Positions 1 to 64,000 of a stretch of DNA of 64,000 nucleotides are shown here, piece by piece. Every line of letters begins with the position of its first letter. Position 1 is the first letter of the stretch. Under the pieces are notes generated by a model that made no database searches, was not told the origin of the DNA, and worked only from the letters and a program-made list of their open reading frames with translations. The position numbers were made by a program, and so were the translations under genes. The DNA is from Streptomyces sp. NBC_00654. GTDB taxonomy: Bacteria; Actinomycetota; Actinomycetes; Streptomycetales; Streptomycetaceae. The stretch covers positions 2,728,001 to 2,792,000 of the forward strand of contig NZ_JAPEOB010000001.1 in NCBI RefSeq assembly GCF_026341775.1, read 5' to 3'.

Positions 1-715
1 CCAGGGTGATCGTCGCCAGCGAGGTGCGGTCCCTGAGACTCGCCTGCTGGGCGAGCATCGACTCCAGCGCGGCCTGACGGGTGCTCAACTCGCCCTCCAG
101 CGTGACCACGTCGCTCAGCTTTTCGGCCTGGTCCATCAGCTCCCGCACCCGCGCCACGCTCGCCCGCTGCGTGGCGATCCGGCTCTCCACGTCGACCACC
201 TGGTCGGTGACGTCCTTCGCGTTCGACGAGCGGGACAGCAGCTTCCCGGACCCGGCGAGTTCCCGCAGGACCGCCTGGTACCGGTCCTGCGGGACGCGCA
301 GTACGAGGTGCGACATCTCATGCGTGTCGTCCACCCGCTCGGTGGTCTCGTTCGCCACCAGGCCGCCGCTGTCCTCCGTGGCACCGCGGGCGGCGGCCAC
401 GGCCTTCGGCACGCTCTCGACCTCGACGGACAGGGTCGCCGTACGGATCACATGGGTGCCCGAGGCCCTCGCCTTCGGAGCCGCGGAGGCCCCGTCGTCG
501 GACTTCGCGCCGTCCGCCGCCCCACCGGCCCCGGCCCGCTCCCCGGCGGGCTTGTTGTCCCCGGCCGCTGCGTTCAGCCCTGCCGCGCTGCTGTCGGAGG
601 AGCTGTCGCCCGCGCCGCAGCCCCCGACGGCGAGGAGGGCGAGCAGCGCCCCGGTGGCGAGGGCCGCGCGGGAACCGCGGGCGCGTGGACGGGCGGTGCT
701 GTTCGTGTTGTTCAT
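1..715 (-). CDS. DUF4349 domain lipoprotein, 3' end outside window
   Basis: About 238 codons are visible. The product starts with a lipoprotein signal peptide (Arg-rich n-region, Ala/Leu core, lipobox ending VGGC with Cys33), then an Ala/Gly/Asp linker to about residue 80. Next comes a DUF4349-like region with a beta segment (THVIRTATLSVEVESV) and a long helical part around VVDVESRIATQRASVARVRE that looks coiled-coil. DUF4349 proteins are cell-surface proteins of unknown role; a C-terminal transmembrane segment is usual in the family but would lie beyond the window edge. The gene is divergent from hemY across a 127-bp gap that must hold both promoters. The family call comes from this architecture and is fairly safe; the function is unknown. 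Confidence 0.8.
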   Translation of the reverse strand, partial: MNNTNSTARPRARGSRAALATGALLALLAVGGCGAGDSSSDSSAAGLNAAAGDNKPAGERAGAGGAADGAKSDDGASAAPKARASGTHVIRTATLSVEVESVPKAVAAARGATEDSGGLVANETTERVDDTHEMSHLVLRVPQDRYQAVLRELAGSGKLLSRSSNAKDVTDQVVDVESRIATQRASVARVRELMDQAEKLSDVVTLEGELSTRQAALESMLAQQASLRDRTSLATITL

Positions 716-842
716 GACGGGTCCCCCCAGGACGTTGGCCAGTGGTGCCGGTTCGACGTACGGGACCCATGGGCGGGTTGCCCATCAGCGGTTTCGAAGT
801 GGTCACGGTCACGACTCGGAACGGGTTTGAGAGAGTGGACCC

Positions 843-2435
843 ATGCAGCGTTCTCATCAGCGCGTGAACACGCGTACGGGTCATGTCGTCGTCATCGGCG
901 GTGGCATCGCCGGTCTGTCCGCCGCCCACCGGCTGGTCCGGGCCGGTCTGCGGGTCACGCTCCTGGAGGCCACGGAGCGGCTCGGCGGCAAGCTCATGAC
1001 CGGAGAGATCGCGGGCACCCGGGTCGATCTCGGCGCGGAGTCGATGCTCGCGCGGCGCCCCGAAGCGGTCGACCTGGCCCGTTCCGTCGGCCTCGGCGAC
1101 CGGCTCCAGCCGCCCGCCACCGCCACCGCCTCGGTATGGACGCGCGATGCCCTGCGGCCGATGCCCAAGGGCCATGTCATGGGCGTGCCCGCTGATCCGG
1201 CCGCCCTCAGCGGGGTGCTCTCCCCGGAGGGCCTCGCCAGGATCGCCCAGGAGCGCGACCTGACGCCCACCGCCGTCGGCGACGATGTCGCGGTCGGCAG
1301 TTATGTCGCCGACCGGCTCGGCCGCGAGGTCGTGGACCGGCTCGTGGAACCGCTGCTCGGCGGGGTGTACGCGGGTGACGCCTACCGCATCTCGATGCGG
1401 GCCGCCGTACCCCAGCTCTTCGACGTGGTGAAGGAGGGCGGTTCCCTCCTCGACGGGGTCCGGCGCATCCAGGAGCGGGCCGCCGCCCGGCAGCAGACCG
1501 GGCCGGTCTTCCAGGGCATCGACGGCGGCATCGGCACCCTGCCGGACGCCGTCGCCACCGCCGTACGCGAGGGTGGCGGCGAGATCCTCACCGCCACCCC
1601 CGTCCTCGGGCTGACCCGTACCGACGCCGGCTGGAACGTCCGTACCGACACCCGGGTGATCACCGCCGACGGCATCGTCCTGGCCGCCCCCGCCTGGTCC
1701 GCCTCCACACTCCTGGCCGCCGAGTCCCCGGCGGCCTCCGCCGAGCTGGCGGGGGTCGAGTACGCCTCGATGGCCCTGGTCACCATGGCGTTCCGGAGCT
1801 CCGGAACCGACGCGACGAGCGCCCTGCACGGACGCTCCGGCTTCCTCGTCCCGCCGGTCGACGGCCGCACGATCAAGGCCTCCACCTTCTCCACCAACAA
1901 GTGGCAGTGGGTGGCCGACGCCGCGCCCGGTCTCTTCGTCCTGCGCACCTCCGTCGGCCGCTACGGCGAGGAGGACCATCTGCACCGTGAGGACGCCGAA
2001 CTGGTCGATGTGTCGCTGCGTGACCTCGCCGAGGCGACCGGGCTCACCGCCCGGCCCGTCGACACCGAGGTGACCCGGTGGATCGGCGGACTCCCGCAGT
2101 ACCCGGTCGGCCACCTCGGCCGGGTCGCCCGCATCCGCGACGAGGTCGCCCGACTGCCGGCGCTGCGGGTCTGCGGAGCGGCGTACGACGGGGTCGGCAT
2201 CCCGGCCTGCATCGCGAGCGCGCACCGGGCCGCGGACGAGATCGTCCACGACCTGACGGGAGCGAGTGTGGGGGCGGGCGCGGATCCGGTCGCCGGAGAC
2301 CGCGAGGGCGGTCACGGGGGAGACCGCGACCGGGACCGGGAGCGGGACCTGGACCACGAAGATCGAGAGGGAGATCATCGCCACTCCGACCCTGGTTCGG
2401 GGCACTCGGAGCGAGGCGGGACAATAGCCGTATGA
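843..2435 (+). CDS. hemY: Protoporphyrinogen/coproporphyrinogen III oxidase
   Basis: A 530-residue FAD-dependent oxidase of the HemY/CgoX family. In actinobacteria these enzymes oxidise coproporphyrinogen III to coproporphyrin III in the coproporphyrin-dependent heme pathway. The N-terminal dinucleotide-binding motif [17 protein letters not shown] lies at residues 15-31, followed by the acidic strand end ([12 protein letters not shown]). The C-terminal [19 protein letters not shown] segment is the usual FAD-contacting end. After about residue 480 there is an unusual charged Asp/Arg/His tail ([19 protein letters not shown]) not needed for the fold. The stop overlaps the hemQ start (ATGA), so the two are translationally coupled. 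A GTG at 864 is a possible alternative start. Confidence 0.95.
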
Positions 2436-3160
2436 GTGCTCCTGAGACTGTGACATCAAGCAAGGGTCCGAACGCCGGCAAGAAGGCCAAGGACCTCAAC
2501 GAGGTCATCCGCTACACGCTCTGGTCCGTGTTCAAGCTGCGCGACGTGCTGCCGCTGGACCGCGCCGGTTACGCCGACGAGGTCCAGGAGCTGTTCGACC
2601 AGCTCGCCGCCAAGGACATCACCGTGCGGGGCACGTACGACGTGTCCGGGCTGCGGGCCGACGCCGACCTCATGATCTGGTGGCACGCCGAGACCGCCGA
2701 CGAGCTCCAGGAGGCGTACAACCTCTTCCGGCGCACCAAGCTGGGCCGCGCGCTGGAGCCGGTCTGGTCGAACATGGCGCTGCACCGCCCCGCCGAGTTC
2801 AACAAGTCGCACATCCCGGCGTTCCTGGCCGACGAGACGCCGCGCAACTACATCAGCGTCTATCCTTTCGTGCGCTCCTACGACTGGTACCTGCTGCCCG
2901 ACGAGGACCGCCGCCGTATGCTCGCGGACCACGGCAAGATGGCCCGCGGCTACCCCGACGTCCGCGCCAACACCGTCGCCAGCTTCTCGCTCGGCGACTA
3001 CGAGTGGGTCCTCGCCTTCGAGGCGGACGAGCTGTACCGCATCGTCGACCTGATGCGTCATCTGCGGGCCTCCGAGGCGCGGCTCCACGTCCGCGAAGAG
3101 GTGCCGTTCTACACGGGGCGCAGGAAGTCCCTCGCAGACCTGGTGGCCGGGCTCGCATAG
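2432..3160 (+). CDS. hemQ: Coproheme decarboxylase HemQ/ChdC (chlorite dismutase-like family)
   Basis: A 242-residue protein of the chlorite dismutase superfamily. It is expected to decarboxylate iron-coproporphyrin III twice to give heme b, the last step of the actinobacterial heme pathway. Family landmarks are the N-terminal [11 protein letters not shown], the segment [18 protein letters not shown] that carries the Tyr of the active-site loop, and [17 protein letters not shown], where the proximal heme His is expected. Length is typical. The ATG start overlaps the hemY stop by four bases, and a much longer in-frame upstream extension is antisense-free but lies inside hemY, so it was rejected. 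Pairing with the preceding oxidase supports the call. Confidence 0.95.
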
Positions 3161-3495
3161 CCAGCGTTCCCCGGCCATCCAACCCGGAAGATCAGACGAC
3201 GGGCACCGGCACCGTGTGTGCCGCCCGCCGTCCAGCGACACCGGGTTCGGCTCCGGGTTCGCCGCAGGCTCCGGCCTGCGGCGTTCCCGGGACCGGCGAA
3301 GCCACCGGTACCCGCGGGCGCGGCTCGGACCTCCGCACGGCGGCCCGTCAGGGCGGCCCGCAGCGCCGACGCGATGCCCGTCCTCGTTCCGTGCGGCACG
3401 GCCAGGCCCGCGACGACCAGCCGGTTGGCCGGCGCGCGCACGGCGTCGGCAGCCGCCGCGCCCCACGCGACCAGCAGAAACATGACCCAGAGCAT
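3109..3495 (-). CDS. Possible small hydrophobic-start protein downstream of the TIGR04222 gene
   Basis: An open frame of about 128 codons begins with [19 protein letters not shown], which reads like a membrane or signal segment, and continues with an Ala/Arg/Gly-rich stretch. Third positions are mostly G or C over the first 80 codons, as in real genes here. It would be the third gene of the minus-strand DUF692-TIGR04222 set. Against it: no good ribosome-binding site was seen, no family is recognised, the last part has poor composition, and the end overlaps the 3' end of hemQ on the other strand by about 50 bases. A frameshift in the distal half or a non-coding explanation are both possible. 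Confidence 0.3.
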
Positions 3496-3566
3496 GGCGG
3501 ATTTCTCCGCGAGGCGGACGGGGAGCGCCACGCCCTGTTCAGCATGCGGACGGCCCGCAGGCCGGT

Positions 3567-4640
3567 TCAGGAACTGCTGCCGCAGCTCGACCCGCCGGAG
3601 CTGCCGCAGCTCGACCCGCCGGAGCTGCCGCAGCTGGAACCACCGGAGCTGCCGCAGCTCGACCCGCCCGAACCGGAACTGCAGCTGGAACCCGAACTGC
3701 AGCTGGAACCGGAGCCCCCGCCCCCGCCGCCCCCGGACGAACCCCCGCAGCTCGCACCGCCGGGGCTCGCCCCGGCACACCACACCGTCGCGGCGGCGTA
3801 CGCGTCCGCCGTGGAGGAGGACGAGGTGTGCGGGGCCGAGGACGAGGCGGGACGGAACGCCCTCGACCGGCCGTTCCCGGTACGGAACCGCGCCGCCGCC
3901 GTCAACTGCCCCCGGAGCACGGGGTCGGGCAGCGCGCCCAGCCCCAGCGTGGCCACCAGCTGGGCCGGAGCCATCGCATAGGCGTGCGCGGCCCGGTACT
4001 CCTGGACCGCCTGCCGCCCCTCCTTCGTGATCCGGTTCCCGGTGGCCGTCATGACGATGAGGCCGGTCAGGCCGCCGATCACGATCGCGGGCAGCATCTT
4101 GGCGATGAACGGGAACGGCATGTCCGCGTATCCCTCGTGCATCGTGTACTGCATGAAGGTCAGGACCAGCGAGAGAGGGAAGGCCACGAGGCAGAACAGC
4201 CCCTGGACCAGCGCCCAGCGGCGGTGCGGCCGGGTCTCCTGCGGGGAGACCAGCAGTCCCCGGGCGGCGAGCCCGTCGCCGATCTCCTGTACCGCCGGAT
4301 GCCGCATCACGGTCTCCCGCAGGGTGTGCAGCGCCCCGTTCGGGGCGGCGGCCAGCGTCTGGAGCACGGCCCGCTCCACCGGGTCACGTGCCTCCGGCCG
4401 CTGTACGGCGACGATGCCGGGGCCGCCGATGATCAGGCGCCCGTCCGCGTGGAGGCCGGTCAGCGCGCTGTCCACCACCCTGGCCGGGCCGCCGTTCAGG
4501 AAGGCCGCCTCATAGAGGTCGTGAACGAGCGGGCGGGTCCGCGCGCTCCGCCGGCCGGCGCGGGCGGCGCCGATCTGGATGAGCAGCAGCGCCGAGGAGA
4601 GGACCACCGCGAACGTCAGCAGAGTCGCGAGAACGTTCAT
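3567..4640 (-). CDS. TIGR04222-type membrane protein with Cys/Ser/Gly repeat tail
   Basis: 357 residues. Membrane segments are visible at about 4-24, 142-165 and 182-202, with a cytosol-like domain between the first two. From residue 286 the protein becomes low complexity: a poly-Gly run, two GSSCSSG units, then four perfect GGSSCGSS units ending the protein, giving eight Cys in the tail (288, 298, 314, 320, 329, 337, 345, 353). This layout is that of TIGR04222 proteins, whose tails are variable and often Gly/Cys/Ser rich. The gene starts 6 nt after the DUF692 gene on the same strand, so it is probably cotranslated. Function is not established; a substrate role for the DUF692 partner is an inference. 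Confidence 0.85.
   Translation of the reverse strand: MNVLATLLTFAVVLSSALLLIQIGAARAGRRSARTRPLVHDLYEAAFLNGGPARVVDSALTGLHADGRLIIGGPGIVAVQRPEARDPVERAVLQTLAAAPNGALHTLRETVMRHPAVQEIGDGLAARGLLVSPQETRPHRRWALVQGLFCLVAFPLSLVLTFMQYTMHEGYADMPFPFIAKMLPAIVIGGLTGLIVMTATGNRITKEGRQAVQEYRAAHAYAMAPAQLVATLGLGALPDPVLRGQLTAAARFRTGNGRSRAFRPASSSAPHTSSSSTADAYAAATVWCAGASPGGASCGGSSGGGGGGGSGSSCSSGSSCSSGSGGSSCGSSGGSSCGSSGGSSCGSSGGSSCGSSS
3578..3660 (-). repeat. 24-bp tandem repeat encoding GGSSCGSS units
   Basis: Within the TIGR04222 gene the DNA repeats with a 24-bp period (core gctgccgcagctcgaccc), each unit encoding one eight-residue GGSSCGSS block. Copies are nearly identical at the DNA level, one carrying a few silent differences. 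Such repeats expand and contract by slippage, so Cys number is likely to vary between strains. Confidence 0.8.
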
Positions 4641-4646
4641 GACGGG

Positions 4647-5999
4647 TCACTTCCCCACGAGGACGGCACGGGCCGCCCGGACGAGACGGGTCGTACGACG
4701 CGGGGGCCGCGGGGCCGCCCGGTCCTGCCACCAGTGGGTGAGCCGCCTCCTGGCGGCCGCGTCCTGCGGCAGCCCCGCGATCAGCAGGTGCTCGGCGAAG
4801 TCGAGCGCGTCGCGGCGGTATCCGGCGGAGAGCGGCCGGGTCATGGCGTACGCGAGGTAGGCGTTCCGGTAGCCGTCGCCGAGGATCTCCGGCAGCTCCG
4901 GCGCCACCTTGGCCACCACTCCGGCGCGCTTGGCGGCCAGCGCCCGGCTCTGCACCTCCAGGCGTCGGCGGTCGAAGCCCTCGGGGGTCTCGGTGCCCGC
5001 GACGAGAGCGGAGAGCAGCGCGGTCTGGGCGGCGGCGAGGCGTTCCCGGACGTCGGCCCGTACCGCCGGGGCTGCGGGGGCTACGAGTACTGCAGGGGAC
5101 CGCTGTACCGCCGGGGCCTCCGGGGATGCCAGGGCCTTCGGGATGCCTGAGGCCTTGGGGATCCTTGAGGTCTTGGGGGCCGCGGCGTCCAGCGTGGCGC
5201 GGATCGTGGTCAGTTCGCCCGCCAGCTCCGCCGCGGGCGGGAAGTCGTCGTCACGCTCCAGCAGCACACCGGGCGGATCGACCCGCGAGCGCAGCTCGGC
5301 CAGCACGTCCAGGACGGGCCGGGTCACGGGATGGGCGTGCGTGTCGTGCCAGACGCCGTCCCGCTCGACACCACCGGCCACATGCACGTACGCGATGGCC
5401 TCCACCGGCAGTTCACCGAGTGCCTTCGCGGGGTCCTCGCCGCGGTTGACGTGGTTGGTGTGCAGATTGGCCACATCGATCAGCAGCCGCACCCCGGTGC
5501 GCTCGACCAGCTCCGCCAGGAACTGTCCCTCGGTCAGTTCCTCGCCGGGCCAGGAGACCAGCGCCGCGATGTTCTCCAGGGCCAGCGGCACGGGCAGCGA
5601 GTCCTGGGCGATCCGCACGTTCTCGCACAGCACCTCCAGCGCGTCCCAGGTGCGCGGCACCGGCAGCAGGTGGCCCGCCTCCAGCCGGGGCGACGCGGTG
5701 AGCGGCCCTCCGGCGCGTACGAACGCGATGTGCTCCGTCACCAGCGGCGTACCGAGCAGCTCCGCCCGTGCGCCCAGGTCCGCGAGCCTGCCCGCGTCCG
5801 GGCGGCCGGCGCCGCCCAGGCCCAGCGACACACCGTGCGGTACGACGGTGACGCCGCGCGCCCGGAGCCGTACCAGCGAGTCCGGCAGATGATCGGCACA
5901 GAGGTTCTCCGCGACCGCCTCGACCCAGTCGATCCCCGGCAGCGCCTCCACGGCGTCGGCGATCTCCGGCCGCCAGCCGATCCCGATTCCCAGCTTCAT
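4647..5999 (-). CDS. DUF692 (MbnB-like multinuclear iron oxygenase family) protein with SCO6045-like C-terminal domain
   Basis: 450 residues. Residues 1-265 form a DUF692 TIM-barrel. Candidate metal ligands stand where the family has them: H55, E89-H90, E142-N143, D175, H180/H183, H206, D219-H221 and E248. Characterised members (MbnB, TglH) use iron to modify Cys or other side chains in peptides. After an Ala/Pro linker (about 270-315) a helical C-terminal domain of about 130 residues follows; MbnB-type enzymes usually have a separate partner protein here, so this may be a built-in partner. The ATG at 5999 follows GAGGGGGGACACC, a strong ribosome-binding site, better than an upstream in-frame start. 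Six bases separate it from the Cys-tail membrane protein gene. Confidence 0.88.
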
Positions 6000-6178
6000 G
6001 GTGTCCCCCCTCGTGCTCCGTGCAGGAGTCATGGCCCCGGCAGGCGGTGGTGAATCCGAACAGGGGGACGTTCAGAGGTGGACTTGAGGTTCCACCGCGC
6101 ACCGCACACCGCGCACCGTCCGCGGACGGTGCCACCGGCCGGCGGTCCTCATCCCGCCCCCACCCGGCGGCGCCCCGG

Positions 6179-6964
6179 TCAGCGGCGCAGCGCCGGGTGG
6201 TCGGCGACCACCGTGCAGGACCCCGGGGCGATCTCCGTGAACCCGGCGTCGCGCACCACCGGCAGGCCGCTCACGGTCAGGTCGCGCCAGCGCGCGGGGT
6301 CCGCGGTGGCCACGGCGAGCGGGAAACCGGCCTCGCGCCACGCCTTGCGCTCCGGGTCCGACAGCTCCCACCAGGCGAGCTGCGCCCCGTGCCCGGCCTG
6401 TGCCATGGTCTTGCCCGCCGACATGTCCAGGTCCGGGTTGAGCCACAGCACCGGAGCGGCCGGATCGGGCGCGGCCGGGGGCCGCGGGTCGTCCAGGTCG
6501 GTGCCCGACACCTGGAGCTTGGCCAGCTCCTTGGGCCAGCCGTCCAGGGGCACCGGCGGGAACACCCGTACCTCGGCGCTCTCGCCCGTCACCGTGATCC
6601 CGGGCAGCGCGGACGCCTTGCGCCACTCCGCGCCGCGCGCCCGACGCACGACCTTGCGGATACGGGCGTCCTGCCAGTCCCGCATCACCTGCGCCCACTC
6701 GCCCTCGTCCAGGGAGCGTTCGTCGGACAGCATCGTCAGCACCGCGCGGGCGGCGGTCCGTAGGGCGTCGGTACGGGCCGGGGGGTCCGTCTTCTCCAGG
6801 TGCAGCACGAGCGGCAGCACGAACTGCGGCGCCTCGTCACGGTGGGTCGGTTCCGTCCGGAACGGGCTGTCCGGTTCGGACCCGGCGGGTTCGGTCGCGA
6901 CGGCCGGGGGCGCGGCGGGCCGGGGTGCGGCGGACGGGTTCGCTGGGGTGTCGTTGCTGCTCAC
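6179..6964 (-). CDS. Peptidyl-tRNA hydrolase 2-like protein
   Basis: 261 residues. The middle and C-terminal part carries LDMSAGKTMAQAGHGAQLAW, matching the PTH2 family signature in which a conserved Lys and the following Gln/His helix form the active site. PTH2 enzymes release peptides from peptidyl-tRNA; in bacteria that already have the canonical Pth this copy is of unclear role. The first 45 residues are a Pro/Ala-rich linker with no fold. The N-terminal half (about 45-150) is not typical of short archaeal PTH2 proteins. The gene stands alone, divergent from the aim24-like gene. Confidence 0.75.
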   Translation of the reverse strand: MSSNDTPANPSAAPRPAAPPAVATEPAGSEPDSPFRTEPTHRDEAPQFVLPLVLHLEKTDPPARTDALRTAARAVLTMLSDERSLDEGEWAQVMRDWQDARIRKVVRRARGAEWRKASALPGITVTGESAEVRVFPPVPLDGWPKELAKLQVSGTDLDDPRPPAAPDPAAPVLWLNPDLDMSAGKTMAQAGHGAQLAWWELSDPERKAWREAGFPLAVATADPARWRDLTVSGLPVVRDAGFTEIAPGSCTVVADHPALRR

Positions 6965-6994
6965 CCGTCCAGTCTGCCAGGGCCCTCAGCGGGG

Positions 6995-7205
6995 TCATGG
7001 AGCGGAGAGCAGGCTCCGCAGTGCGGGCAGCAGAGGCGTGTCCCCGGGTTCGGAGGCGCACCAGGCGATGTGGCCGTCGGGGCGGACCAGAACGGCGGCC
7101 CGCGGCCCCGGCGTACCGCACAGACGGCAGGGTGAAGCCGGGGCCGGTGAGATCGAGGGTGGAGGCCGCACCGTGAGGAGCGCCGGTGCGCGACCCGTGG
7201 AGCCG
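6995..7205 (-). pseudogene. Remnant of an FAD-dependent aromatic hydroxylase (3' end)
   Basis: Two adjacent minus-strand frames together resemble the C-terminal end of the PheA/TfdB-type FAD monooxygenases: SRTGAPHGAASTLDLTGPGF (about 7205-7124) and then, in another frame from about 7120, AAVLVRPDGHIAWCASEP to LPALRSLLSAP with a stop at 6995. In intact enzymes these follow one another directly (STLDLFG-GFTLL then ALVRPDGHVAWR). Nothing of the N-terminal FAD domain remains upstream, where the next gene begins. I read this as a truncated and frameshifted relic. Confidence 0.5.
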
Positions 7206-7272
7206 GTCACCCGCTCCGGAGACCTCGGGAACTTCTTGGCGGAATGACATGCTCCGGGTGAGGATGCTCCCT

Positions 7273-7947
7273 ATGAAGAGCGACCTCTTTTCCAGCGAGC
7301 ACATGGCCCAGCAGGCCACCGCCCCCGGTATGACCCTGCAGAACGCCAAGTCCATCAAGTACGCCGTCAACGGGGAGATGCACGCGCGTCAGGGATCGAT
7401 GATCGCCTTCCGCGGCAACCTTCAGTTCGAGCGCAAGGGCCAGGGCCTGGGCGGCATGCTCAAGCGCGCGGTCACCGGCGAGGGGCTGCCGCTCATGGCG
7501 GTCCGCGGCCAGGGCGAGGCCTGGTTCGCCCACGAGGCGGCCAACTGCTTCATCGTGGACATGGAGCAGGGCGACGTCCTGACCATCAACGGCCGTAACG
7601 TCCTCTGTTTCGACGCCACGCTGACGTACGAGATCAAGACCGTGAAGGGCGCCGGGATGACCGGCGGTGGCCTCTTCAACAGCGTCTTCAGCGGCTACGG
7701 CAAGCTGGGCCTGATGTGCGAGGGGCACCCCATAGTGATCCCCGTCACCGCGCAGCAGCCGGTGTACGTGGACACGGACGCGGTCGTCGGCTGGAGCGAG
7801 CAGCTCTCCACCTCCCTGCACCGCTCGCAGAGCTTCGGCTCGATGGTGCGCGGCGGCTCCGGCGAGGCCGTCCAGCTGATGCTCCAGGGCGAGGGATTCG
7901 TGATCGTGCGGCCCAGCGAGCTCAAGCCCGAGAAGACGGCCAACTGA
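7273..7947 (+). CDS. AIM24 family protein
   Basis: 224 residues of the AIM24/TerD-neighbour family of beta-rich proteins. The visible pattern is GEMHARQGSMIAFRGNLQFE, followed by PLMAVRGQGEAWFAHEA and a C-terminal GEGFVIVRPSELKPE. Bacterial members are widespread in actinobacteria; their biochemical role is not known. ATG at 7273 was chosen over upstream in-frame starts because the family sequence begins at MKSDLFSSEHM and the upstream residues come from the decayed monooxygenase region. No operon partner: the next DNA downstream holds only an ABC-protein scrap. Confidence 0.85.
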   Translation: MKSDLFSSEHMAQQATAPGMTLQNAKSIKYAVNGEMHARQGSMIAFRGNLQFERKGQGLGGMLKRAVTGEGLPLMAVRGQGEAWFAHEAANCFIVDMEQGDVLTINGRNVLCFDATLTYEIKTVKGAGMTGGGLFNSVFSGYGKLGLMCEGHPIVIPVTAQQPVYVDTDAVVGWSEQLSTSLHRSQSFGSMVRGGSGEAVQLMLQGEGFVIVRPSELKPEKTAN

Positions 7948-7949
7948 AG

Positions 7950-8069
7950 CCGAGGGGCGTCGGCCGCCGGTACGGCCTCGGCGGGCCCTGCGTGCTGCGC
8001 GGCGTCGAACTCGACCTGCCCGCACGGGCCCCGGTCGGCGTATGCGGGCTCGCCGCACGGCGTGGGTGA
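7950..8069 (+). pseudogene. Scrap of an ABC transporter ATP-binding protein (N-terminal strand only)
   Basis: Directly after the AIM24 stop, one frame reads RRYGLGGPCVLRGVELDLP, the usual opening of an ABC ATPase (Arg-Tyr-Gly ... W/CVLRGVDLDLP) just before the Walker A loop. The expected GPNGSGKST never comes; instead the frame runs to a stop at about 8069. Too short to be functional; interpreted as a relic. Confidence 0.4.
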
Positions 8070-8159
8070 GTGCGCTCGTACGCGGGGACGATACGCACTG
8101 CGGGCCCGCCGCCGGGCCTCCGTACCGGCTTTCCCGCCTCACCTCGCCTCACCCCCGTC

Positions 8160-9059
8160 TCACTCCCGCATCAGGTCGGAGACCTTCACGAAGCGGTAGC
8201 CGCGCCTGCGCAGCTCCGGGACGACCTGCCGTACCGCCTCCTCGGTGACCGGTGCGGCGCTGCGCGTGCAGTGCATCACCACCAGCGAGCCCGGCCGCAC
8301 CCCGTCCAGCACCTGGGCGGCCACCGCGTCGGCGTCCGTGGCGAAGGCGTCACCGCTGACGACGTCCCACTGCACCGCCGTCACCTTCGCCGGTGCCAGG
8401 GCGCGCAGCGACGTGTCGTCGTAACAGCCGCCCGGGAAACGGAAGTACGGCACCACATTGCGCGCCCCCGCCTTCCGGAAGGCGGCGAAGGCCCGTTCCA
8501 CCTCGCCGCGCATCCCGGCCCTGTCCAGCACCGGCAGGCCGTAGCAGGGCGTCGTGAAGGCGTAGTGGCTGTACGAGTGGTTGGCGATCTCGAACAGCGG
8601 ATCCGTACCGATGGACCGCGCCTGCGTCGGATACTCCTCCGCCCAGCGCCCGGTCATGAAGACGGTCGAGGGGACCTTCAACCGGCGCAGCAGCGCGATC
8701 AGCCGGGGATTGTCGAAGTGTTCGCCCGCCGCCGCCCGCGTTCCCTGATCGGCCGTCATATCGGCATCGAAGGTGAGCGCCACCACCTTGCCGCCCGGCC
8801 CGCCGGCCGCTGCCCGGGTGAAGACCGGAGTGCGGCCGGCCGGTCCCGGTGCCATCGTCGGCGCCTTCCTCGCGGCCGGGCCGCTCTGTTGGGAGCGAGA
8901 GGCGGAGGGAGAGGCGGAGGGGGCGGCCGAGGGGGTGGTGGACGGCGCGCGCGACGGGACCGGCTCCGTGAGGGTGTTCTCAGGGGATCCGCACCCGGCG
9001 AGCACCCCCAGGAGGGTCAGAGCGGTCACATATGAAGCTTTCCGTGCAGATAGGTTCAC
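8160..9059 (-). CDS. Polysaccharide deacetylase (NodB domain) lipoprotein
   Basis: 299 residues from a GTG start. Lipoprotein signal with lipobox LAGC (Cys23), then a Ser/Pro/Ala spacer to about residue 75. The NodB homology domain follows: motif 1 TFDAD at 96-100 with the catalytic Asp, motif 2 HSYSH at 161-165 (two metal His), motif 3 RFPGG at 207-211, and a C-terminal VVMH with His263. Such enzymes remove acetyl groups from peptidoglycan or surface polysaccharides outside the membrane. The Ser/Pro spacer suits a protein that must reach into the wall. Stand-alone gene. Confidence 0.9.
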   Translation of the reverse strand: MNLSARKASYVTALTLLGVLAGCGSPENTLTEPVPSRAPSTTPSAAPSASPSASRSQQSGPAARKAPTMAPGPAGRTPVFTRAAAGGPGGKVVALTFDADMTADQGTRAAAGEHFDNPRLIALLRRLKVPSTVFMTGRWAEEYPTQARSIGTDPLFEIANHSYSHYAFTTPCYGLPVLDRAGMRGEVERAFAAFRKAGARNVVPYFRFPGGCYDDTSLRALAPAKVTAVQWDVVSGDAFATDADAVAAQVLDGVRPGSLVVMHCTRSAAPVTEEAVRQVVPELRRRGYRFVKVSDLMRE

Positions 9060-9186
9060 TGACGGAAAGTAACCGATATGAAGATCAGGAAATGTTTACG
9101 GCGCTCGGGATGCCCCGTTCGGCCGACCCCTCCCGCTCCGGGGGCGGTACGGGCCGCCCGCACCACCCCCGGAGCGGTTCAGCGGA

Positions 9187-10563
9187 TCAGCGCCATGGGC
9201 CGGTCACGGCGAACGTCGTCCCCGGCGTGTAGCAGTTGAGGAACATCGTGCCGCCGTCCGGCGAGAAGGTGACCCCCGCGAACTCGCCCCACTCCGGCTC
9301 CTCGGGCGTCCCGATGTTCTGCCGGCCGCGCGCCATCGCGTACACCTCGCCGCGGCGCGTCACACCGAGCACATGCTGTGCGCCGCCGCCGTCCTCACAC
9401 ACCATCAGCCCTCCGTCGGCGGCCAGGCAGATGTTGTCCGGGGACTCGCCGGGCAGTTGGACATCGGTGTCGGGGCCGAAGACCACGACCAGTGTGAGCC
9501 GGCGCTTCTTCGGCTCGTAGCGCCAGACCTGGCCGAAGTGGTCGGCGGCCGAGCCCTCCGAGCGGTGGGCGAAACTGGAGACGAAGTAGACGGACGAGCC
9601 GCCCCAGTAACAGCCCTCCAGCTTCTGGGCGTGCGTGATGCCCTTCGGCCCGAAGTCCTGGAGCCTGATCGGTGTCTCGGCGGCCAGCGGATCGGGTACG
9701 GGAACCCACTCGACCCGGTCGAAGCTCGCACCGGTCTCCTGGACGACGGAGAGGTCGGGCAGGCCCGGTACCCGCATCGCCTCCAGCGCGCCGCCGGCCC
9801 GCAGCGAACCGGTGCCGCCGAGCGGCTTCTCCGGCAGGAAGCGGTAGAAGAGCCCGAACGGCTTCTCGAACGCGTCCTCCGTCTCGTACACGATCCCGTT
9901 CTTGGGATCGACCGCGACGGCCTCGTGCTGGAAGCGGCCCATCGCGGTCAGCGGTACGGCCCCGGTGCGGCGCGGATCGGCGCCGTCCACCTCGAAGATG
10001 AAGCCGTGGTCCTTGGTGTAGCCGTTGGTCCCGGCCTTGTCCTCGGTCTCCTCGCAGGTCAGCCAGGTGCGCCAGGGGGTGGGCCCGCCCGCGCAGTTCA
10101 CCGCCGTACCGGCGATGGCGACGCGTTCGCCGAGCACTCTGCCGCGGCCGTCCAGTTCGAGGGCCGTACAGCCGCCCTTGCCCATCGGGTCGTACGTGAG
10201 CCCTTCCACGGTCGGGACGCCGATCCTGCCGGTGACCCGGTTCTCGTGGTTGCGGACGAGATGGACGCGGCCGTGCCGGCCCGCGAAGGCGGCCATCCCG
10301 TCGTGGTTGCTGGGTACCGGGCCTTCGCCGGAGCGCAGCGGTTCGCCCTCCCGGGACAGCACCCGGTAGCGGAATCCTCTCGGCAGGTCGAGCAGGCCGT
10401 CAGGGTCGGTGACGAGGGGACCGTAGCCGCTGTGGCCACGGGCGGCCGCGGTGCCCGCGAAGAGTTCGGAGAAGGCCCCGGCGAAGGCGATCGAGGCGGC
10501 GGTCGCGCCGCTGCCGGCCAGGACCTGTCGTCGTGTGGCGAGTCGTCGTGGTGCTGAGGACAT
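9187..10563 (-). CDS. PhoX-like/DUF839 secreted protein (Tat signal)
   Basis: 458 residues. A twin-arginine signal (RRLATRRQVLAGSGATAASI) heads a PhoX/DUF839 beta-propeller: LVRNHENRVTG, PWRTWLTCEETED, RFQHEAVAVDP, VYETEDAFEKPFGLFYRFLP and SPDNICLAADGGLMVCEDG are typical. PhoX enzymes are calcium- and iron-dependent alkaline phosphatases exported folded by Tat, giving phosphate from organic esters. Members of the wider DUF839 group are not all proven phosphatases, so the exact activity is inferred. ATG at 10563 sits just before the twin-Arg segment; longer in-frame starts are less likely. No Pho box was identified with certainty. Confidence 0.87.
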   Translation of the reverse strand: MSSAPRRLATRRQVLAGSGATAASIAFAGAFSELFAGTAAARGHSGYGPLVTDPDGLLDLPRGFRYRVLSREGEPLRSGEGPVPSNHDGMAAFAGRHGRVHLVRNHENRVTGRIGVPTVEGLTYDPMGKGGCTALELDGRGRVLGERVAIAGTAVNCAGGPTPWRTWLTCEETEDKAGTNGYTKDHGFIFEVDGADPRRTGAVPLTAMGRFQHEAVAVDPKNGIVYETEDAFEKPFGLFYRFLPEKPLGGTGSLRAGGALEAMRVPGLPDLSVVQETGASFDRVEWVPVPDPLAAETPIRLQDFGPKGITHAQKLEGCYWGGSSVYFVSSFAHRSEGSAADHFGQVWRYEPKKRRLTLVVVFGPDTDVQLPGESPDNICLAADGGLMVCEDGGGAQHVLGVTRRGEVYAMARGRQNIGTPEEPEWGEFAGVTFSPDGGTMFLNCYTPGTTFAVTGPWR

Positions 10564-10799
10564 GAGGCAACTCCCTGTTGGCGGACAGGTGAAGTGACCC
10601 GCATGTGTGTACCACGGGTGGTGCCGCACGGGAACCACGCGGACCACCGTGGCCTGTGGTGTCGCGGGGTACTGAAGTGCCCGCAGGTGCGTGGAGGCGC
10701 GGGTGATGCGTGGCGGTGCCCGCCGGGCCGCGTGCCCGCCGGGCAGGCCCCCCGGCCCCGGCCGCAGTCACCGGCCGCCGGGCCCGGGAGGCCCCGGGG

Positions 10800-11225
10800 T
10801 CAGGCCAGGGAAGCCGTGAGGGTGATCGTCGTACCCGTCAGCGCCTGGCTGACCGGGCAGTTCGCCTTGGCGTCCTCGGCCGCCTTCACGAAGCCCTCCT
10901 CTCCGAGACCGGGCACCTCGCCCTCGACGGTGAGGTGGATACCGGTGATGCCGGTGCCGGGCTGGAAGGTGACCTCGGCCTTGGTGTTCAGCCGGGTCGG
11001 CGGGGTGCCGGCCGTGGCCAGACCGTTGGACAGCGCCATCGAGAAGCAGCTGGAGTGCGCGGCCGCGATCAGCTCCTCGGGGCTCGTCCTGCCGTTCGCC
11101 TTCTCCGCGCGCGAGGGCCAGGAGACCTCGTACTCGCCGATGCCGGAGGAGTCGAAGGTGACGACGCCCTTGCCCTCGATCAGGTTGCCTTCCCAGACCG
11201 TGTGCGCCTGACGCGTGGTAGCCAT
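10800..11225 (-). CDS. OsmC family peroxiredoxin-like protein
   Basis: 141 residues of the OsmC/Ohr family. The two conserved reactive Cys are present: C60 in AAHSSCFSMAL and C123 in ANCPVSQAL, with the activating Arg-Thr-Ser-Pro-Glu-Glu (RTSPEELIAAA) before the first. Such proteins reduce organic hydroperoxides; the sequence type (EGNLIEGKG at the start) is OsmC rather than Ohr. The ATG at 11225 is preceded by GAAGGGATC at good spacing; a TTG five codons upstream is possible but weaker. Minus-strand neighbour of zapE, about 95 bases away. Confidence 0.92.
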   Translation of the reverse strand: MATTRQAHTVWEGNLIEGKGVVTFDSSGIGEYEVSWPSRAEKANGRTSPEELIAAAHSSCFSMALSNGLATAGTPPTRLNTKAEVTFQPGTGITGIHLTVEGEVPGLGEEGFVKAAEDAKANCPVSQALTGTTITLTASLA

Positions 11226-11318
11226 GCTGGATCCCTTCAAACGGTGTGCGCGGTTGTACGGGATGTACGAGGCACGCCCTCGTGCCTCACGGTTGTTACG
11301 CCGTTACGCTCCCCGAAC

Positions 11319-12410
11319 CTACTGCGCCACCAGCCCCTTCGCGTCACGTGCCAGCGCCGTCAGCCGGGAGATGGCTCGGAAGTACTTCTTCCGGTACCCG
11401 CCGTTCAGCATTTCTTCGCTGAACAGCCGGTCGAACGGCAGTCCGGAGGCGAGCACCGGAACCTCCCGGTCGTACAGCCGGTCCGCGAGCACCACCAGGC
11501 GCAGCGCCGTCGACTGGTCGGGCACCGGCTGCACATCGGTGAGGCAGACCGCGGAGATCCCGTCGGTCAGCGCGCCGTACCGGCTCGGATGGACCCGCGC
11601 CAGATGGTCGAGGAGCCCGGGGAAGTCGTCGAGGGAGGCGCCCGGCGCGGCGTACGCGGCCGCGGTGACCTGCTCGTCGGAGTACGGCGGCGGGGCGTCG
11701 GGCAGCCCCCGGTGCCGGTAGTCCTCGCCGTCGATGCGCAGCGGGCGGAAGTGCGAGGACAGCCCCTGGATCTCGCGCAGGAAGTCGGCGGCGGCGAACC
11801 GGCCCTCGCCGAGCTTGCCCGGCAGCGTGTTGGAGGTCGCGGCCAGCGCGACCCCCGCCTCCACCAGCCTGCTGAGCAGCGAGGACACCAGCACCGTGTC
11901 GCCCGGGTCGTCCAGCTCGAACTCGTCGATGCACAGCAGCCGGTGCCCGCTGAGCGTCCGTACGGTCTGCTGGAAGCCCAGCGCGCCGACCAGGTTCGTC
12001 AGCTCGACGAACGTACCGAAGGCCTTGAGCGACGGAGCCGCAGGCGTGGCGTGCCAGAGGGAGGCCAGCAGATGGGTCTTGCCCACGCCGTAGCCGCCGT
12101 CGAGATACACCCCGCGCGGCCCGGCCGGCGCGACGGGCTTCTTGCTGAACCATTTGCGCTTACCCGCACCCGTGGCGTGCGCCCCGCCGAGCCCGGCGGC
12201 GAACTCGGCGAGCACCGTGACCGCCTCGGTCTGACTCGGCTGGTTCGGGTCGGGTACGTACGTATCGAAGCGCACCGAGTCGAAGCGCGGCGGCGGCACC
12301 ATCTCGGCGACCAGCCGGTCGGCGGGGACGTGCGGCTCGCGGGCGCACAGGGACAGCGGGGCCGTTTCAGCTATGGGGCTCTGCCCCGGAACGGCGGTGG
12401 AGGACGACAC
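11319..12410 (-). CDS. zapE: Cell division ATPase ZapE/AFG1-like
   Basis: 363 residues, AFG1/ZapE AAA-type ATPase. Walker A GGYGVGKT at 105-112 and Walker B LLCIDEFELDD are clear, with the sensor region ALAATSNTLPGKLGEGRF. In Escherichia coli ZapE destabilises FtsZ rings; in actinobacteria the role is inferred. The GTG start at 12410 lies only 37 bases from the divergently transcribed RibD-like gene, so the promoters must overlap. The N-terminal 35 residues are variable and a later start at MVPPPRF cannot be excluded. Confidence 0.9.
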   Translation of the reverse strand: MSSSTAVPGQSPIAETAPLSLCAREPHVPADRLVAEMVPPPRFDSVRFDTYVPDPNQPSQTEAVTVLAEFAAGLGGAHATGAGKRKWFSKKPVAPAGPRGVYLDGGYGVGKTHLLASLWHATPAAPSLKAFGTFVELTNLVGALGFQQTVRTLSGHRLLCIDEFELDDPGDTVLVSSLLSRLVEAGVALAATSNTLPGKLGEGRFAAADFLREIQGLSSHFRPLRIDGEDYRHRGLPDAPPPYSDEQVTAAAYAAPGASLDDFPGLLDHLARVHPSRYGALTDGISAVCLTDVQPVPDQSTALRLVVLADRLYDREVPVLASGLPFDRLFSEEMLNGGYRKKYFRAISRLTALARDAKGLVAQ

Positions 12411-12447
12411 AACTCTCCACCTTAAGCGCCATGCCAGACTGCACGGT

Positions 12448-13233
12448 ATGCGAAGCCTGTTCCCTGTGACGGACCTGACAACCAGCGAGAACGCCGGGAC
12501 CGGCGCTCGGCCCGACGGCGAATGGAGCCTGGACGAGCTGGCCGACGCCTACGCCTATCCCGAGGGGGACGGCCCCTGGCTGCGCGCCAACATGGTTTCC
12601 ACGCTCGACGGGGCCGCCCAGCACGACGGCCGCTCGCAGGGCATCTCCTGCGCCTCCGACATGCGGATCTTCGGCACCCTGCGGGGTCTCGCCGACGTGG
12701 TGATCGCGGGTGCGGAGACCGTACGGCTGGAGGGCTACCGGCCCGCCCGCGCCCGGGAGGCCTTCGCGGCGCGCCGGGCGGCCGCCGGGCAGGGGCCCGC
12801 GCCCGCCATCGCCGTGGTGAGCGGAAGCCTGGACCTGGACTTCTCCTTGCCGCTCTTCACCGAGCCGCTGGTTCCGACCCTGGTGGTGACCGGTGCGGGG
12901 GCGCCGCAGGCCAGGATCGACGCGGCCCGCGGGGCGGGCGCCGAGGTGGTGATCGCGGGGGAGGGGACCCGGGTGGATCCCGCCAGGGCCGTACGTGAGC
13001 TCGCGGACCGCGGCCTGACCCGGCTGCTGACGGAGGGCGGGCCCCGGCTGCTCGGGCAGTTCGTGGCGGCCGGCGTGCTGGACGAGCTGTGTCTGACGGT
13101 CTCCCCGATGCTGACCGCGGGGGATGCCCAGCGGATCGCGGGCGGCCCCTCCGTAGCGGTGCCGGAACGATTCGCCTTGGCGTCCGTGCTGGAGGAGGCC
13201 GGGTTCCTGTTCACTCGATACCGTCGGATCTGA
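12448..13233 (+). CDS. Pyrimidine reductase family protein (RibD C-terminal domain)
   Basis: 261 residues made of a single RibD_C/dihydrofolate-reductase-like domain: WLRANMVSTLDGAAQHDGRS at the substrate and NADPH region, ADVVIAGAETVRLEGYRP, and the closing LLTEGGPRLLGQFVAAGVLDELCLTVSP. In riboflavin synthesis this domain reduces the ribosyl-pyrimidine intermediate, but stand-alone actinobacterial copies like this one are not next to rib genes and may act on another pyrimidine-like substrate. ATG at 12448 fits the family start; divergent from zapE. Confidence 0.88.
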   Translation: MRSLFPVTDLTTSENAGTGARPDGEWSLDELADAYAYPEGDGPWLRANMVSTLDGAAQHDGRSQGISCASDMRIFGTLRGLADVVIAGAETVRLEGYRPARAREAFAARRAAAGQGPAPAIAVVSGSLDLDFSLPLFTEPLVPTLVVTGAGAPQARIDAARGAGAEVVIAGEGTRVDPARAVRELADRGLTRLLTEGGPRLLGQFVAAGVLDELCLTVSPMLTAGDAQRIAGGPSVAVPERFALASVLEEAGFLFTRYRRI

Positions 13234-13369
13234 TACTTAACGGAATTTCCCGTTCCGGTTAGCTTCGGATGGGCACACTTAGTCCAGCAGACCCCGTGCT
13301 GACGCGGGGAAGGATGGTTTCAGCAGCGGCCGGCGACGGTCGATGAGATGGAGCGGAAGGGCCCCTGAC

Positions 13370-13840
13370 GTGTTCACCAGCGTTTTGATGATCGAGAAGC
13401 CCCTCACCCCCGAGGACGTGGACTTCGTCACCACCCTGCATGGCGACGAGCAGATCTCGTTCGTGGTCCTGATGCAGCCGCGCGGCGACCAGGCCGACGT
13501 ACTGCTGCGTGCGATCGACGACGTGGCCATGGGGGAGCTGAGGGACGCGGCCCGTGAGGGCGAGGAACCGGAAGGCAAGGACGCCGTGGCACCCGCCGAA
13601 CTGGCGCTTGAATTCTCGCTCCGGGCCCTGCGCGAGGCCGGATCCGAAGCGGTCGGACAGGTGATCGAGGACCACCCCCTGAACAAGCTGAAGTCCGTGG
13701 TGGAGGACGCGAGAGCGGACGAGGTCATCGTGCTGACCGCACCGCACTACGTGGAGGAGTTCTTCCACCGGGACTGGGCCTCCCGGGCCCGTCACAAGGT
13801 CGGCGTACCGGTGCTCAAGCTCTTCGCGCACAGCGAATAG
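13370..13840 (+). CDS. Conserved hypothetical protein upstream of murC
   Basis: 156 residues from GTG 13370, which has GGAAGGG about eight bases before it. The sequence has alternating strands and helices (SFVVLMQPRGDQADVLLRAID, DEVIVLTAPHYVEEFFHRDW) ending in a conserved-looking ARHKVGVPVLKLFAHSE, reminiscent of a small Rossmann-like or universal-stress-like fold. I do not recognise a characterised family. It ends 73 bases before murC on the same strand, so cotranscription with murC and msrB is plausible. Confidence 0.8.
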   Translation: MFTSVLMIEKPLTPEDVDFVTTLHGDEQISFVVLMQPRGDQADVLLRAIDDVAMGELRDAAREGEEPEGKDAVAPAELALEFSLRALREAGSEAVGQVIEDHPLNKLKSVVEDARADEVIVLTAPHYVEEFFHRDWASRARHKVGVPVLKLFAHSE

Positions 13841-13913
13841 GCTGGGGGACCGTCACTCGGCCGGGTTCGCAGCGAACCGGCGCCGACTCGTACCGACCCT
13901 GGGAGACACGCGC

Positions 13914-15308
13914 ATGGCACCCGGTATTCCTGCCGCCATGGAACGGCCGCACTTCATCGGCATCGGCGGCGCCGGAATGTCGGGCATCGCGAAGATCCTG
14001 GCCCAGCGGGGAGCCGAGGTGGCGGGCAGCGACGCCAAGGAGTCACCCACCGCCGAGGCACTGCGCGCGCTGGGGGCGACCGTCCACATCGGGCACGCCG
14101 CCGCCCACCTGGCCGACGACGCGTCCTGCGTGGTCGTCTCCAGTGCCATCCGCGCCGACAACCCCGAGCTGGTCCGCGCGGCCGAGCTGGACGTCCCGGT
14201 GGTGCACCGCTCCGACGCCCTGGCCGCCCTGATGACGGGCCTCCGGGCCATCGCGGTGGCGGGCACCCACGGCAAGACGACCGCCACGTCGATGCTCGCC
14301 GTCGCCCTGTCGGAGCTGTCCCTCGACCCCTCGTACGCCATCGGCGGCGACCTGGAGGGCCCCGGCACCAACGCCACCCACGGCAGCGGGAACATCTTCG
14401 TCGCCGAGGCGGACGAGAGCGACCGCAGCTTCCAGAAGTACGACCCCGAGGTTGCCATCGTCCTCAACGTCGAGCTGGACCACCACGCGAACTACGCCTC
14501 GATGGACGAGATCTACGAGTCCTTCGAGACCTTCGTCGGCAAGGTCGTCCCCGGCGGCACCCTGGTGATCGCCGCCGACCAGCCCGGCGCGGTCGAGCTC
14601 ACCCGGCGGGTCCGCGACCTCTCCTCGCTGAACGTCGTCACCTACGGGGAGTCCGAGACCGCCGACGTACGCGTCCACAAGGTCACCCCGCGCGGGCTGA
14701 CCAGCGAGGTCACGGTCGTCCTGAACGGGAAGTTCCTCACGTTCACCGTCTCCGTACCCGGCCGCCACTACGCCCACAACGCCGTCGCCGCGCTGGCCGC
14801 CGGTGTCGCGCTGGGCATCCCCGCCCACAACCTCGCGTCCGCGCTCGGCAAGTACACCGGGGTCAAGCGCCGCCTCCAGCTCAAGGGCGAGGCGGCGGGC
14901 GTCCAGGTCATCGACAGCTACGCGCACCACCCCACCGAGATGACCGCCGACCTGGAGGCCATGCGCGGCGCCGCGGCGGACGCCCGCCTCCTGGTCGTCT
15001 TCCAGCCCCACCTCTTCTCCCGCACCCAGGAGCTGGGCACCGAGATGGGCCAGGCGCTGGCGCTGGCCGACGCCTCCGTGGTCCTGGACATCTACCCGGC
15101 CCGCGAGGACCCGATCCCCGGCATCACCAGCACCCTGATCATCGACGCCGCCAGGGCGGCGGGCGCCGATGTCGCCGCCGTCCACGACAAGGCCACGATC
15201 CCCGAGGTCATCGCGGGAATGGCCAAGCCCGGCGATCTCGTTCTCACCATGGGGGCGGGCGATGTCACGGACCTCGGCCCGCAGATTCTGGACCACCTGT
15301 CGAGCTGA
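13914..15308 (+). CDS. murC: UDP-N-acetylmuramate--L-alanine ligase
   Basis: 464 residues. N-terminal UDP-binding Rossmann motif HFIGIGGAGMSGIAKIL, ATP-binding P-loop GTHGKTT at 117-123, the ENIFVAEADESDRSF-type central motif (NIFVAEADESDRSF), NVELDHHANY, and C-terminal DSYAHHPTEM and VVFQPHLFSRT. These are diagnostic of MurC, which adds L-alanine to UDP-MurNAc in the cytosol, the first amino acid of the peptidoglycan stem. It lies away from the dcw cluster, as commonly seen in Streptomyces. msrB follows after 10 bases. Confidence 0.97.
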   Translation: MAPGIPAAMERPHFIGIGGAGMSGIAKILAQRGAEVAGSDAKESPTAEALRALGATVHIGHAAAHLADDASCVVVSSAIRADNPELVRAAELDVPVVHRSDALAALMTGLRAIAVAGTHGKTTATSMLAVALSELSLDPSYAIGGDLEGPGTNATHGSGNIFVAEADESDRSFQKYDPEVAIVLNVELDHHANYASMDEIYESFETFVGKVVPGGTLVIAADQPGAVELTRRVRDLSSLNVVTYGESETADVRVHKVTPRGLTSEVTVVLNGKFLTFTVSVPGRHYAHNAVAALAAGVALGIPAHNLASALGKYTGVKRRLQLKGEAAGVQVIDSYAHHPTEMTADLEAMRGAAADARLLVVFQPHLFSRTQELGTEMGQALALADASVVLDIYPAREDPIPGITSTLIIDAARAAGADVAAVHDKATIPEVIAGMAKPGDLVLTMGAGDVTDLGPQILDHLSS

Positions 15309-15318
15309 GGAGCCAGAC

Positions 15319-15726
15319 GTGTCGTACGACGTCGAGAAGCCGGACGAGCAGTGGCGGGCGGAACTCTCGCCCTCCGAGTACGCGGTGCTGCGCCAGGCCG
15401 GCACCGAGCCCGCCTTCGTGGGTGAGTACACCGACACCAAGACGGCGGGGATCTACTCCTGCCGGGCCTGCGGCGCGGAGCTGTTCCGCTCCGACACCAA
15501 ATTCGAGTCGCACTGCGGCTGGCCGTCCTTCTACGACCCGAAGGACACCGACGCGGTCGAGCTGATCCAGGACCGCAGCCACGGCATGGTCCGCACCGAG
15601 GTGCGCTGCGCCCGCTGCGGCTCCCACCTGGGACACGTCTTCGAGGGCGAGGGCTACCCCACTCCCACGGACCAGCGCTACTGCATCAACTCGATCTCGC
15701 TCACGCTGGCGCCGGACGAGAGCTGA
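15319..15726 (+). CDS. msrB: Peptide-methionine (R)-S-oxide reductase MsrB
   Basis: 135 residues. Structural zinc Cys pairs C48/C51 (CRAC) and C97/C100 (CARC), substrate-binding ESHCGWPSF, and catalytic C122 in RYCINSISL. Reduces the R-epimer of methionine sulfoxide in proteins. GTG 15319 is preceded by GAGGAG at correct spacing and begins 10 bases after murC, so the two are likely cotranscribed. Confidence 0.96.
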   Translation: MSYDVEKPDEQWRAELSPSEYAVLRQAGTEPAFVGEYTDTKTAGIYSCRACGAELFRSDTKFESHCGWPSFYDPKDTDAVELIQDRSHGMVRTEVRCARCGSHLGHVFEGEGYPTPTDQRYCINSISLTLAPDES

Positions 15727-15741
15727 CGCCGGACGAGAGCC

Positions 15742-15764
15742 GGCGCCGGACGAGAGCCGGCGCC
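15742..15764. terminator. Hairpin between convergent msrB and the 15.8-kb gene
   Basis: Perfect 8-bp stem (ggcgccgg / ccggcgcc) with loop acgagag, 15 bases after the msrB stop. It sits inside a short direct repeat (gccggacgagag three times from 15707). Likely a two-way terminator. Confidence 0.55.
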
Positions 15765-15793
15765 TCCGGGCAGCCGGAACCGCCGAGGCCGGG

Positions 15794-16264
15794 TCATTCC
15801 TCCTCGGCGGTTTCCGCCGTCTCGGAACGCAGCAGCGGGTGGATGACGCCGGGGAACACCCGCGCCCGCACGACCTCCTGCGCCGACCCGCCCTGCACCA
15901 CCGTCTCGGCCACGCCCCACGGGCGGCCCGCCAGGTGCACGGTCAGGGTGTACGAGGACGAGCAGCCGGTGCACTCGTACCGGTCCGCCCAGGTCTCCAC
16001 GTCCGTGACACTGCCCGGGTACCGCTTCACATGCAGATGCCAGGCATGGCAGTGACCGCACTTCTCGCCCGGCTCACAGGTCCCGCCGCACGGACACGGC
16101 ACGTCCAGGGACTCCGCCGGACGCCAGCGCTGCACGAGCACCGCTTCACGGGTGGCGCCCATGTCCTTCATGGCCTTGAGATTGCGGGCGGCGACGTTGT
16201 ACGACTCGCCGGTGGCGGCCATCCGGTCCCGGATCACGTCCTTGCGTCCGCGGTTGGTCGTCAT
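15794..16264 (-). CDS. Hypothetical protein with Cys/His cluster
   Basis: 156 residues from ATG 16264, preceded by a strong AGGAGG. The N-terminal 60 residues are helical and basic (GRKDVIRDRMAATGESYNVA). The middle carries a dense cluster, CPCGGTCEPGEKCGHCHAWH, followed by YECTGC, together giving eight Cys and several His that could bind zinc or other metal ions. No named family recognised. Downstream end faces msrB across a hairpin. Confidence 0.8.
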   Translation of the reverse strand: MTTNRGRKDVIRDRMAATGESYNVAARNLKAMKDMGATREAVLVQRWRPAESLDVPCPCGGTCEPGEKCGHCHAWHLHVKRYPGSVTDVETWADRYECTGCSSSYTLTVHLAGRPWGVAETVVQGGSAQEVVRARVFPGVIHPLLRSETAETAEEE

Positions 16265-16358
16265 GCTGCTCCTCCTGGGGTTCACGCAGCCCGCCAGGAG
16301 GCCCACGAGATCGGTACTCCTAAAGGTACCCGCACCAGCCGCGGGGCCTGTCCGGGCC

Positions 16359-16389
16359 TGAGGCCCCGTCCCTCCGGGACGGGGCCTCA
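16359..16389 (-). terminator. Strong hairpin terminator after the methyltransferase gene
   Basis: Perfect 14-bp stem (tgaggccccgtccc and its complement) with a 3-base loop, 61 bases past the stop of the methyltransferase gene on the minus strand. It also shields the 15.8-kb gene from read-through. Confidence 0.75.
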
Positions 16390-16449
16390 GGGGGGCTCAC
16401 ATCCGGGCACACCGAGCCCCGGCGCAAGCATCTGCGGACCCCTCTGTTC

Positions 16450-17229
16450 TCACAGCCGCCGCACGCGCAGCACGGCGGTCCGCATCGGGAGGTCGAACTC
16501 GCCGTCGGCGGTCTCCGGTCTGCCCGCGAGGAACGCGCGGATCCGGCCGAGCGCGGCCTCACGTTCCCCTTCCGGCATGACCAGCATCCCCGCACGCGTC
16601 GCGAGGGTCGCGACGAGGGAGTCGGCGGTACGACGCTGCCCGTGCAGGAACTCGGCCTGCTCCGGCGAGCCGAACCGGGCGGCCCCACCGGTCTTCGGCA
16701 GGTGCATGTCCGCCGTCTGCGCGCGCCAGGCGGCAGGCGTGTCACGCGGGCCGATGGCAGCGCTCCCACTGATCCGCGCGAGCCCGGCAACCCAGTCGAC
16801 CTGGTCGTCCATGACGTTCCACAGCCCGGCCAGGGTGCCACCGGGCGCGAGAACCCTGGCGATCTCGGGTCCGGCGACGGCCATGTCGAACCAGTGCATG
16901 GCATTGCCGGCCAGCACGGCATCGACGGACGCGTCCGGCAGCGGAATCGCCTCGGCGCTCCCCGACAGGGCACGGACGGCAGGCAGCGCGCGGCGCAGCT
17001 CGGTCAGCATCGCCGCGTCGGGCTCGACCGCGACGACCTCGGCGCCCAGCGCGGCCGGCGTGGCGGTCAGCTTGCCCGTTCCGGCGCCGAGGTCGAGCAC
17101 CCGCCGGCCCGGCGCGGACTCAAGCGCCCAGCGCACCGCTGCCTGCGCGTAGTCCGGGCGGTGTTCGGCGTAGGCGGCCGCGGCCGCGCCGAACGAAGAG
17201 CTGTGAAGTAACCGTTCGTTGTTTTCCAC
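16450..17229 (-). CDS. Class I SAM-dependent methyltransferase
   Basis: 259 residues. N-terminal FGAAAAAYAEHRPDYAQAAVRW is the opening of the UbiE-like group; motif I is VLDLGAGTGKLT (SAM-binding), the acidic VVAVEPDAAML ends strand 2, and PLPDASVDAVLAGNAMHWF and RVLAPGGTLAGLWN complete the fold. The substrate is unknown. Single gene with its own terminator. Confidence 0.9.
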   Translation of the reverse strand: MENNERLLHSSSFGAAAAAYAEHRPDYAQAAVRWALESAPGRRVLDLGAGTGKLTATPAALGAEVVAVEPDAAMLTELRRALPAVRALSGSAEAIPLPDASVDAVLAGNAMHWFDMAVAGPEIARVLAPGGTLAGLWNVMDDQVDWVAGLARISGSAAIGPRDTPAAWRAQTADMHLPKTGGAARFGSPEQAEFLHGQRRTADSLVATLATRAGMLVMPEGEREAALGRIRAFLAGRPETADGEFDLPMRTAVLRVRRL

Positions 17230-17369
17230 CCGGACACCTTAGAGCGACCGGCGAAACGGGGGACGGCCTTCACGACGTCGGTGATCCGGTCGGGAGCGGG
17301 GGACGGCCGCTTCTCCAGCCGGGAGACGATCGACGCTCCCACCCATGGGATGTCCGTCAGGTCCGTAGG

Positions 17370-19658
17370 TCACACGTTCACCGCCCACAGCGTGCCGCTG
17401 CCGTCGAGGAGCACGATCGAGTCGCCGCTCGCGACGGGATCGCTCAGGGAGGTGCTGTCGAACCGGCCTGTCCAGAGCGTGCGGCCGCGCTCCACTCCGA
17501 CGATTCGCGCACGGGTCCAGTGCTGGAACACCCGAGCCCGCTCGGTCCCGGAGAGCAGGGCGTATGTGCTGGTGGTCCGCACTCTTGGCGTATCGGCGTG
17601 CCAGCGTTCCGCACCGTCGGCGGCGGCCAGGCACACCGGTCCCGACTTCGTTCGCAGGACGAACCCGCCCGCGACACACGTCGTCGCGTGGGCCTTCATG
17701 CCGACCTCCTGGTACGTACTGCCGTAGGTCCAGATCCGCTCGCCGGTGCGTCCGTTCAGCGCGGTCGGCTTCCGGCGGGGTCCTGCGGCCAGCGGAAGGA
17801 AGACCGTGGTGCCCGACACCAGCTCGCCGAGCGGCTGGTAGGTGTCGGTGGTGAGGGCATCCGGCAGGGTCTGCTGGAAGGGGCTCCGCCACATCACCTC
17901 GCCTGTGGACGCCTTGCGGCAGACGAGGTCGACAGCCACTGTCCTGCCGCCCTCGTAGAAGAGCAGGCCCTCACCCACGGGCTGCGCCAGGTCGCCATTT
18001 GGCTGAAAGCCGGGGCGGGTCCACATCTTCCTGCCCGTCCTGCCGAGAACCGCGGTTCCGTTGCCGCAGAGGATCAGGTCGCCGGCCAGGACCCACGTGG
18101 CGTCGTACGGGGAGGACGCGTCGATCCCCCATCGCCGGTGGCCGGTGCGGGGATCGATTCCGCTCACCAGACCGTCCTCTCCGGTGATCAGCAAGCCGCT
18201 GGGGCGGTGCACATCCAGCCCCATGGCGCTGTTGGAGACCGACTTCCGCCACCGGCGGTCGCCGGTGGCGGCGTCGAAGGCGTGCACCTGTCCGCCCTTG
18301 TTGCCGGGGTCCCGGGTCAGGGCGAGCAGCGTGCCGCCGACGACCGTGAAACGTGCTTCCCTGGCCCAGGCCGCGTTGAGGGGCGCCTTCCACAGACGCT
18401 TGCCGGTGGCGAGGTCGAACGTGTGGAGCGCGGCCGTCTCCTTGTAGTAGTGGCCGGTGGCCACATGGCACCGGCCGTCGGCCAGGACGATGTCCGGGCC
18501 GTCGGAGTTGATCAGGTCGACGTCCGCGATCTTCTGCGACCAGGCGACCGGGTCCCGCTCGGGTTCGCCGGTCAGATACATTGCCGCCGCCGCTCCGGTG
18601 ACCGTGACCGCGGCGAGGCCCGCACCGCTCATGAGCAGGCCGCGCCGGCTCATGCCCGTTCCGCCGGACGGCCCGGCCGGGGCCTGAGCCGTGGGTGCCG
18701 CGGCGAAACCGTCGGACACGGAGGCAGCCGAAGGAGGTGGGCTCGCCCCGTGCTCCCCTCGGTCGGCAACGGTGGGGGTGTAGTGACGGGCTGCGGGCCG
18801 GGCCGGCCGCGCATCACCGAGGCGCCGCAGCTCGTCGGCAAGAACGGCGGCCGATTCGTATCGCTCACCCGGGTCCTTGGCCAGCAGCCGACCGACCAGG
18901 CGGTCCCACGAAGCGGGGACACCGGACACGACACTGCTCGGCGCCGGTGGCGGATCGTGAAGGTGCGCCGTGACATACCCGAGGGTGTCCGGAGCGTCGA
19001 ACGGCAGCCTGCCGGTGAGCAGTTCGAACAGCACACACCCGAGGGAGTACAGGTCGCTGCGCTGCTCGGGGCGCCCGCGCGCCTGCTCCGGTGCCATGTA
19101 CGCGGCCGTGCCCACCATGAACCCCGTGTGGGTCAGCCGGTCACCGGTGGCCGAGGCGTCGGCGGCGCGGGCGATCCCGAAGTCGAGCACCTTCAGAGTG
19201 CCCGAGGCCGCGACGAAGAGATTCGCGGGCTTGATGTCGCGGTGGAGGATGCCGGCGGCATGCGCCTCCCCCAGGGCTTCGCACACCTGCGCCCCCCAAC
19301 GCGCCACATCCTCCTCGCCGACAGGTCCGCGCCGGACAACGGCGTCCAGACCCTCGCCACGGAGCAGTTCCATCACGAGGAACGGCGTCGTGCCCTGGCC
19401 GGTCGCCGCCTCACCGAGATCGTGGACGGTCACGATATGGGGATGCTGAAGCGCGGCGGTGATCCGCGCCTCCCGCAGAAACCGGGCGCGCGCCTCGTCG
19501 GCCCGACTGCCGCCGCCGGCAAGGACCGAGATCACCTTGACAGCGACCGGCCGCCGCAGACTGGCGTCCTGCGCCTCCCACACCTCTCCCATCCCGCCGC
19601 GCCCCAGCGGGCGCACCAGGCGGTAGCGGTCAGCAAGTATCAGATCCCGGTCGTCCAC
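17370..19658 (-). CDS. Ser/Thr protein kinase with PQQ-type beta-propeller sensor domain
   Basis: 762 residues from a GTG start. Hanks-type kinase domain 12-270: Gly loop GRGGMGEV, VAVKVI with the ATP Lys, catalytic loop HRDIKPANL, DFGIARA and TAAYMAPEQARG. A Pro/Ala linker, then one membrane segment (about 345-365, GLLMSGAGLAAVTVTGAAAA), then an extracytoplasmic PQQ-like propeller with repeated W/VAL-G-R-LWK units (ATGKRLWKAPL, ATGDRRWRK, RTGHRRWGID, RTGERIWTYG). Such a kinase is expected to sense an external ligand and phosphorylate cytosolic targets. No obvious target gene next to it. Confidence 0.93.
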   Translation of the reverse strand: MDDRDLILADRYRLVRPLGRGGMGEVWEAQDASLRRPVAVKVISVLAGGGSRADEARARFLREARITAALQHPHIVTVHDLGEAATGQGTTPFLVMELLRGEGLDAVVRRGPVGEEDVARWGAQVCEALGEAHAAGILHRDIKPANLFVAASGTLKVLDFGIARAADASATGDRLTHTGFMVGTAAYMAPEQARGRPEQRSDLYSLGCVLFELLTGRLPFDAPDTLGYVTAHLHDPPPAPSSVVSGVPASWDRLVGRLLAKDPGERYESAAVLADELRRLGDARPARPAARHYTPTVADRGEHGASPPPSAASVSDGFAAAPTAQAPAGPSGGTGMSRRGLLMSGAGLAAVTVTGAAAAMYLTGEPERDPVAWSQKIADVDLINSDGPDIVLADGRCHVATGHYYKETAALHTFDLATGKRLWKAPLNAAWAREARFTVVGGTLLALTRDPGNKGGQVHAFDAATGDRRWRKSVSNSAMGLDVHRPSGLLITGEDGLVSGIDPRTGHRRWGIDASSPYDATWVLAGDLILCGNGTAVLGRTGRKMWTRPGFQPNGDLAQPVGEGLLFYEGGRTVAVDLVCRKASTGEVMWRSPFQQTLPDALTTDTYQPLGELVSGTTVFLPLAAGPRRKPTALNGRTGERIWTYGSTYQEVGMKAHATTCVAGGFVLRTKSGPVCLAAADGAERWHADTPRVRTTSTYALLSGTERARVFQHWTRARIVGVERGRTLWTGRFDSTSLSDPVASGDSIVLLDGSGTLWAVNV

Positions 19659-19857
19659 AGCCCCAAATCCCCCGGCGGTAAGCGGTTTTCACTCGGCAGC
19701 GTTGATCGTAGACCGGTCGGCCCGCGCCTGCGCCCGCCATGTTTCGGCGAGAACGAGACCCCCACCGGGCCGGCACGCCCGAAACGCATGCCCGGAACCC
19801 CTGACTACGCTGCCGGGTTCACCGGGCTCGCACCGCGGGTTCGGTCCGAGGGTCGGG

Positions 19858-20406
19858 TCAGGTGCACTTGAGTTCTTTCTGGGCGAATGCCGTGAACTTC
19901 TTCAGGAGCTTCGGCAGCGTGCTGCGCTCGTCCTTGTCGCTGGATGCACGTACGTCGATGCGCAGTTCCAGGTACTTCCCAGGAGAAGGGCCTGAATTGG
20001 CAGTGGGTTTGCACGCGAAGTAGGTAGCTGCTCCATTGTCCCAGACAATGCCTTTCTTTCCGATGCCGATGGGGTCGGGTTTCGCAGGGTCCCATGAACT
20101 CCACTCGATGAGCGTCTCATCCTCATGGAGTTCTGCGTAGGCGCTGAAACCCTGGTTGCCGTCGATGTACAAGTTGCAGCTCACCTGACGTGCACGATCG
20201 GTGAAGTAGAAGATATCGGATGTCTGGGTGGCCGTCTCTCCGGTGGGGAGGAGCGGTGACAATTCCTGAGGAGTCAGAAATCCCCAGCAGAACTCTTTCG
20301 GGAGTTGGGGGACGGACTTAGTCTCGTCTTCGGAGCATCCTGCTGTCACCGTAGCCAGGATCACGGAAGCAGTGACAGTTGCCGCGGTCTTTATGAACTC
20401 ACGCAT
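19858..20406 (-). CDS. Hypothetical lipoprotein, paralogue of the next gene
   Basis: 182 residues with a lipoprotein signal ending in VTAGC (Cys24). The body is SVPQLPKEFCWG at the N-terminus, DRARQVSCNLYIDG in the middle, then GKKGIVWDNGAATYFACKP and a C-terminal helix LPKLLKKFTAFAQKELKC. The neighbouring protein (20503-21063) repeats each of these: SVPELPKNICWG, GKKGLIWPNGAATYFVC, LPELLRKLVAFAGPKLGC. Four Cys outside the lipobox are conserved between the two, suggesting two disulfides. No family name recognised. DNA is clearly lower in GC than most of the window. Confidence 0.85.
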   Translation of the reverse strand: MREFIKTAATVTASVILATVTAGCSEDETKSVPQLPKEFCWGFLTPQELSPLLPTGETATQTSDIFYFTDRARQVSCNLYIDGNQGFSAYAELHEDETLIEWSSWDPAKPDPIGIGKKGIVWDNGAATYFACKPTANSGPSPGKYLELRIDVRASSDKDERSTLPKLLKKFTAFAQKELKCT

Positions 20407-20502
20407 GAATGGCTTGTCTTTTTCGAGAGGTCGTGGATATCAGGTCGCGGCGATAGAATGCGGGATGGGTCGGTTCCGCTGCTTCTTCATTTGGGGGCGT
20501 CG

Positions 20503-21063
20503 TCACTGGCACCCAAGTTTTGGCCCCGCGAACGCCACCAGCTTGCGCAGCAGTTCTGGCAGGATGCGGCGAATCTCCTTCTCCGGATTTTCCGTACTGA
20601 ATGTGGTGAGGCGAAACTCGATGAACGAGCCGCGCCCGGAAGAGTCCTTGGGGGGTTCGCAGACGAAGTACGTGGCAGCTCCGTTGGGCCAGATGAGGCC
20701 CTTCTTGCCGACGTCGATCCTGTCGGGATTTTTCCCGGCGATGGAATCCCACTTGACCCACTTCTCATAGCTCCTATTCCAGGCCAGCACCTGGAATGAA
20801 GGAAGACCATCGATACTGATGGTGCACAGTGCTGTGGACCCTGGGGGCACGGGCTTCGGGAGAGCAGTCGGTTTCGTCAGCTCCAGGGCTTTCTTTCCGC
20901 TAGGCAGGAGGGGTGCTACGTCCTGTGAGTCGAGGGCGCCCCAGCAGATATTCTTGGGTAGTTCCGGAACGGAACTCTTCTCGCCGGAGGAGCAGCCGGT
21001 CAGGGCTGTTGCCGCGATGATGGTGGTCGCGATTGCTGCGACGAAATTGTTGATTCTGAGCAC
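20503..21063 (-). CDS. Hypothetical lipoprotein, paralogue of the previous gene
   Basis: 186 residues from a GTG start; lipobox ALTGC at Cys24. Clearly homologous over its whole length to the 19858-20406 product (see the motifs given there), so the pair arose by tandem duplication. It lies downstream of the DUF6571 gene on the same strand with 195 bases between. Membrane-anchored surface proteins next to a WXG-like protein could be partners or protect against it, but that is only a suggestion. Confidence 0.85.
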   Translation of the reverse strand: MLRINNFVAAIATTIIAATALTGCSSGEKSSVPELPKNICWGALDSQDVAPLLPSGKKALELTKPTALPKPVPPGSTALCTISIDGLPSFQVLAWNRSYEKWVKWDSIAGKNPDRIDVGKKGLIWPNGAATYFVCEPPKDSSGRGSFIEFRLTTFSTENPEKEIRRILPELLRKLVAFAGPKLGCQ

Positions 21064-21258
21064 TATTGATCCCCTAGGTCAGAGAGTCGGCCACCAGTCA
21101 TTCCCGCGCGACCTGTATGGGTGTGGGACGAGAACATTTCTTTCGTGAACCCGCGAATTTTTCCAGAAGTTTCGACAAGCTGCCACGCTTGGTTTCTTCG
21201 CGGGACATTCTTCGGCGGCCGCCGTGATTCTTTGGGTCGGTGAATGGATCGCACGTTG

Positions 21259-23535
21259 TTAAGGATGGGTCGAGGCCGCCAGGTCGCGTCCGACGGAGTG
21301 GGCGTTCGCGGTCTCGGTGGAGGCGGAGCCTTTGTATTCGTTGTACTGCTCGGGTGTCAGACCCGCTGCCTTCCCGCCTGTGACAACAGCGTTTGCTGCT
21401 GCCGCCTTGGCCGACCCTTCACCTGTTGCGTATTCAGCGCCTGATTCGAGGCCGGCCTCTTCCAACGAATCCAGTTCTGCGCTCTCCACCACGGAGTCGG
21501 CGACGTCTTCCTGGATCCAGGTCACCACGTCGCCGGCCACAGGAACCATCTCGAGATACTTGGCTCCTACAATGTCAATGACGCGATTTGTCCACTTGGC
21601 GTTGTCTTCGACGCCCTTGCTGTACTCCGACTGCTCGTGCGTCTTCAGCTCGTGAATCGCATGTGTCCTCGCCTCGGTCATCATTCCCGCGATCTCACCA
21701 CCCGGATGCACCGCATTCCTCACCGCTTCTCCCATGTCGGCATGCTTCTCGGGATGCTGGAACGCGTCGCTCACCAGTGCCGTCGTGTACGCCTGCTGGG
21801 CGTGTGAGATCGCGCCGTACGCCTGGGGGTCCTGGCCGACCGATCCGAGGAAGCGGGCCATCAGGGCCTTGTCGAAGTCGGCCGGGACTCCGAACGGCTT
21901 GATCTGGCCCGCCGCGTTCTCGGCGGTGGCCTGGAGGTCGGGCATGTATTCCGCGGCCATGGCGCCGAATCGCGGGGCGAGGGCGCTCAGGGGGCCGGGT
22001 GGGTCGCCCGCCTTGGCCGAGACCAGTTCTGGGTTGGTGCCGATCTTCTCGACGACCTTTTCCATCACCTGGCTCATGTCCTTGGTGTGCCGCACCGGCG
22101 GTGCGTCGTCGTCGCCGGGTACGCGGCCCGTGACGGCCGCTTCCAGGGCATTGCCGATGGCAGTCTGACCGGGGGTGCTCTCGCCGTCGACCGTGGTGTC
22201 GTACCAGTCCGCCGTCGGCTTCTTGTCGAGCATGTAGTCGACCACGCTCTGTGCCTTCTTGCCCTCGGTCTCCTTGTCCGAGAGGGTGACGATGCCGTCC
22301 TTGTTGGTGTCGTCACGCATGTTCTCGTTGAAGAGCTCCGACGACGCCCCGGGGTTGTTGCTCAGGGCCTCCATCAGGCCGGTGATCGGATTGAAGCCCC
22401 TGCCGCCCTCGCTGCCGAGGTTGAGGGACATCTTCTGGTCGTAGGGCAGGCTCTCGGACCAGATATGCGGGTTCTTCTTGTCCATGGCGATCATGTCGCG
22501 GCCGACCGAGGTCAGGAACTGCTTGTCGTACGTGCCCTCCCGCAGCAGTGATCCGAGGGCCTGGTATCCGTACACCTTGGCGTTGCCCGCGAAGCTCGAA
22601 ACGTCGATCTCCTTGCGGCCCGCCTTCATGAGCTGGGTGGTCCAGGTGGCATCCAGATGGTTCGGGACCGTTGGTGTGGTGGCGAGGCCGAGCATCGATC
22701 CCATGTCGCTCTGGATGTTGCGGACCATCGCTGCCCGGTCCTGGCCGGCGGGGCCGAGGGACGTGGAGTCCAGCGACATCCGTGTGTACGCCTCAAGGGT
22801 CCCTTCCGCGCCCAGCTTCCGGTAGAAGCCGGTGGCGAACTCCGGGTCGTCGCGGTTGTCGTCGATGACCTCTTCGAGCTTCCGCAGCGCTTCGACGTTG
22901 CGGGCGGTGCCGCCTTCCCCTGTCGCCTGCTTCAGCAGCGCGGCGGCGCGGTCGACCTGCTCCGCGTCGAGGCTGGTGTACTTCGGCGAGCTGAAGTTGT
23001 GTTCGTCCTTCACGTTGGCCTCAAGGGCCAGCTTCAGGGACTCGTCCGCGTCGGAGCAGTCCTCGACGATGCGGTCGATCTTCTTCTGCAGGGTCGTGAC
23101 AGCGGTCTTCTGCTTGCGCAGGGCCTCCGGATAGTCCGGATCGTGGCGCGCCGCCGTGTCGGTCTCCAGGTTGTGCCGGGGTGACACCTTGCCCGCCGCG
23201 CTCACGACGACACCCGTGGCGGGAGCCTCGTCGTCCCTGAGCCGGACCAGCTCGTCCTTGGCTAACTTGAACGATGTGTGTGCGTCCGCAAGGACTAACT
23301 TGATGCCCCGGGCCTGGGCCGCCGCGTCCTCGAACTCCGTGGCGGTCTTGGTGATGAAGGACTTGGTGACGCCCGCGTTGACGCCCTCCCACTCCGCCTT
23401 GTCCGCCTTGGCTTTCATTCCGTTTCGGGCGTCTTCGGCGAGCTTTTCCAGCTTGGAAAGCATTTCCGCCCAGTCATCGACAGCCGCCTTGAGCTTTTCG
23501 ACCGGCGCGTTGACGACGTCTTCGTATTGCAGCAC
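21259..23535 (-). CDS. DUF6571-like protein with WXG100-type N-terminal region
   Basis: 758 residues. The first about 100 residues are helical (EKLKAAVDDWAEMLSKLEKL ... WEGVNAGVTKSF), resembling the helical hairpin of ESX/WXG100 export substrates. The rest is the long helical DUF6571-type body with LGPAGQDRAAMVRNIQSDMG, LGSEGGRGFNPITGLMEALS and DTNKDGIVTLSDKET, which looks like an EF-hand-like calcium loop. No signal peptide; if exported, a type VII route is likely, but no ESX machinery is in the window. Two TTA leucine codons (23298-23296 and 23265-23263) make it a candidate for bldA control. Two lipoprotein genes follow downstream. Confidence 0.8.
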   Translation of the reverse strand: MLQYEDVVNAPVEKLKAAVDDWAEMLSKLEKLAEDARNGMKAKADKAEWEGVNAGVTKSFITKTATEFEDAAAQARGIKLVLADAHTSFKLAKDELVRLRDDEAPATGVVVSAAGKVSPRHNLETDTAARHDPDYPEALRKQKTAVTTLQKKIDRIVEDCSDADESLKLALEANVKDEHNFSSPKYTSLDAEQVDRAAALLKQATGEGGTARNVEALRKLEEVIDDNRDDPEFATGFYRKLGAEGTLEAYTRMSLDSTSLGPAGQDRAAMVRNIQSDMGSMLGLATTPTVPNHLDATWTTQLMKAGRKEIDVSSFAGNAKVYGYQALGSLLREGTYDKQFLTSVGRDMIAMDKKNPHIWSESLPYDQKMSLNLGSEGGRGFNPITGLMEALSNNPGASSELFNENMRDDTNKDGIVTLSDKETEGKKAQSVVDYMLDKKPTADWYDTTVDGESTPGQTAIGNALEAAVTGRVPGDDDAPPVRHTKDMSQVMEKVVEKIGTNPELVSAKAGDPPGPLSALAPRFGAMAAEYMPDLQATAENAAGQIKPFGVPADFDKALMARFLGSVGQDPQAYGAISHAQQAYTTALVSDAFQHPEKHADMGEAVRNAVHPGGEIAGMMTEARTHAIHELKTHEQSEYSKGVEDNAKWTNRVIDIVGAKYLEMVPVAGDVVTWIQEDVADSVVESAELDSLEEAGLESGAEYATGEGSAKAAAANAVVTGGKAAGLTPEQYNEYKGSASTETANAHSVGRDLAASTHP

Positions 23536-23580
23536 GTATCCCCCCGGCGGCCTGCTTGAAGGTCAATGGGTGCGTGGCCG

Positions 23581-23606
23581 CCACGCGTCAGACTAGCGAC
23601 GCGTGG
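23581..23606. terminator. 9-bp inverted repeat between GAP1 and DUF6571 genes
   Basis: Perfect arms ccacgcgtc and gacgcgtgg with an 8-base loop. It is 58 bases past the GAP1 gene stop and 46 bases before the DUF6571 start, so it may end GAP1 transcription or serve as an operator for the DUF6571 promoter. Confidence 0.5.
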
Positions 23607-23663
23607 TACCCGGGATACGCAATTGCAATGTCACAGCCACTGTTCCGGCGATTCCGGCTGGAA

Positions 23664-26087
23664 TCAGCCCCTGCGGACGCGCCCCGCGATGCGACGGCCG
23701 AGCCGGCCGAGGGTGCTGGACCGGTTCCAGTCGCGGAACGCGTCGGCCCGGCCGCTGCTGCCCGCGCGCCCGACGGCCGCCTCGATCTCCGATACTCCGG
23801 CCGTGGACAGCGCACGAACCGCAGGGCGCAGCACCTCGTCCAGAAGGGCCTTCGCGGTCGTGGTCCAGGCGCGGCCCGCGTGCGGATGGGAGGTCCAGAC
23901 GTTGAAGCAGTCGGCCGCGTACGCGGGGTCGGCCCTCAGGCGTGCCCCGACGGCTGCCGCTCGGGCGGCCCGGTCGTAGGCGGCGATGAGGTCTCCGTCG
24001 TCGCTGTGGACGAAGGCGTACAGCTCCGCCTCGGGCCGGTCCGAGGCCAGGAGACGGTGTACCAGGGCCCCGAACGCGTGCTCCCGGACGGCGGGTTCCA
24101 CCGGTTCCGCGAGTGAGCACAGCGAACGGGCCCGCTCCGCCCAGCCGGAACCGGCCGTGCCGGAGCGCACCTCGCGCGCGAAGTCCAGGAGAAGGAGCGC
24201 ACCGCGCACCCGGCCCTGGATCTCCTGGGGGAAGGCGCGCAACAGGTCATGGGCGAACGCGGCGGCGTCCTCCTCGTCGGCGGGCGCCCCCAGCACCGCG
24301 TCGACCAGGCACGACCACGTACCGGCCGCACGGTGGGAGTCCGAGGTGGCCGCGTCCAGCAACAGCCGGGCCTCACCGATCGTCGGCGCCCGGTCCCCCC
24401 ACACCAGCCCTGCGGCGGTCCGCAGCACCAACGGCTCGGCGAACGGCGACATACCGGCCGCCCGCAGCACCCGGTGCCACACGGCCGCCCGGTCCCCGCC
24501 GAGGGTCGCTCGGGCCCCGCCCGCCTCGGCGCACATCCGCAGGTGCGGCAACGCCTGCGAACCCGTGAACGGCAGCGCCACCCGCTCCAGCAGCCGTTCC
24601 ACCGCCCCCGGGTCGTCCGGCGCGATCCGGTCCAGGGCGCCGAGCAACGCCGTACGGACGTCGAACTGCTCGTCCAGCAGCTCCAGCAGGGTGGGCGCGA
24701 ACTCCCGGGACCGCTCGTCGGCCAGCAACGCGGGAGCCAGCCTGCGTACGACGGTGGGCAGCAGCTCCGCACAGTCCACGTCGAGCAGCCGGGCGACCCG
24801 CAGCAACTGCACGGTCCGTGTCACATCACCGTCGGCACCCGTACCGGCAGCGGACAGTTCGGCCAGGATCTCCGGACCGAGCGTGGTGGCGATGGCCTCG
24901 CCCTCCGGCCCGGAGAAGGCGGCCCGGCGGGGAAGCTCCAGCGAGCCGTTCCCGCCCCGCACCGCCTCGGTGACCAGCATCGCGGCCAGGGGAGCGGTCG
25001 TGGTGACCGGGGCGCGGCCGTCGAGTGCGCCGAACAGTCTTCCCGCAGCGTCGAATTCGGGTCCGGTACGGTCATCGATCCCGGGCGAGGTCAGGGCGTC
25101 CACAAGCTGCCGGGTACGTTTGGCGTCCAGCGCGTAGGGCCTCTCGGCGGCCCAGTCGGCGGCGGCCGCCCGCTCGTTCGAGCCGAGCGCTATGCCCGCG
25201 CACAGAGCGATCACGGCGGGCGGACCGGCGGCGAAGGGCTCCCCGGGCAGCTCGCTCGCCTCCCGGAACAGCTCCGGCGCCCGGCTCCGCCAGATCCGGG
25301 CGGCGGTCTCCGCCCAGGCATCGTCCGTGACCACCGGCGGGCGCGACCCGAAGCACGTGTGGACGCGCAATCCGCCGTCCGCCAACTCCCGTGCGTCCTC
25401 GGGCAGTACGCCCATGACGTGATGCGGGGAGGTACCCGGACGTCTGGTGTACGTGGTGTACGTCAGCCGCTCCGCGCTCCCGCCCGGCAGTACGACCCCG
25501 GCCAGCGCGACCCACCGCGCGACATCGGCACTCTGCCGCTCCACGAGGACGACCGGCGGCGATCCCGGCCCCTCCTCGCTCACCCGGCGCAGATCGGCGA
25601 AGACAGCGGCCAGCCAGGGACTGCGGGAGACGGCGAAGTCGTCCAGCCCCTCGCGCACCGGGCCGGGGCCGGGCGGCAGAGCACTGAGCGGGTCGGGTAT
25701 CGCGCCGCCGGGCGTCACGGACACCCAGCGCGGGGATCGCCACGCCTCGATCGGCAGCCGGTCGCCCGGCAGCCGCGCCCCGGCGGGCAGATGCACCGCG
25801 TGCGCGTGGAACCGTACGGGAACGGAGCCCGTACCCCGTACCGCCACCGTCCGGCAGACCAGCCGGCCTCCGTCGGACAGTGGGGTGCAGCTGAAGGCCT
25901 GAGGCAGCGAGCGAAGTTCGTCATCGGTCGGCAGGTAGGGGGCCTCGCCCGGAAGCTCGTACCCGAGGTACGGCTCGATCTCCGTGAGCAGGGCCGCCGG
26001 AATGCCGGACCCCACGGAGGTGAACCGGCCGCTCGCCCCCTCGTCCCCCGGCGCGGCGGAGGTGTAGTGCAATTGTTCAAGGCTCAT
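23664..26087 (-). CDS. GTPase-associated protein 1 (GAP1)-related protein
   Basis: 807 residues from ATG 26087. The N-terminus (SLEQLHYTSAAPGDEGASGR FTSVGSGIP read in two parts) is the GAP1 N2 domain opening, followed by LSDGGRLVCRTVAVRGTGS; the middle and C-terminal parts are helical GAP1-M/C-like. In genome surveys GAP1 proteins are encoded next to TRAFAC-type GTPases and are proposed to belong to conflict or signalling systems. No GTPase gene is adjacent here, so the copy looks orphaned or acts in trans. Function is not established. Confidence 0.8.
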   Translation of the reverse strand: MSLEQLHYTSAAPGDEGASGRFTSVGSGIPAALLTEIEPYLGYELPGEAPYLPTDDELRSLPQAFSCTPLSDGGRLVCRTVAVRGTGSVPVRFHAHAVHLPAGARLPGDRLPIEAWRSPRWVSVTPGGAIPDPLSALPPGPGPVREGLDDFAVSRSPWLAAVFADLRRVSEEGPGSPPVVLVERQSADVARWVALAGVVLPGGSAERLTYTTYTRRPGTSPHHVMGVLPEDARELADGGLRVHTCFGSRPPVVTDDAWAETAARIWRSRAPELFREASELPGEPFAAGPPAVIALCAGIALGSNERAAAADWAAERPYALDAKRTRQLVDALTSPGIDDRTGPEFDAAGRLFGALDGRAPVTTTAPLAAMLVTEAVRGGNGSLELPRRAAFSGPEGEAIATTLGPEILAELSAAGTGADGDVTRTVQLLRVARLLDVDCAELLPTVVRRLAPALLADERSREFAPTLLELLDEQFDVRTALLGALDRIAPDDPGAVERLLERVALPFTGSQALPHLRMCAEAGGARATLGGDRAAVWHRVLRAAGMSPFAEPLVLRTAAGLVWGDRAPTIGEARLLLDAATSDSHRAAGTWSCLVDAVLGAPADEEDAAAFAHDLLRAFPQEIQGRVRGALLLLDFAREVRSGTAGSGWAERARSLCSLAEPVEPAVREHAFGALVHRLLASDRPEAELYAFVHSDDGDLIAAYDRAARAAAVGARLRADPAYAADCFNVWTSHPHAGRAWTTTAKALLDEVLRPAVRALSTAGVSEIEAAVGRAGSSGRADAFRDWNRSSTLGRLGRRIAGRVRRG

Positions 26088-26195
26088 CTGTCGGCCCTCA
26101 TCGTCCCTGCCGCGACCGGTCCCCGTACCCACCCATCCCGCGACCGGGTCGGGGGGAAGTCCGCAGCCGCGTGGGGGCGACGCTATCAAGGGAAC

Positions 26196-26222
26196 GGGGC
26201 AGCGGACTTCCGCCGCTGCCCC
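26196..26222 (-). terminator. Hairpin terminator after the DUF397 gene
   Basis: Perfect 10-bp stem (ggggcagcgg / ccgctgcccc) with a 7-base loop, 40 bases past the DUF397 stop. Part of the loop and stem (gcggacttcc, 26202-26211) also pairs perfectly with ggaagtccgc at 26155-26164, giving an alternative longer-range fold. Confidence 0.65.
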
Positions 26223-26261
26223 GGAGCCCGGCCTGCCCGCCGGGCCGTGGATCCGCGTGGA

Positions 26262-26567
26262 TCAGCCCTGCGTGGCGTACGCGAGGAAGGTCGTCCAGGT
26301 GGGGGAGGAGAGGGCGAGCTGCGGGCCCTCGGTGACCTTCGAGTCCCGGACGTGCACGGTGCCGGGGCAGGAGGCGACCTCGACGCAGGAGTCACCGGAC
26401 CCGCCACTGTGGCTGGACTTGTGCCAGTCGGCGGCGACCTCGACGCAGTCGTCGCCGGAACCGCTGCTGTGGCTGGACTTGTGCCAGGAGAGGGCGACCT
26501 CGACGCAGGAGTCGCCGGAGCCGCTGCTGTAACTGCTCTTGAACCAGGCCAGGTCTGTGGTGCTCAT
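26262..26567 (-). CDS. DUF397 protein with triplicated N-terminal half
   Basis: 101 residues. DUF397 normally has one W-x-K-S-S-Y/H-S half and one V-x-V-R-D-S-K half. Here the first half occurs three times with a 20-residue period (WFKSSYSSGSGDSCVEVA, WHKSSHSSGSGDDCVEVA, WHKSSHSGGSGDSCVEVA), followed once by VHVRDSKVTEG and a closing WTTFLAY. DUF397 proteins act with Scr1/AbaA-like regulators in Streptomyces development. Its start overlaps the stop of the regulator gene by four bases, so they are coupled. Confidence 0.9.
   Translation of the reverse strand: MSTTDLAWFKSSYSSGSGDSCVEVALSWHKSSHSSGSGDDCVEVAADWHKSSHSGGSGDSCVEVASCPGTVHVRDSKVTEGPQLALSSPTWTTFLAYATQG
26340..26550 (-). repeat. 60-bp tandem repeat inside the DUF397 gene
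   Basis: Three copies of about 60 bp (core ggcgacctcgacgcag) encode the three W-KSS-S units. Copies are highly similar at the DNA level, indicating recent duplication. Confidence 0.75.
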
Positions 26568-27430
26568 AGCGCTCCTCGCATCTGCCGCAACAGGCTCAGG
26601 GAGTACTCCAGGGAGTGAGCCTGTGACCGCATCCTGGCATATCGCATCAGGTAGATGCTGACCACCTTGGGATCGGACATGAGCTGCCCGCTCTCCTGTC
26701 CCTCGGAGTAGCCGAACCAGCGGTGGTCGGGGGTCTCGCAGAGCTGCATGGGGCCGTGCAAACCCGCGTGGTCATGTCGCACCAGTGGCATCAGCTGAAT
26801 CTCGATGTTGCGCTGCTCGGCCAGGTCGATGAGGTGGTCGATGAGTTCACGGGTGACCGCCAGTCCGCCCGTCTGTCGCCGGAACAGATGCTCCTCGACG
26901 ATGAAGCTGTAGGCGGTGTTGGGCCGCTCGTGCAGCAACCGCTGCCGTTGCGTCCTGGCTGCCAGCTGGGCCTCGATCTGTTCGTCGTCCAGCGGAGGGA
27001 GCTGGTTGACGAACAGCGTCCGGGCGTACGCCTCCGTCTGCAACAGTCCCGGAATCAAACGGCATTCATACGTGTTGAGGCTGAGCGCCTCCGCCTCCAG
27101 CCGCGCCCACACCCGGAACCAGCTGGCCAGCCCCGGACGCCGTGAGAGGTGCTTCGCCGCTGCCCTGATCACGCCGAACGCGTTCAGTACATCTTCCGCC
27201 CGGTCCACGAACGCGGGCGGTGGGAAGCGGCGGCCCTGTTCGATGGAGGCGATGGTCGGCACCGAGTACCGCACCAGCGGCGCGAACTGTTCCTGTGTCA
27301 GCCCGGCTCGCTTCCGGAAGGCCTTGACGACCTCACCGAACGCCTTGAGGCTGTCGGTGGCCTCCGGCTCGCCGCTTCCTCCCGTGGCTCCGCCGGTCAT
27401 TCCACCCGTACCGCCCGCGATGTCCGTCAT
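26564..27430 (-). CDS. Helix-turn-helix regulator, Scr1/DUF5753 type
   Basis: 288 residues. N-terminal XRE-like HTH (FRKRAGLTQEQFAPLVRYSV then IASIEQGRRFPPP) followed by the DUF5753 domain (LEAEALSLNTYECRLIPGLL, LPPLDDEQIEAQLAARTQRQ, YSFIVEEHLFRR, VLRHDHAG type segments). These regulators are found with a DUF397 partner, as here, in whiJ/abaA-like loci that influence antibiotic production and sporulation. Both are translated in the same direction with an ATGA overlap. Confidence 0.92.
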   Translation of the reverse strand: MTDIAGGTGGMTGGATGGSGEPEATDSLKAFGEVVKAFRKRAGLTQEQFAPLVRYSVPTIASIEQGRRFPPPAFVDRAEDVLNAFGVIRAAAKHLSRRPGLASWFRVWARLEAEALSLNTYECRLIPGLLQTEAYARTLFVNQLPPLDDEQIEAQLAARTQRQRLLHERPNTAYSFIVEEHLFRRQTGGLAVTRELIDHLIDLAEQRNIEIQLMPLVRHDHAGLHGPMQLCETPDHRWFGYSEGQESGQLMSDPKVVSIYLMRYARMRSQAHSLEYSLSLLRQMRGAL

Positions 27431-27583
27431 ACCCGTTCACCTCTCGCGCCTGTCCCCAACCGCACCCAACTCGATTGATCCATCGTCACGTTGTGTGACC
27501 CGTACTGTCCACCGTGTGCACCCGTACGCTGACGGAGCGTACGGGTTCCAGAGCTGGGCAGAGCGCGTGACGGGATGTCATGG

Positions 27584-28726
27584 TCACGGGGTTCTGGTCA
27601 GGACGCGCAGGTGTCCGACAAGGGCGTGGACGTCCCGCGCGGCGATGGCCTCGGCGGCCGGATCGGGGGCGGGCCCGGGGGCGCTCTCCGGGCCGCCGGA
27701 GGGGGCGGGGCGGCAGGTGCGGCAGAGGCCGTCGGGGAGGGCTTCGGGGCGGCCGGGCACTCCGCACTCGGTGCACTCGACCATGGTCCGGCGTACCGCT
27801 TCCAGCGCCGGTGCCGGGGAGGCCGGGGAGGTGGTGGCGGCCATGGCGGTCGCGGGCAAGCGGGGCGGCATCTTGTCGTGCAGGCGGCGGCGCACGAAGC
27901 CTCGCGGGACATTGACCACGTCGGGGAGCCCGGAGGTGAGGGCGTGGATGAGGTGATCCGTACTCACGCCTCGCGCCAGCCAGGCGGCGGCCGGTTCCTC
28001 CAGCGCCGCGCAGTCGGCGGCGGAGAGAGCGAGCCGGGGTTCGGTCCGGCCGAGCAGGGCGAGGGCGACGTACGCGGGCGAGGGGGATTCCGGGGCGGGG
28101 AAGTCGGAGTGGGAGGGGGAGAGGGAGGAGCTGGAGGTCGGGGAGTCGGGGGCCGGGGCTTCGGCTGCGGGCGGGGCTTCCCGTGTGGTCGGGGCTTCCC
28201 GCGCGGGAGGGTGCGGCGGCGGCGTCTCGTCGGCCCGTGTTTCCTCGCCCCGTGCTTCCCCGCCCGGCGGCTCCTCGGCCTGTGTTTCCTCGCCCGGCGG
28301 CTCCTCGGCCTGTGTTTCCTCGACCGGCACCCAATGCGGTGGGGGAGCGGCTTCGGGAGCTGCTTCAGGAACCGCCTCGGGGGTGCATTCGGTGGAGAGG
28401 TACGCGGTCCACCACTCGTTGTCGCGGGCGGTGCGGGACCAGAAGGTGCGGAAGACCCAGCGGACCTGCTCGCCCTCACCCACCGGACGCCGGACCCTGC
28501 GCAGGTGGCCCGCGACCGAGAGCGCCGTGAGCGCGGTGCTGACGGCCTGCTGGCCGTAGAAGGGGAGCTGTTTGGCGAGGCTCTTGACGTTCATCGCGGC
28601 GCCGTCCGGCAGCCGGTCGACGAAGGCGGCGATGTAGCGCTCCCGCTCCGGCAGTAACAGGAAGTCATCGGTGCGGCGGGGAGCCTGGCCGGGGGTGGAT
28701 CGCTTGCCGTAACCGGGCTTGGCCAT
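27584..28726 (-). CDS. Winged-helix (MarR-like) regulator-like protein with acidic linker
   Basis: 380 residues from ATG 28726. An N-terminal domain (about 15-100: LPERERYIAAFVDRLPDGAA ... LAKQLPFYGQQAVSTALTAL) is a helix-turn-helix-like unit of a type annotated as MarR-like in Streptomyces. A Glu/Pro/Ala linker with EETQAEEPPG repeats (130-240) follows. The C-terminal end has CTECGVPGRPEALPDGLCRTC, a possible two-pair Cys metal site. Upstream of the Scr1-type regulator on the same strand. DNA binding is inferred. Confidence 0.75.
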   Translation of the reverse strand: MAKPGYGKRSTPGQAPRRTDDFLLLPERERYIAAFVDRLPDGAAMNVKSLAKQLPFYGQQAVSTALTALSVAGHLRRVRRPVGEGEQVRWVFRTFWSRTARDNEWWTAYLSTECTPEAVPEAAPEAAPPPHWVPVEETQAEEPPGEETQAEEPPGGEARGEETRADETPPPHPPAREAPTTREAPPAAEAPAPDSPTSSSSLSPSHSDFPAPESPSPAYVALALLGRTEPRLALSAADCAALEEPAAAWLARGVSTDHLIHALTSGLPDVVNVPRGFVRRRLHDKMPPRLPATAMAATTSPASPAPALEAVRRTMVECTECGVPGRPEALPDGLCRTCRPAPSGGPESAPGPAPDPAAEAIAARDVHALVGHLRVLTRTP

Positions 28727-29320
28727 CGGGTTCACGGGCGAGGATGCGGGCGCGAGCAGCGCGACGCTAAGCTTCTCTGAAGCCACGAGATCAGGTTCCG
28801 ATCTTGGGGTGAGACCCCGGCCCGGTGCGCTAACACCGTGTCGGGGTTGTTTGGTTGTGTCGGCACCGTAAGCAGTCGCGATGAGGCTCCGCAAGTTGGT
28901 CCCGATTAGTCGTACTTGCTCGCCGTGACGGGTGGGGAGGGAGGGTGGTATCTCCCCAACCCCCTTTCTCTTAACCTCGGTTGAAGAAGGGTCTCGAATC
29001 CCGAACCCCGAGTCCCGGCGCCCGGAACCCGGGTCTCAAGCTTCGGGGAAGCGCTGGGATTCGTGCACACGAAAGAGTGAGGGCGTTGTCATGAGTTCCG
29101 TGGCCGAGTCTCGTGGTCCGAGTCTCGTGTCCCGAGCCTCGGAACTTGAGCCGCGAGCCCCGAGCCCCGAGCTTCGGGCCGGTACCCGGCGGGCCACGAC
29201 GCAACCACCGTATGGTTACGGTCTGTTGCGCCTACTGCTCACCCTGCGTACTCGTACGCAGATCTCGCGTACGCCCTGCCGATCTGGTGAGGCGGTACGC
29301 GCCGGCGCCACGCTCGTCGC
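28727..29320. other. 594-bp divergent intergenic region with low-complexity repeats
   Basis: Lies between the winged-helix gene and the ATP-binding protein gene, so it must hold promoters for both. From 28990 to 29185 there are many short, degenerate copies of ccgag(t/c)ctcg-like words (for example gagtctcgtggtccgagtctcg at about 29106). An open frame through it encodes only Ser/Arg/Pro low-complexity sequence and is not counted as a gene. Confidence 0.6.
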
Positions 29321-29782
29321 ATGGAAGCAACCTCCACCACCCCCCACCCGGTGACGGCCCGCGAGTTCACCCAGCGGTTCAGCTCCACTCCGCGAGGCGC
29401 CCGCCTGGCCCGGCGCCTCGCGCTTGAGGCCCTGGACAGCTGGGGCATCCCGTACGCCGGTGACGTATCCGATACCGCGGCCCTGCTGGTCGCCGAGCTG
29501 GCCGCCAACGCCGCGACGCACGGCCGCGTGCCCGGCCGTGACTTCGAGGTGACGCTGACGCTCACCCCGTACGGGCCCGCCCGCAGCACCCTGCGGATCG
29601 AGGTCTCCGACACCCGGGGCGAACACCGTCCACCCGGCCCCGGACACCTCGCGCCGCCCTCGGCCGACGCGGACTCGGGCCGAGGGCTGATCCTGGTCGA
29701 GGCGCTGGCCGACCGGTGGGAGGTGATCGACCGCCTGCCTCCTGGCAAGACGGTCCGCGCGGAACTGGACATGCTGTACTGA
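29321..29782 (+). CDS. RsbW-like ATP-binding protein (anti-sigma-type GHKL ATPase)
   Basis: 153 residues with the small GHKL ATPase fold: N box LLVAELAANAATHG (helix with the conserved Glu/Asn), G1 box VSDTRGEHRPP and G2 box GRGLILVEALADRW. Streptomyces has many such proteins, often next to Scr1/DUF397 pairs, acting as anti-sigma-like kinases or partners. Here the DUF397/regulator locus lies 1.9 kb away on the opposite strand. ATG at 29321 fits the family. Confidence 0.88.
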   Translation: MEATSTTPHPVTAREFTQRFSSTPRGARLARRLALEALDSWGIPYAGDVSDTAALLVAELAANAATHGRVPGRDFEVTLTLTPYGPARSTLRIEVSDTRGEHRPPGPGHLAPPSADADSGRGLILVEALADRWEVIDRLPPGKTVRAELDMLY

Positions 29783-29879
29783 CGCCGTTCCCGGTGGCCC
29801 CTGACCGTGCGGGCCCCGGCGCGCCGCGCCCAGGTGTTCGGGTCGGCACGGACCGGGCCGGTAGCCGGACAATGAACCC

Positions 29880-30500
29880 ATGACGCATGCCCGAGTTCCC
29901 TTCGGCAGGTGGGAGCCCGCCCCCTTGCCCGACGTCGCCGCGAGCTTTTCCGGCCTCAAAGACACGGGATCCCCTTGGTGGGTGGCCGGAGGGCTGGCGA
30001 TCGAGCTCGCGGTGGGCCGTCGGATCCGGGCCCATGGCGACATCGATGTTCTTGTGCTGCGGCGCGACCAGCTCGCGGTTCAGCGGGTTCTGGCCGGATG
30101 GGAATGGTGGGCTGCCGACCCACCGGGGATGCTGCGCCCATGGGCCGCGGGTGAGTACCTGCCTCTCGGTGTTCACGACATCTGGTGCCGGCCCGGACCT
30201 GATGCCCCCTGGCGCATTCAGGTCATGCTCGACGAGGCCTGCGGCGAGGAATGGGTGTCGAGGCGCGACTCCCGGGTACGCAGGCCGCTCGGCGCTCTGG
30301 GGCTGACCTCGGGCGACGGGGTTCCCTTTCTGGCCCCTGAAGTGCAGCTCTACTACAAGGCCGGAACGCCCCGCCCCAAGGACGAGATGGACTTCGACGC
30401 GGCGCTTCCGGTGCTGGTGGAACGGCAGCGGCGGTGGCTCGTGGACGCGATCACCACGACGTACGGATCTCACCCCTGGGCCGAGCGGCTGCTGGGGTGA
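29880..30500 (+). CDS. Nucleotidyltransferase-fold (aminoglycoside adenylyltransferase-like) protein
   Basis: 206 residues. WWVAGGLAIELAVGRRIRAHGDIDVLVLR contains the GG-containing loop and the DxD metal pair (D-I-D) of a nucleotidyltransferase; length and layout resemble AadB/LinB-type adenylyltransferases. FLAPEVQLYYKAGTPRPKD in the C-terminal half is also typical. Could inactivate an aminoglycoside or lincosamide, or modify another small molecule; the target is not predictable. Its last 31 bases overlap the end of the convergent MFS gene. Confidence 0.78.
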   Translation: MTHARVPFGRWEPAPLPDVAASFSGLKDTGSPWWVAGGLAIELAVGRRIRAHGDIDVLVLRRDQLAVQRVLAGWEWWAADPPGMLRPWAAGEYLPLGVHDIWCRPGPDAPWRIQVMLDEACGEEWVSRRDSRVRRPLGALGLTSGDGVPFLAPEVQLYYKAGTPRPKDEMDFDAALPVLVERQRRWLVDAITTTYGSHPWAERLLG

Positions 30501-31804
30501 TCCGAGGGGTGATGCGGCGTCGGCAGCTCCTTCCCCAGCCGTGCGAGCGGTGAGAACGCCATGAACAGCGGCGACAGACACAGCCCGATCGCCGTCAGCA
30601 GCAGGCCGGTGCGCAATCCCCACTCGGAGGCCAGGAAGCCGCCGAGCAGTGAGCCGAGCGGGGTCAGCCCCATCCCGACGAAATCGATCGTCGCCACCAC
30701 CCGTCCCTGCATCCGTATGGGTGTGATCGACTGCCGCACGGCCGTGACCGTGACATCGACCAGCTGGATGAAGACGCCGAACACGAAGTTGACCGCCATG
30801 AGCAGAGGGACCGTGGCGGAAGCCGAACCGCTCAGCGCGGGCACGCACAGCATCACCCCGTCGGCGAGCACGGCCGAGGAGACCAGCACCACGCCGTGGC
30901 CGAACCTCCTGGGCAGTGCGGCGGACAGGACCGAACCCACCACTGCCCCCGGTCCCATCGCCGCGAGCACCAGGCCGACCGCCCCGCCCGACAGGTGCAG
31001 CGTGTGTGACAGGAAGAGCAGATACACCGTCATCAGGCCCGCGAAGGAAAACTGGAAGAGCGCGGAGCACACGCCCACGGATCGCAGCGAGGGGTCGCGG
31101 ACCACGAATCGGAGCCCCTCGCGGATCTGCCGCCAGATGCGGGCGGGGCGCTCGTCGCGGGCGGGGCGCTCGATGTGCTGAGGCGGGGACTCGGCGCACC
31201 GGATGCGCCTGATCGAAAGGAACGACAGAGCGAAGAAGAACGTGCTTGCCGCGACGGCGACCGGCGCCGACAGCAGCGACACCAGGGTTCCGCCGAGGGC
31301 CGGGCCGCCGATCTGCGCCGCGGACCTGCTGCCCTCCAGCGCACTGTTGGCCTGCAACAACCGGTCGCGTTCCACCAGCCGTACGAGAGAGGCCTGGTAG
31401 GCCACATCGAAGAACACCGTGAGCACTCCGACGAGGAACGCGACGACGAGCAGTACCGGCATGCCGAGCAGCACCGGAGAGCCGAGCAGGCCGAGGACAT
31501 GGGCGGCCGGGATGGCGGCGAGCAGCGCCGCCCGCCCGAAGTCGGCCAGCACCATCACCTTGTACGACCGCCAGCGATCCACCCACGCCCCGACGAGGAG
31601 GGAGAGCAGCAGGATCGGCACCTGCTGGGCCGCGCGCAGGGCGCCGAGCTGCCCCGCGTCCGCGTTGAGTGCCACCACGGCGGTCAGCGGCAGCGTGATC
31701 TGAGCGGCTTGCGCCCCGAGCTGTGAGGCGGTCTGGCCCACCCAGAGCCTGCGGAAATCGGCGTCACGCCAGAGGCCGGGGCGAGCAGGAGGAACGGACG
31801 GCAC
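30470..31804 (-). CDS. MFS transporter, DHA/enterobactin-exporter-like
   Basis: 444 residues, 12 hydrophobic segments expected. N-terminal FRRLWVGQTASQLGAQAAQITLPL is typical of MFS exporters of the EntS/MefA group; WVDRWRSYKVMVLAD is the loop 2-3 motif. GTG 31804 was chosen (AAGGGG five bases before); an in-frame extension to about 31882 lacks support. Transports an unknown substrate, perhaps a drug; its 3' end overlaps the nucleotidyltransferase gene on the other strand. Confidence 0.88.
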   Translation of the reverse strand: MPSVPPARPGLWRDADFRRLWVGQTASQLGAQAAQITLPLTAVVALNADAGQLGALRAAQQVPILLLSLLVGAWVDRWRSYKVMVLADFGRAALLAAIPAAHVLGLLGSPVLLGMPVLLVVAFLVGVLTVFFDVAYQASLVRLVERDRLLQANSALEGSRSAAQIGGPALGGTLVSLLSAPVAVAASTFFFALSFLSIRRIRCAESPPQHIERPARDERPARIWRQIREGLRFVVRDPSLRSVGVCSALFQFSFAGLMTVYLLFLSHTLHLSGGAVGLVLAAMGPGAVVGSVLSAALPRRFGHGVVLVSSAVLADGVMLCVPALSGSASATVPLLMAVNFVFGVFIQLVDVTVTAVRQSITPIRMQGRVVATIDFVGMGLTPLGSLLGGFLASEWGLRTGLLLTAIGLCLSPLFMAFSPLARLGKELPTPHHPSDHPSSRSAQG

Positions 31805-32131
31805 GGGAACCCCTTGAGCTGCTGAGAGCTGGACGAAGAAGCCCGCCCGCTCGGCGCTCACGGGGGAAGGGCCCGTGCGCACCGGTATATGTGGGGCGGG
31901 GAAAGGTTCGCTGTGCCGCAGATCAAGGGCAGCACGCGATGACAGGCCGGTCGCGGCCTACAGCGTCAACGCGCGCTCGGGTAACCGGGCAATTCCCGCT
32001 CCTCCGCCTTTCGGCTGCTCCGCCTCTCGGCCTCGCGGCTTCTCGGCTTCTCCGTGTTCATCAGTCACTCGGTGCTGGGGAGGCTAACCGTCAGTCGTCC
32101 GGTGACGGAAGCGGTTATGCGAACGGCGGCT

Positions 32132-32159
32132 CGTCACACGTGCAATTTCACGTGTGACG
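32132..32159 (-). terminator. Perfect 11-bp inverted repeat after the 32-35 kb gene
   Basis: Arms cgtcacacgtg and cacgtgtgacg around the loop caattt, 34 bases past the stop of the minus-strand gene. Most likely its terminator; the intergenic DNA up to 31805 otherwise holds only pyrimidine-rich ctcggcttct words with no gene. Confidence 0.6.
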
Positions 32160-32192
32160 GGCCGCCGTGCCATGGCCCCGGTTGCCCGACGC

Positions 32193-35100
32193 CTACGTCA
32201 GGGGCTCGACCCAGACATTGCGGTAGCGCACCTTGCTGCCGTGGTCCTGGAGGCGGATCGCCCCCGCCGTCGCGGCCTCGGGTGCGCCGCCGCCCGTCGG
32301 ACCGTCGACCGCCACGTCGTCGTGGACCGTCTTGCCGTTCCACACCACGGTGACCCGGGCGTCGGCGGTCTTCCTGCCGTCGGCGTCGAAACGGGCCGCG
32401 CGGAAGGTGATGTCGTACGTCTGCCAGGTCTCCGGCGCCGTCGCGGCGTTGATGTCCGGTGCCTTCTTCGTATAGATCGCCCCGGCCTCGTTGTCGGCCG
32501 GTGTCGTGTCACCGTACGAATCGAGGATCTGGACCTCGTAGCGCTCCTGGAGATACACGCCGCTGTTCGCACGGTTCTGGCCGGTCACGTCCGGCGGGAG
32601 GTTCGGGAGCCAGAACTCGACGTGCGCCGTGAAGTCCTGGAAGCCCTGCTTGGTGCGGATGTCGCCGCCGGAGACCTCCATCGACCCGTCACCGGTCACC
32701 GGCCACTGCGGCGTCCGGCCGTCGGGGTGCTGCCAGGCCGCCTGGCCCGATCCGTCGAACAGGGGGATGCGGGCGCCCTTGTGGTGGACGGTGATCAGGT
32801 CGAGATTGACATGGCCGGTGTCGCCGCTGTCGTACCGGTAGGTGATGGTGTTCCGTCCGGCTCGCAGGCCCAGTGGTTCGGTCCGGGTGGACCAGCTGTC
32901 CCAGTCGACGGTGGACGGCAGGCTCGTCTGCCGGACCCTGGTGCCGTTGACATAGACGCTCACGCTCTTGGTGCCGGTGAAGGGGTTCGGCCCGTTGGAG
33001 TAGCGCAGGCCGACGTCGTACGTTCCCGACTTCGGTGCCTCCACCTCGAAGCCGGCGGTCGCGCCCTCGGCGGCGAACCTGTCGACGAAGCCGCCGCCCG
33101 AGTAGCCGGGGTGGTCGGTGTTGAAGCCCGCACCGCCGTTCAGCGTCGCCTCCTCCGCCTCGTACTGCGTGGCCGGAGGCTGCTTCCCGGGAAGGGAGTT
33201 GAGCGTGTACCACGCCTCCGTGCTCCACAGGGACTCGCCGCTTGCGGAGCTGAAGGGGCGCGGCGAGCGGACGTGCACCACGCGGTTGGACTTCAGGCCG
33301 GGGATGTCCAGGGTGACCTTCCTGCGGTCCGGTGACAGCGTGGCCGACCGTACGGACAGGGTTTCCTCGTCCACCTTCGGGCCGCCGTAGCCGGGCGTCG
33401 GGGCGTAGGTCCACTGGTTGACGCGATAGCTCTCGGCGAGCTTGGCCGCCGTCCCGTCCGACAGCGGCTGGGTGTACTCCAGCTCGAACCCGCCCGGCTT
33501 CGCCCGCATCGCCAGGATGTCGAACGCCTTGTCACCGCTGGGCGAGAGCTTCTGGAGTCCGTAGGTGAGCTTGCCCCTCCTGGCCCCAGTTGCCGCCCGC
33601 GCCCAGGCCGCCCGCGTAGATCGCGCCGTCCGGCCCCATGCTGATCCGGTTCACCCCGGCTTCCAGGCCCTGGGTGAAGCGGAAGACCGCGCCCTGGTAC
33701 TCGCCCTTGACCTTCTCCAGGTACGCGCGCTGGATCCCGCCGTATGTCACATCGCCGAACAGCATCTGCCCGGCGAACCGGCCCTCGGTCAGCTGGAGCG
33801 GGGTACTGGGCGAGTTCGCTATCTCGTTCTGCGGCAGCCACAGCACGGGCTTGGTCACCGGATTCGCGTCGTACGGGCCGTCCGGGTTCGTGTAGTGGTT
33901 GAAGAAGCGGTTCTGCTTGATGTGGAGCAGCTTCGACGAGGGCAGCCAGCCGCCCTGGTTGTCCAGGACGAACATGTCGCCCTTCGGGCCCCAGCCGATG
34001 CCGTTGGGGGTACGCAGGCCACCGGCGATATATGACACCTCACCGGTCTTCCGGTTCACCTTGATCGTGGAGCCCCGGTTCTTCGCGGGCTGTGGATCGG
34101 TGGTCGCGCCGCCGTAGTTGATCGCGACGGACAGGTTCAGATAGAAGAAGCCCTGCCTGTAGAGCAGGCCGAAGGCGAACTCGTGGAAGTTGCCGCCGTA
34201 GGGCCAGGTGGCGACGGTCTTCTGTGCGTCGATGACGTCGTCGCCGTCGGTGTCCGTCAGCTCGGTCAGCTCATGCTTCTGCGACACGTACAGCTTTCCG
34301 TCGACGGCCTTGATGCCCATCGGTTCCTTGAGGCCGCCGATGATCTTCTTGGTGGTCACCTTGCCGGGATCGGTGTTTCCCCGCACATGGTCCAGGAGGT
34401 GGACCTCGCCCTCCGTCTTGGTGCTGCCGCCCCAGGTGGTCACGGCCAGCCGGCCGTCCGGCAGCCAGTCCATCGCGGTGACCTGCGGCTCGAAGCCCGG
34501 GGGACGGAGATCGGTGAGCGCGTAGTCCGGGTGCACGGCGTTGAGCGGCAGCCCGTCGCCCGGCGAATCGAGGACGCCCTCGCACTCCTTGCGGCCCGGC
34601 GCCGTGACCCGTACGACGTCGGCGTCCGTGCTCAGCACCGCGTTCGGGACGACCGCGAAGTCCGAGGTGCCCGGGGGCCGCCACGCCAGGGTGATCTGCT
34701 GGCCGCCGGTGCGGTCGAAGTGGTCGATGCGCAGGGAGTGGTAGCCCGCGTCCAGGGTGACCGTGCCGTCCTTGGGGTCCGCACCGTGCAGACCGTCGTG
34801 ATCGATGACCGGCCTGCCGTCGATCAGCAGCCGTGATCCGTCGTCACTGGTCAGCCGGAAGGTGTACGCACCGGTCTGCGGGACGTTGATGTTGCCGCTC
34901 ACCTGGCTGACGAAGTGGTCCTCGAAGCCGAAGTCCCCCGCCGAACTCCAGTCGACGGTGGGCATCAGCCTGTCGACGTTCGGGGTCTGCCCGGTCTTGA
35001 TGTCGCACAACTTGCCGAGCGGCACCTGCACATCGAAGACACGCAGCGTGACTCCGGGTTCCTGCGGGGGGAGTTCGGCCGTCCGGCCGGGGGGTTCCCC

Positions 35101-35202
35101 GGCAGCTGCGGCGGGCGACGCGGAGAACGCGCCGACCAGGAACGTGGCGACGAGCAGACCCGCCAGACGGGTACGACAGCGTCGGTACAGCCGTGGATTC
35201 AT
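32193..35202 (-). pseudogene. Secreted PA14 / sugar-dehydrogenase-like propeller / CBM6 / DUF1080 protein, frameshifted
   Basis: One gene split by a single extra base. From ATG 35202: signal peptide (GLLVATFLVGAFSASPAAAA), a PA14-like domain (TYTFRLTSDDGSRLLIDGRPV), then a sorbosone/glucose-dehydrogenase-like propeller to about residue 540. The frame breaks at a run of four C at 33574-33577 (GGGG on the coding strand) where three are needed for QEGKLTYGLQKLSP. The second frame then continues with a conserved domain end, a CBM6-like carbohydrate-binding domain (YEAEEATLNGGAGF ... YRYDSGDTGHVNLD) and a DUF1080/3-keto-disaccharide hydrolase-like domain. Probably a wall- or plant-sugar-acting exoprotein. 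Either a true mutation or a sequencing error. Confidence 0.8.
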
Positions 35203-35613
35203 TCTTCCTCCTGGCTCCTCGCGGCGAGGAGCACTCAGCGGCGGTGGGTGCGAGCCACCCGCGCTCCGGGGGAGCGGTGGGTGCGAGCCACCCGCGCCGG
35301 GGGGCGAACGTTCGACTGGAGCGGTTCAGCGGCGCTTTACCTGAGCGAAACTCCGACGGTTGCGCCGGACAGAGTAGGAGGCTTCTGCTCACGCCGTCCA
35401 TGCTTTGTCATCGTTGTGTTCAAAGCCCTTGAGCATGCGGTGAGTTGGCGGTTCGCATCCAAGCGGGACAGTCCTCAGGTGCCGATGCCGTCGGCGCGTC
35501 CTGATGGTGCGGCGGCTACGTCCGGATGGTGCAACACTTCGCTCCGGCCCCGCCCGGCGAACGCTCCGCCGATCCTATGATCGACGCGACTCGAAGAGGA
35601 TGGGGTGTAACTC
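35203..35613. other. Divergent intergenic region with a 24-bp direct repeat
   Basis: 411 bases between the secreted-protein gene and the lipoprotein gene, so it contains both promoters. Two exact 24-base copies of gcggtgggtgcgagccaccc plus gcgc stand at 35241-35264 and 35274-35297, 33 bp apart (about three helical turns). No gene was seen. Confidence 0.55.
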
Positions 35614-36459
35614 ATGGCGTTCCAGGGGCCATTGAGAAGATGCCGGTACGTGGTGCCGGTACTCGTCGTACCGCTCCTGCTGGCCGGGTGCTCCAGTGGT
35701 GACGCCGACCGACCGGGCGCCGGGGAGGAGTCCACCGCGTCGAGTGGCGGTACCGGACCGGATGCCACCACATCGCCGAAGGGCGCGGACGCCGGCGGCT
35801 CCTCCCGGAGCCCCGGGATCGTCGACGCCGACCCGGCCCGCCTGCCGAAGACCCGGAGTGCCGCGCTCGCCTTCATCGGCGAGGTCATCGCCGACCCCGA
35901 CAGCTTCGGCCCCGGGGTGGTGAAGCGGAGTCCGTACGAGAGCGGCCCGGACGCCTGGCCCGTCCTGGGTGCCGACTGCGTCTGGGAACAGCGCAAGCCC
36001 GCCGGCAGTGTTCTGGCCACCCTCACCCGCTCCTTCGAGGTGCCCGCCGCCAAGGGCAAGGGGCCGGTACGGCTGGCGGCCGTCGTCACCGTGCACCGGA
36101 CCCGCGAGGACGCGCGGTGGGAGATGGCCGAGTCGCTGGAGGAGACGATGCGCTGTCCCACGCAGCAGTTGCGGGAAGGAGAGCTCATCGGCTCGATGAT
36201 CTCCGGCGCGCTGCTCCAGGGTGAGAGCACGCAGGAGAACTCCGAGGACGCGCTGACCGAGTTCGGACAGTTCCAGAGCGCGGAGCTCGGTGGCCCGCAC
36301 CACTACGCCTGGCAGCAGGCGCAGACCCTCCAGTTCACCGTGGCGGTGACCGGCAAGGGCGCGAAGGGGCGCACCGAGAAGGAGATCGACAGCCTGGCCA
36401 CCGAGGCCCTGGCCACCATGCTGGTCCGGCTCGAATCCGCCGTCGAGAAGCAGAGCTGA
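35614..36459 (+). CDS. Lipoprotein in an operon with two sensor kinases
   Basis: 281 residues. Lipoprotein signal with lipobox LLLAGC (Cys26), then a Ser/Thr/Gly/Ala linker to about residue 70, then a globular domain (RSAALAFIGEVIADPDSFGP ... GADCVWEQRKPAG) of no recognised family. Ten bases separate its stop from the first kinase gene, so it is probably cotranscribed with the two kinases and may be part of the same envelope-sensing unit. Confidence 0.85.
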   Translation: MAFQGPLRRCRYVVPVLVVPLLLAGCSSGDADRPGAGEESTASSGGTGPDATTSPKGADAGGSSRSPGIVDADPARLPKTRSAALAFIGEVIADPDSFGPGVVKRSPYESGPDAWPVLGADCVWEQRKPAGSVLATLTRSFEVPAAKGKGPVRLAAVVTVHRTREDARWEMAESLEETMRCPTQQLREGELIGSMISGALLQGESTQENSEDALTEFGQFQSAELGGPHHYAWQQAQTLQFTVAVTGKGAKGRTEKEIDSLATEALATMLVRLESAVEKQS

Positions 36460-36469
36460 GGCATATCTG

Positions 36470-38869
36470 ATGGACGAACTGAGGCCGTCGGACCCGTCAT
36501 GGATCGGCGGGCACCGGCTCCTGGGTCGCCTCGGGGCAGGCGGCATGGGCGTCGTCTACCTGGGGCGCACCGACGCGGGGGCGCTCGCCGCCATCAAGGT
36601 GATCCTGCCCGAGTACGCGCAGGACGAGGACTTCCGGACCCGATTCCGCCGCGAGGTCGACGCCGCCCGCAGCGTGCACAGCCCCTGGGCCGTCCCGGTC
36701 ACCGGAGCGGAGACCGAGGGCGAACGCCCGTGGCTGGCAACGGCGTTCGTGCCCGGCCCCGCGCTCTCCGACGCGGTGGCGCGGCGTGGCCCGCTGCCCG
36801 CCCGCAGCGTCATGGTGCTCGGCCGGCTGTTGTCCCGCGCCCTGACCTCCGTACACACGGCGGGACTCGTCCACCGTGACGTCAAGCCGGGCAACGTCCT
36901 GCTCACCACGGACGGCCCCCGCCTCATCGACTTCGGGATCGCCCGCGCCACCGACGCCACCGCGCTGACCAGCACCGATCTCATCGTCGGCAGCCCCGGC
37001 TTCCTCTCGCCCGAGCAGGCTTCCGGCGGCGGCACGGCAGCCGGGCCCGCGAGCGACATCTTCTCGCTGGGCTGCCTCCTCGCCTACGCCGCCACCGGAC
37101 GGCCCCCGTTCGGCAGCGGGGCCGTCCAGGCGCTGCTCTACCGCACCGTGCACGACGAACCGGACCTCGACGGGGTCGATGACGCCGGACTGCGCGCGCT
37201 GCTGGCCGCCTGCCTGGCCAAGGACCCGGGGGAGCGGCCGACGGCCGCCGAGATCGACGGGCGCATCACCGAGGACGTACCGGGCAGGCCGGTGGAGTGG
37301 CTGCCCGAGGACGTCGTACGGCTGATCGCCGACCGGTCCGCCGCGATGCTGGCGCTGCCGGACATCGACGTCACCGTGGCCGAGGAGTCCGCCACGCCCC
37401 CGGAGCCGGCGCTGTCCGACGCTCCTACGGAGCCCGGTGAGTCCGGCGCCCCGGCGGCCCATTCCGGCAGACGGCGTTTCCTTCTCCTTGCCGCCGGTGG
37501 GGCGGTGGCCGTCGCCGGAGGCGCCTTCGCCGCCGTGCGGCTGGCGGGCGAGGACGCCGACAGCGGCGGAAAGGGGGGCGCCTCCGGCGGGCGGCGCTGG
37601 ATCATCGGCGTGCACGCAGATCTGAGCGGGCCTCGCAAGGCGTTGGGGAAGGCGCAGGAGAGGGGCGTCCGGCTGGCGGTCGACCGGTTCAACTCCCGTA
37701 AGGACAAGCCCTTCACGCTCACGGTGAAGGCCCTCGACGACCGGGGGGAGCCCGACCGCTCCGTACAGGTGGCCGAGCGGTTCGCCCGTGACCGCGATGT
37801 CCTCGCCGTCATCGGCCCGACGGACGACGCCACGACCAGCGCGTCGCTGTCCGCGTACGACGAGGCGATGCTCGCGGTGATCACGCTGTCGTCACTGGCG
37901 ATGGCCTACGCCCCCAGATCCAAGAAGTCCTTCTTCCAGGCCGCCCCCTCCTGGGGCGCCCTCTCCATGCCGATCGTCAACCGCCTGCTCCTGCGCCCCG
38001 ACGTCGAACGCCTCGGCGTGCTCATGGACCGGGCCGGTGGGCAGTCCGCCTACCAGGTGGGTTACGCGACCAACATGATGACGCCCTCGCTGACCACCGG
38101 GACCACCTATCCGCGCGTGGTGCCGGCCGGAGTCGCGGACCTGGGACCGGTGATCACCGACATGCTCACCCACAAGAGCGATGCCTTCTTCTACGCGGGG
38201 GACGCGGCCGGAGCCGCGCGTGCGGCCCTCGCCCTCGCCGGCACCCCGTTCAAGGGGCCGCGCATCGGCCAGCACACCGTCATGGGAAAGGAATTCCTCG
38301 CGAAGGCCGGGGACGCCGCCACGGGCTGGGAGTTCATCACCCCGTACACGGACGCGACCGCGCCCGCCGCCAAGGAGTTCGCCGCCGCGCACCGCGAACG
38401 GTTCGGCACCGCGCCCGCCGCCTGGGCCGCCGAGGCGTACGACGTGGCCGGGCTCGTCGCCGAGGCACTGGTCGCCCTCGTGAAGGGGCAACGGGACGAC
38501 GCCACGGGGAAGCCCGGGAAATCGGGGAAGCCGGGGGAATCGGAGGGATCGGCGAGGCCGGGGGACAGCGAGGGGAAGAACGGGTCGGCGCCACCGGAGA
38601 GCAGCGCGTCACCGGAGAACAGCGCGTCGCCAGGATCCGCACCCTCCCAGGACACCGGGAGCGTCCGGCCCACCGCGCGCTCCGGACGCGTCGTGCGGCC
38701 GGGCCGGGCCGCGATCGTCGCCGAGATCGCCGCCTCGACGTACAAGGGGATCTCCCGCACCTACGCCTTCGACGAGAAGCAGTCGCTGGTGGGCCAGGAC
38801 GCCCACCTCTACCGTGTCGAGAACGGCCGCTACCGCTATCTCGGCCCGGCCCCGAAACCCGCCTCCTGA
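36470..38869 (+). CDS. Ser/Thr kinase fused to a periplasmic-binding-protein sensor, copy 1
   Basis: 799 residues. Kinase domain about 10-275: Gly loop GAGGMGVVYLG, AIKVI Lys, HRDVKPGNVLL, DFGIARA, SPGFLSPEQA. A membrane segment with a preceding RRR at about 335-357, then an extracellular type-1 (branched-chain amino-acid-like) ligand-binding domain from about 370 (IIGVHADLSGP, RGVRLAVDRFNSR, VLAVIGPTDDATTS). A Lys/Pro/Ser/Gly-rich insert (about 680-730) interrupts it near the C-terminus. The protein should bind a small molecule outside and phosphorylate targets inside. One base separates it from copy 2. Confidence 0.92.
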   Translation: MDELRPSDPSWIGGHRLLGRLGAGGMGVVYLGRTDAGALAAIKVILPEYAQDEDFRTRFRREVDAARSVHSPWAVPVTGAETEGERPWLATAFVPGPALSDAVARRGPLPARSVMVLGRLLSRALTSVHTAGLVHRDVKPGNVLLTTDGPRLIDFGIARATDATALTSTDLIVGSPGFLSPEQASGGGTAAGPASDIFSLGCLLAYAATGRPPFGSGAVQALLYRTVHDEPDLDGVDDAGLRALLAACLAKDPGERPTAAEIDGRITEDVPGRPVEWLPEDVVRLIADRSAAMLALPDIDVTVAEESATPPEPALSDAPTEPGESGAPAAHSGRRRFLLLAAGGAVAVAGGAFAAVRLAGEDADSGGKGGASGGRRWIIGVHADLSGPRKALGKAQERGVRLAVDRFNSRKDKPFTLTVKALDDRGEPDRSVQVAERFARDRDVLAVIGPTDDATTSASLSAYDEAMLAVITLSSLAMAYAPRSKKSFFQAAPSWGALSMPIVNRLLLRPDVERLGVLMDRAGGQSAYQVGYATNMMTPSLTTGTTYPRVVPAGVADLGPVITDMLTHKSDAFFYAGDAAGAARAALALAGTPFKGPRIGQHTVMGKEFLAKAGDAATGWEFITPYTDATAPAAKEFAAAHRERFGTAPAAWAAEAYDVAGLVAEALVALVKGQRDDATGKPGKSGKPGESEGSARPGDSEGKNGSAPPESSASPENSASPGSAPSQDTGSVRPTARSGRVVRPGRAAIVAEIAASTYKGISRTYAFDEKQSLVGQDAHLYRVENGRYRYLGPAPKPAS

Positions 38870-38870
38870 C

Positions 38871-41090
38871 ATGCGGCCGCTCACCTCCGAGGACCCCCGA
38901 ACCATCGGTGACTACCGCACCCTGGTCCGGCTCGGCGCGGGCGGCATGGGTGTGGTGTACCTGGCGCGGTCCCCGGGCGGGGCACTGGCCGCCGTGAAGG
39001 TGATCCGTGCCGAGCACGCCGCCGACCCCGGCTTCCGGGCCCGCTTCCGCCGCGAGGCCGAGGCCGCCGCGCGGATCACCGGTCCGTGGGTGGTCCCGGT
39101 CGTCGGCGCCGACACGGAAGCCCGGGAACCGTGGCTGGCCACCGGATTCGTGCCCGGCCCCTCGCTCGCCGAGGTGATCGCGGTACAGGGGACCCTGCCC
39201 GCCGTCACCGTGCGGGCGCTCGGTGCCCGGCTCGCGGCGGCCCTCGTAGCGGTGCACGGGGCGGGGCTGATCCACCGGGACGTCAAACCCGGCAACGTTC
39301 TCCTCGCCCTGGACGGGCCCCGGCTCATCGACTTCGGCATCGCGCGGCAGGAAGGCGCCACCGCGCTCACCGCCACCGACGCGGTCATCGGTACGCCCGG
39401 CTACCTCGCGCCCGAGCAGGCGTCCGCCGGGCCCGTCGGACCCGCGTGCGACGTCTTCTCGCTGGGCTGCGTGCTCGTGTACGCGGCGACCGGGCGGCGC
39501 CCGTTCGGGGAGGGCGCCGCGCCGGGCGTGCTGTTCCGTACGGTGCACGAGGAGCCGGACCTGGAGGGGCTGCCGCCCGGACTGCGGGCCCTGACCGCCG
39601 CGTGTCTGGCCAAGGACCCGGCGGCGCGGCCGACCGCCGAGCAGGTGTACCGGGCGCTGGCCGACGAGGCGCACACCGACCCGGCGGCCGACCCGGACCG
39701 GTGGATGCCCGCCGGACTCCCCGCGCTGGTCGCCGAACGGTCGGCCGCGGCCCTCGCGCTGCCCGACCCCGAAACGCCGTTCGGTCCGGGGACCCCGGCC
39801 GGTCCCGGGACACGACAGCACGGGCCGGAATCGGCCGCGGGCCCCGGGACGGACCCCGGATCCCGGCAGGCCGGGCGCCCCGGCCCCTCCCGGCGGCGCC
39901 TGCTGACCGCCTCGGCGGCCGGGGGCGTACTCCTCGCGGGCGGCGGTACCGCCGCGTGGCTCGCCGGGCGGCGCGGCAGCGGGAACGGGAGCGGGAACGG
40001 CTCCTCGGCGGGCGGCGGGAGCCGCCCCACGTACACGCTCGGCCTGCACGCCGACCTCACCGGACCCGGCCGCGCCATCGGCCTCGCGCACCAGCGGGGC
40101 GTCCAGCTCGCCGTCGCCGACCACAACTCCCGTACCGACGCGCCCTTCCGGCTCGCCCTGCGCACCGAGGACGACGCCGGCGACGCGGCCCGCGCGCGCC
40201 GGGCCGCCGACCGGCTGGCCGCCGATCCCCGTGTCCAGGCCGTCATCGGGCCCACCGGCGACGTGGTCGCCGAGGACGTCGTCACCCGGTACGGGAAGGC
40301 CGGGATGGCCGTGGTCATCGTCGCGGCGGGCTCCACCGCCGCCGAGTTCGTCGATCACCAGGTCCTGTGCGTCACCCGGGCCCTGGACGACAACCTCGGC
40401 GTGGGACTCATCAGTTACCTGGTCCACACGCGGCCCTCCCAGCGGATCCATCTCATCGCGGACGACGCCGATCCGCAGCGCAGTTGGGCCACCCTCAACG
40501 ACTTGACCGAGGTGCGGTTCGACGGAGCCACCGTCACCTCCCACACCGTCGCCGCCGGGAAGGGCTTCGGCCCGGTGGCGCGGGCGGTCGTCGGCGCGCG
40601 GGCGGACGCCGTGGTGTACGCGGGCGGTTCGCCCTCCCGGGGAGCGCGCTGCGCCACCGCCCTCGCCGCCGCCGGGTTCACCGGCGCCCGCGTCAGCGCA
40701 GGCCCCGTTCTCTCACCCGGCTTCCTGAAGGAGGCAGGGAAGGCAGCCGAAGGATGGGTCTTCGCCGAGGCGTACGCCGATCCGCTGTCCCTGACCTCCG
40801 CGAAGAAGTTCACCGCCGCGCACCGCGCGCGTTTCGGGGCGCCGCCCGCCACCTGGTCGGCCGAGGCGTACGACGCGGTCGGGCTGATCGCCGCGGCGGC
40901 CGAGAACACCAGCGCCGCCGGAGCGGACCGGGGCGGGATCGCCCAGCGGCTGTTCCGCACCCGCTACCGGGGCATCGTCCGTGACCTCTCCTTCTACGAC
41001 ACCCGGCTGGTGCGGTTCGACAACGGGGTCTTCCTCTACCGGACCGAGAACGGCGGGCCCACGTTCCTGGGCTCCTACGGCGAGGTGTGA
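38871..41090 (+). CDS. Ser/Thr kinase fused to a periplasmic-binding-protein sensor, copy 2
   Basis: 739 residues, paralogous to the preceding gene over its whole length: GAGGMGVVYLARS, AAVKVIRAEHAADP, HRDVKPGNVLL, DFGIARQ, GTPGYLAPEQA; membrane segment about 330-352; then YTLGLHADLTGPGRAIGLAH, RGVQLAVADHNSRT and VIGPTGDVVAED of the ligand-binding domain. It lacks the Lys/Pro/Ser insert of copy 1. ATG 38871 follows the stop of copy 1 by one base. Two near-identical receptors in one operon suggest different ligands or a pair that forms heteromers; both are inference. Confidence 0.92.
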   Translation: MRPLTSEDPRTIGDYRTLVRLGAGGMGVVYLARSPGGALAAVKVIRAEHAADPGFRARFRREAEAAARITGPWVVPVVGADTEAREPWLATGFVPGPSLAEVIAVQGTLPAVTVRALGARLAAALVAVHGAGLIHRDVKPGNVLLALDGPRLIDFGIARQEGATALTATDAVIGTPGYLAPEQASAGPVGPACDVFSLGCVLVYAATGRRPFGEGAAPGVLFRTVHEEPDLEGLPPGLRALTAACLAKDPAARPTAEQVYRALADEAHTDPAADPDRWMPAGLPALVAERSAAALALPDPETPFGPGTPAGPGTRQHGPESAAGPGTDPGSRQAGRPGPSRRRLLTASAAGGVLLAGGGTAAWLAGRRGSGNGSGNGSSAGGGSRPTYTLGLHADLTGPGRAIGLAHQRGVQLAVADHNSRTDAPFRLALRTEDDAGDAARARRAADRLAADPRVQAVIGPTGDVVAEDVVTRYGKAGMAVVIVAAGSTAAEFVDHQVLCVTRALDDNLGVGLISYLVHTRPSQRIHLIADDADPQRSWATLNDLTEVRFDGATVTSHTVAAGKGFGPVARAVVGARADAVVYAGGSPSRGARCATALAAAGFTGARVSAGPVLSPGFLKEAGKAAEGWVFAEAYADPLSLTSAKKFTAAHRARFGAPPATWSAEAYDAVGLIAAAAENTSAAGADRGGIAQRLFRTRYRGIVRDLSFYDTRLVRFDNGVFLYRTENGGPTFLGSYGEV

Positions 41091-41316
41091 AGCGGAGCTG
41101 CGACCGCGCTTAAGAAATCCTCGATGGACCTGGGACCGCATGGTGCGGCAGATTTCTCCGTGACGGCTGCAGGCCGGTGCGCGCCCTTCCACCTGGGGTT
41201 TTCCGCAACCCTGCCGCTGCGCCGTCCCACTCGACTCCCCGGGCCGCAGGCTTCCTGAAGGCTGCCCCGGCCCGGGGCATCCACCACCCGCGTACCACGT
41301 GCAGGGAGCCGCAGCC

Positions 41317-42345
41317 GTGAAGGCACTCGTGAAGCAGAAGGCCGAGCCGGGCCTGTGGCTGATGGACGTCCCCGAGCCGGAGATCGGCCCCACCGACGTA
41401 CTCATCAAGGTCCTGCGTACCGGAATCTGCGGCACCGACCTGCACATCCGGGCCTACGACGGCTGGGCACAGCAGGCGGTGCGCACCCCGCTCATCCTCG
41501 GCCACGAGTTTGTCGGTGAGGTCGCGGAGCTCGGCGCCGATGTCGTCGACATCAAGGTCGGCGACCTGGTCAGCGGCGAGGGCCACCTGGTCTGCGGGAA
41601 GTGCCGCAACTGCCTCGCCGGACGCCGTCACCTCTGCCGCTCCACCCTCGGCCTCGGCGTCGGCCGCGACGGGGCGTTCGCCGAGTACGTCGCCCTGCCC
41701 GCCTCCAACGTCTGGGTGCACCGGGTCCCCGTCGACCTGGACGTCGCCGCGATCTTCGACCCGTTCGGCAACGCCGTGCACACCGCGCTGTCCTTCCCGC
41801 TGGTCGGTGAGGACGTCCTGATCACCGGCGCGGGCCCGATCGGGATCATGGCCGCGGCCGTCGCCCGGCATGCCGGCGCCCGCAATGTCGTCATCACCGA
41901 TGTCAGCGAGGCCCGCCTGGAGCTGGCCCGCAAGGTCGGCGTCAGCCTGGCCCTCAACGTCGGCGAGGAGACCATCGCCGACGGGCAGCGGCACCTGGGA
42001 CTGCGGGAGGGCTTCGACATCGGCCTGGAGATGTCCGGCCGGCCCGAGGCGATGCGCGACATGATCGCGAACATGACGCACGGCGGCCGGATCGCGATGC
42101 TCGGCCTGCCGTCCGAGGAGTTCGCCGTCGACTGGGCCCGCGTCGTCACCTCGATGATCACGATCAAGGGCATCTACGGCCGCGAGATGTACGAGACCTG
42201 GTACGCCATGTCCGTACTGCTGGAGGGCGGCCTCGACCTCGCGCCCGTCATCACCGGACGGTACGGCCACCGCGACTTCGAAGCGGCGTTCGACGACGCG
42301 GCGAGCGGCCGCGGCGGCAAGGTCATCCTCGACTGGACCTCCTGA
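41317..42345 (+). CDS. tdh: L-threonine 3-dehydrogenase
   Basis: 342 residues, zinc-dependent medium-chain dehydrogenase. Catalytic zinc region [18 protein letters not shown] and [10 protein letters not shown], structural zinc Cys in [15 protein letters not shown], and NAD-binding [15 protein letters not shown]. Oxidises threonine to 2-amino-3-ketobutyrate. Sequence matches the actinobacterial Tdh type. GTG 41317 with CAGGGAG before it. The kbl gene follows after 17 bases, giving the two-step threonine-to-glycine route. Confidence 0.96.
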
Positions 42346-42362
42346 ACCCTAAGGACTCACGC

Positions 42363-43556
<1,194 letters not shown>

Positions 43557-43590
43557 GGACCGCCCGGCTCGCGGGGGTCCACCCGGCCGA

Positions 43591-43626
43591 GGTTCCCCCG
43601 ACGCGCTCCGCGTCGTCGGGGGAACC
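43591..43626 (+). terminator. Terminator after kbl
   Basis: 13-bp perfect stem (ggttcccccgacg and its complement) around a 10-base loop, 35 bases after the kbl stop and 25 bases before the LysR gene. It separates the threonine operon from the regulator gene. Confidence 0.75.
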
Positions 43627-43650
43627 CTCGCGAGCTGGGACAATAGGCAC

Positions 43651-44559
43651 ATGATCGATGCACGGCGGCTGCGAATCCTGCGTGCGGTGGCGGACCACCG
43701 TACGGTGACCGCGGCCGCCGCCGCGTTGTACCTGACACCCTCCGCCGTCTCCCAGCAGCTCGCCGCGCTGGAGCAGGAGACGGGCCACCACCTCGTCGAG
43801 CGCGGCGCGCGCGGCGCCCGGCTGACGGCGGCGGGGGAGATCCTGCTGACCCACACCAATGTGGTGCTGGCCCAGCTGGAGCGGGCCGAGGCGGAGCTCG
43901 CCGCGTACAGCGCGGGCGTCGCCGGTACGGTCACGGTCGCCGCGTTCGCCACCGGCATCGGCCTGGTCCTGGCCCCCGCGCTCCGCGAACTGTCCCGCAC
44001 CGCCCCCGGCATCCGGATCCGCGTGCAGGACGCCGAGGGCGACGCGAGCGTGCCGATGGTGCTGGACCGGCAGGTCGATGTGGCGGTCGCCGTCGAGTAC
44101 CGGGGCGCGCCCGCCGAGGACGACCGGCGGCTGACGCGGGTGCCGCTCTACTCGGAGCCGTTCGACGCGGTGCTCCCGGTCGGGCACCGGCTGGCCGGTC
44201 AGGAACAGGTGGCGGTCGCCGACCTCGCGAAGGACCCGTGGATCGGCCCGTACCCCGGCAACCCCTGCCACGACGTGGTGGTCCTGGCCTGCGAGCTCGC
44301 CGGTTTCGAACCGAGTCTCGAACACTCCTCGGACGACTTCCGCGCCGTGGTCGCGCTGGCCGGGGCGGGCGCCGGGGTGGCGCTCGTACCGAGGTCGGCG
44401 CTGCGCGGGACGGAGCTGGGCGGGGTGGTCGTCCGCCCGGTGGAGGGCAGCGCCCCGACGCGGCGCGTCTTCGCGGCGGTACGGCAGGGGGCCGAGGGGC
44501 ATCCGCTCATCCGGCCGGTGCTGGACGCGCTGGGGGCGGTGGCGGGGCGGGACGCGTAA
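43651..44559 (+). CDS. LysR family transcriptional regulator
   Basis: 302 residues. N-terminal winged HTH (LRILRAVADHRTVTAAAAAL, TPSAVSQQLAALEQE) followed by a LysR substrate-binding domain (GTVTVAAFATGIGLVLAPAL, VALAGAGAGVALVPRSAL). It is separated from tdh-kbl by a terminator, so a role in threonine use is possible but not shown by the sequence. Confidence 0.93.
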   Translation: MIDARRLRILRAVADHRTVTAAAAALYLTPSAVSQQLAALEQETGHHLVERGARGARLTAAGEILLTHTNVVLAQLERAEAELAAYSAGVAGTVTVAAFATGIGLVLAPALRELSRTAPGIRIRVQDAEGDASVPMVLDRQVDVAVAVEYRGAPAEDDRRLTRVPLYSEPFDAVLPVGHRLAGQEQVAVADLAKDPWIGPYPGNPCHDVVVLACELAGFEPSLEHSSDDFRAVVALAGAGAGVALVPRSALRGTELGGVVVRPVEGSAPTRRVFAAVRQGAEGHPLIRPVLDALGAVAGRDA

Positions 44560-44600
44560 CCGCGTTCTGCCCGGCCCCGCCACCGCCCCGCACTTCGCGT

Positions 44601-44700
44601 GCTCGGTGCGTCCGTAGCCTGCCCCCGGGGCTTTGTGCGGGTGCGCCCGTAGCCTGCCCCCGGGGGGCTTCGTGCGCCGCGCGCTCGGTGCGCCCCGGCT
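44601..44700. repeat. Imperfect direct repeat after the LysR gene
   Basis: The word cgtagcctgcccccgggg occurs at 44613-44630 and again at 44648-44665, 35 bp apart, and gctcggtgcg occurs at 44601 and near 44688. The 140-bp convergent gap holds no gene. Confidence 0.5.
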
Positions 44701-47510
44701 CAGCCCTTGCGCCGCTTGAGGACGAAGCGGCCGCCGGAGGCTCCCGGCAGTACCGTCGCCGCCAGCGCGGACACGGTCACCGCCGCCGCCAGCACCCCGT
44801 ACTGCACCGGTGGCATGTACGGCGCCATGCCCGTCGCCGACACCGCGAACGCGGTGAGCGGGACCGCCGCGACCACCGTGCCGATCACCAGACCCGCGAC
44901 CGTCACGAGTCCGGTCTCCAGCACCAGCATCCGCCGCAGCTGCCCGCGCCCCGTGCCGACCATCCGGAGCAGCCGGAACTCACCGCGCCGGCCGGTCGTG
45001 ATCAGGGCGAGCGTGCTGATCACGGAGAGCAGCGCGAAGCCGCCGACCACTCCCACCCCGATGGTGATCATGGCGTTGTCCTCGTCCGACACGGGCGGAG
45101 CGATCCGTATGTCGTCGGCCGTCGCGGGCCGGACCTGTACCCCGCCGTAGGGGGCCAGCGCCTTCCGTACGTCCGCCGCCGAAGCGGCTCCGGAACCGGA
45201 TTCCGCCCCGACCCGGTGTTCCGTCCCGACCCCGTGTTCCGTCCCGACCCCCTGTTCCGTCCCGGAACCCTTTGCGGTCCCGGAACCCTGTGCGGTCCCG
45301 ATCAGGACACTCTGATCCCGGTCCGCCGTGACATGCGGTGCCAAGGCCTCGCGCGGGAGCAGGAACTCCCCGAGACCCAGGGCCCGTTCGTACAGCGCGA
45401 CCACCTTCGGCCTCACCCGCGTACCGTCACCCAGCCGCAGCTCCACCGTGTCACCGGGGCCGACGCCCAGGGCGTCCGCGCGGTCCGCGCCGACCGCGAC
45501 CGTCCCCCGGCCCGTCAGCCGGTCCAGGTCGCCCGCCGTTACTTGCGGGTCGAGCGTGCCGGACAGCTGGGAGGCCGTCACCCCCAGTACCGGGAAGCGG
45601 TCCAGCTTCGGCTCGCCGACCTCGCGGTGGGCGAGGACGACGCTGGACCGCAGCACGCCCGTCGCCGCCGTGACACCGGGTACCTCGCGCACCGCCTCCG
45701 CCGCCCCGGCCGGCAGTCCGGCGCCCGGGGCCGTCGCCACCAGGTCCGCCCGCAGCGCGGCCGACGCCTGCCGGTCCGAGGCCCGCTCCATCGTCGAACC
45801 GGCCGCCAGCTGTACGCAGACGAACGCGACCACCAGCACGATCGGCGTGAGCGCGGCACCGAGCCGCCGGGTGTGCGCGGAGGCGGTCCGCGCGGCCAGG
45901 AATCCGGAGACCCGGCCCATCCGGCGCACCGGGGCGCCGAGCACCCGCATCGCGATCCGCGCGATCCACGGCCCCAGCAGCGCCACCGCGATGACCAGCG
46001 AGGTCGCCGCGCCCGACGCCGCGGCCGCTGCCGCCTGGCCGCCCTGCGACGTGGCGACACCGGCCGAACTGAGACCCGCGAAGACCAGGATCAGCCCGGT
46101 GACGGTACGGAACCGGCCCGGCTCGCTCGGCTCGGGAGCGTTCGCCGCCCCCAGGGCGGCGGCGGGCCGCAGCCGGGTGATGCCCCGTGCCGACAGCATC
46201 GCCACCGGACGTACGAGCAGCGTGATGAGCAGCGCGGCGGCCCCGCCCGCCGCGAACGGCAGCCACAGGGGCACCGGCAACGGCAGCGCGTCCGTCGTCA
46301 GCAGCGACCGCATCGCGAGCCCCAGCGGCACGGCCCCGATGCCGCCCAGCACCGCCGCCGCGGCGGACACCCGGCCCGCCTCCCGGCCGATCGCGGACCG
46401 GAGCTGGCGGGGGGTCGCCCCGACCGCCCGCAGCAGGGCCAGTTCCCCGGACCGCTGATGGACCGCCTGGGACAGCGTGGAGCCGATGACCAGGAGCGCC
46501 ACCATCAGCACGCTGCCGCCGATCGATCCCAGCAGGGCCAGCTGGTCGCCCCGCCCGCCGAGCGCGTCCAGCCGCTCGGCCTCGCCCCGCTCCGCCCCGG
46601 TCAGCACCCGCAGTCCGCGGTCCGACCCGGCCGTGGCGCGCTCGGGCAGCACCTCGGCCACCGAGTCCCGCAGCGCTTCGGCGGAGACGCCCTCCCGCGC
46701 CACGATCCCGATCGCGTCCACGGTGTCCGGATGCCCGGCCAGCCCGGTCAGCCGCTGCTCGGTGAAGAACACGGCCGGGGTGCCGTCGCCCCGGTGCCCG
46801 GTCTCCGCGATGCCGGTGAGGGTGTAGGACCCGGTGGTGCCGCCGGCCTGGAGCGTGACCCGGTCGCCCGGCCTGCTTCCGGCGGGCGCCAGTGCCGTGT
46901 CCAGGACGACTTCGCCTCCGGACTCCGGGGCCCGGCCCTCGGTCAGTTCGTACGGGGTCAGCACAGCGGACGGCCAGGAGCGGCCGACCGCGGGCGCTCC
47001 GCCGCCCACGGTCACCGGCACGGAGTCGTCCGCGACGGCCCGCGCGACGCCTTCGGCGCCGGCCGCCCTCGCCAGCACGGAACGGTCGAGCCGGACCCGT
47101 TCCGGCAGGTGGGCCGACACGGTCCGCGGTTCGCTGCCCCAGGGTTTCGCGGTGTACGAGACCTTCTGGTCGGCCGCCACCACCGCGTCGGCGCCCGCGT
47201 ACCGCTCGACCGGCGGCTGGGCCACCAGCAGCGAACCGAGCACGAACGCGAACGCGCCGATCAGCGCCGCCGCCGCTGCCGTCGCCGTGATCACCGCGGC
47301 CCAGGCCCGGCGATGGGCGGGCAGCGAGCGCCGGGCGAGGAACGCGGACGCACGCCGCGAGCCGTGCCGCACGGACGCGGGCTCGCGCGTGTCCTTCCTT
47401 CCGGCGCGCCGCCCGGTGGCGGACCCCTGGGCCGAAGACCGGTGAGGGTCCGTCCGGCCGGTGTCGTGCACGGCGCTCCTCGTCCTCGTGTCCCGCACGG
47501 CTCTCCTCAT
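44700..47510 (-). CDS. FtsX-like ABC transporter permease
   Basis: 936 residues, two FtsX-type permease halves. N-terminal membrane segment in AWAAVITATAAAAALIGAFAF, then a large extracytoplasmic domain, an FtsX block (LLGSIGGSVLMVALLVIGST, ELALLRAVGATPRQLRSAIG), a second loop domain and a final FtsX block (LLRMVGTGRGQLRRMLVLET). An 18-bp repeat near 45200-45300 makes a GTEHGVG-type low-complexity run. Such permeases with their ATPase export or sense lipids/peptides. The ATG overlaps the ATPase stop by four bases. Confidence 0.92.
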   Translation of the reverse strand: MRRAVRDTRTRSAVHDTGRTDPHRSSAQGSATGRRAGRKDTREPASVRHGSRRASAFLARRSLPAHRRAWAAVITATAAAAALIGAFAFVLGSLLVAQPPVERYAGADAVVAADQKVSYTAKPWGSEPRTVSAHLPERVRLDRSVLARAAGAEGVARAVADDSVPVTVGGGAPAVGRSWPSAVLTPYELTEGRAPESGGEVVLDTALAPAGSRPGDRVTLQAGGTTGSYTLTGIAETGHRGDGTPAVFFTEQRLTGLAGHPDTVDAIGIVAREGVSAEALRDSVAEVLPERATAGSDRGLRVLTGAERGEAERLDALGGRGDQLALLGSIGGSVLMVALLVIGSTLSQAVHQRSGELALLRAVGATPRQLRSAIGREAGRVSAAAAVLGGIGAVPLGLAMRSLLTTDALPLPVPLWLPFAAGGAAALLITLLVRPVAMLSARGITRLRPAAALGAANAPEPSEPGRFRTVTGLILVFAGLSSAGVATSQGGQAAAAAASGAATSLVIAVALLGPWIARIAMRVLGAPVRRMGRVSGFLAARTASAHTRRLGAALTPIVLVVAFVCVQLAAGSTMERASDRQASAALRADLVATAPGAGLPAGAAEAVREVPGVTAATGVLRSSVVLAHREVGEPKLDRFPVLGVTASQLSGTLDPQVTAGDLDRLTGRGTVAVGADRADALGVGPGDTVELRLGDGTRVRPKVVALYERALGLGEFLLPREALAPHVTADRDQSVLIGTAQGSGTAKGSGTEQGVGTEHGVGTEHRVGAESGSGAASAADVRKALAPYGGVQVRPATADDIRIAPPVSDEDNAMITIGVGVVGGFALLSVISTLALITTGRRGEFRLLRMVGTGRGQLRRMLVLETGLVTVAGLVIGTVVAAVPLTAFAVSATGMAPYMPPVQYGVLAAAVTVSALAATVLPGASGGRFVLKRRKG

Positions 47511-48229
47511 CGCAGCCGCCCGCCGTCCATCGTCAGGACGTTGTCCGCCCAGCTCGCCGCGACCGGGTCATGGGTGACCATGACGACCGTGCGGCCGTCG
47601 ATCCGCACCGCGTCCCGCAGGAGTCCCAGCACCAGCGTCGCCGATTCCGGGTCCAGCGACGCCGTGGGCTCGTCCGCGAAGATCACATCCGGCTCGGTCA
47701 CCAACGCGCGGGCCACCGCCACCCGTTGCTGCTGACCGCCGGAGAGCGTCGAGGGGCCGTCGCCGCCGCGCCCCGCCAGCCCGACCCGGGCCAGCAGGTT
47801 CCGGCCACGGGCCAGGACCTCCGCACCGGCCGGGTCGGCGCCCGCCAGTACCAGCGGCAGCACCACGTTCTCCTCGATGGAGAGCGAGGACACCAGGTTG
47901 AGCGCGTGCGACTGGAACACGAATCCGATCCGGTCCCGGCGCAGCCGGGTCAGCGCGGCCTCGGACAGCGAGCCGAGATCGGTGCCGCCGATCCGTACCG
48001 TTCCCGAGGTCGGCCGGTCCAGGCCCGCCGCGCACTGGAGGAACGTGCTCTTGCCCGATCCGGAAGGACCCACCACAGCGGTGAAGCTCCCGGCCGGGAC
48101 CACACAGCTGACCATGTCCAGAGCTGTCGCCTCATTGCCGCTGCCACGTCGCCCGTAGCGCCGGCTCACCGACTCCAGACTGAGCGCGGCCGCCTGTGCC
48201 GTCATGACCGTGTTCACCGTTGCCCTCAC
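47507..48229 (-). CDS. ABC transporter ATP-binding protein
   Basis: 240 residues. Walker A GPSGSGKST, signature LSGGQQQRVAVARAL, Walker B DVIFADEPTASLD, H-loop VMVTHDP; typical of the MacB/LolD group that pairs with FtsX permeases, as the downstream gene shows. The start is uncertain: GTG 48229, GTG 48217 (with GAGGG before it) and ATG 48205 are all in frame. Divergent from the sensor kinase across about 165 bases. Confidence 0.92.
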   Translation of the reverse strand: MRATVNTVMTAQAAALSLESVSRRYGRRGSGNEATALDMVSCVVPAGSFTAVVGPSGSGKSTFLQCAAGLDRPTSGTVRIGGTDLGSLSEAALTRLRRDRIGFVFQSHALNLVSSLSIEENVVLPLVLAGADPAGAEVLARGRNLLARVGLAGRGGDGPSTLSGGQQQRVAVARALVTEPDVIFADEPTASLDPESATLVLGLLRDAVRIDGRTVVMVTHDPVAASWADNVLTMDGGRLR

Positions 48230-48393
48230 CGAACCTTCTCTTTCCTCATGCCGTTGACCTGCAAGAATGCTACGAGGAGGAAGATCCTCGGACGAGGGTG
48301 CGCGCTCCCGGCCGGGGGTACAGCCTGCTCCACCACGGGCCGGGGGGAGCGCACCAGCCCGGTGGCGGGCCGACCCCCGTAATGTGACATGTC

Positions 48394-49623
48394 ATGAGCC
48401 CCGATCCCGGCCCGTTGACGGCCGCCATCCGTCGCGCGTGGGAAGCGTCGCAGTACCTCTTCCTCGGCATCTCCGTAGCCCTGCTCACCTATCTGAGCGG
48501 GTTCCTGGTGGTGGCCGTCATGATGTTCGCGGTCGTCATCATCGGGCTGCCCGCGCTGCCGGAGGCCGCCAAACTGCTGCGCGCGTTCGCGGAGTTCGAG
48601 CGCCGCAGGGCGTCCGCCCGGCTCGGAGTCCCGTTCCGGCCGACGCGGTATCTGCCGCTGGACAGCGGGGAACTGTCCGAGCGGGTCAGACGCGTTCTCA
48701 CCGACTCCACGACCTGGCGCGACGTGCTGTGGCTGCCGTTGCAGACCCTCTTCGGCATGGGGCTGGGCTACCTCACGATGGTGCTGTGGCCGATCGGCCT
48801 CCTCGTGGACGGGGCCGCGCTGCCGCTCGTACGTCTCCTGGACCGGCGTACCGCCGACGAGTACGGCACACCGCTGCCCGAAAGGCGCGGCTGGGTGCTG
48901 CGCTGGATCCCCGTGTTCGCGGATCTGTCGGCGAACTGGACCCTGTCCCTGCTCTCCTCCCGGCCGTCCGCCGCGCTCGCCGAGCGGATCGAGCAGCTCA
49001 CCGAGAGCCGGGCCGGAGCGGTCGCGGCGCACGGTGCCGAACTGCGCCGTATCGAACGGGATCTGCACGACGGCGCACAGGCCAGGATCGTCGCCCTGTC
49101 GATGCGGATCGGCCTGGCCAAGCAGCTCATCGACCGCGATCCCGACGCCGCGCGGGCCCGCCTGGGCGAGGCGCAGGACGGCGCCGACGAGGCGCTCGCC
49201 GAGCTCCGGCACGTGGTGCGCGGCATCCACCCGCCCATCCTGACGGACCGCGGACTGGCCGGTGCGGTACGGGCGCTGGCCGCCGATGTGGCGGTACCCG
49301 TGACGGCCGACCTGGACGGCGTCGAGGACGGCCGTCGGCTGCCCGCCGCGATCGAGGCGGCCGCGTACTTCGTGGTCGCCGAGGCGTTCACCAACATCAG
49401 CAAGCACAGCGGTGCCACCTCGGCGCGCGTCCGGATCGACCGGGGCCCCGGCATCCTGCGGGTGGTGATCGGCGACGATGGGCACGGCGGCGCGGACGAA
49501 CGCGCCGGCAGCGGGCTGGTGGGGATCCGGCGGCGGGTCGCCGCGCTGGACGGCACCACCCGGATCAGCAGCCCCACCGGGGGGCCTACGGACATCGAAG
49601 TGGAGCTGCCGTGCGGATCGTGA
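48394..49623 (+). CDS. Sensor histidine kinase, NarL/HisKA_3 type
   Basis: 409 residues. Membrane segments near 23-55 and 130-155, a sensor domain common in Streptomyces kinases, phospho-acceptor helix RRIERDLHDGAQARIVALSM with its His, and an HATPase domain (VVAEAFTNISKHSGAT, GDDGHGGADERAGSGLVGIRRR). Begins without a clear ribosome-binding site; a palindrome tgacatgtca covers the ATG. Its stop lies within the response regulator gene. Confidence 0.93.
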   Translation: MSPDPGPLTAAIRRAWEASQYLFLGISVALLTYLSGFLVVAVMMFAVVIIGLPALPEAAKLLRAFAEFERRRASARLGVPFRPTRYLPLDSGELSERVRRVLTDSTTWRDVLWLPLQTLFGMGLGYLTMVLWPIGLLVDGAALPLVRLLDRRTADEYGTPLPERRGWVLRWIPVFADLSANWTLSLLSSRPSAALAERIEQLTESRAGAVAAHGAELRRIERDLHDGAQARIVALSMRIGLAKQLIDRDPDAARARLGEAQDGADEALAELRHVVRGIHPPILTDRGLAGAVRALAADVAVPVTADLDGVEDGRRLPAAIEAAAYFVVAEAFTNISKHSGATSARVRIDRGPGILRVVIGDDGHGGADERAGSGLVGIRRRVAALDGTTRISSPTGGPTDIEVELPCGS

Positions 49624-50270
49624 TCGCCGAGGACAACGCCCTGCTGAGGGAGGGCCTGATCCTGCTCCTCACCAGTTCGGGCCATGACGTGGTGGCCGAC
49701 GCCGCCACCGGCCCCGAAGTGCTGCCCGCACTCCTCGAACACCGGCCGGACGTGGCGGTGCTCGACGTGCGGCTGCCGCCCACCTTCCGTGACGAGGGAC
49801 TGCGCGCCGCCCTCGCCGCCCGCGCCGAACTGCCGGAGCTGCCGATCCTGGTCCTCTCGCAGTACGTCGAGGAGACCTACGCCGCCGAGCTGCTCGCCCG
49901 GGGCGCGCAGGGCATCGGCTATCTGCTCAAGGACCGGGTGGGACGCGTCGACCAGTTCCTCGAAGCCCTGGAACGGGTGGCCGCCGGAGGTACGGCCCTC
50001 GACCCGGAAGTGGTCTCCCAGCTGCTCACCCGGAAGGCCTCGGCGGGCCCTCTCCAGAGCCTCACCGCGCGGGAGCGCGAAGTCCTGGAGCACATGGCCC
50101 AGGGCCAGGCCAACGCCACCATCGCCGCCGAACTGGTCGTCTCCGAGCGCGCGGTGAGCAAGCACATCGGCTCGATCTTCGCCAAGCTCGGCCTGGAACC
50201 GGATGACGGCTCGGTGCACCGCCGGGTGCTGGCGGTACTGGCGTACCTGGAGAGCAAGGGAGCGAACTGA
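49611..50270 (+). CDS. NarL/LuxR family response regulator
   Basis: 219 residues. Receiver domain with acidic pair E7-D8, phospho-Asp 52 in VAVLDVRLPP and Lys in YLLKDRVG; C-terminal LuxR HTH (LTAREREVLEHMAQGQANAT, VSERAVSKHIGSIFAKLGL). Starts at GTG 49611 inside the kinase gene (13-base overlap). The pair is divergent from the FtsX/ATPase genes, which are a likely target of control. Confidence 0.94.
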   Translation: MRIVIAEDNALLREGLILLLTSSGHDVVADAATGPEVLPALLEHRPDVAVLDVRLPPTFRDEGLRAALAARAELPELPILVLSQYVEETYAAELLARGAQGIGYLLKDRVGRVDQFLEALERVAAGGTALDPEVVSQLLTRKASAGPLQSLTAREREVLEHMAQGQANATIAAELVVSERAVSKHIGSIFAKLGLEPDDGSVHRRVLAVLAYLESKGAN

Positions 50271-50372
50271 CGGGGCGGGGTGCCGGGCGCCGGGCGCCGG
50301 GCGGCGGGGCGCCGGGCGGCGGGGCGCCGGGCGCCGGGCGGCGGGGCGCCGGGCGCCGGGCGGCGGCGCGGC
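50271..50372. repeat. GGGCGCC/GGGCGGC simple repeat
   Basis: About 100 bases of ccgggcgccgggcggcgggg-like words fill the short convergent gap between the response regulator and the VOC gene and touch the 3' end of the latter. Period is irregular (8-17 bp). Confidence 0.6.
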
Positions 50373-50762
50373 TCACGCGGGCTGCAACAGGTCCCACCGG
50401 TTGCCGTACAGGTCCTCGAAGACCGCCACCGAGCCGTACACCTCGTGCCGGGGCTCCTCCAGGAACCGCACCCCGGCCGCCCGCATCCGCTCGTGGTCGC
50501 CCGCGAAGTCCTCGGTGTGCAGGAAGAATCCGACCCGGCCACCCGTCTGCGCCCCCACGCTCGCGCCCTGGGCCTCGTCCTTGGCGAGGGCCAGGAGCAG
50601 GCCCGTACCCGGGGCGGTGCCGCGCGGGCGCACCACGACCCAGCGGGAGCCGTCGCCCCGGTCCGTGTCCTCGGCCAGTTCGAAGCCGAGGGCGTCGCGG
50701 TAGAAGGCGATGGCCTCGTCGTAGTCGTGGACGACCAGCGTGACCAGGGCGATGAGGGACAT
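50373..50762 (-). CDS. VOC family (glyoxalase/bleomycin-resistance fold) protein
   Basis: 129 residues, two betaalphabetabetabeta modules: LVVHDYDEAIAFYRDALGFE, RWVVVRPRGTAPGTGLLLAL, FFLHTEDFAGDHERMRAAGV and VAVFEDLYGNRWDLLQP. The metal or ligand residues fit the VOC superfamily without specifying activity. ATG 50762 has GGAAGG at seven bases. Single gene. Confidence 0.9.
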   Translation of the reverse strand: MSLIALVTLVVHDYDEAIAFYRDALGFELAEDTDRGDGSRWVVVRPRGTAPGTGLLLALAKDEAQGASVGAQTGGRVGFFLHTEDFAGDHERMRAAGVRFLEEPRHEVYGSVAVFEDLYGNRWDLLQPA

Positions 50763-50878
50763 GTGCGGGTCCTTCCGGGGAAGCGGCACGGCGGTCAAGG
50801 CTGACCGGTGGGTGGGCCGACGCGGCGGTTATACGTAACACTAACGCTCCTCCGTTCCGCCACCGCACCACGCCCCGC

Positions 50879-51121
50879 ATGGACACGAGCGACCTCACCG
50901 AGCTCACGGACCGCGCCCTGCGCCTCGCCGCTCCCGGCCACCGCCGCATCCTCGGCATCACCGGCCCGCCCGGAGCCGGGAAGTCCACCCTGGCGGCCCG
51001 GCTCGTCGACGCCCTCGAAGGACGCGCCGTGCTCGTTCCCATGGACGGCTTCCACCTCGCCGGCGCCGAGCCGGACCGCCTGGGCCGCGCGGACCGCAAG
51101 GGCGCCCCCGACCCCCGCTAG
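50879..51121 (+). pseudogene. Truncated nucleoside/nucleotide kinase-family protein
   Basis: 80 codons: helix LTELTDRALRLAAPGHRRIL, strand plus Walker A GITGPPGAGKSTLAARL, and VLVPMDGFHLAGAEPDRLGR. This is the N-terminal half of uridine-kinase/CoaA-like proteins of about 200-220 residues; the sequence stops right after GRADRKGAP, where the family normally continues with a Phe-Asp lid helix. The Walker A Lys is intact but the catalytic lid is gone, so the gene is probably inactive. Confidence 0.65.
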
Positions 51122-51181
51122 CGCCGTTTCCGGCGTACGGGCAGGATGCTGTGTGCCGTGTCGTCCGCCAGGAGGTCTGCC

Positions 51182-52309
51182 ATGTCCAGCCCGAACCAGC
51201 CCGCCCCCTTCACCGCCGACGACTACCGGGCCCGGATGACCCGCGCCGCCGAGGCGGCCGAGGCCGCCGGTCTCGCCGGTCTCCTCGTGGCGCCCGGCCC
51301 CGACCTCGTACACCTGACCGGCTACCAGCCCGTCAGCACCGAACGCCTCACCCTCCTCGTCCTCAAGGCCGGCGAGGACCCCGTCATGGTCGTCCCGACC
51401 CTGGAGGCACCGGACGCCGAGCACGCGGTGGGCGCCCCGGCACTCACCCTGCGGGACTGGACCGACGGCAAGGACCCGTACGCGGTGACCGCGCCGCTGC
51501 TGGACGCGGGGGGACGGTTCGGGATCAGCGACAACGCCTGGGCGATGCATCTGCTCGGTCTCCAGCAGATCCTCCCCGCCACCTCCTACACCTCCCTCAC
51601 CGAGGCCCTCCCGATGCTCCGGGCGGTCAAGGACGCGCATGAGCTGGACCGCCTCGCGGCAGCGGGTGCCGCCGCCGATGCCACGTACGGCGAGATCCTG
51701 AAGGTGCGCTTCTCCGGCCGCAGGGAGACCGACGTGGCGGCCGATCTGTCCGCACTCCTCAAGCAGTTCGGGCATTCCCAGGTCGACTTCACCGTCGTCG
51801 GCTCCGGTCCCAACGGCGCCAACCCGCACCACGAGGCGGGCGACCGCACCATCGAGCGCGGCGACATGGTGGTCCTCGACTTCGGTGGGCTCAAGCACGG
51901 TTACGGCTCCGACACCTCCCGTACGGTCCACGTCGGCGAACCCACCGCCGAGGAGCAGCGCGTGCACGACATCGTCCGGGAGGCGCAGAAGGCGGGCTGC
52001 GCCGCGGTCCGGCCCGGTGCCGCGTGCCAGGACATCGACCGCGCGGCGCGCGCCGTGATCACCGAGTTCGGCTACGGCGAGCGCTTCATCCACCGCACCG
52101 GCCACGGCATCGGGGTCACCACCCACGAGCCGCCCTACATGATCGAGGGCGAGGAGCGGCCGCTCGTCCCGGGCATGTGCTTCTCCGTGGAGCCCGGCAT
52201 CTACCTCCCCGGCCGGTTCGGAGTCCGGATCGAGGACATCGTGACGGTCACCGAGGACGGCGGACGGCGGCTGAACACGACCTCGCGGGAGCTGGCGATC
52301 GTCGAGTAG
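51182..52309 (+). CDS. M24 family metallopeptidase (Xaa-Pro aminopeptidase-like)
   Basis: 375 residues. Creatinase-like N-terminal domain, then the pita-bread domain with metal ligands D in MVVLDFGGLKHG, D in GSDTSRTVHVG, H in FIHRTGHGIG, E in CFSVEPGIYLP and E in VRIEDIVTV. Removes N-terminal residues preceding proline; a role in peptide turnover. ATG 51182 has AGGAGGTC before it. Confidence 0.93.
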   Translation: MSSPNQPAPFTADDYRARMTRAAEAAEAAGLAGLLVAPGPDLVHLTGYQPVSTERLTLLVLKAGEDPVMVVPTLEAPDAEHAVGAPALTLRDWTDGKDPYAVTAPLLDAGGRFGISDNAWAMHLLGLQQILPATSYTSLTEALPMLRAVKDAHELDRLAAAGAAADATYGEILKVRFSGRRETDVAADLSALLKQFGHSQVDFTVVGSGPNGANPHHEAGDRTIERGDMVVLDFGGLKHGYGSDTSRTVHVGEPTAEEQRVHDIVREAQKAGCAAVRPGAACQDIDRAARAVITEFGYGERFIHRTGHGIGVTTHEPPYMIEGEERPLVPGMCFSVEPGIYLPGRFGVRIEDIVTVTEDGGRRLNTTSRELAIVE

Positions 52310-52342
52310 ACGAAGACACGGGGCCGGGACGCGGCCGCTCGG

Positions 52343-52876
52343 TCAGTCGATGCGGGAGCAGATGTCGGCCTGCGTCCCATGCGCCATGTTCACGGTCTTG
52401 TACCCGGTCGAGCTGATGTCCAGGGTGTACATCCCGTCGACGATGTACAGGCCACGCGGCAGATTGCCACCGCCCTCCCCCACCCCGACCAGCACGGGAC
52501 CGAGCACGGACCAGAACTGGGAGCCGTCGGTGCGGTGGTCGACGACGGCCGTGCCGCTCACGTCCGCGTCGTAGAAGGCGCCGGACCCGGTGTTGGTGAC
52601 CCGGACGACCAGGTCGCCCTTGTACGCGACCCGCTTCACGGAACCGTCCGGGTAGGTGTCCAGCACGCGCCGCACCACTTCGTCGACGACGGGCTCGCCG
52701 TGGACGGGGAAGTCGCACCGGACGCCCGCGGAAACGTCCCACGGCGCGGAGGGCGCAGGTTCCCAGCCGGTGCCGGTGCCGGTGCTGGTGCCGGTGCCGG
52801 CGGGCGTGGCCGAGACGGGCACCGCGCCGAGGAGTACGGCGGCAACGGCCAGCGGGACAACGGTGGTTCGGCGCAT
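52343..52876 (-). CDS. Small secreted protein of unknown function
   Basis: 177 residues with a signal peptide (VPLAVAAVLLGAVPVSA) and a short Thr-Gly run (GTGTSTGTGTG). The mature part has two Cys (VRCDFPVHGEP and the final ADICSRID) and strand-rich segments (LVVRVTNTGSGAFYDADVSG); it suggests a beta-sandwich. No family recognised. Convergent with the aminopeptidase gene, which ends only 33 bases away. Confidence 0.85.
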   Translation of the reverse strand: MRRTTVVPLAVAAVLLGAVPVSATPAGTGTSTGTGTGWEPAPSAPWDVSAGVRCDFPVHGEPVVDEVVRRVLDTYPDGSVKRVAYKGDLVVRVTNTGSGAFYDADVSGTAVVDHRTDGSQFWSVLGPVLVGVGEGGGNLPRGLYIVDGMYTLDISSTGYKTVNMAHGTQADICSRID

Positions 52877-53182
52877 GGCTTCTCCTTGATGAGGCTGGTA
52901 CGAGAGGGACGTTCATCAGCACTGCTACGGGCGGGCGATCGGACAGGAGTCCGTCCCGCCACTCTGTCGCCCGAGCCGGAGAAAGGCCACCGTCAAAAAG
53001 GGATGGGGGCGCCGGAGTTACGAGCCCACAGCTCGCGCCGACGGTTGGCGCGAGTGAGAAAGGACACACCCCGACCATGGTCCCCACGCACGTTAGGCTC
53101 GGCGCAGACCCGCCCTGAACTGGGATTTTGCGTCGTTCGCAGAGATGTGACCGCCGCGGGTCTGGCTTTTCTGGAGGTTCGC

Positions 53183-54631
53183 ATGACCGATCTGGCATTT
53201 CGCTCCGCAGGCCAGCTCGCTGCCGCCGTCGCGGCAAAGGAGGTATCGAGCGTCGAGTTGCTCGACCACTACCTCGACCGGGTGGAGCAATTCGATCCGA
53301 AGGTGAACGCCGTCGTCGCCCGGGACGAGGAGGGTGCGAGGGCCGCAGCGCTGGAGGCCGACCGCATGGTTTCGCGCGGCGAACCGCTCGGCCGCCTGCA
53401 CGGTGTCCCCGTGACGATCAAGGACAGTCTCGAAGTCGCGGGCATGCGGACCACCGGGGGTTCGGCCCGCTGGGGGCATCACGTCTCGACGAGTGACGCC
53501 GAGTCGGTCGCGCGGCTCAGGAACGCGGGAGCGATCGTGTTCGGCAAGTCCAACATGCCGCCCGACGCCCGGGACTGGCAGACCTACAACGAGGTCTACG
53601 GGACCACGAACAACCCGTGGGACCCGACCCGCGGACCCGGCGGTTCGTCCGGCGGGTCCGCCGCCGCTCTCGCCGCGGGGCTGACCGGCCTGGAGCTCGG
53701 CGGCGACTCGGCGGGATCCATTCGGGTGCCCGCCCACTTCTGCGGCGTCTACGGGCTGCGCACGTCGTTCGGGATCGTGCCGAGGTACGGCAGTGTCTCG
53801 GGACATGCTCCCGGGACGCTGGCGGACTTCGACATGGCGGTGCTCGGCCCGCTCGGCAGGCACGCCGAAGACCTCGACCTGGGTCTCGACGTCCTCGCGG
53901 GAGCGGATCACGACCGTGCCCCGGGATGGCGGCTGGAGCTGCCCGCCGCCAGGGCGGGCACGCTGCGGGAGTTCCGGGTCGCGGCATGGCTCGACGACCC
54001 GTTCTGCCCCGTCGACAGCGAGCTGACCGCGATCATGCGGGCCACGCTGGAGGCGGTGCGGGCCGAGGGAGCCGTCGTGGTCGAGGGCGGGGGACCGGTC
54101 GGGCTCGAAGAGACGATGTCCCTCTACAAGCCCTTGCTGATGGCGCAGAGCGGGCTGGTCGAGTCGGACGAGTCGTATGCCGGGCTCGTGGAGCTCGCCG
54201 CGGCGGAAGGGGCCGCGGGCGGGCTCGCGTCGGACCTGACGGTCGGCTTCCGTGACTGGCACGCGCTCGACGAACGGCGGCAGCACTCCCGCCGCCGCTG
54301 GGCCGAGTTCTTCCGCGACGTCGACGTGCTCCTCTGCCCGGTGAGCCCTACGGCCGCCTTCCCCCACGACCACCGGCCCGACCCCGGCTGGTCGGTCCGC
54401 ACTCTGCGGGTCGACGGCGCCGACCGGCCGTACCGCGAGATGCTCACATGGATGGCGCCGTCGGCGGTCAACCATCTGCCCGCGGCGGTGGCGCCTGTCG
54501 GTTCCACCCGGGACGGGCTTCCGGTCGGCATCCAGGTGATCGCGCCCTACCTGCACGACCGCACCGCGGTCCAGTTCGTGCGGTGCCTGGAGAAGGTGAT
54601 CGGCGGATTCCGCCGTCCGCCGGGATTCTGA
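53183..54631 (+). CDS. Amidase (amidase signature family)
   Basis: 482 residues. Catalytic Lys80 (VTIKDSLEV), cis-Ser155 in GPGGSSGGSAAALAAGL and nucleophile Ser179 in LGGDSAGSIR. The layout is that of GatA-like amidases acting on small amides; the substrate is unknown. ATG 53183 has CTGGAGG before it. An 18-bp stem at 54704-54722 may end it. Confidence 0.92.
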   Translation: MTDLAFRSAGQLAAAVAAKEVSSVELLDHYLDRVEQFDPKVNAVVARDEEGARAAALEADRMVSRGEPLGRLHGVPVTIKDSLEVAGMRTTGGSARWGHHVSTSDAESVARLRNAGAIVFGKSNMPPDARDWQTYNEVYGTTNNPWDPTRGPGGSSGGSAAALAAGLTGLELGGDSAGSIRVPAHFCGVYGLRTSFGIVPRYGSVSGHAPGTLADFDMAVLGPLGRHAEDLDLGLDVLAGADHDRAPGWRLELPAARAGTLREFRVAAWLDDPFCPVDSELTAIMRATLEAVRAEGAVVVEGGGPVGLEETMSLYKPLLMAQSGLVESDESYAGLVELAAAEGAAGGLASDLTVGFRDWHALDERRQHSRRRWAEFFRDVDVLLCPVSPTAAFPHDHRPDPGWSVRTLRVDGADRPYREMLTWMAPSAVNHLPAAVAPVGSTRDGLPVGIQVIAPYLHDRTAVQFVRCLEKVIGGFRRPPGF

Positions 54632-54703
54632 CCGCCGCCACCGCGCTGCCGGTCCGCAGGTCTGTGACATATCACCCTGCGCCGCTGTCCTGATGCCCGC
54701 GCA

Positions 54704-54722
54704 CCGGGGCCCCGCGCCCCGG
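54704..54722. terminator. Hairpin between the amidase and treZ
   Basis: 7-bp stem (ccggggc / gccccgg) with a 5-base loop in the convergent gap; weak but well placed. Confidence 0.35.
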
Positions 54723-54805
54723 GACGCGTGGGGTGTGTTCCTCCGGGCAGGGCTCCGGACGGGTGCGTCGCCGGGATCACCCGCGTCGCGCCCGTCCGGA
54801 TCTCC

Positions 54806-56698
54806 TCAGTCGTCCGCCAGTACCACGCACGACTCCGGCGGCAGGTGCAGCAGACCATCGGCGTCCGGCGCGTGGACCGGCTCCCACGCCGCCAGCACCC
54901 TGCCACCGGGGCGCCGGTTCCGGCCGCCGCCCAGGGGGATCGTGGCGGGGCCGGCGGCGAGGTTCACCGCGATCCGGAGATCACCCCTGCGGTACGCCAG
55001 CCAGCGGGCGTCCTCGTCGTACGCGACCTTGACCGTGGCGAGGTCGGGGTCGTGGAGGTCGGGCATCGCCCGGCGCAGCGCGATCAGTTCGCGGTACCAG
55101 GCGTGCAGCCGGGCGTGCGGCTCGCGCTCCGGCTCGCTCCAGTCGATACAGGAGCGGTCGCGGGTCGCCGGGTCCTGCGGGTCGGGGATGTCCTCCCCGG
55201 CCCAGCCGTGCGAGGCGAACTCCCGCCGCCTGCCGTTGCGTACGGCCTCCGCGAGTGCCGGGTCGGTGTGGTCGGTGAAGAACTGCCACGGCGTCCGGGC
55301 ACCCCACTCCTCGCCCATGAACACCATGGGGGTGAAGGGGCCGGTGAGCACCAGAGCCGCGGCGCAGGCCTGGAGGCCGGGGGAGAGCGTGGCGGCCAGC
55401 CGGTCGCCGAGGGCCCGGTTGCCGATCTGGTCGTGGGTCTGGGCGTACCCGACGAAGCGGTGGGCCGCGCTCCGGGTGACGTCGACGGGGCGTCCGTGCG
55501 TACGGCCCCGGAAACTGGAGTACGTCCCGTTGTGGAAGAAGCCGCTGGTCACCGTCTTGGCCAGGGCGGCGAGCGGGGCCTCGGCGAAATCGGCGTAATA
55601 GCCCTGGGACTCGCCGGTCAGCGCGGTGTGCAGGGCGTGGTGGAAGTCGTCGTTCCACTGGGCGTGCAGCCCGAGGCCGCCGGCCTCGCGCGGGGTGGTG
55701 GTGCGCGGGTCGCAGAGATCCGACTCCGCGATCAGGCTGAGCGGACGGCCGGTCTCCGCCGCGAGCGTGTCGACGGCCGCGGAGAGTTCCTCCAGGAAGG
55801 TGAGCGCGCGGGTGTCGGCGAGGGCGTGGACCGCGTCCAGCCGCAGTCCGTCGAGGCGGTAGTCGCGCAGCCAGGCGAGCGCGCTGCCCAGCAGGTACGC
55901 GCGGACCTCGTCCGAGCCCGGGGCGTCCAGGTTGACCGCCGCGCCCCAGGGGGTGTGATGGGTGTCGGTGAAGTACGGGCCGAAGGCCGGGAGGTGGTTG
56001 CCGGACGGGCCGAGATGGTTGTGGACCACGTCCAGGACGACGGCGAGCCCCAGACCGTGCGCTGTATCGACAAATCGCTTCAGCCCGGCCGGGCCGCCGT
56101 ACGGTTCGTGCACGGCCCACAGGGACACCCCCTCGTACCCCCATCCGTGGGTGCCGGGGAAGGGGCAGACGGGCATCAGCGACACATGGGTCACCCCCAG
56201 CTCCGCGAGGTGGCCGAGCCGTTCGGCGGCGGCGTCGAAGGTGCCCGCTCCGGTGTACGTCCCGATGTGCAGCTCGTACAGGGTGCCGCCGGGCAGTCCG
56301 CGTCCCGCCCACGCGTGCCGCCACGCGTACGCCTCCTGGTCGACGACCGCGCTCTCGCCGTCCGGGCCGTCCGGCTGGCGGCGGGAACGCGGATCGGGCC
56401 GTACGGGGCCGTCGTCCACGGCGAACCCGTAGCGGTCGCCGTCCACCGCGTCCGCCTCGGCGCACCACCACCCCGCCCGCGCCGGATCGCGCACCATCGC
56501 CCGCCGCGCGCCGGTATCCGCTCCCGCGCCGGCCCGCGCGGCGGTAGCCGCCCCCGCGCCGTTGTCCGCCCCCGCGCCGCTGTCCGCTGCCGCCCCGCTG
56601 TCCGTCCCCGCACCTGTTCTCGCGCCTGTTCCCGCCGCCGCGCGCGACAGATGGAGCACGACCGACTCCGCCGCCGGGGCCCACACCTCGAACTGCAT
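54806..56698 (-). CDS. treZ: Malto-oligosyltrehalose trehalohydrolase
   Basis: 630 residues; GH13 enzyme releasing trehalose from malto-oligosyltrehalose. GTLYELHIGTYT, FDAAAERLGHLAELGVTHV, the catalytic Asp in DGLRLDAVHALAD and Glu in LSLIAESDLCDP, and a final beta domain. The enzyme is usually about 580 residues; the excess is an N-terminal insert of GAGAD-like repeats at about 20-65, encoded by an 18-bp-like minisatellite. treY and treX partners are not in the window. Confidence 0.95.
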   Translation of the reverse strand: MQFEVWAPAAESVVLHLSRAAAGTGARTGAGTDSGAAADSGAGADNGAGAATAARAGAGADTGARRAMVRDPARAGWWCAEADAVDGDRYGFAVDDGPVRPDPRSRRQPDGPDGESAVVDQEAYAWRHAWAGRGLPGGTLYELHIGTYTGAGTFDAAAERLGHLAELGVTHVSLMPVCPFPGTHGWGYEGVSLWAVHEPYGGPAGLKRFVDTAHGLGLAVVLDVVHNHLGPSGNHLPAFGPYFTDTHHTPWGAAVNLDAPGSDEVRAYLLGSALAWLRDYRLDGLRLDAVHALADTRALTFLEELSAAVDTLAAETGRPLSLIAESDLCDPRTTTPREAGGLGLHAQWNDDFHHALHTALTGESQGYYADFAEAPLAALAKTVTSGFFHNGTYSSFRGRTHGRPVDVTRSAAHRFVGYAQTHDQIGNRALGDRLAATLSPGLQACAAALVLTGPFTPMVFMGEEWGARTPWQFFTDHTDPALAEAVRNGRRREFASHGWAGEDIPDPQDPATRDRSCIDWSEPEREPHARLHAWYRELIALRRAMPDLHDPDLATVKVAYDEDARWLAYRRGDLRIAVNLAAGPATIPLGGGRNRRPGGRVLAAWEPVHAPDADGLLHLPPESCVVLADD

Positions 56699-56868
56699 TC
56701 ACCACTCCTCGTTCATGAACAGGTCGCCCGAAGGCGGGCTCCATGATCGGCGGAAGTCGCGTTCACGGCCCCGGAACACTAGAGCGAGCCCGTTACTGGC
56801 GATTAGGGTCTGGTTCTGATCATTGCCCTGCCTGGTTCTGCTCATACGTACGGCTGCTGGAGGCCGAG

Positions 56869-58227
56869 ATGACCGTGCCGATGTTCCCCCCGGGCTTCCT
56901 CTGGGGAGCCTCCGCCTCCGCCTTCCAGACCGAGGGGGCCGCCGACACCGACGGCAAGGGCCCCTCCGGCTGGGACGCCTTCGCCGCGCAGCCGGGCCGG
57001 ATCAAGGACGGCACCGACACCACGCGCGGCACAGGGTTCCACGAGCACTACCGCGAGGACGTGGCCCTGCTCGCCGGACTCGGGGCGGACGCCTTCCGCT
57101 TCTCCGTCAGCTGGCCGCGCGTGGTGCCCGGGGGCAGTGGCGCGGTCAGCCCCGAGGGGCTCGACTTCTACGACCGGCTCGTCGACGAACTCTGCGCCCA
57201 CGGCATCACCCCCGCCCCCACCCTCTACCACTGGGACACCCCACTGCCCCTGGACGAGGCGGGCGGCTGGCTCGACCGGGACACCGCCTACCGCTTCGCC
57301 GAGTACGCGGGCATCGTCGCCGAACGCCTCGCCGACCGCGTACCCATGTGGATCACCATCAACGAACCCGCGGAAGTCACTCTGCTGGGCTACGCGCTCG
57401 GTGAGCACGCCCCCGGGCGCACCCTCCTCTTCGACGCCCTGCCCGCCGCCCACCACCAGTTGCTCGCCCACGGCCTCGCCGTACGCGCCCTGCGTGCGGC
57501 GGGTGCCGACAACATCGGCGTCGCGCTCTCGCACGCCCCGGTCTGGACGGCCGGGGACAGCGAGGAGGACCGCTTCGGCGCGGAGCTCTACGACACGCTC
57601 ACCAACTGGCTGTTCGCGGACCCGATCCTCACCGGCCGCTACCCCGACGAGAACTTCGCGGCCCTGATGCCGGGCCCGGTGGCGGACGACCTGAAGGTCA
57701 TCTCGGCACCGCTCGACTGGTACGGCGTCAACTACTACAACCCCACCCTCGTCGGCGCCCCCAAACCGGAGGCCCTCGAATCCTTCTCCGGCTTCGGCAT
57801 GCCCGCCGAACTCCCCTTCGGCATACGCGAGATCGAGGGCTACGAGAAGACCGACTTCGGCTGGCCCGTCGTTCCCGAAGGACTCGGCGAGACGCTCGCC
57901 CTGCTGCGCGAGCGCTTCGGGGACCGTCTTCCGCCGCTCCACATCACCGAGAACGGCTGCGCGATCGACGAGCCCGTCGCCGACCACCGTCGTATCGCCT
58001 ACCTCGAAGGGCACCTCACCGCACTGCGCGCCGCCATCGACGACGGGATCGACGTGCGCGGCTACTTCACCTGGTCGCTCACCGACAACATCGAGTGGAT
58101 CGAGGGTGCCGCCAAGCGCTTCGGGCTCGTCCACATCGACTACGAGACGATGCGCCGGACACCGAAGGAGTCCTACGGCTGGTACCGCGACCTGATCCGC
58201 GCGCAGAAGACGCGGCACCAGCGGTAG
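56869..58227 (+). CDS. GH1 family beta-glucosidase
   Basis: 452 residues. FLWGASASAFQTEGAA start, acid/base Glu166 in ITINEPAEV and nucleophile Glu361 in LHITENGCAID; WSLTDNIEWIEG near the end binds the sugar. Cytosolic, cleaving beta-glucosides such as cellobiose. ATG 56869 has CTGGAGG before it. Divergent from treZ over 170 bases that hold both promoters. Confidence 0.95.
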   Translation: MTVPMFPPGFLWGASASAFQTEGAADTDGKGPSGWDAFAAQPGRIKDGTDTTRGTGFHEHYREDVALLAGLGADAFRFSVSWPRVVPGGSGAVSPEGLDFYDRLVDELCAHGITPAPTLYHWDTPLPLDEAGGWLDRDTAYRFAEYAGIVAERLADRVPMWITINEPAEVTLLGYALGEHAPGRTLLFDALPAAHHQLLAHGLAVRALRAAGADNIGVALSHAPVWTAGDSEEDRFGAELYDTLTNWLFADPILTGRYPDENFAALMPGPVADDLKVISAPLDWYGVNYYNPTLVGAPKPEALESFSGFGMPAELPFGIREIEGYEKTDFGWPVVPEGLGETLALLRERFGDRLPPLHITENGCAIDEPVADHRRIAYLEGHLTALRAAIDDGIDVRGYFTWSLTDNIEWIEGAAKRFGLVHIDYETMRRTPKESYGWYRDLIRAQKTRHQR

Positions 58228-58294
58228 CCCCCCGCCGCCGCTTCCTCCTTGCACGTGCGCGGGCCCCCTCGCGGACGCGCGGCCATCGGCGGGG

Positions 58295-58349
58295 GCCGGT
58301 CAAATGCCGGTCAGGTGCCGGTCAGGTGCCGGTCAGCTGCCGGTCAGAC
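58295..58349. repeat. Five tandem 11-bp units (gccggtcaggt)
   Basis: Five copies with one or two changes start at 58295, 58306, 58317, 58328 and 58339; the last overlaps the stop of the NmrA-like gene. The unit of 11 bp is about one helical turn. Confidence 0.7.
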
Positions 58350-59210
58350 GACTGGCGCGAACATGGCGAGATGCTCGTGAAGGAAGGCGTCCAGAGTCCG
58401 GGCGGGCCGGCCGAGGACGGTTTCCACGGTGTCGTCCGGGGATTCCGGGCGTGCGATGGCCAGTTGCTGGATCTCCACCACATGGCTCGCGAGCCAGTCC
58501 GGCATGTGTGCGGTCCGGACGAGATGGCCGTGGAACTCGTCCGGCGGCAGGTCGATGTAGCGGACGGACCGGCCCGTCCGCTCGGTGAGCAGACGGGCGA
58601 GTTCCGGATGGCTGAAGGCCTGCGGGCCGGTCAGCGTGTACGCGGCCCCGCCGAGGCCGGGGCGGAGGAGGGTCTCCGCGGCGACGTCGGCGATGTCCCG
58701 GACGTCGATGTAGTTGCAGGGCACGTCGCGCATCGCCCCGATGAGCACGCCCTCGGCGACCGCCGGAGCGTTCAGGAGCAGGTTCTGCATGAACCCGTAG
58801 GGCCGGAGCAGCGTGGGCACCATGCCGGTTGCCGCAAGGTGTGCCTCGACCCGCCAGTGCCCGCGCGAGATGGCGACCGTCGAGTCGGGCTCGACCGCCG
58901 GGGAGGAGAGTTTGACGACGTGCCGTACCCCGCACGCGGCCGCGGCGTCTATCGCGTTGATCTCCAGCGCGACTTGATGCGGGCTGTTGGCCATGGCGAG
59001 GTACAGCTGCGAGGAGCCTTCGAACGCGGTGCGCAGAGCGCGGGGATCCGCGGCGTCCGCACCGACGACCTCGACCTGCGTTTCCCCGCTCATCGCGGCG
59101 CGCAGCCTGTCCGGAGTACGGCTGACGGCGCGGCAGGGGACGTTCAGTTCGATCAGGCGCCGGAGCAGCGCGCCGGCGGTGGTGCCGGTCGCGCCCATGA
59201 TGGTGATCAC
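58344..59210 (-). CDS. NmrA-type NAD(P)-binding protein
   Basis: 288 residues. N-terminal MITIMGATGTTAGALLRRL with the NAD(P)-binding Gly-rich loop, RPYGFMQNLLLNAP and PCNYIDVRDIADVAAETL are typical of NmrA/HSCARG-like atypical short-chain dehydrogenases; they bind NADP(H) as sensors or reduce quinones. Same strand as the small membrane protein and the MarR gene, both with TTAG/CTAA-type sites nearby. Confidence 0.9.
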   Translation of the reverse strand: MITIMGATGTTAGALLRRLIELNVPCRAVSRTPDRLRAAMSGETQVEVVGADAADPRALRTAFEGSSQLYLAMANSPHQVALEINAIDAAAACGVRHVVKLSSPAVEPDSTVAISRGHWRVEAHLAATGMVPTLLRPYGFMQNLLLNAPAVAEGVLIGAMRDVPCNYIDVRDIADVAAETLLRPGLGGAAYTLTGPQAFSHPELARLLTERTGRSVRYIDLPPDEFHGHLVRTAHMPDWLASHVVEIQQLAIARPESPDDTVETVLGRPARTLDAFLHEHLAMFAPVV

Positions 59211-59265
59211 AGTGTGCCTTTCGTGGTGGTGGTGGGTTCGGGGAAACGGGTGGAGGCCGGCCGGG

Positions 59266-59730
59266 TCACCTCTGCGGCGGGGATGCCGTGCCGCGCCATC
59301 GCCACGTGATGATCGTGGTCGCGAGGGCGGCCGACAGCGGCAGGTCGATCCGCAGCCGTTCGAGCCAGCCGGTGTCGGGCACCGGAGTGTGCGCGGGCAG
59401 CCAGTCGGCCGCGAACCACCCGGCCAGTCCCGCGATTCCGGCAGCGACGATGCCGAGCCCGATGGTGATCGCGGGACGCGGCACCGATGTCGTCCATCGG
59501 CGCGGCCGGCCCCGTCGGTGCAGCCACTTGCCGACGACGAAGGCCACCGCGGCCGATGTGGCCCCGATGGAGGTGAAGGCGGCCACCGTCAGTTCGGGCT
59601 GACCGCCGAGGACTCCACCGAGCCCGGCCGTGAGGGCGGGGGCCAGGTAGGCGACGGCGACTTCTTTCCGGAGCGTGAACGGGCGTGCTGTGGAGCCGCG
59701 CTCGGCGGCCTTGGTGTGGGTGGGGCTCAC
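59266..59730 (-). CDS. Small membrane protein of unknown function
   Basis: 154 residues from GTG 59730 (GAGGAG five bases before). Hydrophobic segments near 30-45, 48-65, 88-110 and 130-148 suggest three to four membrane helices. No family recognised. 55 bases before the NmrA gene on the same strand, so they are probably cotranscribed. Confidence 0.8.
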   Translation of the reverse strand: MSPTHTKAAERGSTARPFTLRKEVAVAYLAPALTAGLGGVLGGQPELTVAAFTSIGATSAAVAFVVGKWLHRRGRPRRWTTSVPRPAITIGLGIVAAGIAGLAGWFAADWLPAHTPVPDTGWLERLRIDLPLSAALATTIITWRWRGTASPPQR

Positions 59731-59744
59731 ATGCACTCCTCGAA

Positions 59745-59766
59745 AAGTTATTAGGGGCCTAACTAT
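59745..59766. promoter_or_regulatory. Candidate MarR operator, site 1
   Basis: An AT-rich imperfect palindrome, gttattaggggcctaac, containing the perfect half-sites TTAGG and CCTAA, lies 15 bases before the membrane protein start. A related element is upstream of the MarR gene. Likely binding site of that regulator. Confidence 0.5.
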
Positions 59767-59843
59767 GTGGGCATGGAGAGCTTGCCGACCGGTCGGGGCG
59801 GCTGCTTCTCGTTTCTCGTGCGGTGCGGTGTCGGTGCGGGACG

Positions 59844-60365
59844 CTACTCGGCGGTCAGTGCGCCGATGCCCTGCGTGATCCGTTCCAGCAGGTCCAGGAA
59901 CAGGCCGCGCTCGTCGGCGGTCAGCCCGCCGACCAGTGCCTGAAGGCGCGCGAAGTGGTCCGCGGCCATGTCGCGCAGTCGCTGGGCGCCGCGCGCCGTA
60001 AGGACGACCACCGCGCCCCGTCCGTCCTCCGTGGACGCGCGACGGGCCACGAGGCCTTCGCGTTCGAGCCCGTCCACCAGGCCGGTCACCGTGGCGCGCG
60101 AGACGCCGAGGCTCTTCGCGAGGCGCGACGGCGACTTCTCCCCGTCGCTGTCCTCAAGGTCCACCAGGAGGCGGTAGCGCCCGGTCGACAGTTCGAACCG
60201 GGAGAAGTGCACTTCGGACGCGCGGTCCAGTTGTACCCCCGCGGCCATCAGTCGCGCCGCCACGAGCACCGCCTGGGGGTCGGCGTCGAGGCCGTACCGT
60301 GCGATCTGGTGCCGTGCCTGATCGAGTGTCGGCACGGCACCAGGGTTCGCTTCCTCGTTGCTCAT
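59844..60365 (-). CDS. MarR family transcriptional regulator
   Basis: 173 residues. Winged HTH RYRLLVDLEDSDGEKSPSRL, LGVSRATVTGLVDGLEREG and wing VARRASTEDGRGAVVVLT. Expected to bind the TTAG/CTAA sites before itself and before the downstream membrane protein/NmrA genes, which it would repress until an unknown ligand binds. Confidence 0.92.
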   Translation of the reverse strand: MSNEEANPGAVPTLDQARHQIARYGLDADPQAVLVAARLMAAGVQLDRASEVHFSRFELSTGRYRLLVDLEDSDGEKSPSRLAKSLGVSRATVTGLVDGLEREGLVARRASTEDGRGAVVVLTARGAQRLRDMAADHFARLQALVGGLTADERGLFLDLLERITQGIGALTAE

Positions 60366-60367
60366 GA

Positions 60368-60390
60368 AACTAATATGGCAGCTAACTACA
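60368..60390. promoter_or_regulatory. Candidate MarR operator, site 2
   Basis: actaatatggcagctaacta lies right before the MarR start. It shares the CTAACTA end with site 1 and is an AT-rich island in GC-rich DNA, as expected for an autoregulatory site. Confidence 0.4.
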
Positions 60391-60444
60391 TTCGGGTCAA
60401 GCCGTGCGGAGCCGCGACGGCGGCTGCCCCGCCGACTCCGAGCG

Positions 60445-60461
60445 GGGTGACAGGATCACCC
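60445..60461 (-). terminator. Weak hairpin after the first GNAT gene
   Basis: gggtga / tcaccc stem with loop cagga, 32 bases past the gene stop. Short, so uncertain. Confidence 0.3.
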
Positions 60462-60492
60462 GCGGGCCGGTCTGCCGCTGAGGCCACCGTGC

Positions 60493-61404
60493 TCACGCCA
60501 GGTGGACGAGTTCCTGGGTGATGCGATGTCCGGCGCGGGCGAACGCCGCGGCCATCGGGATGTTCCCCCGGTCGGTCGCGCCCGCGACGTACTCGGCGCC
60601 CTGTTCGGCCAGGAAGTGCGTGCACTCCACGAGGAGGTCGTAGCCGTAACCGTGGCCACGTGCCTCGGGGACGACCCCGATGAAGCCGATGCACGGACCC
60701 GACGGGTTGTGCGCGGGCACATGGATGCCCGCCACCGCGCCGTCCGGCGTGTACGCCAGCTGCCACCAGGAACGCGGCGAGGGGCACCAGTGGAAGAAGT
60801 CCAGCTCCTCCTGGGCCGCCGCCTCCAGGCCGCCGGGCCCCTCGATCGCCTTGCGGGCGTGGGCGTCCAGGGTGACCGAGTGGACCCGGCGCAGGACGTC
60901 CAGAATCACGGCGTCGTCGGGCTCCGGGCGGAAGGTGAGCCGGCCGGGGCGCGCGGGCAGCCCGTCGTCCGGGGTCCAGCGGTAGCGGTAGCGCTCGACG
61001 AGCGGCCGCAGTCCGGCCGCGGTGGCGGCGGCGATCCGGGACCGCGCGGCGGCCGTGATCTCGGGGACCTCCCGCCAGTCCGCGGGCAGGATCAGTTCGT
61101 ACTCGAGGTGGAAGGGGGCGCGCCGCAGGAGTTCGGCGCCCGCCTCGTCCTCGCCGTCCGCGAAGTCGAACCAGTTCAGCAGGATGGGCTCGCTGTCATC
61201 GGGCCCGCCCCACCAGGCGGCCCTGGCGACCACGGTGCCCTCGCGCAGGGCGACCCAGGTCCACTCGGGGCGGTAGTCACCGCCGGCCGCGACGGTGGCG
61301 TAGCGGTGGCCGAACGCGGCCCGGCCGACGAGGGCGGGGTCCTGAAGGGAGTCGAAAAGCTGGGCGTCGCTCTGACCGAGCGCGCGGATGACCAGATCGG
61401 TCAT
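60493..61404 (-). CDS. GNAT family N-acetyltransferase, paralogue 1
   Basis: 303 residues. A large N-terminal variable part and a C-terminal GNAT core: GPCIGFIGVVPEARGHGYGYDLL is motif A with the acetyl-CoA loop, and GATDRGNIPMAAAFARAGHR is motif B. The neighbouring gene product matches it across the whole length. Substrate unknown. ATG 61404 has GGAGGACAA before it; a possible leader peptide precedes it. Confidence 0.9.
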   Translation of the reverse strand: MTDLVIRALGQSDAQLFDSLQDPALVGRAAFGHRYATVAAGGDYRPEWTWVALREGTVVARAAWWGGPDDSEPILLNWFDFADGEDEAGAELLRRAPFHLEYELILPADWREVPEITAAARSRIAAATAAGLRPLVERYRYRWTPDDGLPARPGRLTFRPEPDDAVILDVLRRVHSVTLDAHARKAIEGPGGLEAAAQEELDFFHWCPSPRSWWQLAYTPDGAVAGIHVPAHNPSGPCIGFIGVVPEARGHGYGYDLLVECTHFLAEQGAEYVAGATDRGNIPMAAAFARAGHRITQELVHLA

Positions 61405-61441
61405 GGAATTGTCCTCCGGGGACTGAACAGCGCGCTCCCGG

Positions 61442-61528
61442 TCAGACGGAGTCCGACACCGCCCTGCGGACGGGACGGGAGCGCGGGAATGAGGTGCTAC
61501 GGATGGTGGTGCTGTTGCTCGTACGCAC
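61442..61528 (-). CDS. Possible 28-residue leader peptide before the first GNAT gene
   Basis: GTG 61528 follows GGAAGGAGG at 8-9 bases and opens a 28-codon frame rich in Ser, Thr and Arg (starting VRTSNSTTIRSTSF) that stops 37 bases before the GNAT start. The strong ribosome-binding site makes it stand out; the codon run suggests a leader whose translation controls the next gene. Experimental support is lacking. Confidence 0.3.
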   Translation of the reverse strand: MRTSNSTTIRSTSFPRSRPVRRAVSDSV

Positions 61529-61681
61529 TTCTCTCGCCTCCTTCCACGACTCGCTCGGCTGGTCCGGCGTTTCGCGAGCACACTAACCCGGCCCCGGACG
61601 GCCCGTCCATCGGATTGACGGACGCCGGAACCACGGGCCTCGATCCCCGGACGGCCGGGTGCCGGGAAAACCCTGGACGAG

Positions 61682-62635
61682 TCAGTCCCAGACCATGTTG
61701 AACGCGCGCTCGAAGTTCACGTACCCCAGGCGCTCGAAGGCCTTCGCCATCGGGACGTTGCCGAGATCGGTCGCCGCCCTGATCCGCTCCACGCCCTGTC
61801 CGGCGAGCACCCGGGTGCCCTCGGCGAGGATGTCGTCGATGTAGCCCTGCCCGCGGTGTGCCGGCACGACGCCGATGTAGGCGATGACCGGGTTGTAGTT
61901 GTTGCGGGCCGGGACGACGAAGCCGACCGGTTCACCGGAGGGCAGTTCGGCCGTCCGCCACCATTCCCGCGGGCTCGCATAGCCCGCGAGTTCCTCGTCG
62001 AAGTGCTTCTCCGCCGCTTCACGGGCGCTCAGCCCGGACGCCAGGTCCGCCTGCCCGTGCGCGTCCAGGGTGCCTTCCATCACCGGTGTCATCAGGGCGA
62101 CCAGATCCTCGCGCCCGGTGACCGGCCGGAACACCAGCCGGCCGCTGTCCTCGGGGACCGCCGTCCCGGCCCGCCACTCCAGACGCAGCCGTTCCACCAG
62201 CATCCGGGCACCCGTACGTTCCATCACCTGGATCCGGGCTTCGACGATCTCGCGCGCCACCGGGTCCTCGTGCCAGTCCGGCGGCACGAACCTGCCGTAC
62301 TCGGGACGTGCCGCGCCCACCGGCAGCACCGCCGCGACGGCCGTCTCCAGCAGCCGGACCCCTATCTCGACGCGCTCCGGTACGGGCAGGGTGTCGTCCA
62401 GGTCGAAGAAGTCCAGTGCCAGCGGCTGCCCGCCCTTCTCGGCGGTCCACCAGGCGGCTCTGGCCACGACGCGCTCGCCGTGCAGCGCCACCCACATCCA
62501 CTCCGGGCGGCGCCGGCCGGTCGCCAGGTCGTCCGCCAACTCGTGGTCCAGGACGTACGACAGACGGCGGAAGAGTCCGAGCTCCTGCGGTCCGGCCAGC
62601 GGACGAACGGTCAAATCCTGTGGTGCAAGGGTCAT
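61682..62635 (-). CDS. GNAT family N-acetyltransferase, paralogue 2
   Basis: 317 residues. Same layout as the 60493-61404 product: WMWVALHGERVVARAAWW in the N-terminal part, then NPVIAYIGVVPAHRGQGYIDD and AATDLGNVPMAKAFERLGY. The pair probably arose by tandem duplication and acts on related substrates. Confidence 0.9.
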   Translation of the reverse strand: MTLAPQDLTVRPLAGPQELGLFRRLSYVLDHELADDLATGRRRPEWMWVALHGERVVARAAWWTAEKGGQPLALDFFDLDDTLPVPERVEIGVRLLETAVAAVLPVGAARPEYGRFVPPDWHEDPVAREIVEARIQVMERTGARMLVERLRLEWRAGTAVPEDSGRLVFRPVTGREDLVALMTPVMEGTLDAHGQADLASGLSAREAAEKHFDEELAGYASPREWWRTAELPSGEPVGFVVPARNNYNPVIAYIGVVPAHRGQGYIDDILAEGTRVLAGQGVERIRAATDLGNVPMAKAFERLGYVNFERAFNMVWD

Positions 62636-62765
62636 GAACTCTCCTCATGGCGAATAGGCCGCAGACACTAACAACGGCCCCGGCCGAGGAGCACCGCAGG
62701 TCAGCACGGGCGGAAAGAGGGGTTCTTCTGGACACCTCGGGGCGGTCGGCCCGACAATCGACCCT

Positions 62766-63332
62766 GTGACGTCCTCCTTCGAGTTCCACACGTATCCCGC
62801 GCGGCTGTCGGACGCCCAGCGCGACCGTGTCCTCGGCGTGCTCAGAGAAGGGGCCGCGCAGGGCAAGCTCTCCCACGACACCTTCCTGCGACGCATGGAA
62901 CTGGCCCTCGTCGCACGCCGCCCCGAGGAACTGGCGGCGCTCACCTCCGACCTGGACTCCGGCGGGCGCTGGACCCAGAGCCTGGCCCGTGCCGTGGGCG
63001 GCCTGTCGGCCTTCCCCGGGCGGATGCGCCGGGCCTGGCAGACCGAACGGCTGCCGAAGCTCCTGCTGCCGGCCCCCGGCCCCTACCCGCTCCTCATCGG
63101 CCGCGACCCGGGCAACGGCCTGCGGCTCAACCACGAGACCGTGTCCCGGCTGCACGCCGAACTCACCGTGCAGGGCAGCCGATGGGTGCTGCGCGACCTC
63201 GGTTCGACGAACGGCACCTGTGTCAACGGCCAGCGGGTCGTCGGATCGGTCCCGGTCCGTGACGGGGACCAGGTGAGCTTCGGCCGGATGAGCTTCCGGC
63301 TGACCGCCCAGGCGCTCCGCCCGCCCGCCTGA
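62766..63332 (+). CDS. DUF1707 and FHA domain protein
   Basis: 188 residues from GTG. DUF1707-like N-terminal helices (RLSDAQRDRVLGVLREGAAQ, MELALVARRPEELAAL) then an FHA domain with GRD, SRLHAEL and LGSTNGTCVNG. FHA domains bind phospho-Thr, so it is a plausible reader of Ser/Thr kinase output such as from the kinases in this window, which is inference. Confidence 0.92.
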   Translation: MTSSFEFHTYPARLSDAQRDRVLGVLREGAAQGKLSHDTFLRRMELALVARRPEELAALTSDLDSGGRWTQSLARAVGGLSAFPGRMRRAWQTERLPKLLLPAPGPYPLLIGRDPGNGLRLNHETVSRLHAELTVQGSRWVLRDLGSTNGTCVNGQRVVGSVPVRDGDQVSFGRMSFRLTAQALRPPA

Positions 63333-63415
63333 CCCCGCGAACCCCGCCCGACCCCTCGGATCCCGCGCTACCCTGCCGACCCGCCGTTCGTCGGCCTCAC
63401 CCCGCGAACCCCGCC
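63332..63415. repeat. 17-bp direct repeat in an intergenic region
   Basis: accccgcgaaccccgcc occurs at 63332-63348 and 63399-63415. The surrounding gap to 63575 is C-rich and has no gene. Confidence 0.4.
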
Positions 63416-63575
63416 GTGCCCCGCCGGGTGCCCCGCGGTGCGCAGCCGTGCCCCGCCATGCCCGCCGTGCGCGGCCGTCACCCGAACGGCCGCACGCCGA
63501 CTGCGGTGAGAGCCCGGTGGTGGTGGGCTGAAGGCAGCCGCGTCGGGCAGCGACGCACCGACCCCGGGGGTGCGG

Positions 63576-64000
63576 ATGCCGGTCGACGGACCCGAGCGCG
63601 TACCAGCGGCCCCCTCCCCGCGCAGGCGGACGGGCGGGCAGCCCGGCCTCCTGGCGCCCGGTGCGGCCACCGACCCCTGCCGGCTCCGGCTCTACCGCCG
63701 CCTGCGCGAGGCCTACCCGCTCTGTTACGACGAGGGCCTCGGCGCCTGGCTGCTCAGCAGGTACGCCGATGTGGCCGTCGCGCTCACCGACCCCCGGTTC
63801 GCCGGCTACCCGCACGACGGCGCACCGCGCGGCGGCCCCGCCCCGCTCGGGCTCTGCCGGGGCAGCATCCACTGTGCGGCGCGGGACGAAGGGACGCGGG
63901 GGCCCGGGCTCCAGGCCCGCCCCGCCGATCCCGCAGGCCCCGCCCCTCCCACAGGCCCAACAGGCTCTGTTCACGCTGTGGCCCCCGCCCGCCGCAAGGC
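63576..64000 (+). CDS. Cytochrome P450-like protein, N-terminal part
   Basis: 142 codons reach the window edge. Residues 30-80 (CRLRLYRRLREAYPLCYDEG, WLLSRYADVAVALTDPRF) are the usual P450 N-terminal segment before the B helix. What follows is Pro/Gly-rich and less typical, so a frameshift or an unusual loop is possible; the heme-binding Cys region would lie outside the window. Confidence 0.5.
   Translation, partial: MPVDGPERVPAAPSPRRRTGGQPGLLAPGAATDPCRLRLYRRLREAYPLCYDEGLGAWLLSRYADVAVALTDPRFAGYPHDGAPRGGPAPLGLCRGSIHCAARDEGTRGPGLQARPADPAGPAPPTGPTGSVHAVAPARRK

Follow-up and report, generated by a model that had tools for sequence, protein, structure and literature searches.

Enzymes of the MNIO (DUF692) family convert cysteine residues into unusual groups, and some of these groups bind copper. 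The MbnBC (methanobactin) and TglHI (3-thiaglutamate) systems act on short peptides and have partner proteins on separate chains, and the bufferins combine the MNIO enzyme BufB with a DUF2063 partner and a Sec-exported peptide precursor. A further class was predicted by Antoine et al. 2025 (PMC12452194), whose survey covers >3,500 TIGR04222 proteins and proposes that the Cys tails of subsets of these are MNIO substrates. According to the parts of that survey drawn on here, about a third of the TIGR04222 genomes (490 of 1372) lack MNIO genes, many TIGR04222-MNIO clusters lack a partner gene, and the tail was put in the periplasm from the predicted topology of the transmembrane segments. How the partner-less clusters work was left open in those parts; a fused partner and a tail inside the cell, as proposed below, are testable answers. 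A TIGR04222 peptide is also mentioned in a Pseudonocardia bacteriocin cluster in a passage of PMC5183585 (2016). Searches of the open-licence literature on TIGR04222 and MNIO found no experiment on the link between the two families in the text that they returned.

The locus analyzed here lies in a window of 64,000 nucleotides of Streptomyces sp. NBC_00654 (NZ_JAPEOB010000001.1), and all coordinates are positions in that window. On the minus strand, a 450-residue MNIO enzyme with a fused C-terminal domain (4647..5999 including the stop, 4650-5999 without it; ATG at 5999, stop codon at 4647-4649) is followed after six bases (4641-4646) by a 357-residue TIGR04222 membrane protein, TIG-A (3567..4640, stop included). 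The two adjoining proteins and the six-base gap are as the preliminary description had given them. The upstream neighbor on the same strand is a PTH2-type peptidyl-tRNA hydrolase gene (6182..6964), and the order peptidyl-tRNA hydrolase, MNIO, TIGR04222 is given in Table 2 of PMC12452194 as 'Adjamnio-II - MNIO - TIGR04222'. The window pair shares both families, the tail type and the gene order with the published clusters and is an instance of that predicted class. The hydrolases differ, in that the window protein has 261 residues with a single Cys and matches PF01981, whereas 233-256 residues and PF01195 are given in the text of PMC12452194 consulted. As the gene order matches and the tails were proposed there as substrates, the link between enzyme and tail that had been drawn from the sequence is the published hypothesis; it had been offered as an inference and was already in print. 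New relative to the published class are the fused-partner architecture, the likely inside location of the tail, and the finding that Cys tails tend to accompany MNIO genes outside Streptomyces. The genome has one MNIO gene and three TIGR04222 matches, one of them below the cut-off. About 740 kb away lies a second TIGR04222 protein above the cut-off, with a Ser/Gly tail end containing two Cys and no adjoining MNIO.

The catalytic domain (residues ~4-269, 5193..5990) matched PF05114 with an E-value of 4.4e-75 and 252.8 bits (Pfam gathering cut-off 25). Its best NCBIfam score was to the BufB model, 169.3 bits against a cut-off of 310. The enzyme thus shares the MNIO family with the bufferins and falls below the BufB cut-off, and the substrate proposed for it is a protein that spans the membrane several times rather than an exported peptide. 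Nine Fe-ligand residues are named for TglH in the text consulted of PMC10880893. Seven have counterparts in the window enzyme by direct alignment (E142, D175, N178, H206, D219, H221 and E248), and the other two, H55 and H90, which lie outside the direct TglH alignment, were matched by conservation and by alignment to 3bww. The full set of candidate metal ligands attributed to this protein on first inspection is therefore borne out as counterparts of all nine. As 141 of 150 sampled Streptomyces genomes have an MNIO gene, the enzyme belongs to the near-core biology of a well-studied genus. Some Streptomyces also carry another MNIO type (loci L227, L228 and L229), which scores higher against PF05114 and is immediately followed by a true DUF2063 gene.

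The C-terminal domain (residues ~311-432, 4704..5069), to which PF26136 is assigned in the precomputed annotation of relatives, is followed by a basic end (4650..4703; net charge +8 over the last 24 residues). Outside Streptomyces the domain is encoded separately in 17 of 27 MNIO loci, fused in seven and absent from three, and the 17 separate genes lie just after the MNIO gene on the same strand. Six changes between the fused and split states were counted on the MNIO tree. Standalone relatives, similar in size to the published PME-type 2 partners, include named proteins of Micromonospora and other actinobacteria. Among Pfam families, DUF2063 was the one that the domain touched most often (3 of 18 frames, and 13 of 73 in a second scan). 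The window domain scored 13.1 bits against DUF2063 (PF09836, PME-type 1; gathering cut-off 27.2) and gave no DUF2063 match in the second scan of 73 proteins. Alignment A1 consisted of 18 hand-picked domain frames, A2 of the window protein plus 72 of 120 listed proteins, and A4 of the window protein plus 40 of the 120; the structure lists compared contained neither TglI nor NGO1945. Being encoded directly with the MNIO, in the window as a fusion, and lacking a DUF2063 signature above the cut-off, the domain resembles a PME-type 2 partner in its gene arrangement. According to the relevant parts of PMC12452194, these partners, too, are helical proteins of small size whose genes adjoin that of the MNIO, but they are separate proteins, whereas the window domain is fused to the enzyme. 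The partner is also separate in the text consulted of PMC13174530, and searches of the open-licence literature on TIGR04222, DUF692, SCO6043-6046 and fused MNIO partners returned no text reporting a fused partner. Given its position just after MNIO in most loci outside Streptomyces and its distant DUF2063 likeness, the domain is, judged from these comparisons, probably the "missing" MNIO partner protein built into the enzyme. A partner role for this domain had been suggested beforehand, and the fusions and fissions across loci make that suggestion plausible.

TIG-A scored 161.9 bits against TIGR04222 (NCBIfam cut-off 43). Hydropathy gave three hydrophobic segments, residues 3-21 (4578..4634), 144-162 (4155..4211) and 178-196 (4053..4109). 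In the AlphaFold2 model, block means were 73-96 over most of the first 250 residues and the tail was disordered. The Gly/Ser/Cys tail, likewise predicted to be disordered, opens at W287-C288 and has 71 residues with eight Cys (3570..3782). It ends in four identical GGSSCGSS units (residues 325-356, 3573..3668). A recount upheld both the four perfect units and the eight Cys at the protein level. The DNA array behind the repeat (24-bp unit, 3576-3668, 3.9 copies) has only a 91% match, so the identity of the units holds for the protein and not for the DNA. Against DUF2207 (PF20990, C-terminal region) the window protein scored 11.4 bits, below the Pfam cut-off of 33, and a scan of 20 TIGR04222 proteins gave weak matches to that region in 8 (best E 0.013). 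Two other loci show variants of the arrangement. At L094 the TIGR04222 protein directly after MNIO ends just past the WC start, with the Cys repeat gone, and at L113 a tandem pair of Cys-tailed TIGR04222 proteins follows a split MNIO and partner domain.

A Cys-rich tail could arise by neutral low-complexity drift of Gly/Ser codons, unrelated to the enzyme. The tail is indeed a tandem repeat, and its length and Cys number vary among relatives. In contrast, the tail opens with [x]WC in 117 of the 120 TIGR04222 relatives listed, and those 117 tails contain 6-11 Cys (~12% Cys), mostly in a GSSC(G/S) context. With this recurrent start, Cys content and context, the pattern is, at the level of sequence, more than chance. 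As the tails of TIGR04222 proteins for which no MNIO was found mostly have 0-2 Cys, and the repeat units agree in protein while differing in DNA, we consider drift very improbable.

The association of Cys tails with MNIO was examined outside Streptomyces. Among the 20 TIGR04222 frames that adjoin an MNIO, 18 have at least three Cys in the last 60 residues, versus 1 of 17 for which no MNIO was found (p 1.9e-7), a comparison that leaves out the TIGR04222 places G054, G020:C224 and G107:C25, rows below ~33 bits and the neighbor at L153 (a local profile miss). Collapsing one over-sampled genus, which supplied six of the 17, gave p 7e-6, with kinship otherwise uncorrected. A stricter rule fixed beforehand, with a Gly+Ser content of at least 50% as a further condition, selected 14 of 20 versus 0 of 17 (p 6e-6). 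Elsewhere in the MNIO genomes outside the genus, three of six TIGR04222 proteins had at least three Cys. In all 19 cases outside Streptomyces the TIGR04222 frame lies upstream of MNIO, whereas in Streptomyces it lies downstream; hence the linkage survives a change in gene order. Co-occurrence of the two families in other genomes, which had been put forward with the Cys numbers as a check on the pairing, was thus found, with the Cys tails accompanying MNIO. Note that 9 of the 27 MNIO loci outside the genus showed no TIGR04222 protein beside the enzyme.

The location of the tail was judged from the charges flanking the membrane segments. Lys plus Arg was counted in 91 three-segment TIGR04222 proteins. 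The 20 residues ahead of segment 2 carry a mean of 3.2 and the 25 that follow segment 3 a mean of 4.1, compared with 0.6 for the loop joining segments 2 and 3; the call is a charge rule applied to simple hydropathy segments with guessed starts. Of the Cys-tailed three-segment proteins (n = 35), both flanks exceeded the loop in 33 and one flank fell below the loop in one. As 35 of 126 proteins did not yield three segments, either other topologies exist or the hydropathy rule fails there. This charge bias around segments 2 and 3 indicates that the soluble domain and tail of TIG-A are likely cytosolic, on the same side of the membrane as the MNIO. A cytosolic tail runs against the published periplasmic view (PMC12452194). 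The alternative is an extracytoplasmic tail that would be modified before or during insertion and form an outward metal-binding array. That arrangement has on its side the predicted topology stated in the portion of PMC12452194 consulted and is the closest to the modified surface array of the preliminary description. Since the charge means and the 33 of 35 Cys-tailed proteins put the tail inside, we regard an outward tail as improbable, and the surface array is not supported.

We favor a self-contained system in which a partner-fused cytosolic iron MNIO modifies the tail Cys of the adjacent TIGR04222 protein on the cytosolic side of the membrane, a reading that we give a probability of about one half. 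From these comparisons we infer a partner role for the domain and a substrate role for the tail, as well as the chemistry and function of the product. The fused C-terminal domain would present the substrate, the TIGR04222 protein would anchor the disordered tail at the inner membrane face, and the MNIO would oxidatively modify Cys in the GSSC units. By analogy, the chemistry may be of the thiooxazole or oxazolone type. The result would be an array of thiols modified at multiple sites, tethered to the membrane and facing the cytosol, its most likely use being metal binding or buffering of thiol/oxidative stress. That the single-chain enzyme modifies up to eight tail Cys at the cytosolic face is advanced tentatively. 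If correct, the true substrates of MNIO enzymes would include an integral membrane protein, and the array of modified thiols would buffer metals or redox state within the cell, in contrast to a secreted peptide. In contrast, the clusters of PMC12452194, as described in the parts drawn on here, have a periplasmic tail and in many cases no partner gene, whereas the window has a proposed fused DUF2063-like domain and a tail placed inside. PF26136 is named after SCO6045, which we infer to be the MNIO gene. According to the text consulted of PMC4991794, SCO6045 is up 3-fold with H2O2 in Streptomyces coelicolor in an HbpS-SenS-SenR-dependent manner, in an induced list made up largely of genes for sulfur assimilation and cysteine synthesis. 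This induction, the single expression lead, is consistent with a thiol/redox role.

Within Streptomyces the pairing is less strict. The 75 MNIO loci analyzed, a non-random set of approximately every second row of a score-ordered list plus the class-sample genomes and the window, comprised 32 with a Cys-tailed TIGR04222 protein, 34 with only the Cys-poor paralogue TIG-B, and nine with neither (three contig-cut and six with >4 kb of sequence after MNIO). Left out of these counts were other MNIO types (L180, L181 and L227-L231) and L124, the second MNIO of genome G254, which lacks the C-terminal domain and has a six-Cys TIGR04222 neighbor. Absence of the Cys-tailed protein centers on one clade (41 of 42 rows, three of them contig-cut; SH-aLRT 98), and four changes in all were counted. 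In the 80 closest named loci, the Cys-tailed protein lies directly after MNIO in 72, and four of the other eight are contig-cut. An MNIO without any TIGR04222 match occurs in genomes G018 and G112. Among nine Streptomyces genomes without an MNIO match, three have a TIGR04222 match, one of them (G292) with a three-Cys tail.

In 39 tested of the 43 MNIO loci without a Cys-tailed protein, 14 conserved H/D/E/N columns, including the nine ligand counterparts, are unchanged. With these active-site residues kept where the Cys-tailed protein is missing, the enzyme must have a role beyond this tail in that clade, and one or more further substrates are probable. The clade also offers a natural test of the tail as sole substrate. 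The main substrate might accordingly lie elsewhere, either a peptide encoded away from the locus or TIG-B, with the Cys tail an unmodified, co-regulated metal or thiol binder. TIG-B retains three Cys close to its membrane segments, present in 31, 33 and 32 of the 33 frames from TIG-B-only loci and in 16, 16 and 19 of the 19 frames from loci that also have a Cys-tailed protein. Still, outside the genus the Cys tails track MNIO neighbors, and the six loci of 75 with neither TIGR04222 protein despite >4 kb after MNIO show that TIG-B is not a universal substrate. We rate a main substrate elsewhere as rather unlikely and retain modification of the tail by the partner-fused enzyme. Of the earlier interpretation, the co-occurrence, the Cys-tail association and a plausible partner stand. 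The exclusivity of the enzyme-substrate pair is weakened by the 43 Streptomyces loci and the nine loci outside the genus.

Other neighbors were also considered. The genes for HemQ (59 of 75) and PTH2 (60 of 75) recur at the Streptomyces loci (window 3216-3700 to 6964). As neither had a match in any of the 27 MNIO loci outside the genus, they were set aside as functional members, and the PTH2 gene, a neighbor by position, is probably outside the mechanism. A DUF4142-like frame follows MNIO in 24 of the 43 Streptomyces loci without a Cys-tailed protein versus 2 of the 32 with one (loci L093-L226), as if one gene had replaced the other. A DUF4142-like protein was not adopted as the replacement substrate, because the domain part of the L111 example is free of Cys. 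Finally, positions 3316-3504 on the minus strand hold the remnant of a second TIGR04222 gene of the TIG-B type. Most of the gene is missing, and what is left aligns with an intact relative at its start (residues 1-23) and in its middle (residues 117-151, with 86% over 35 residues).
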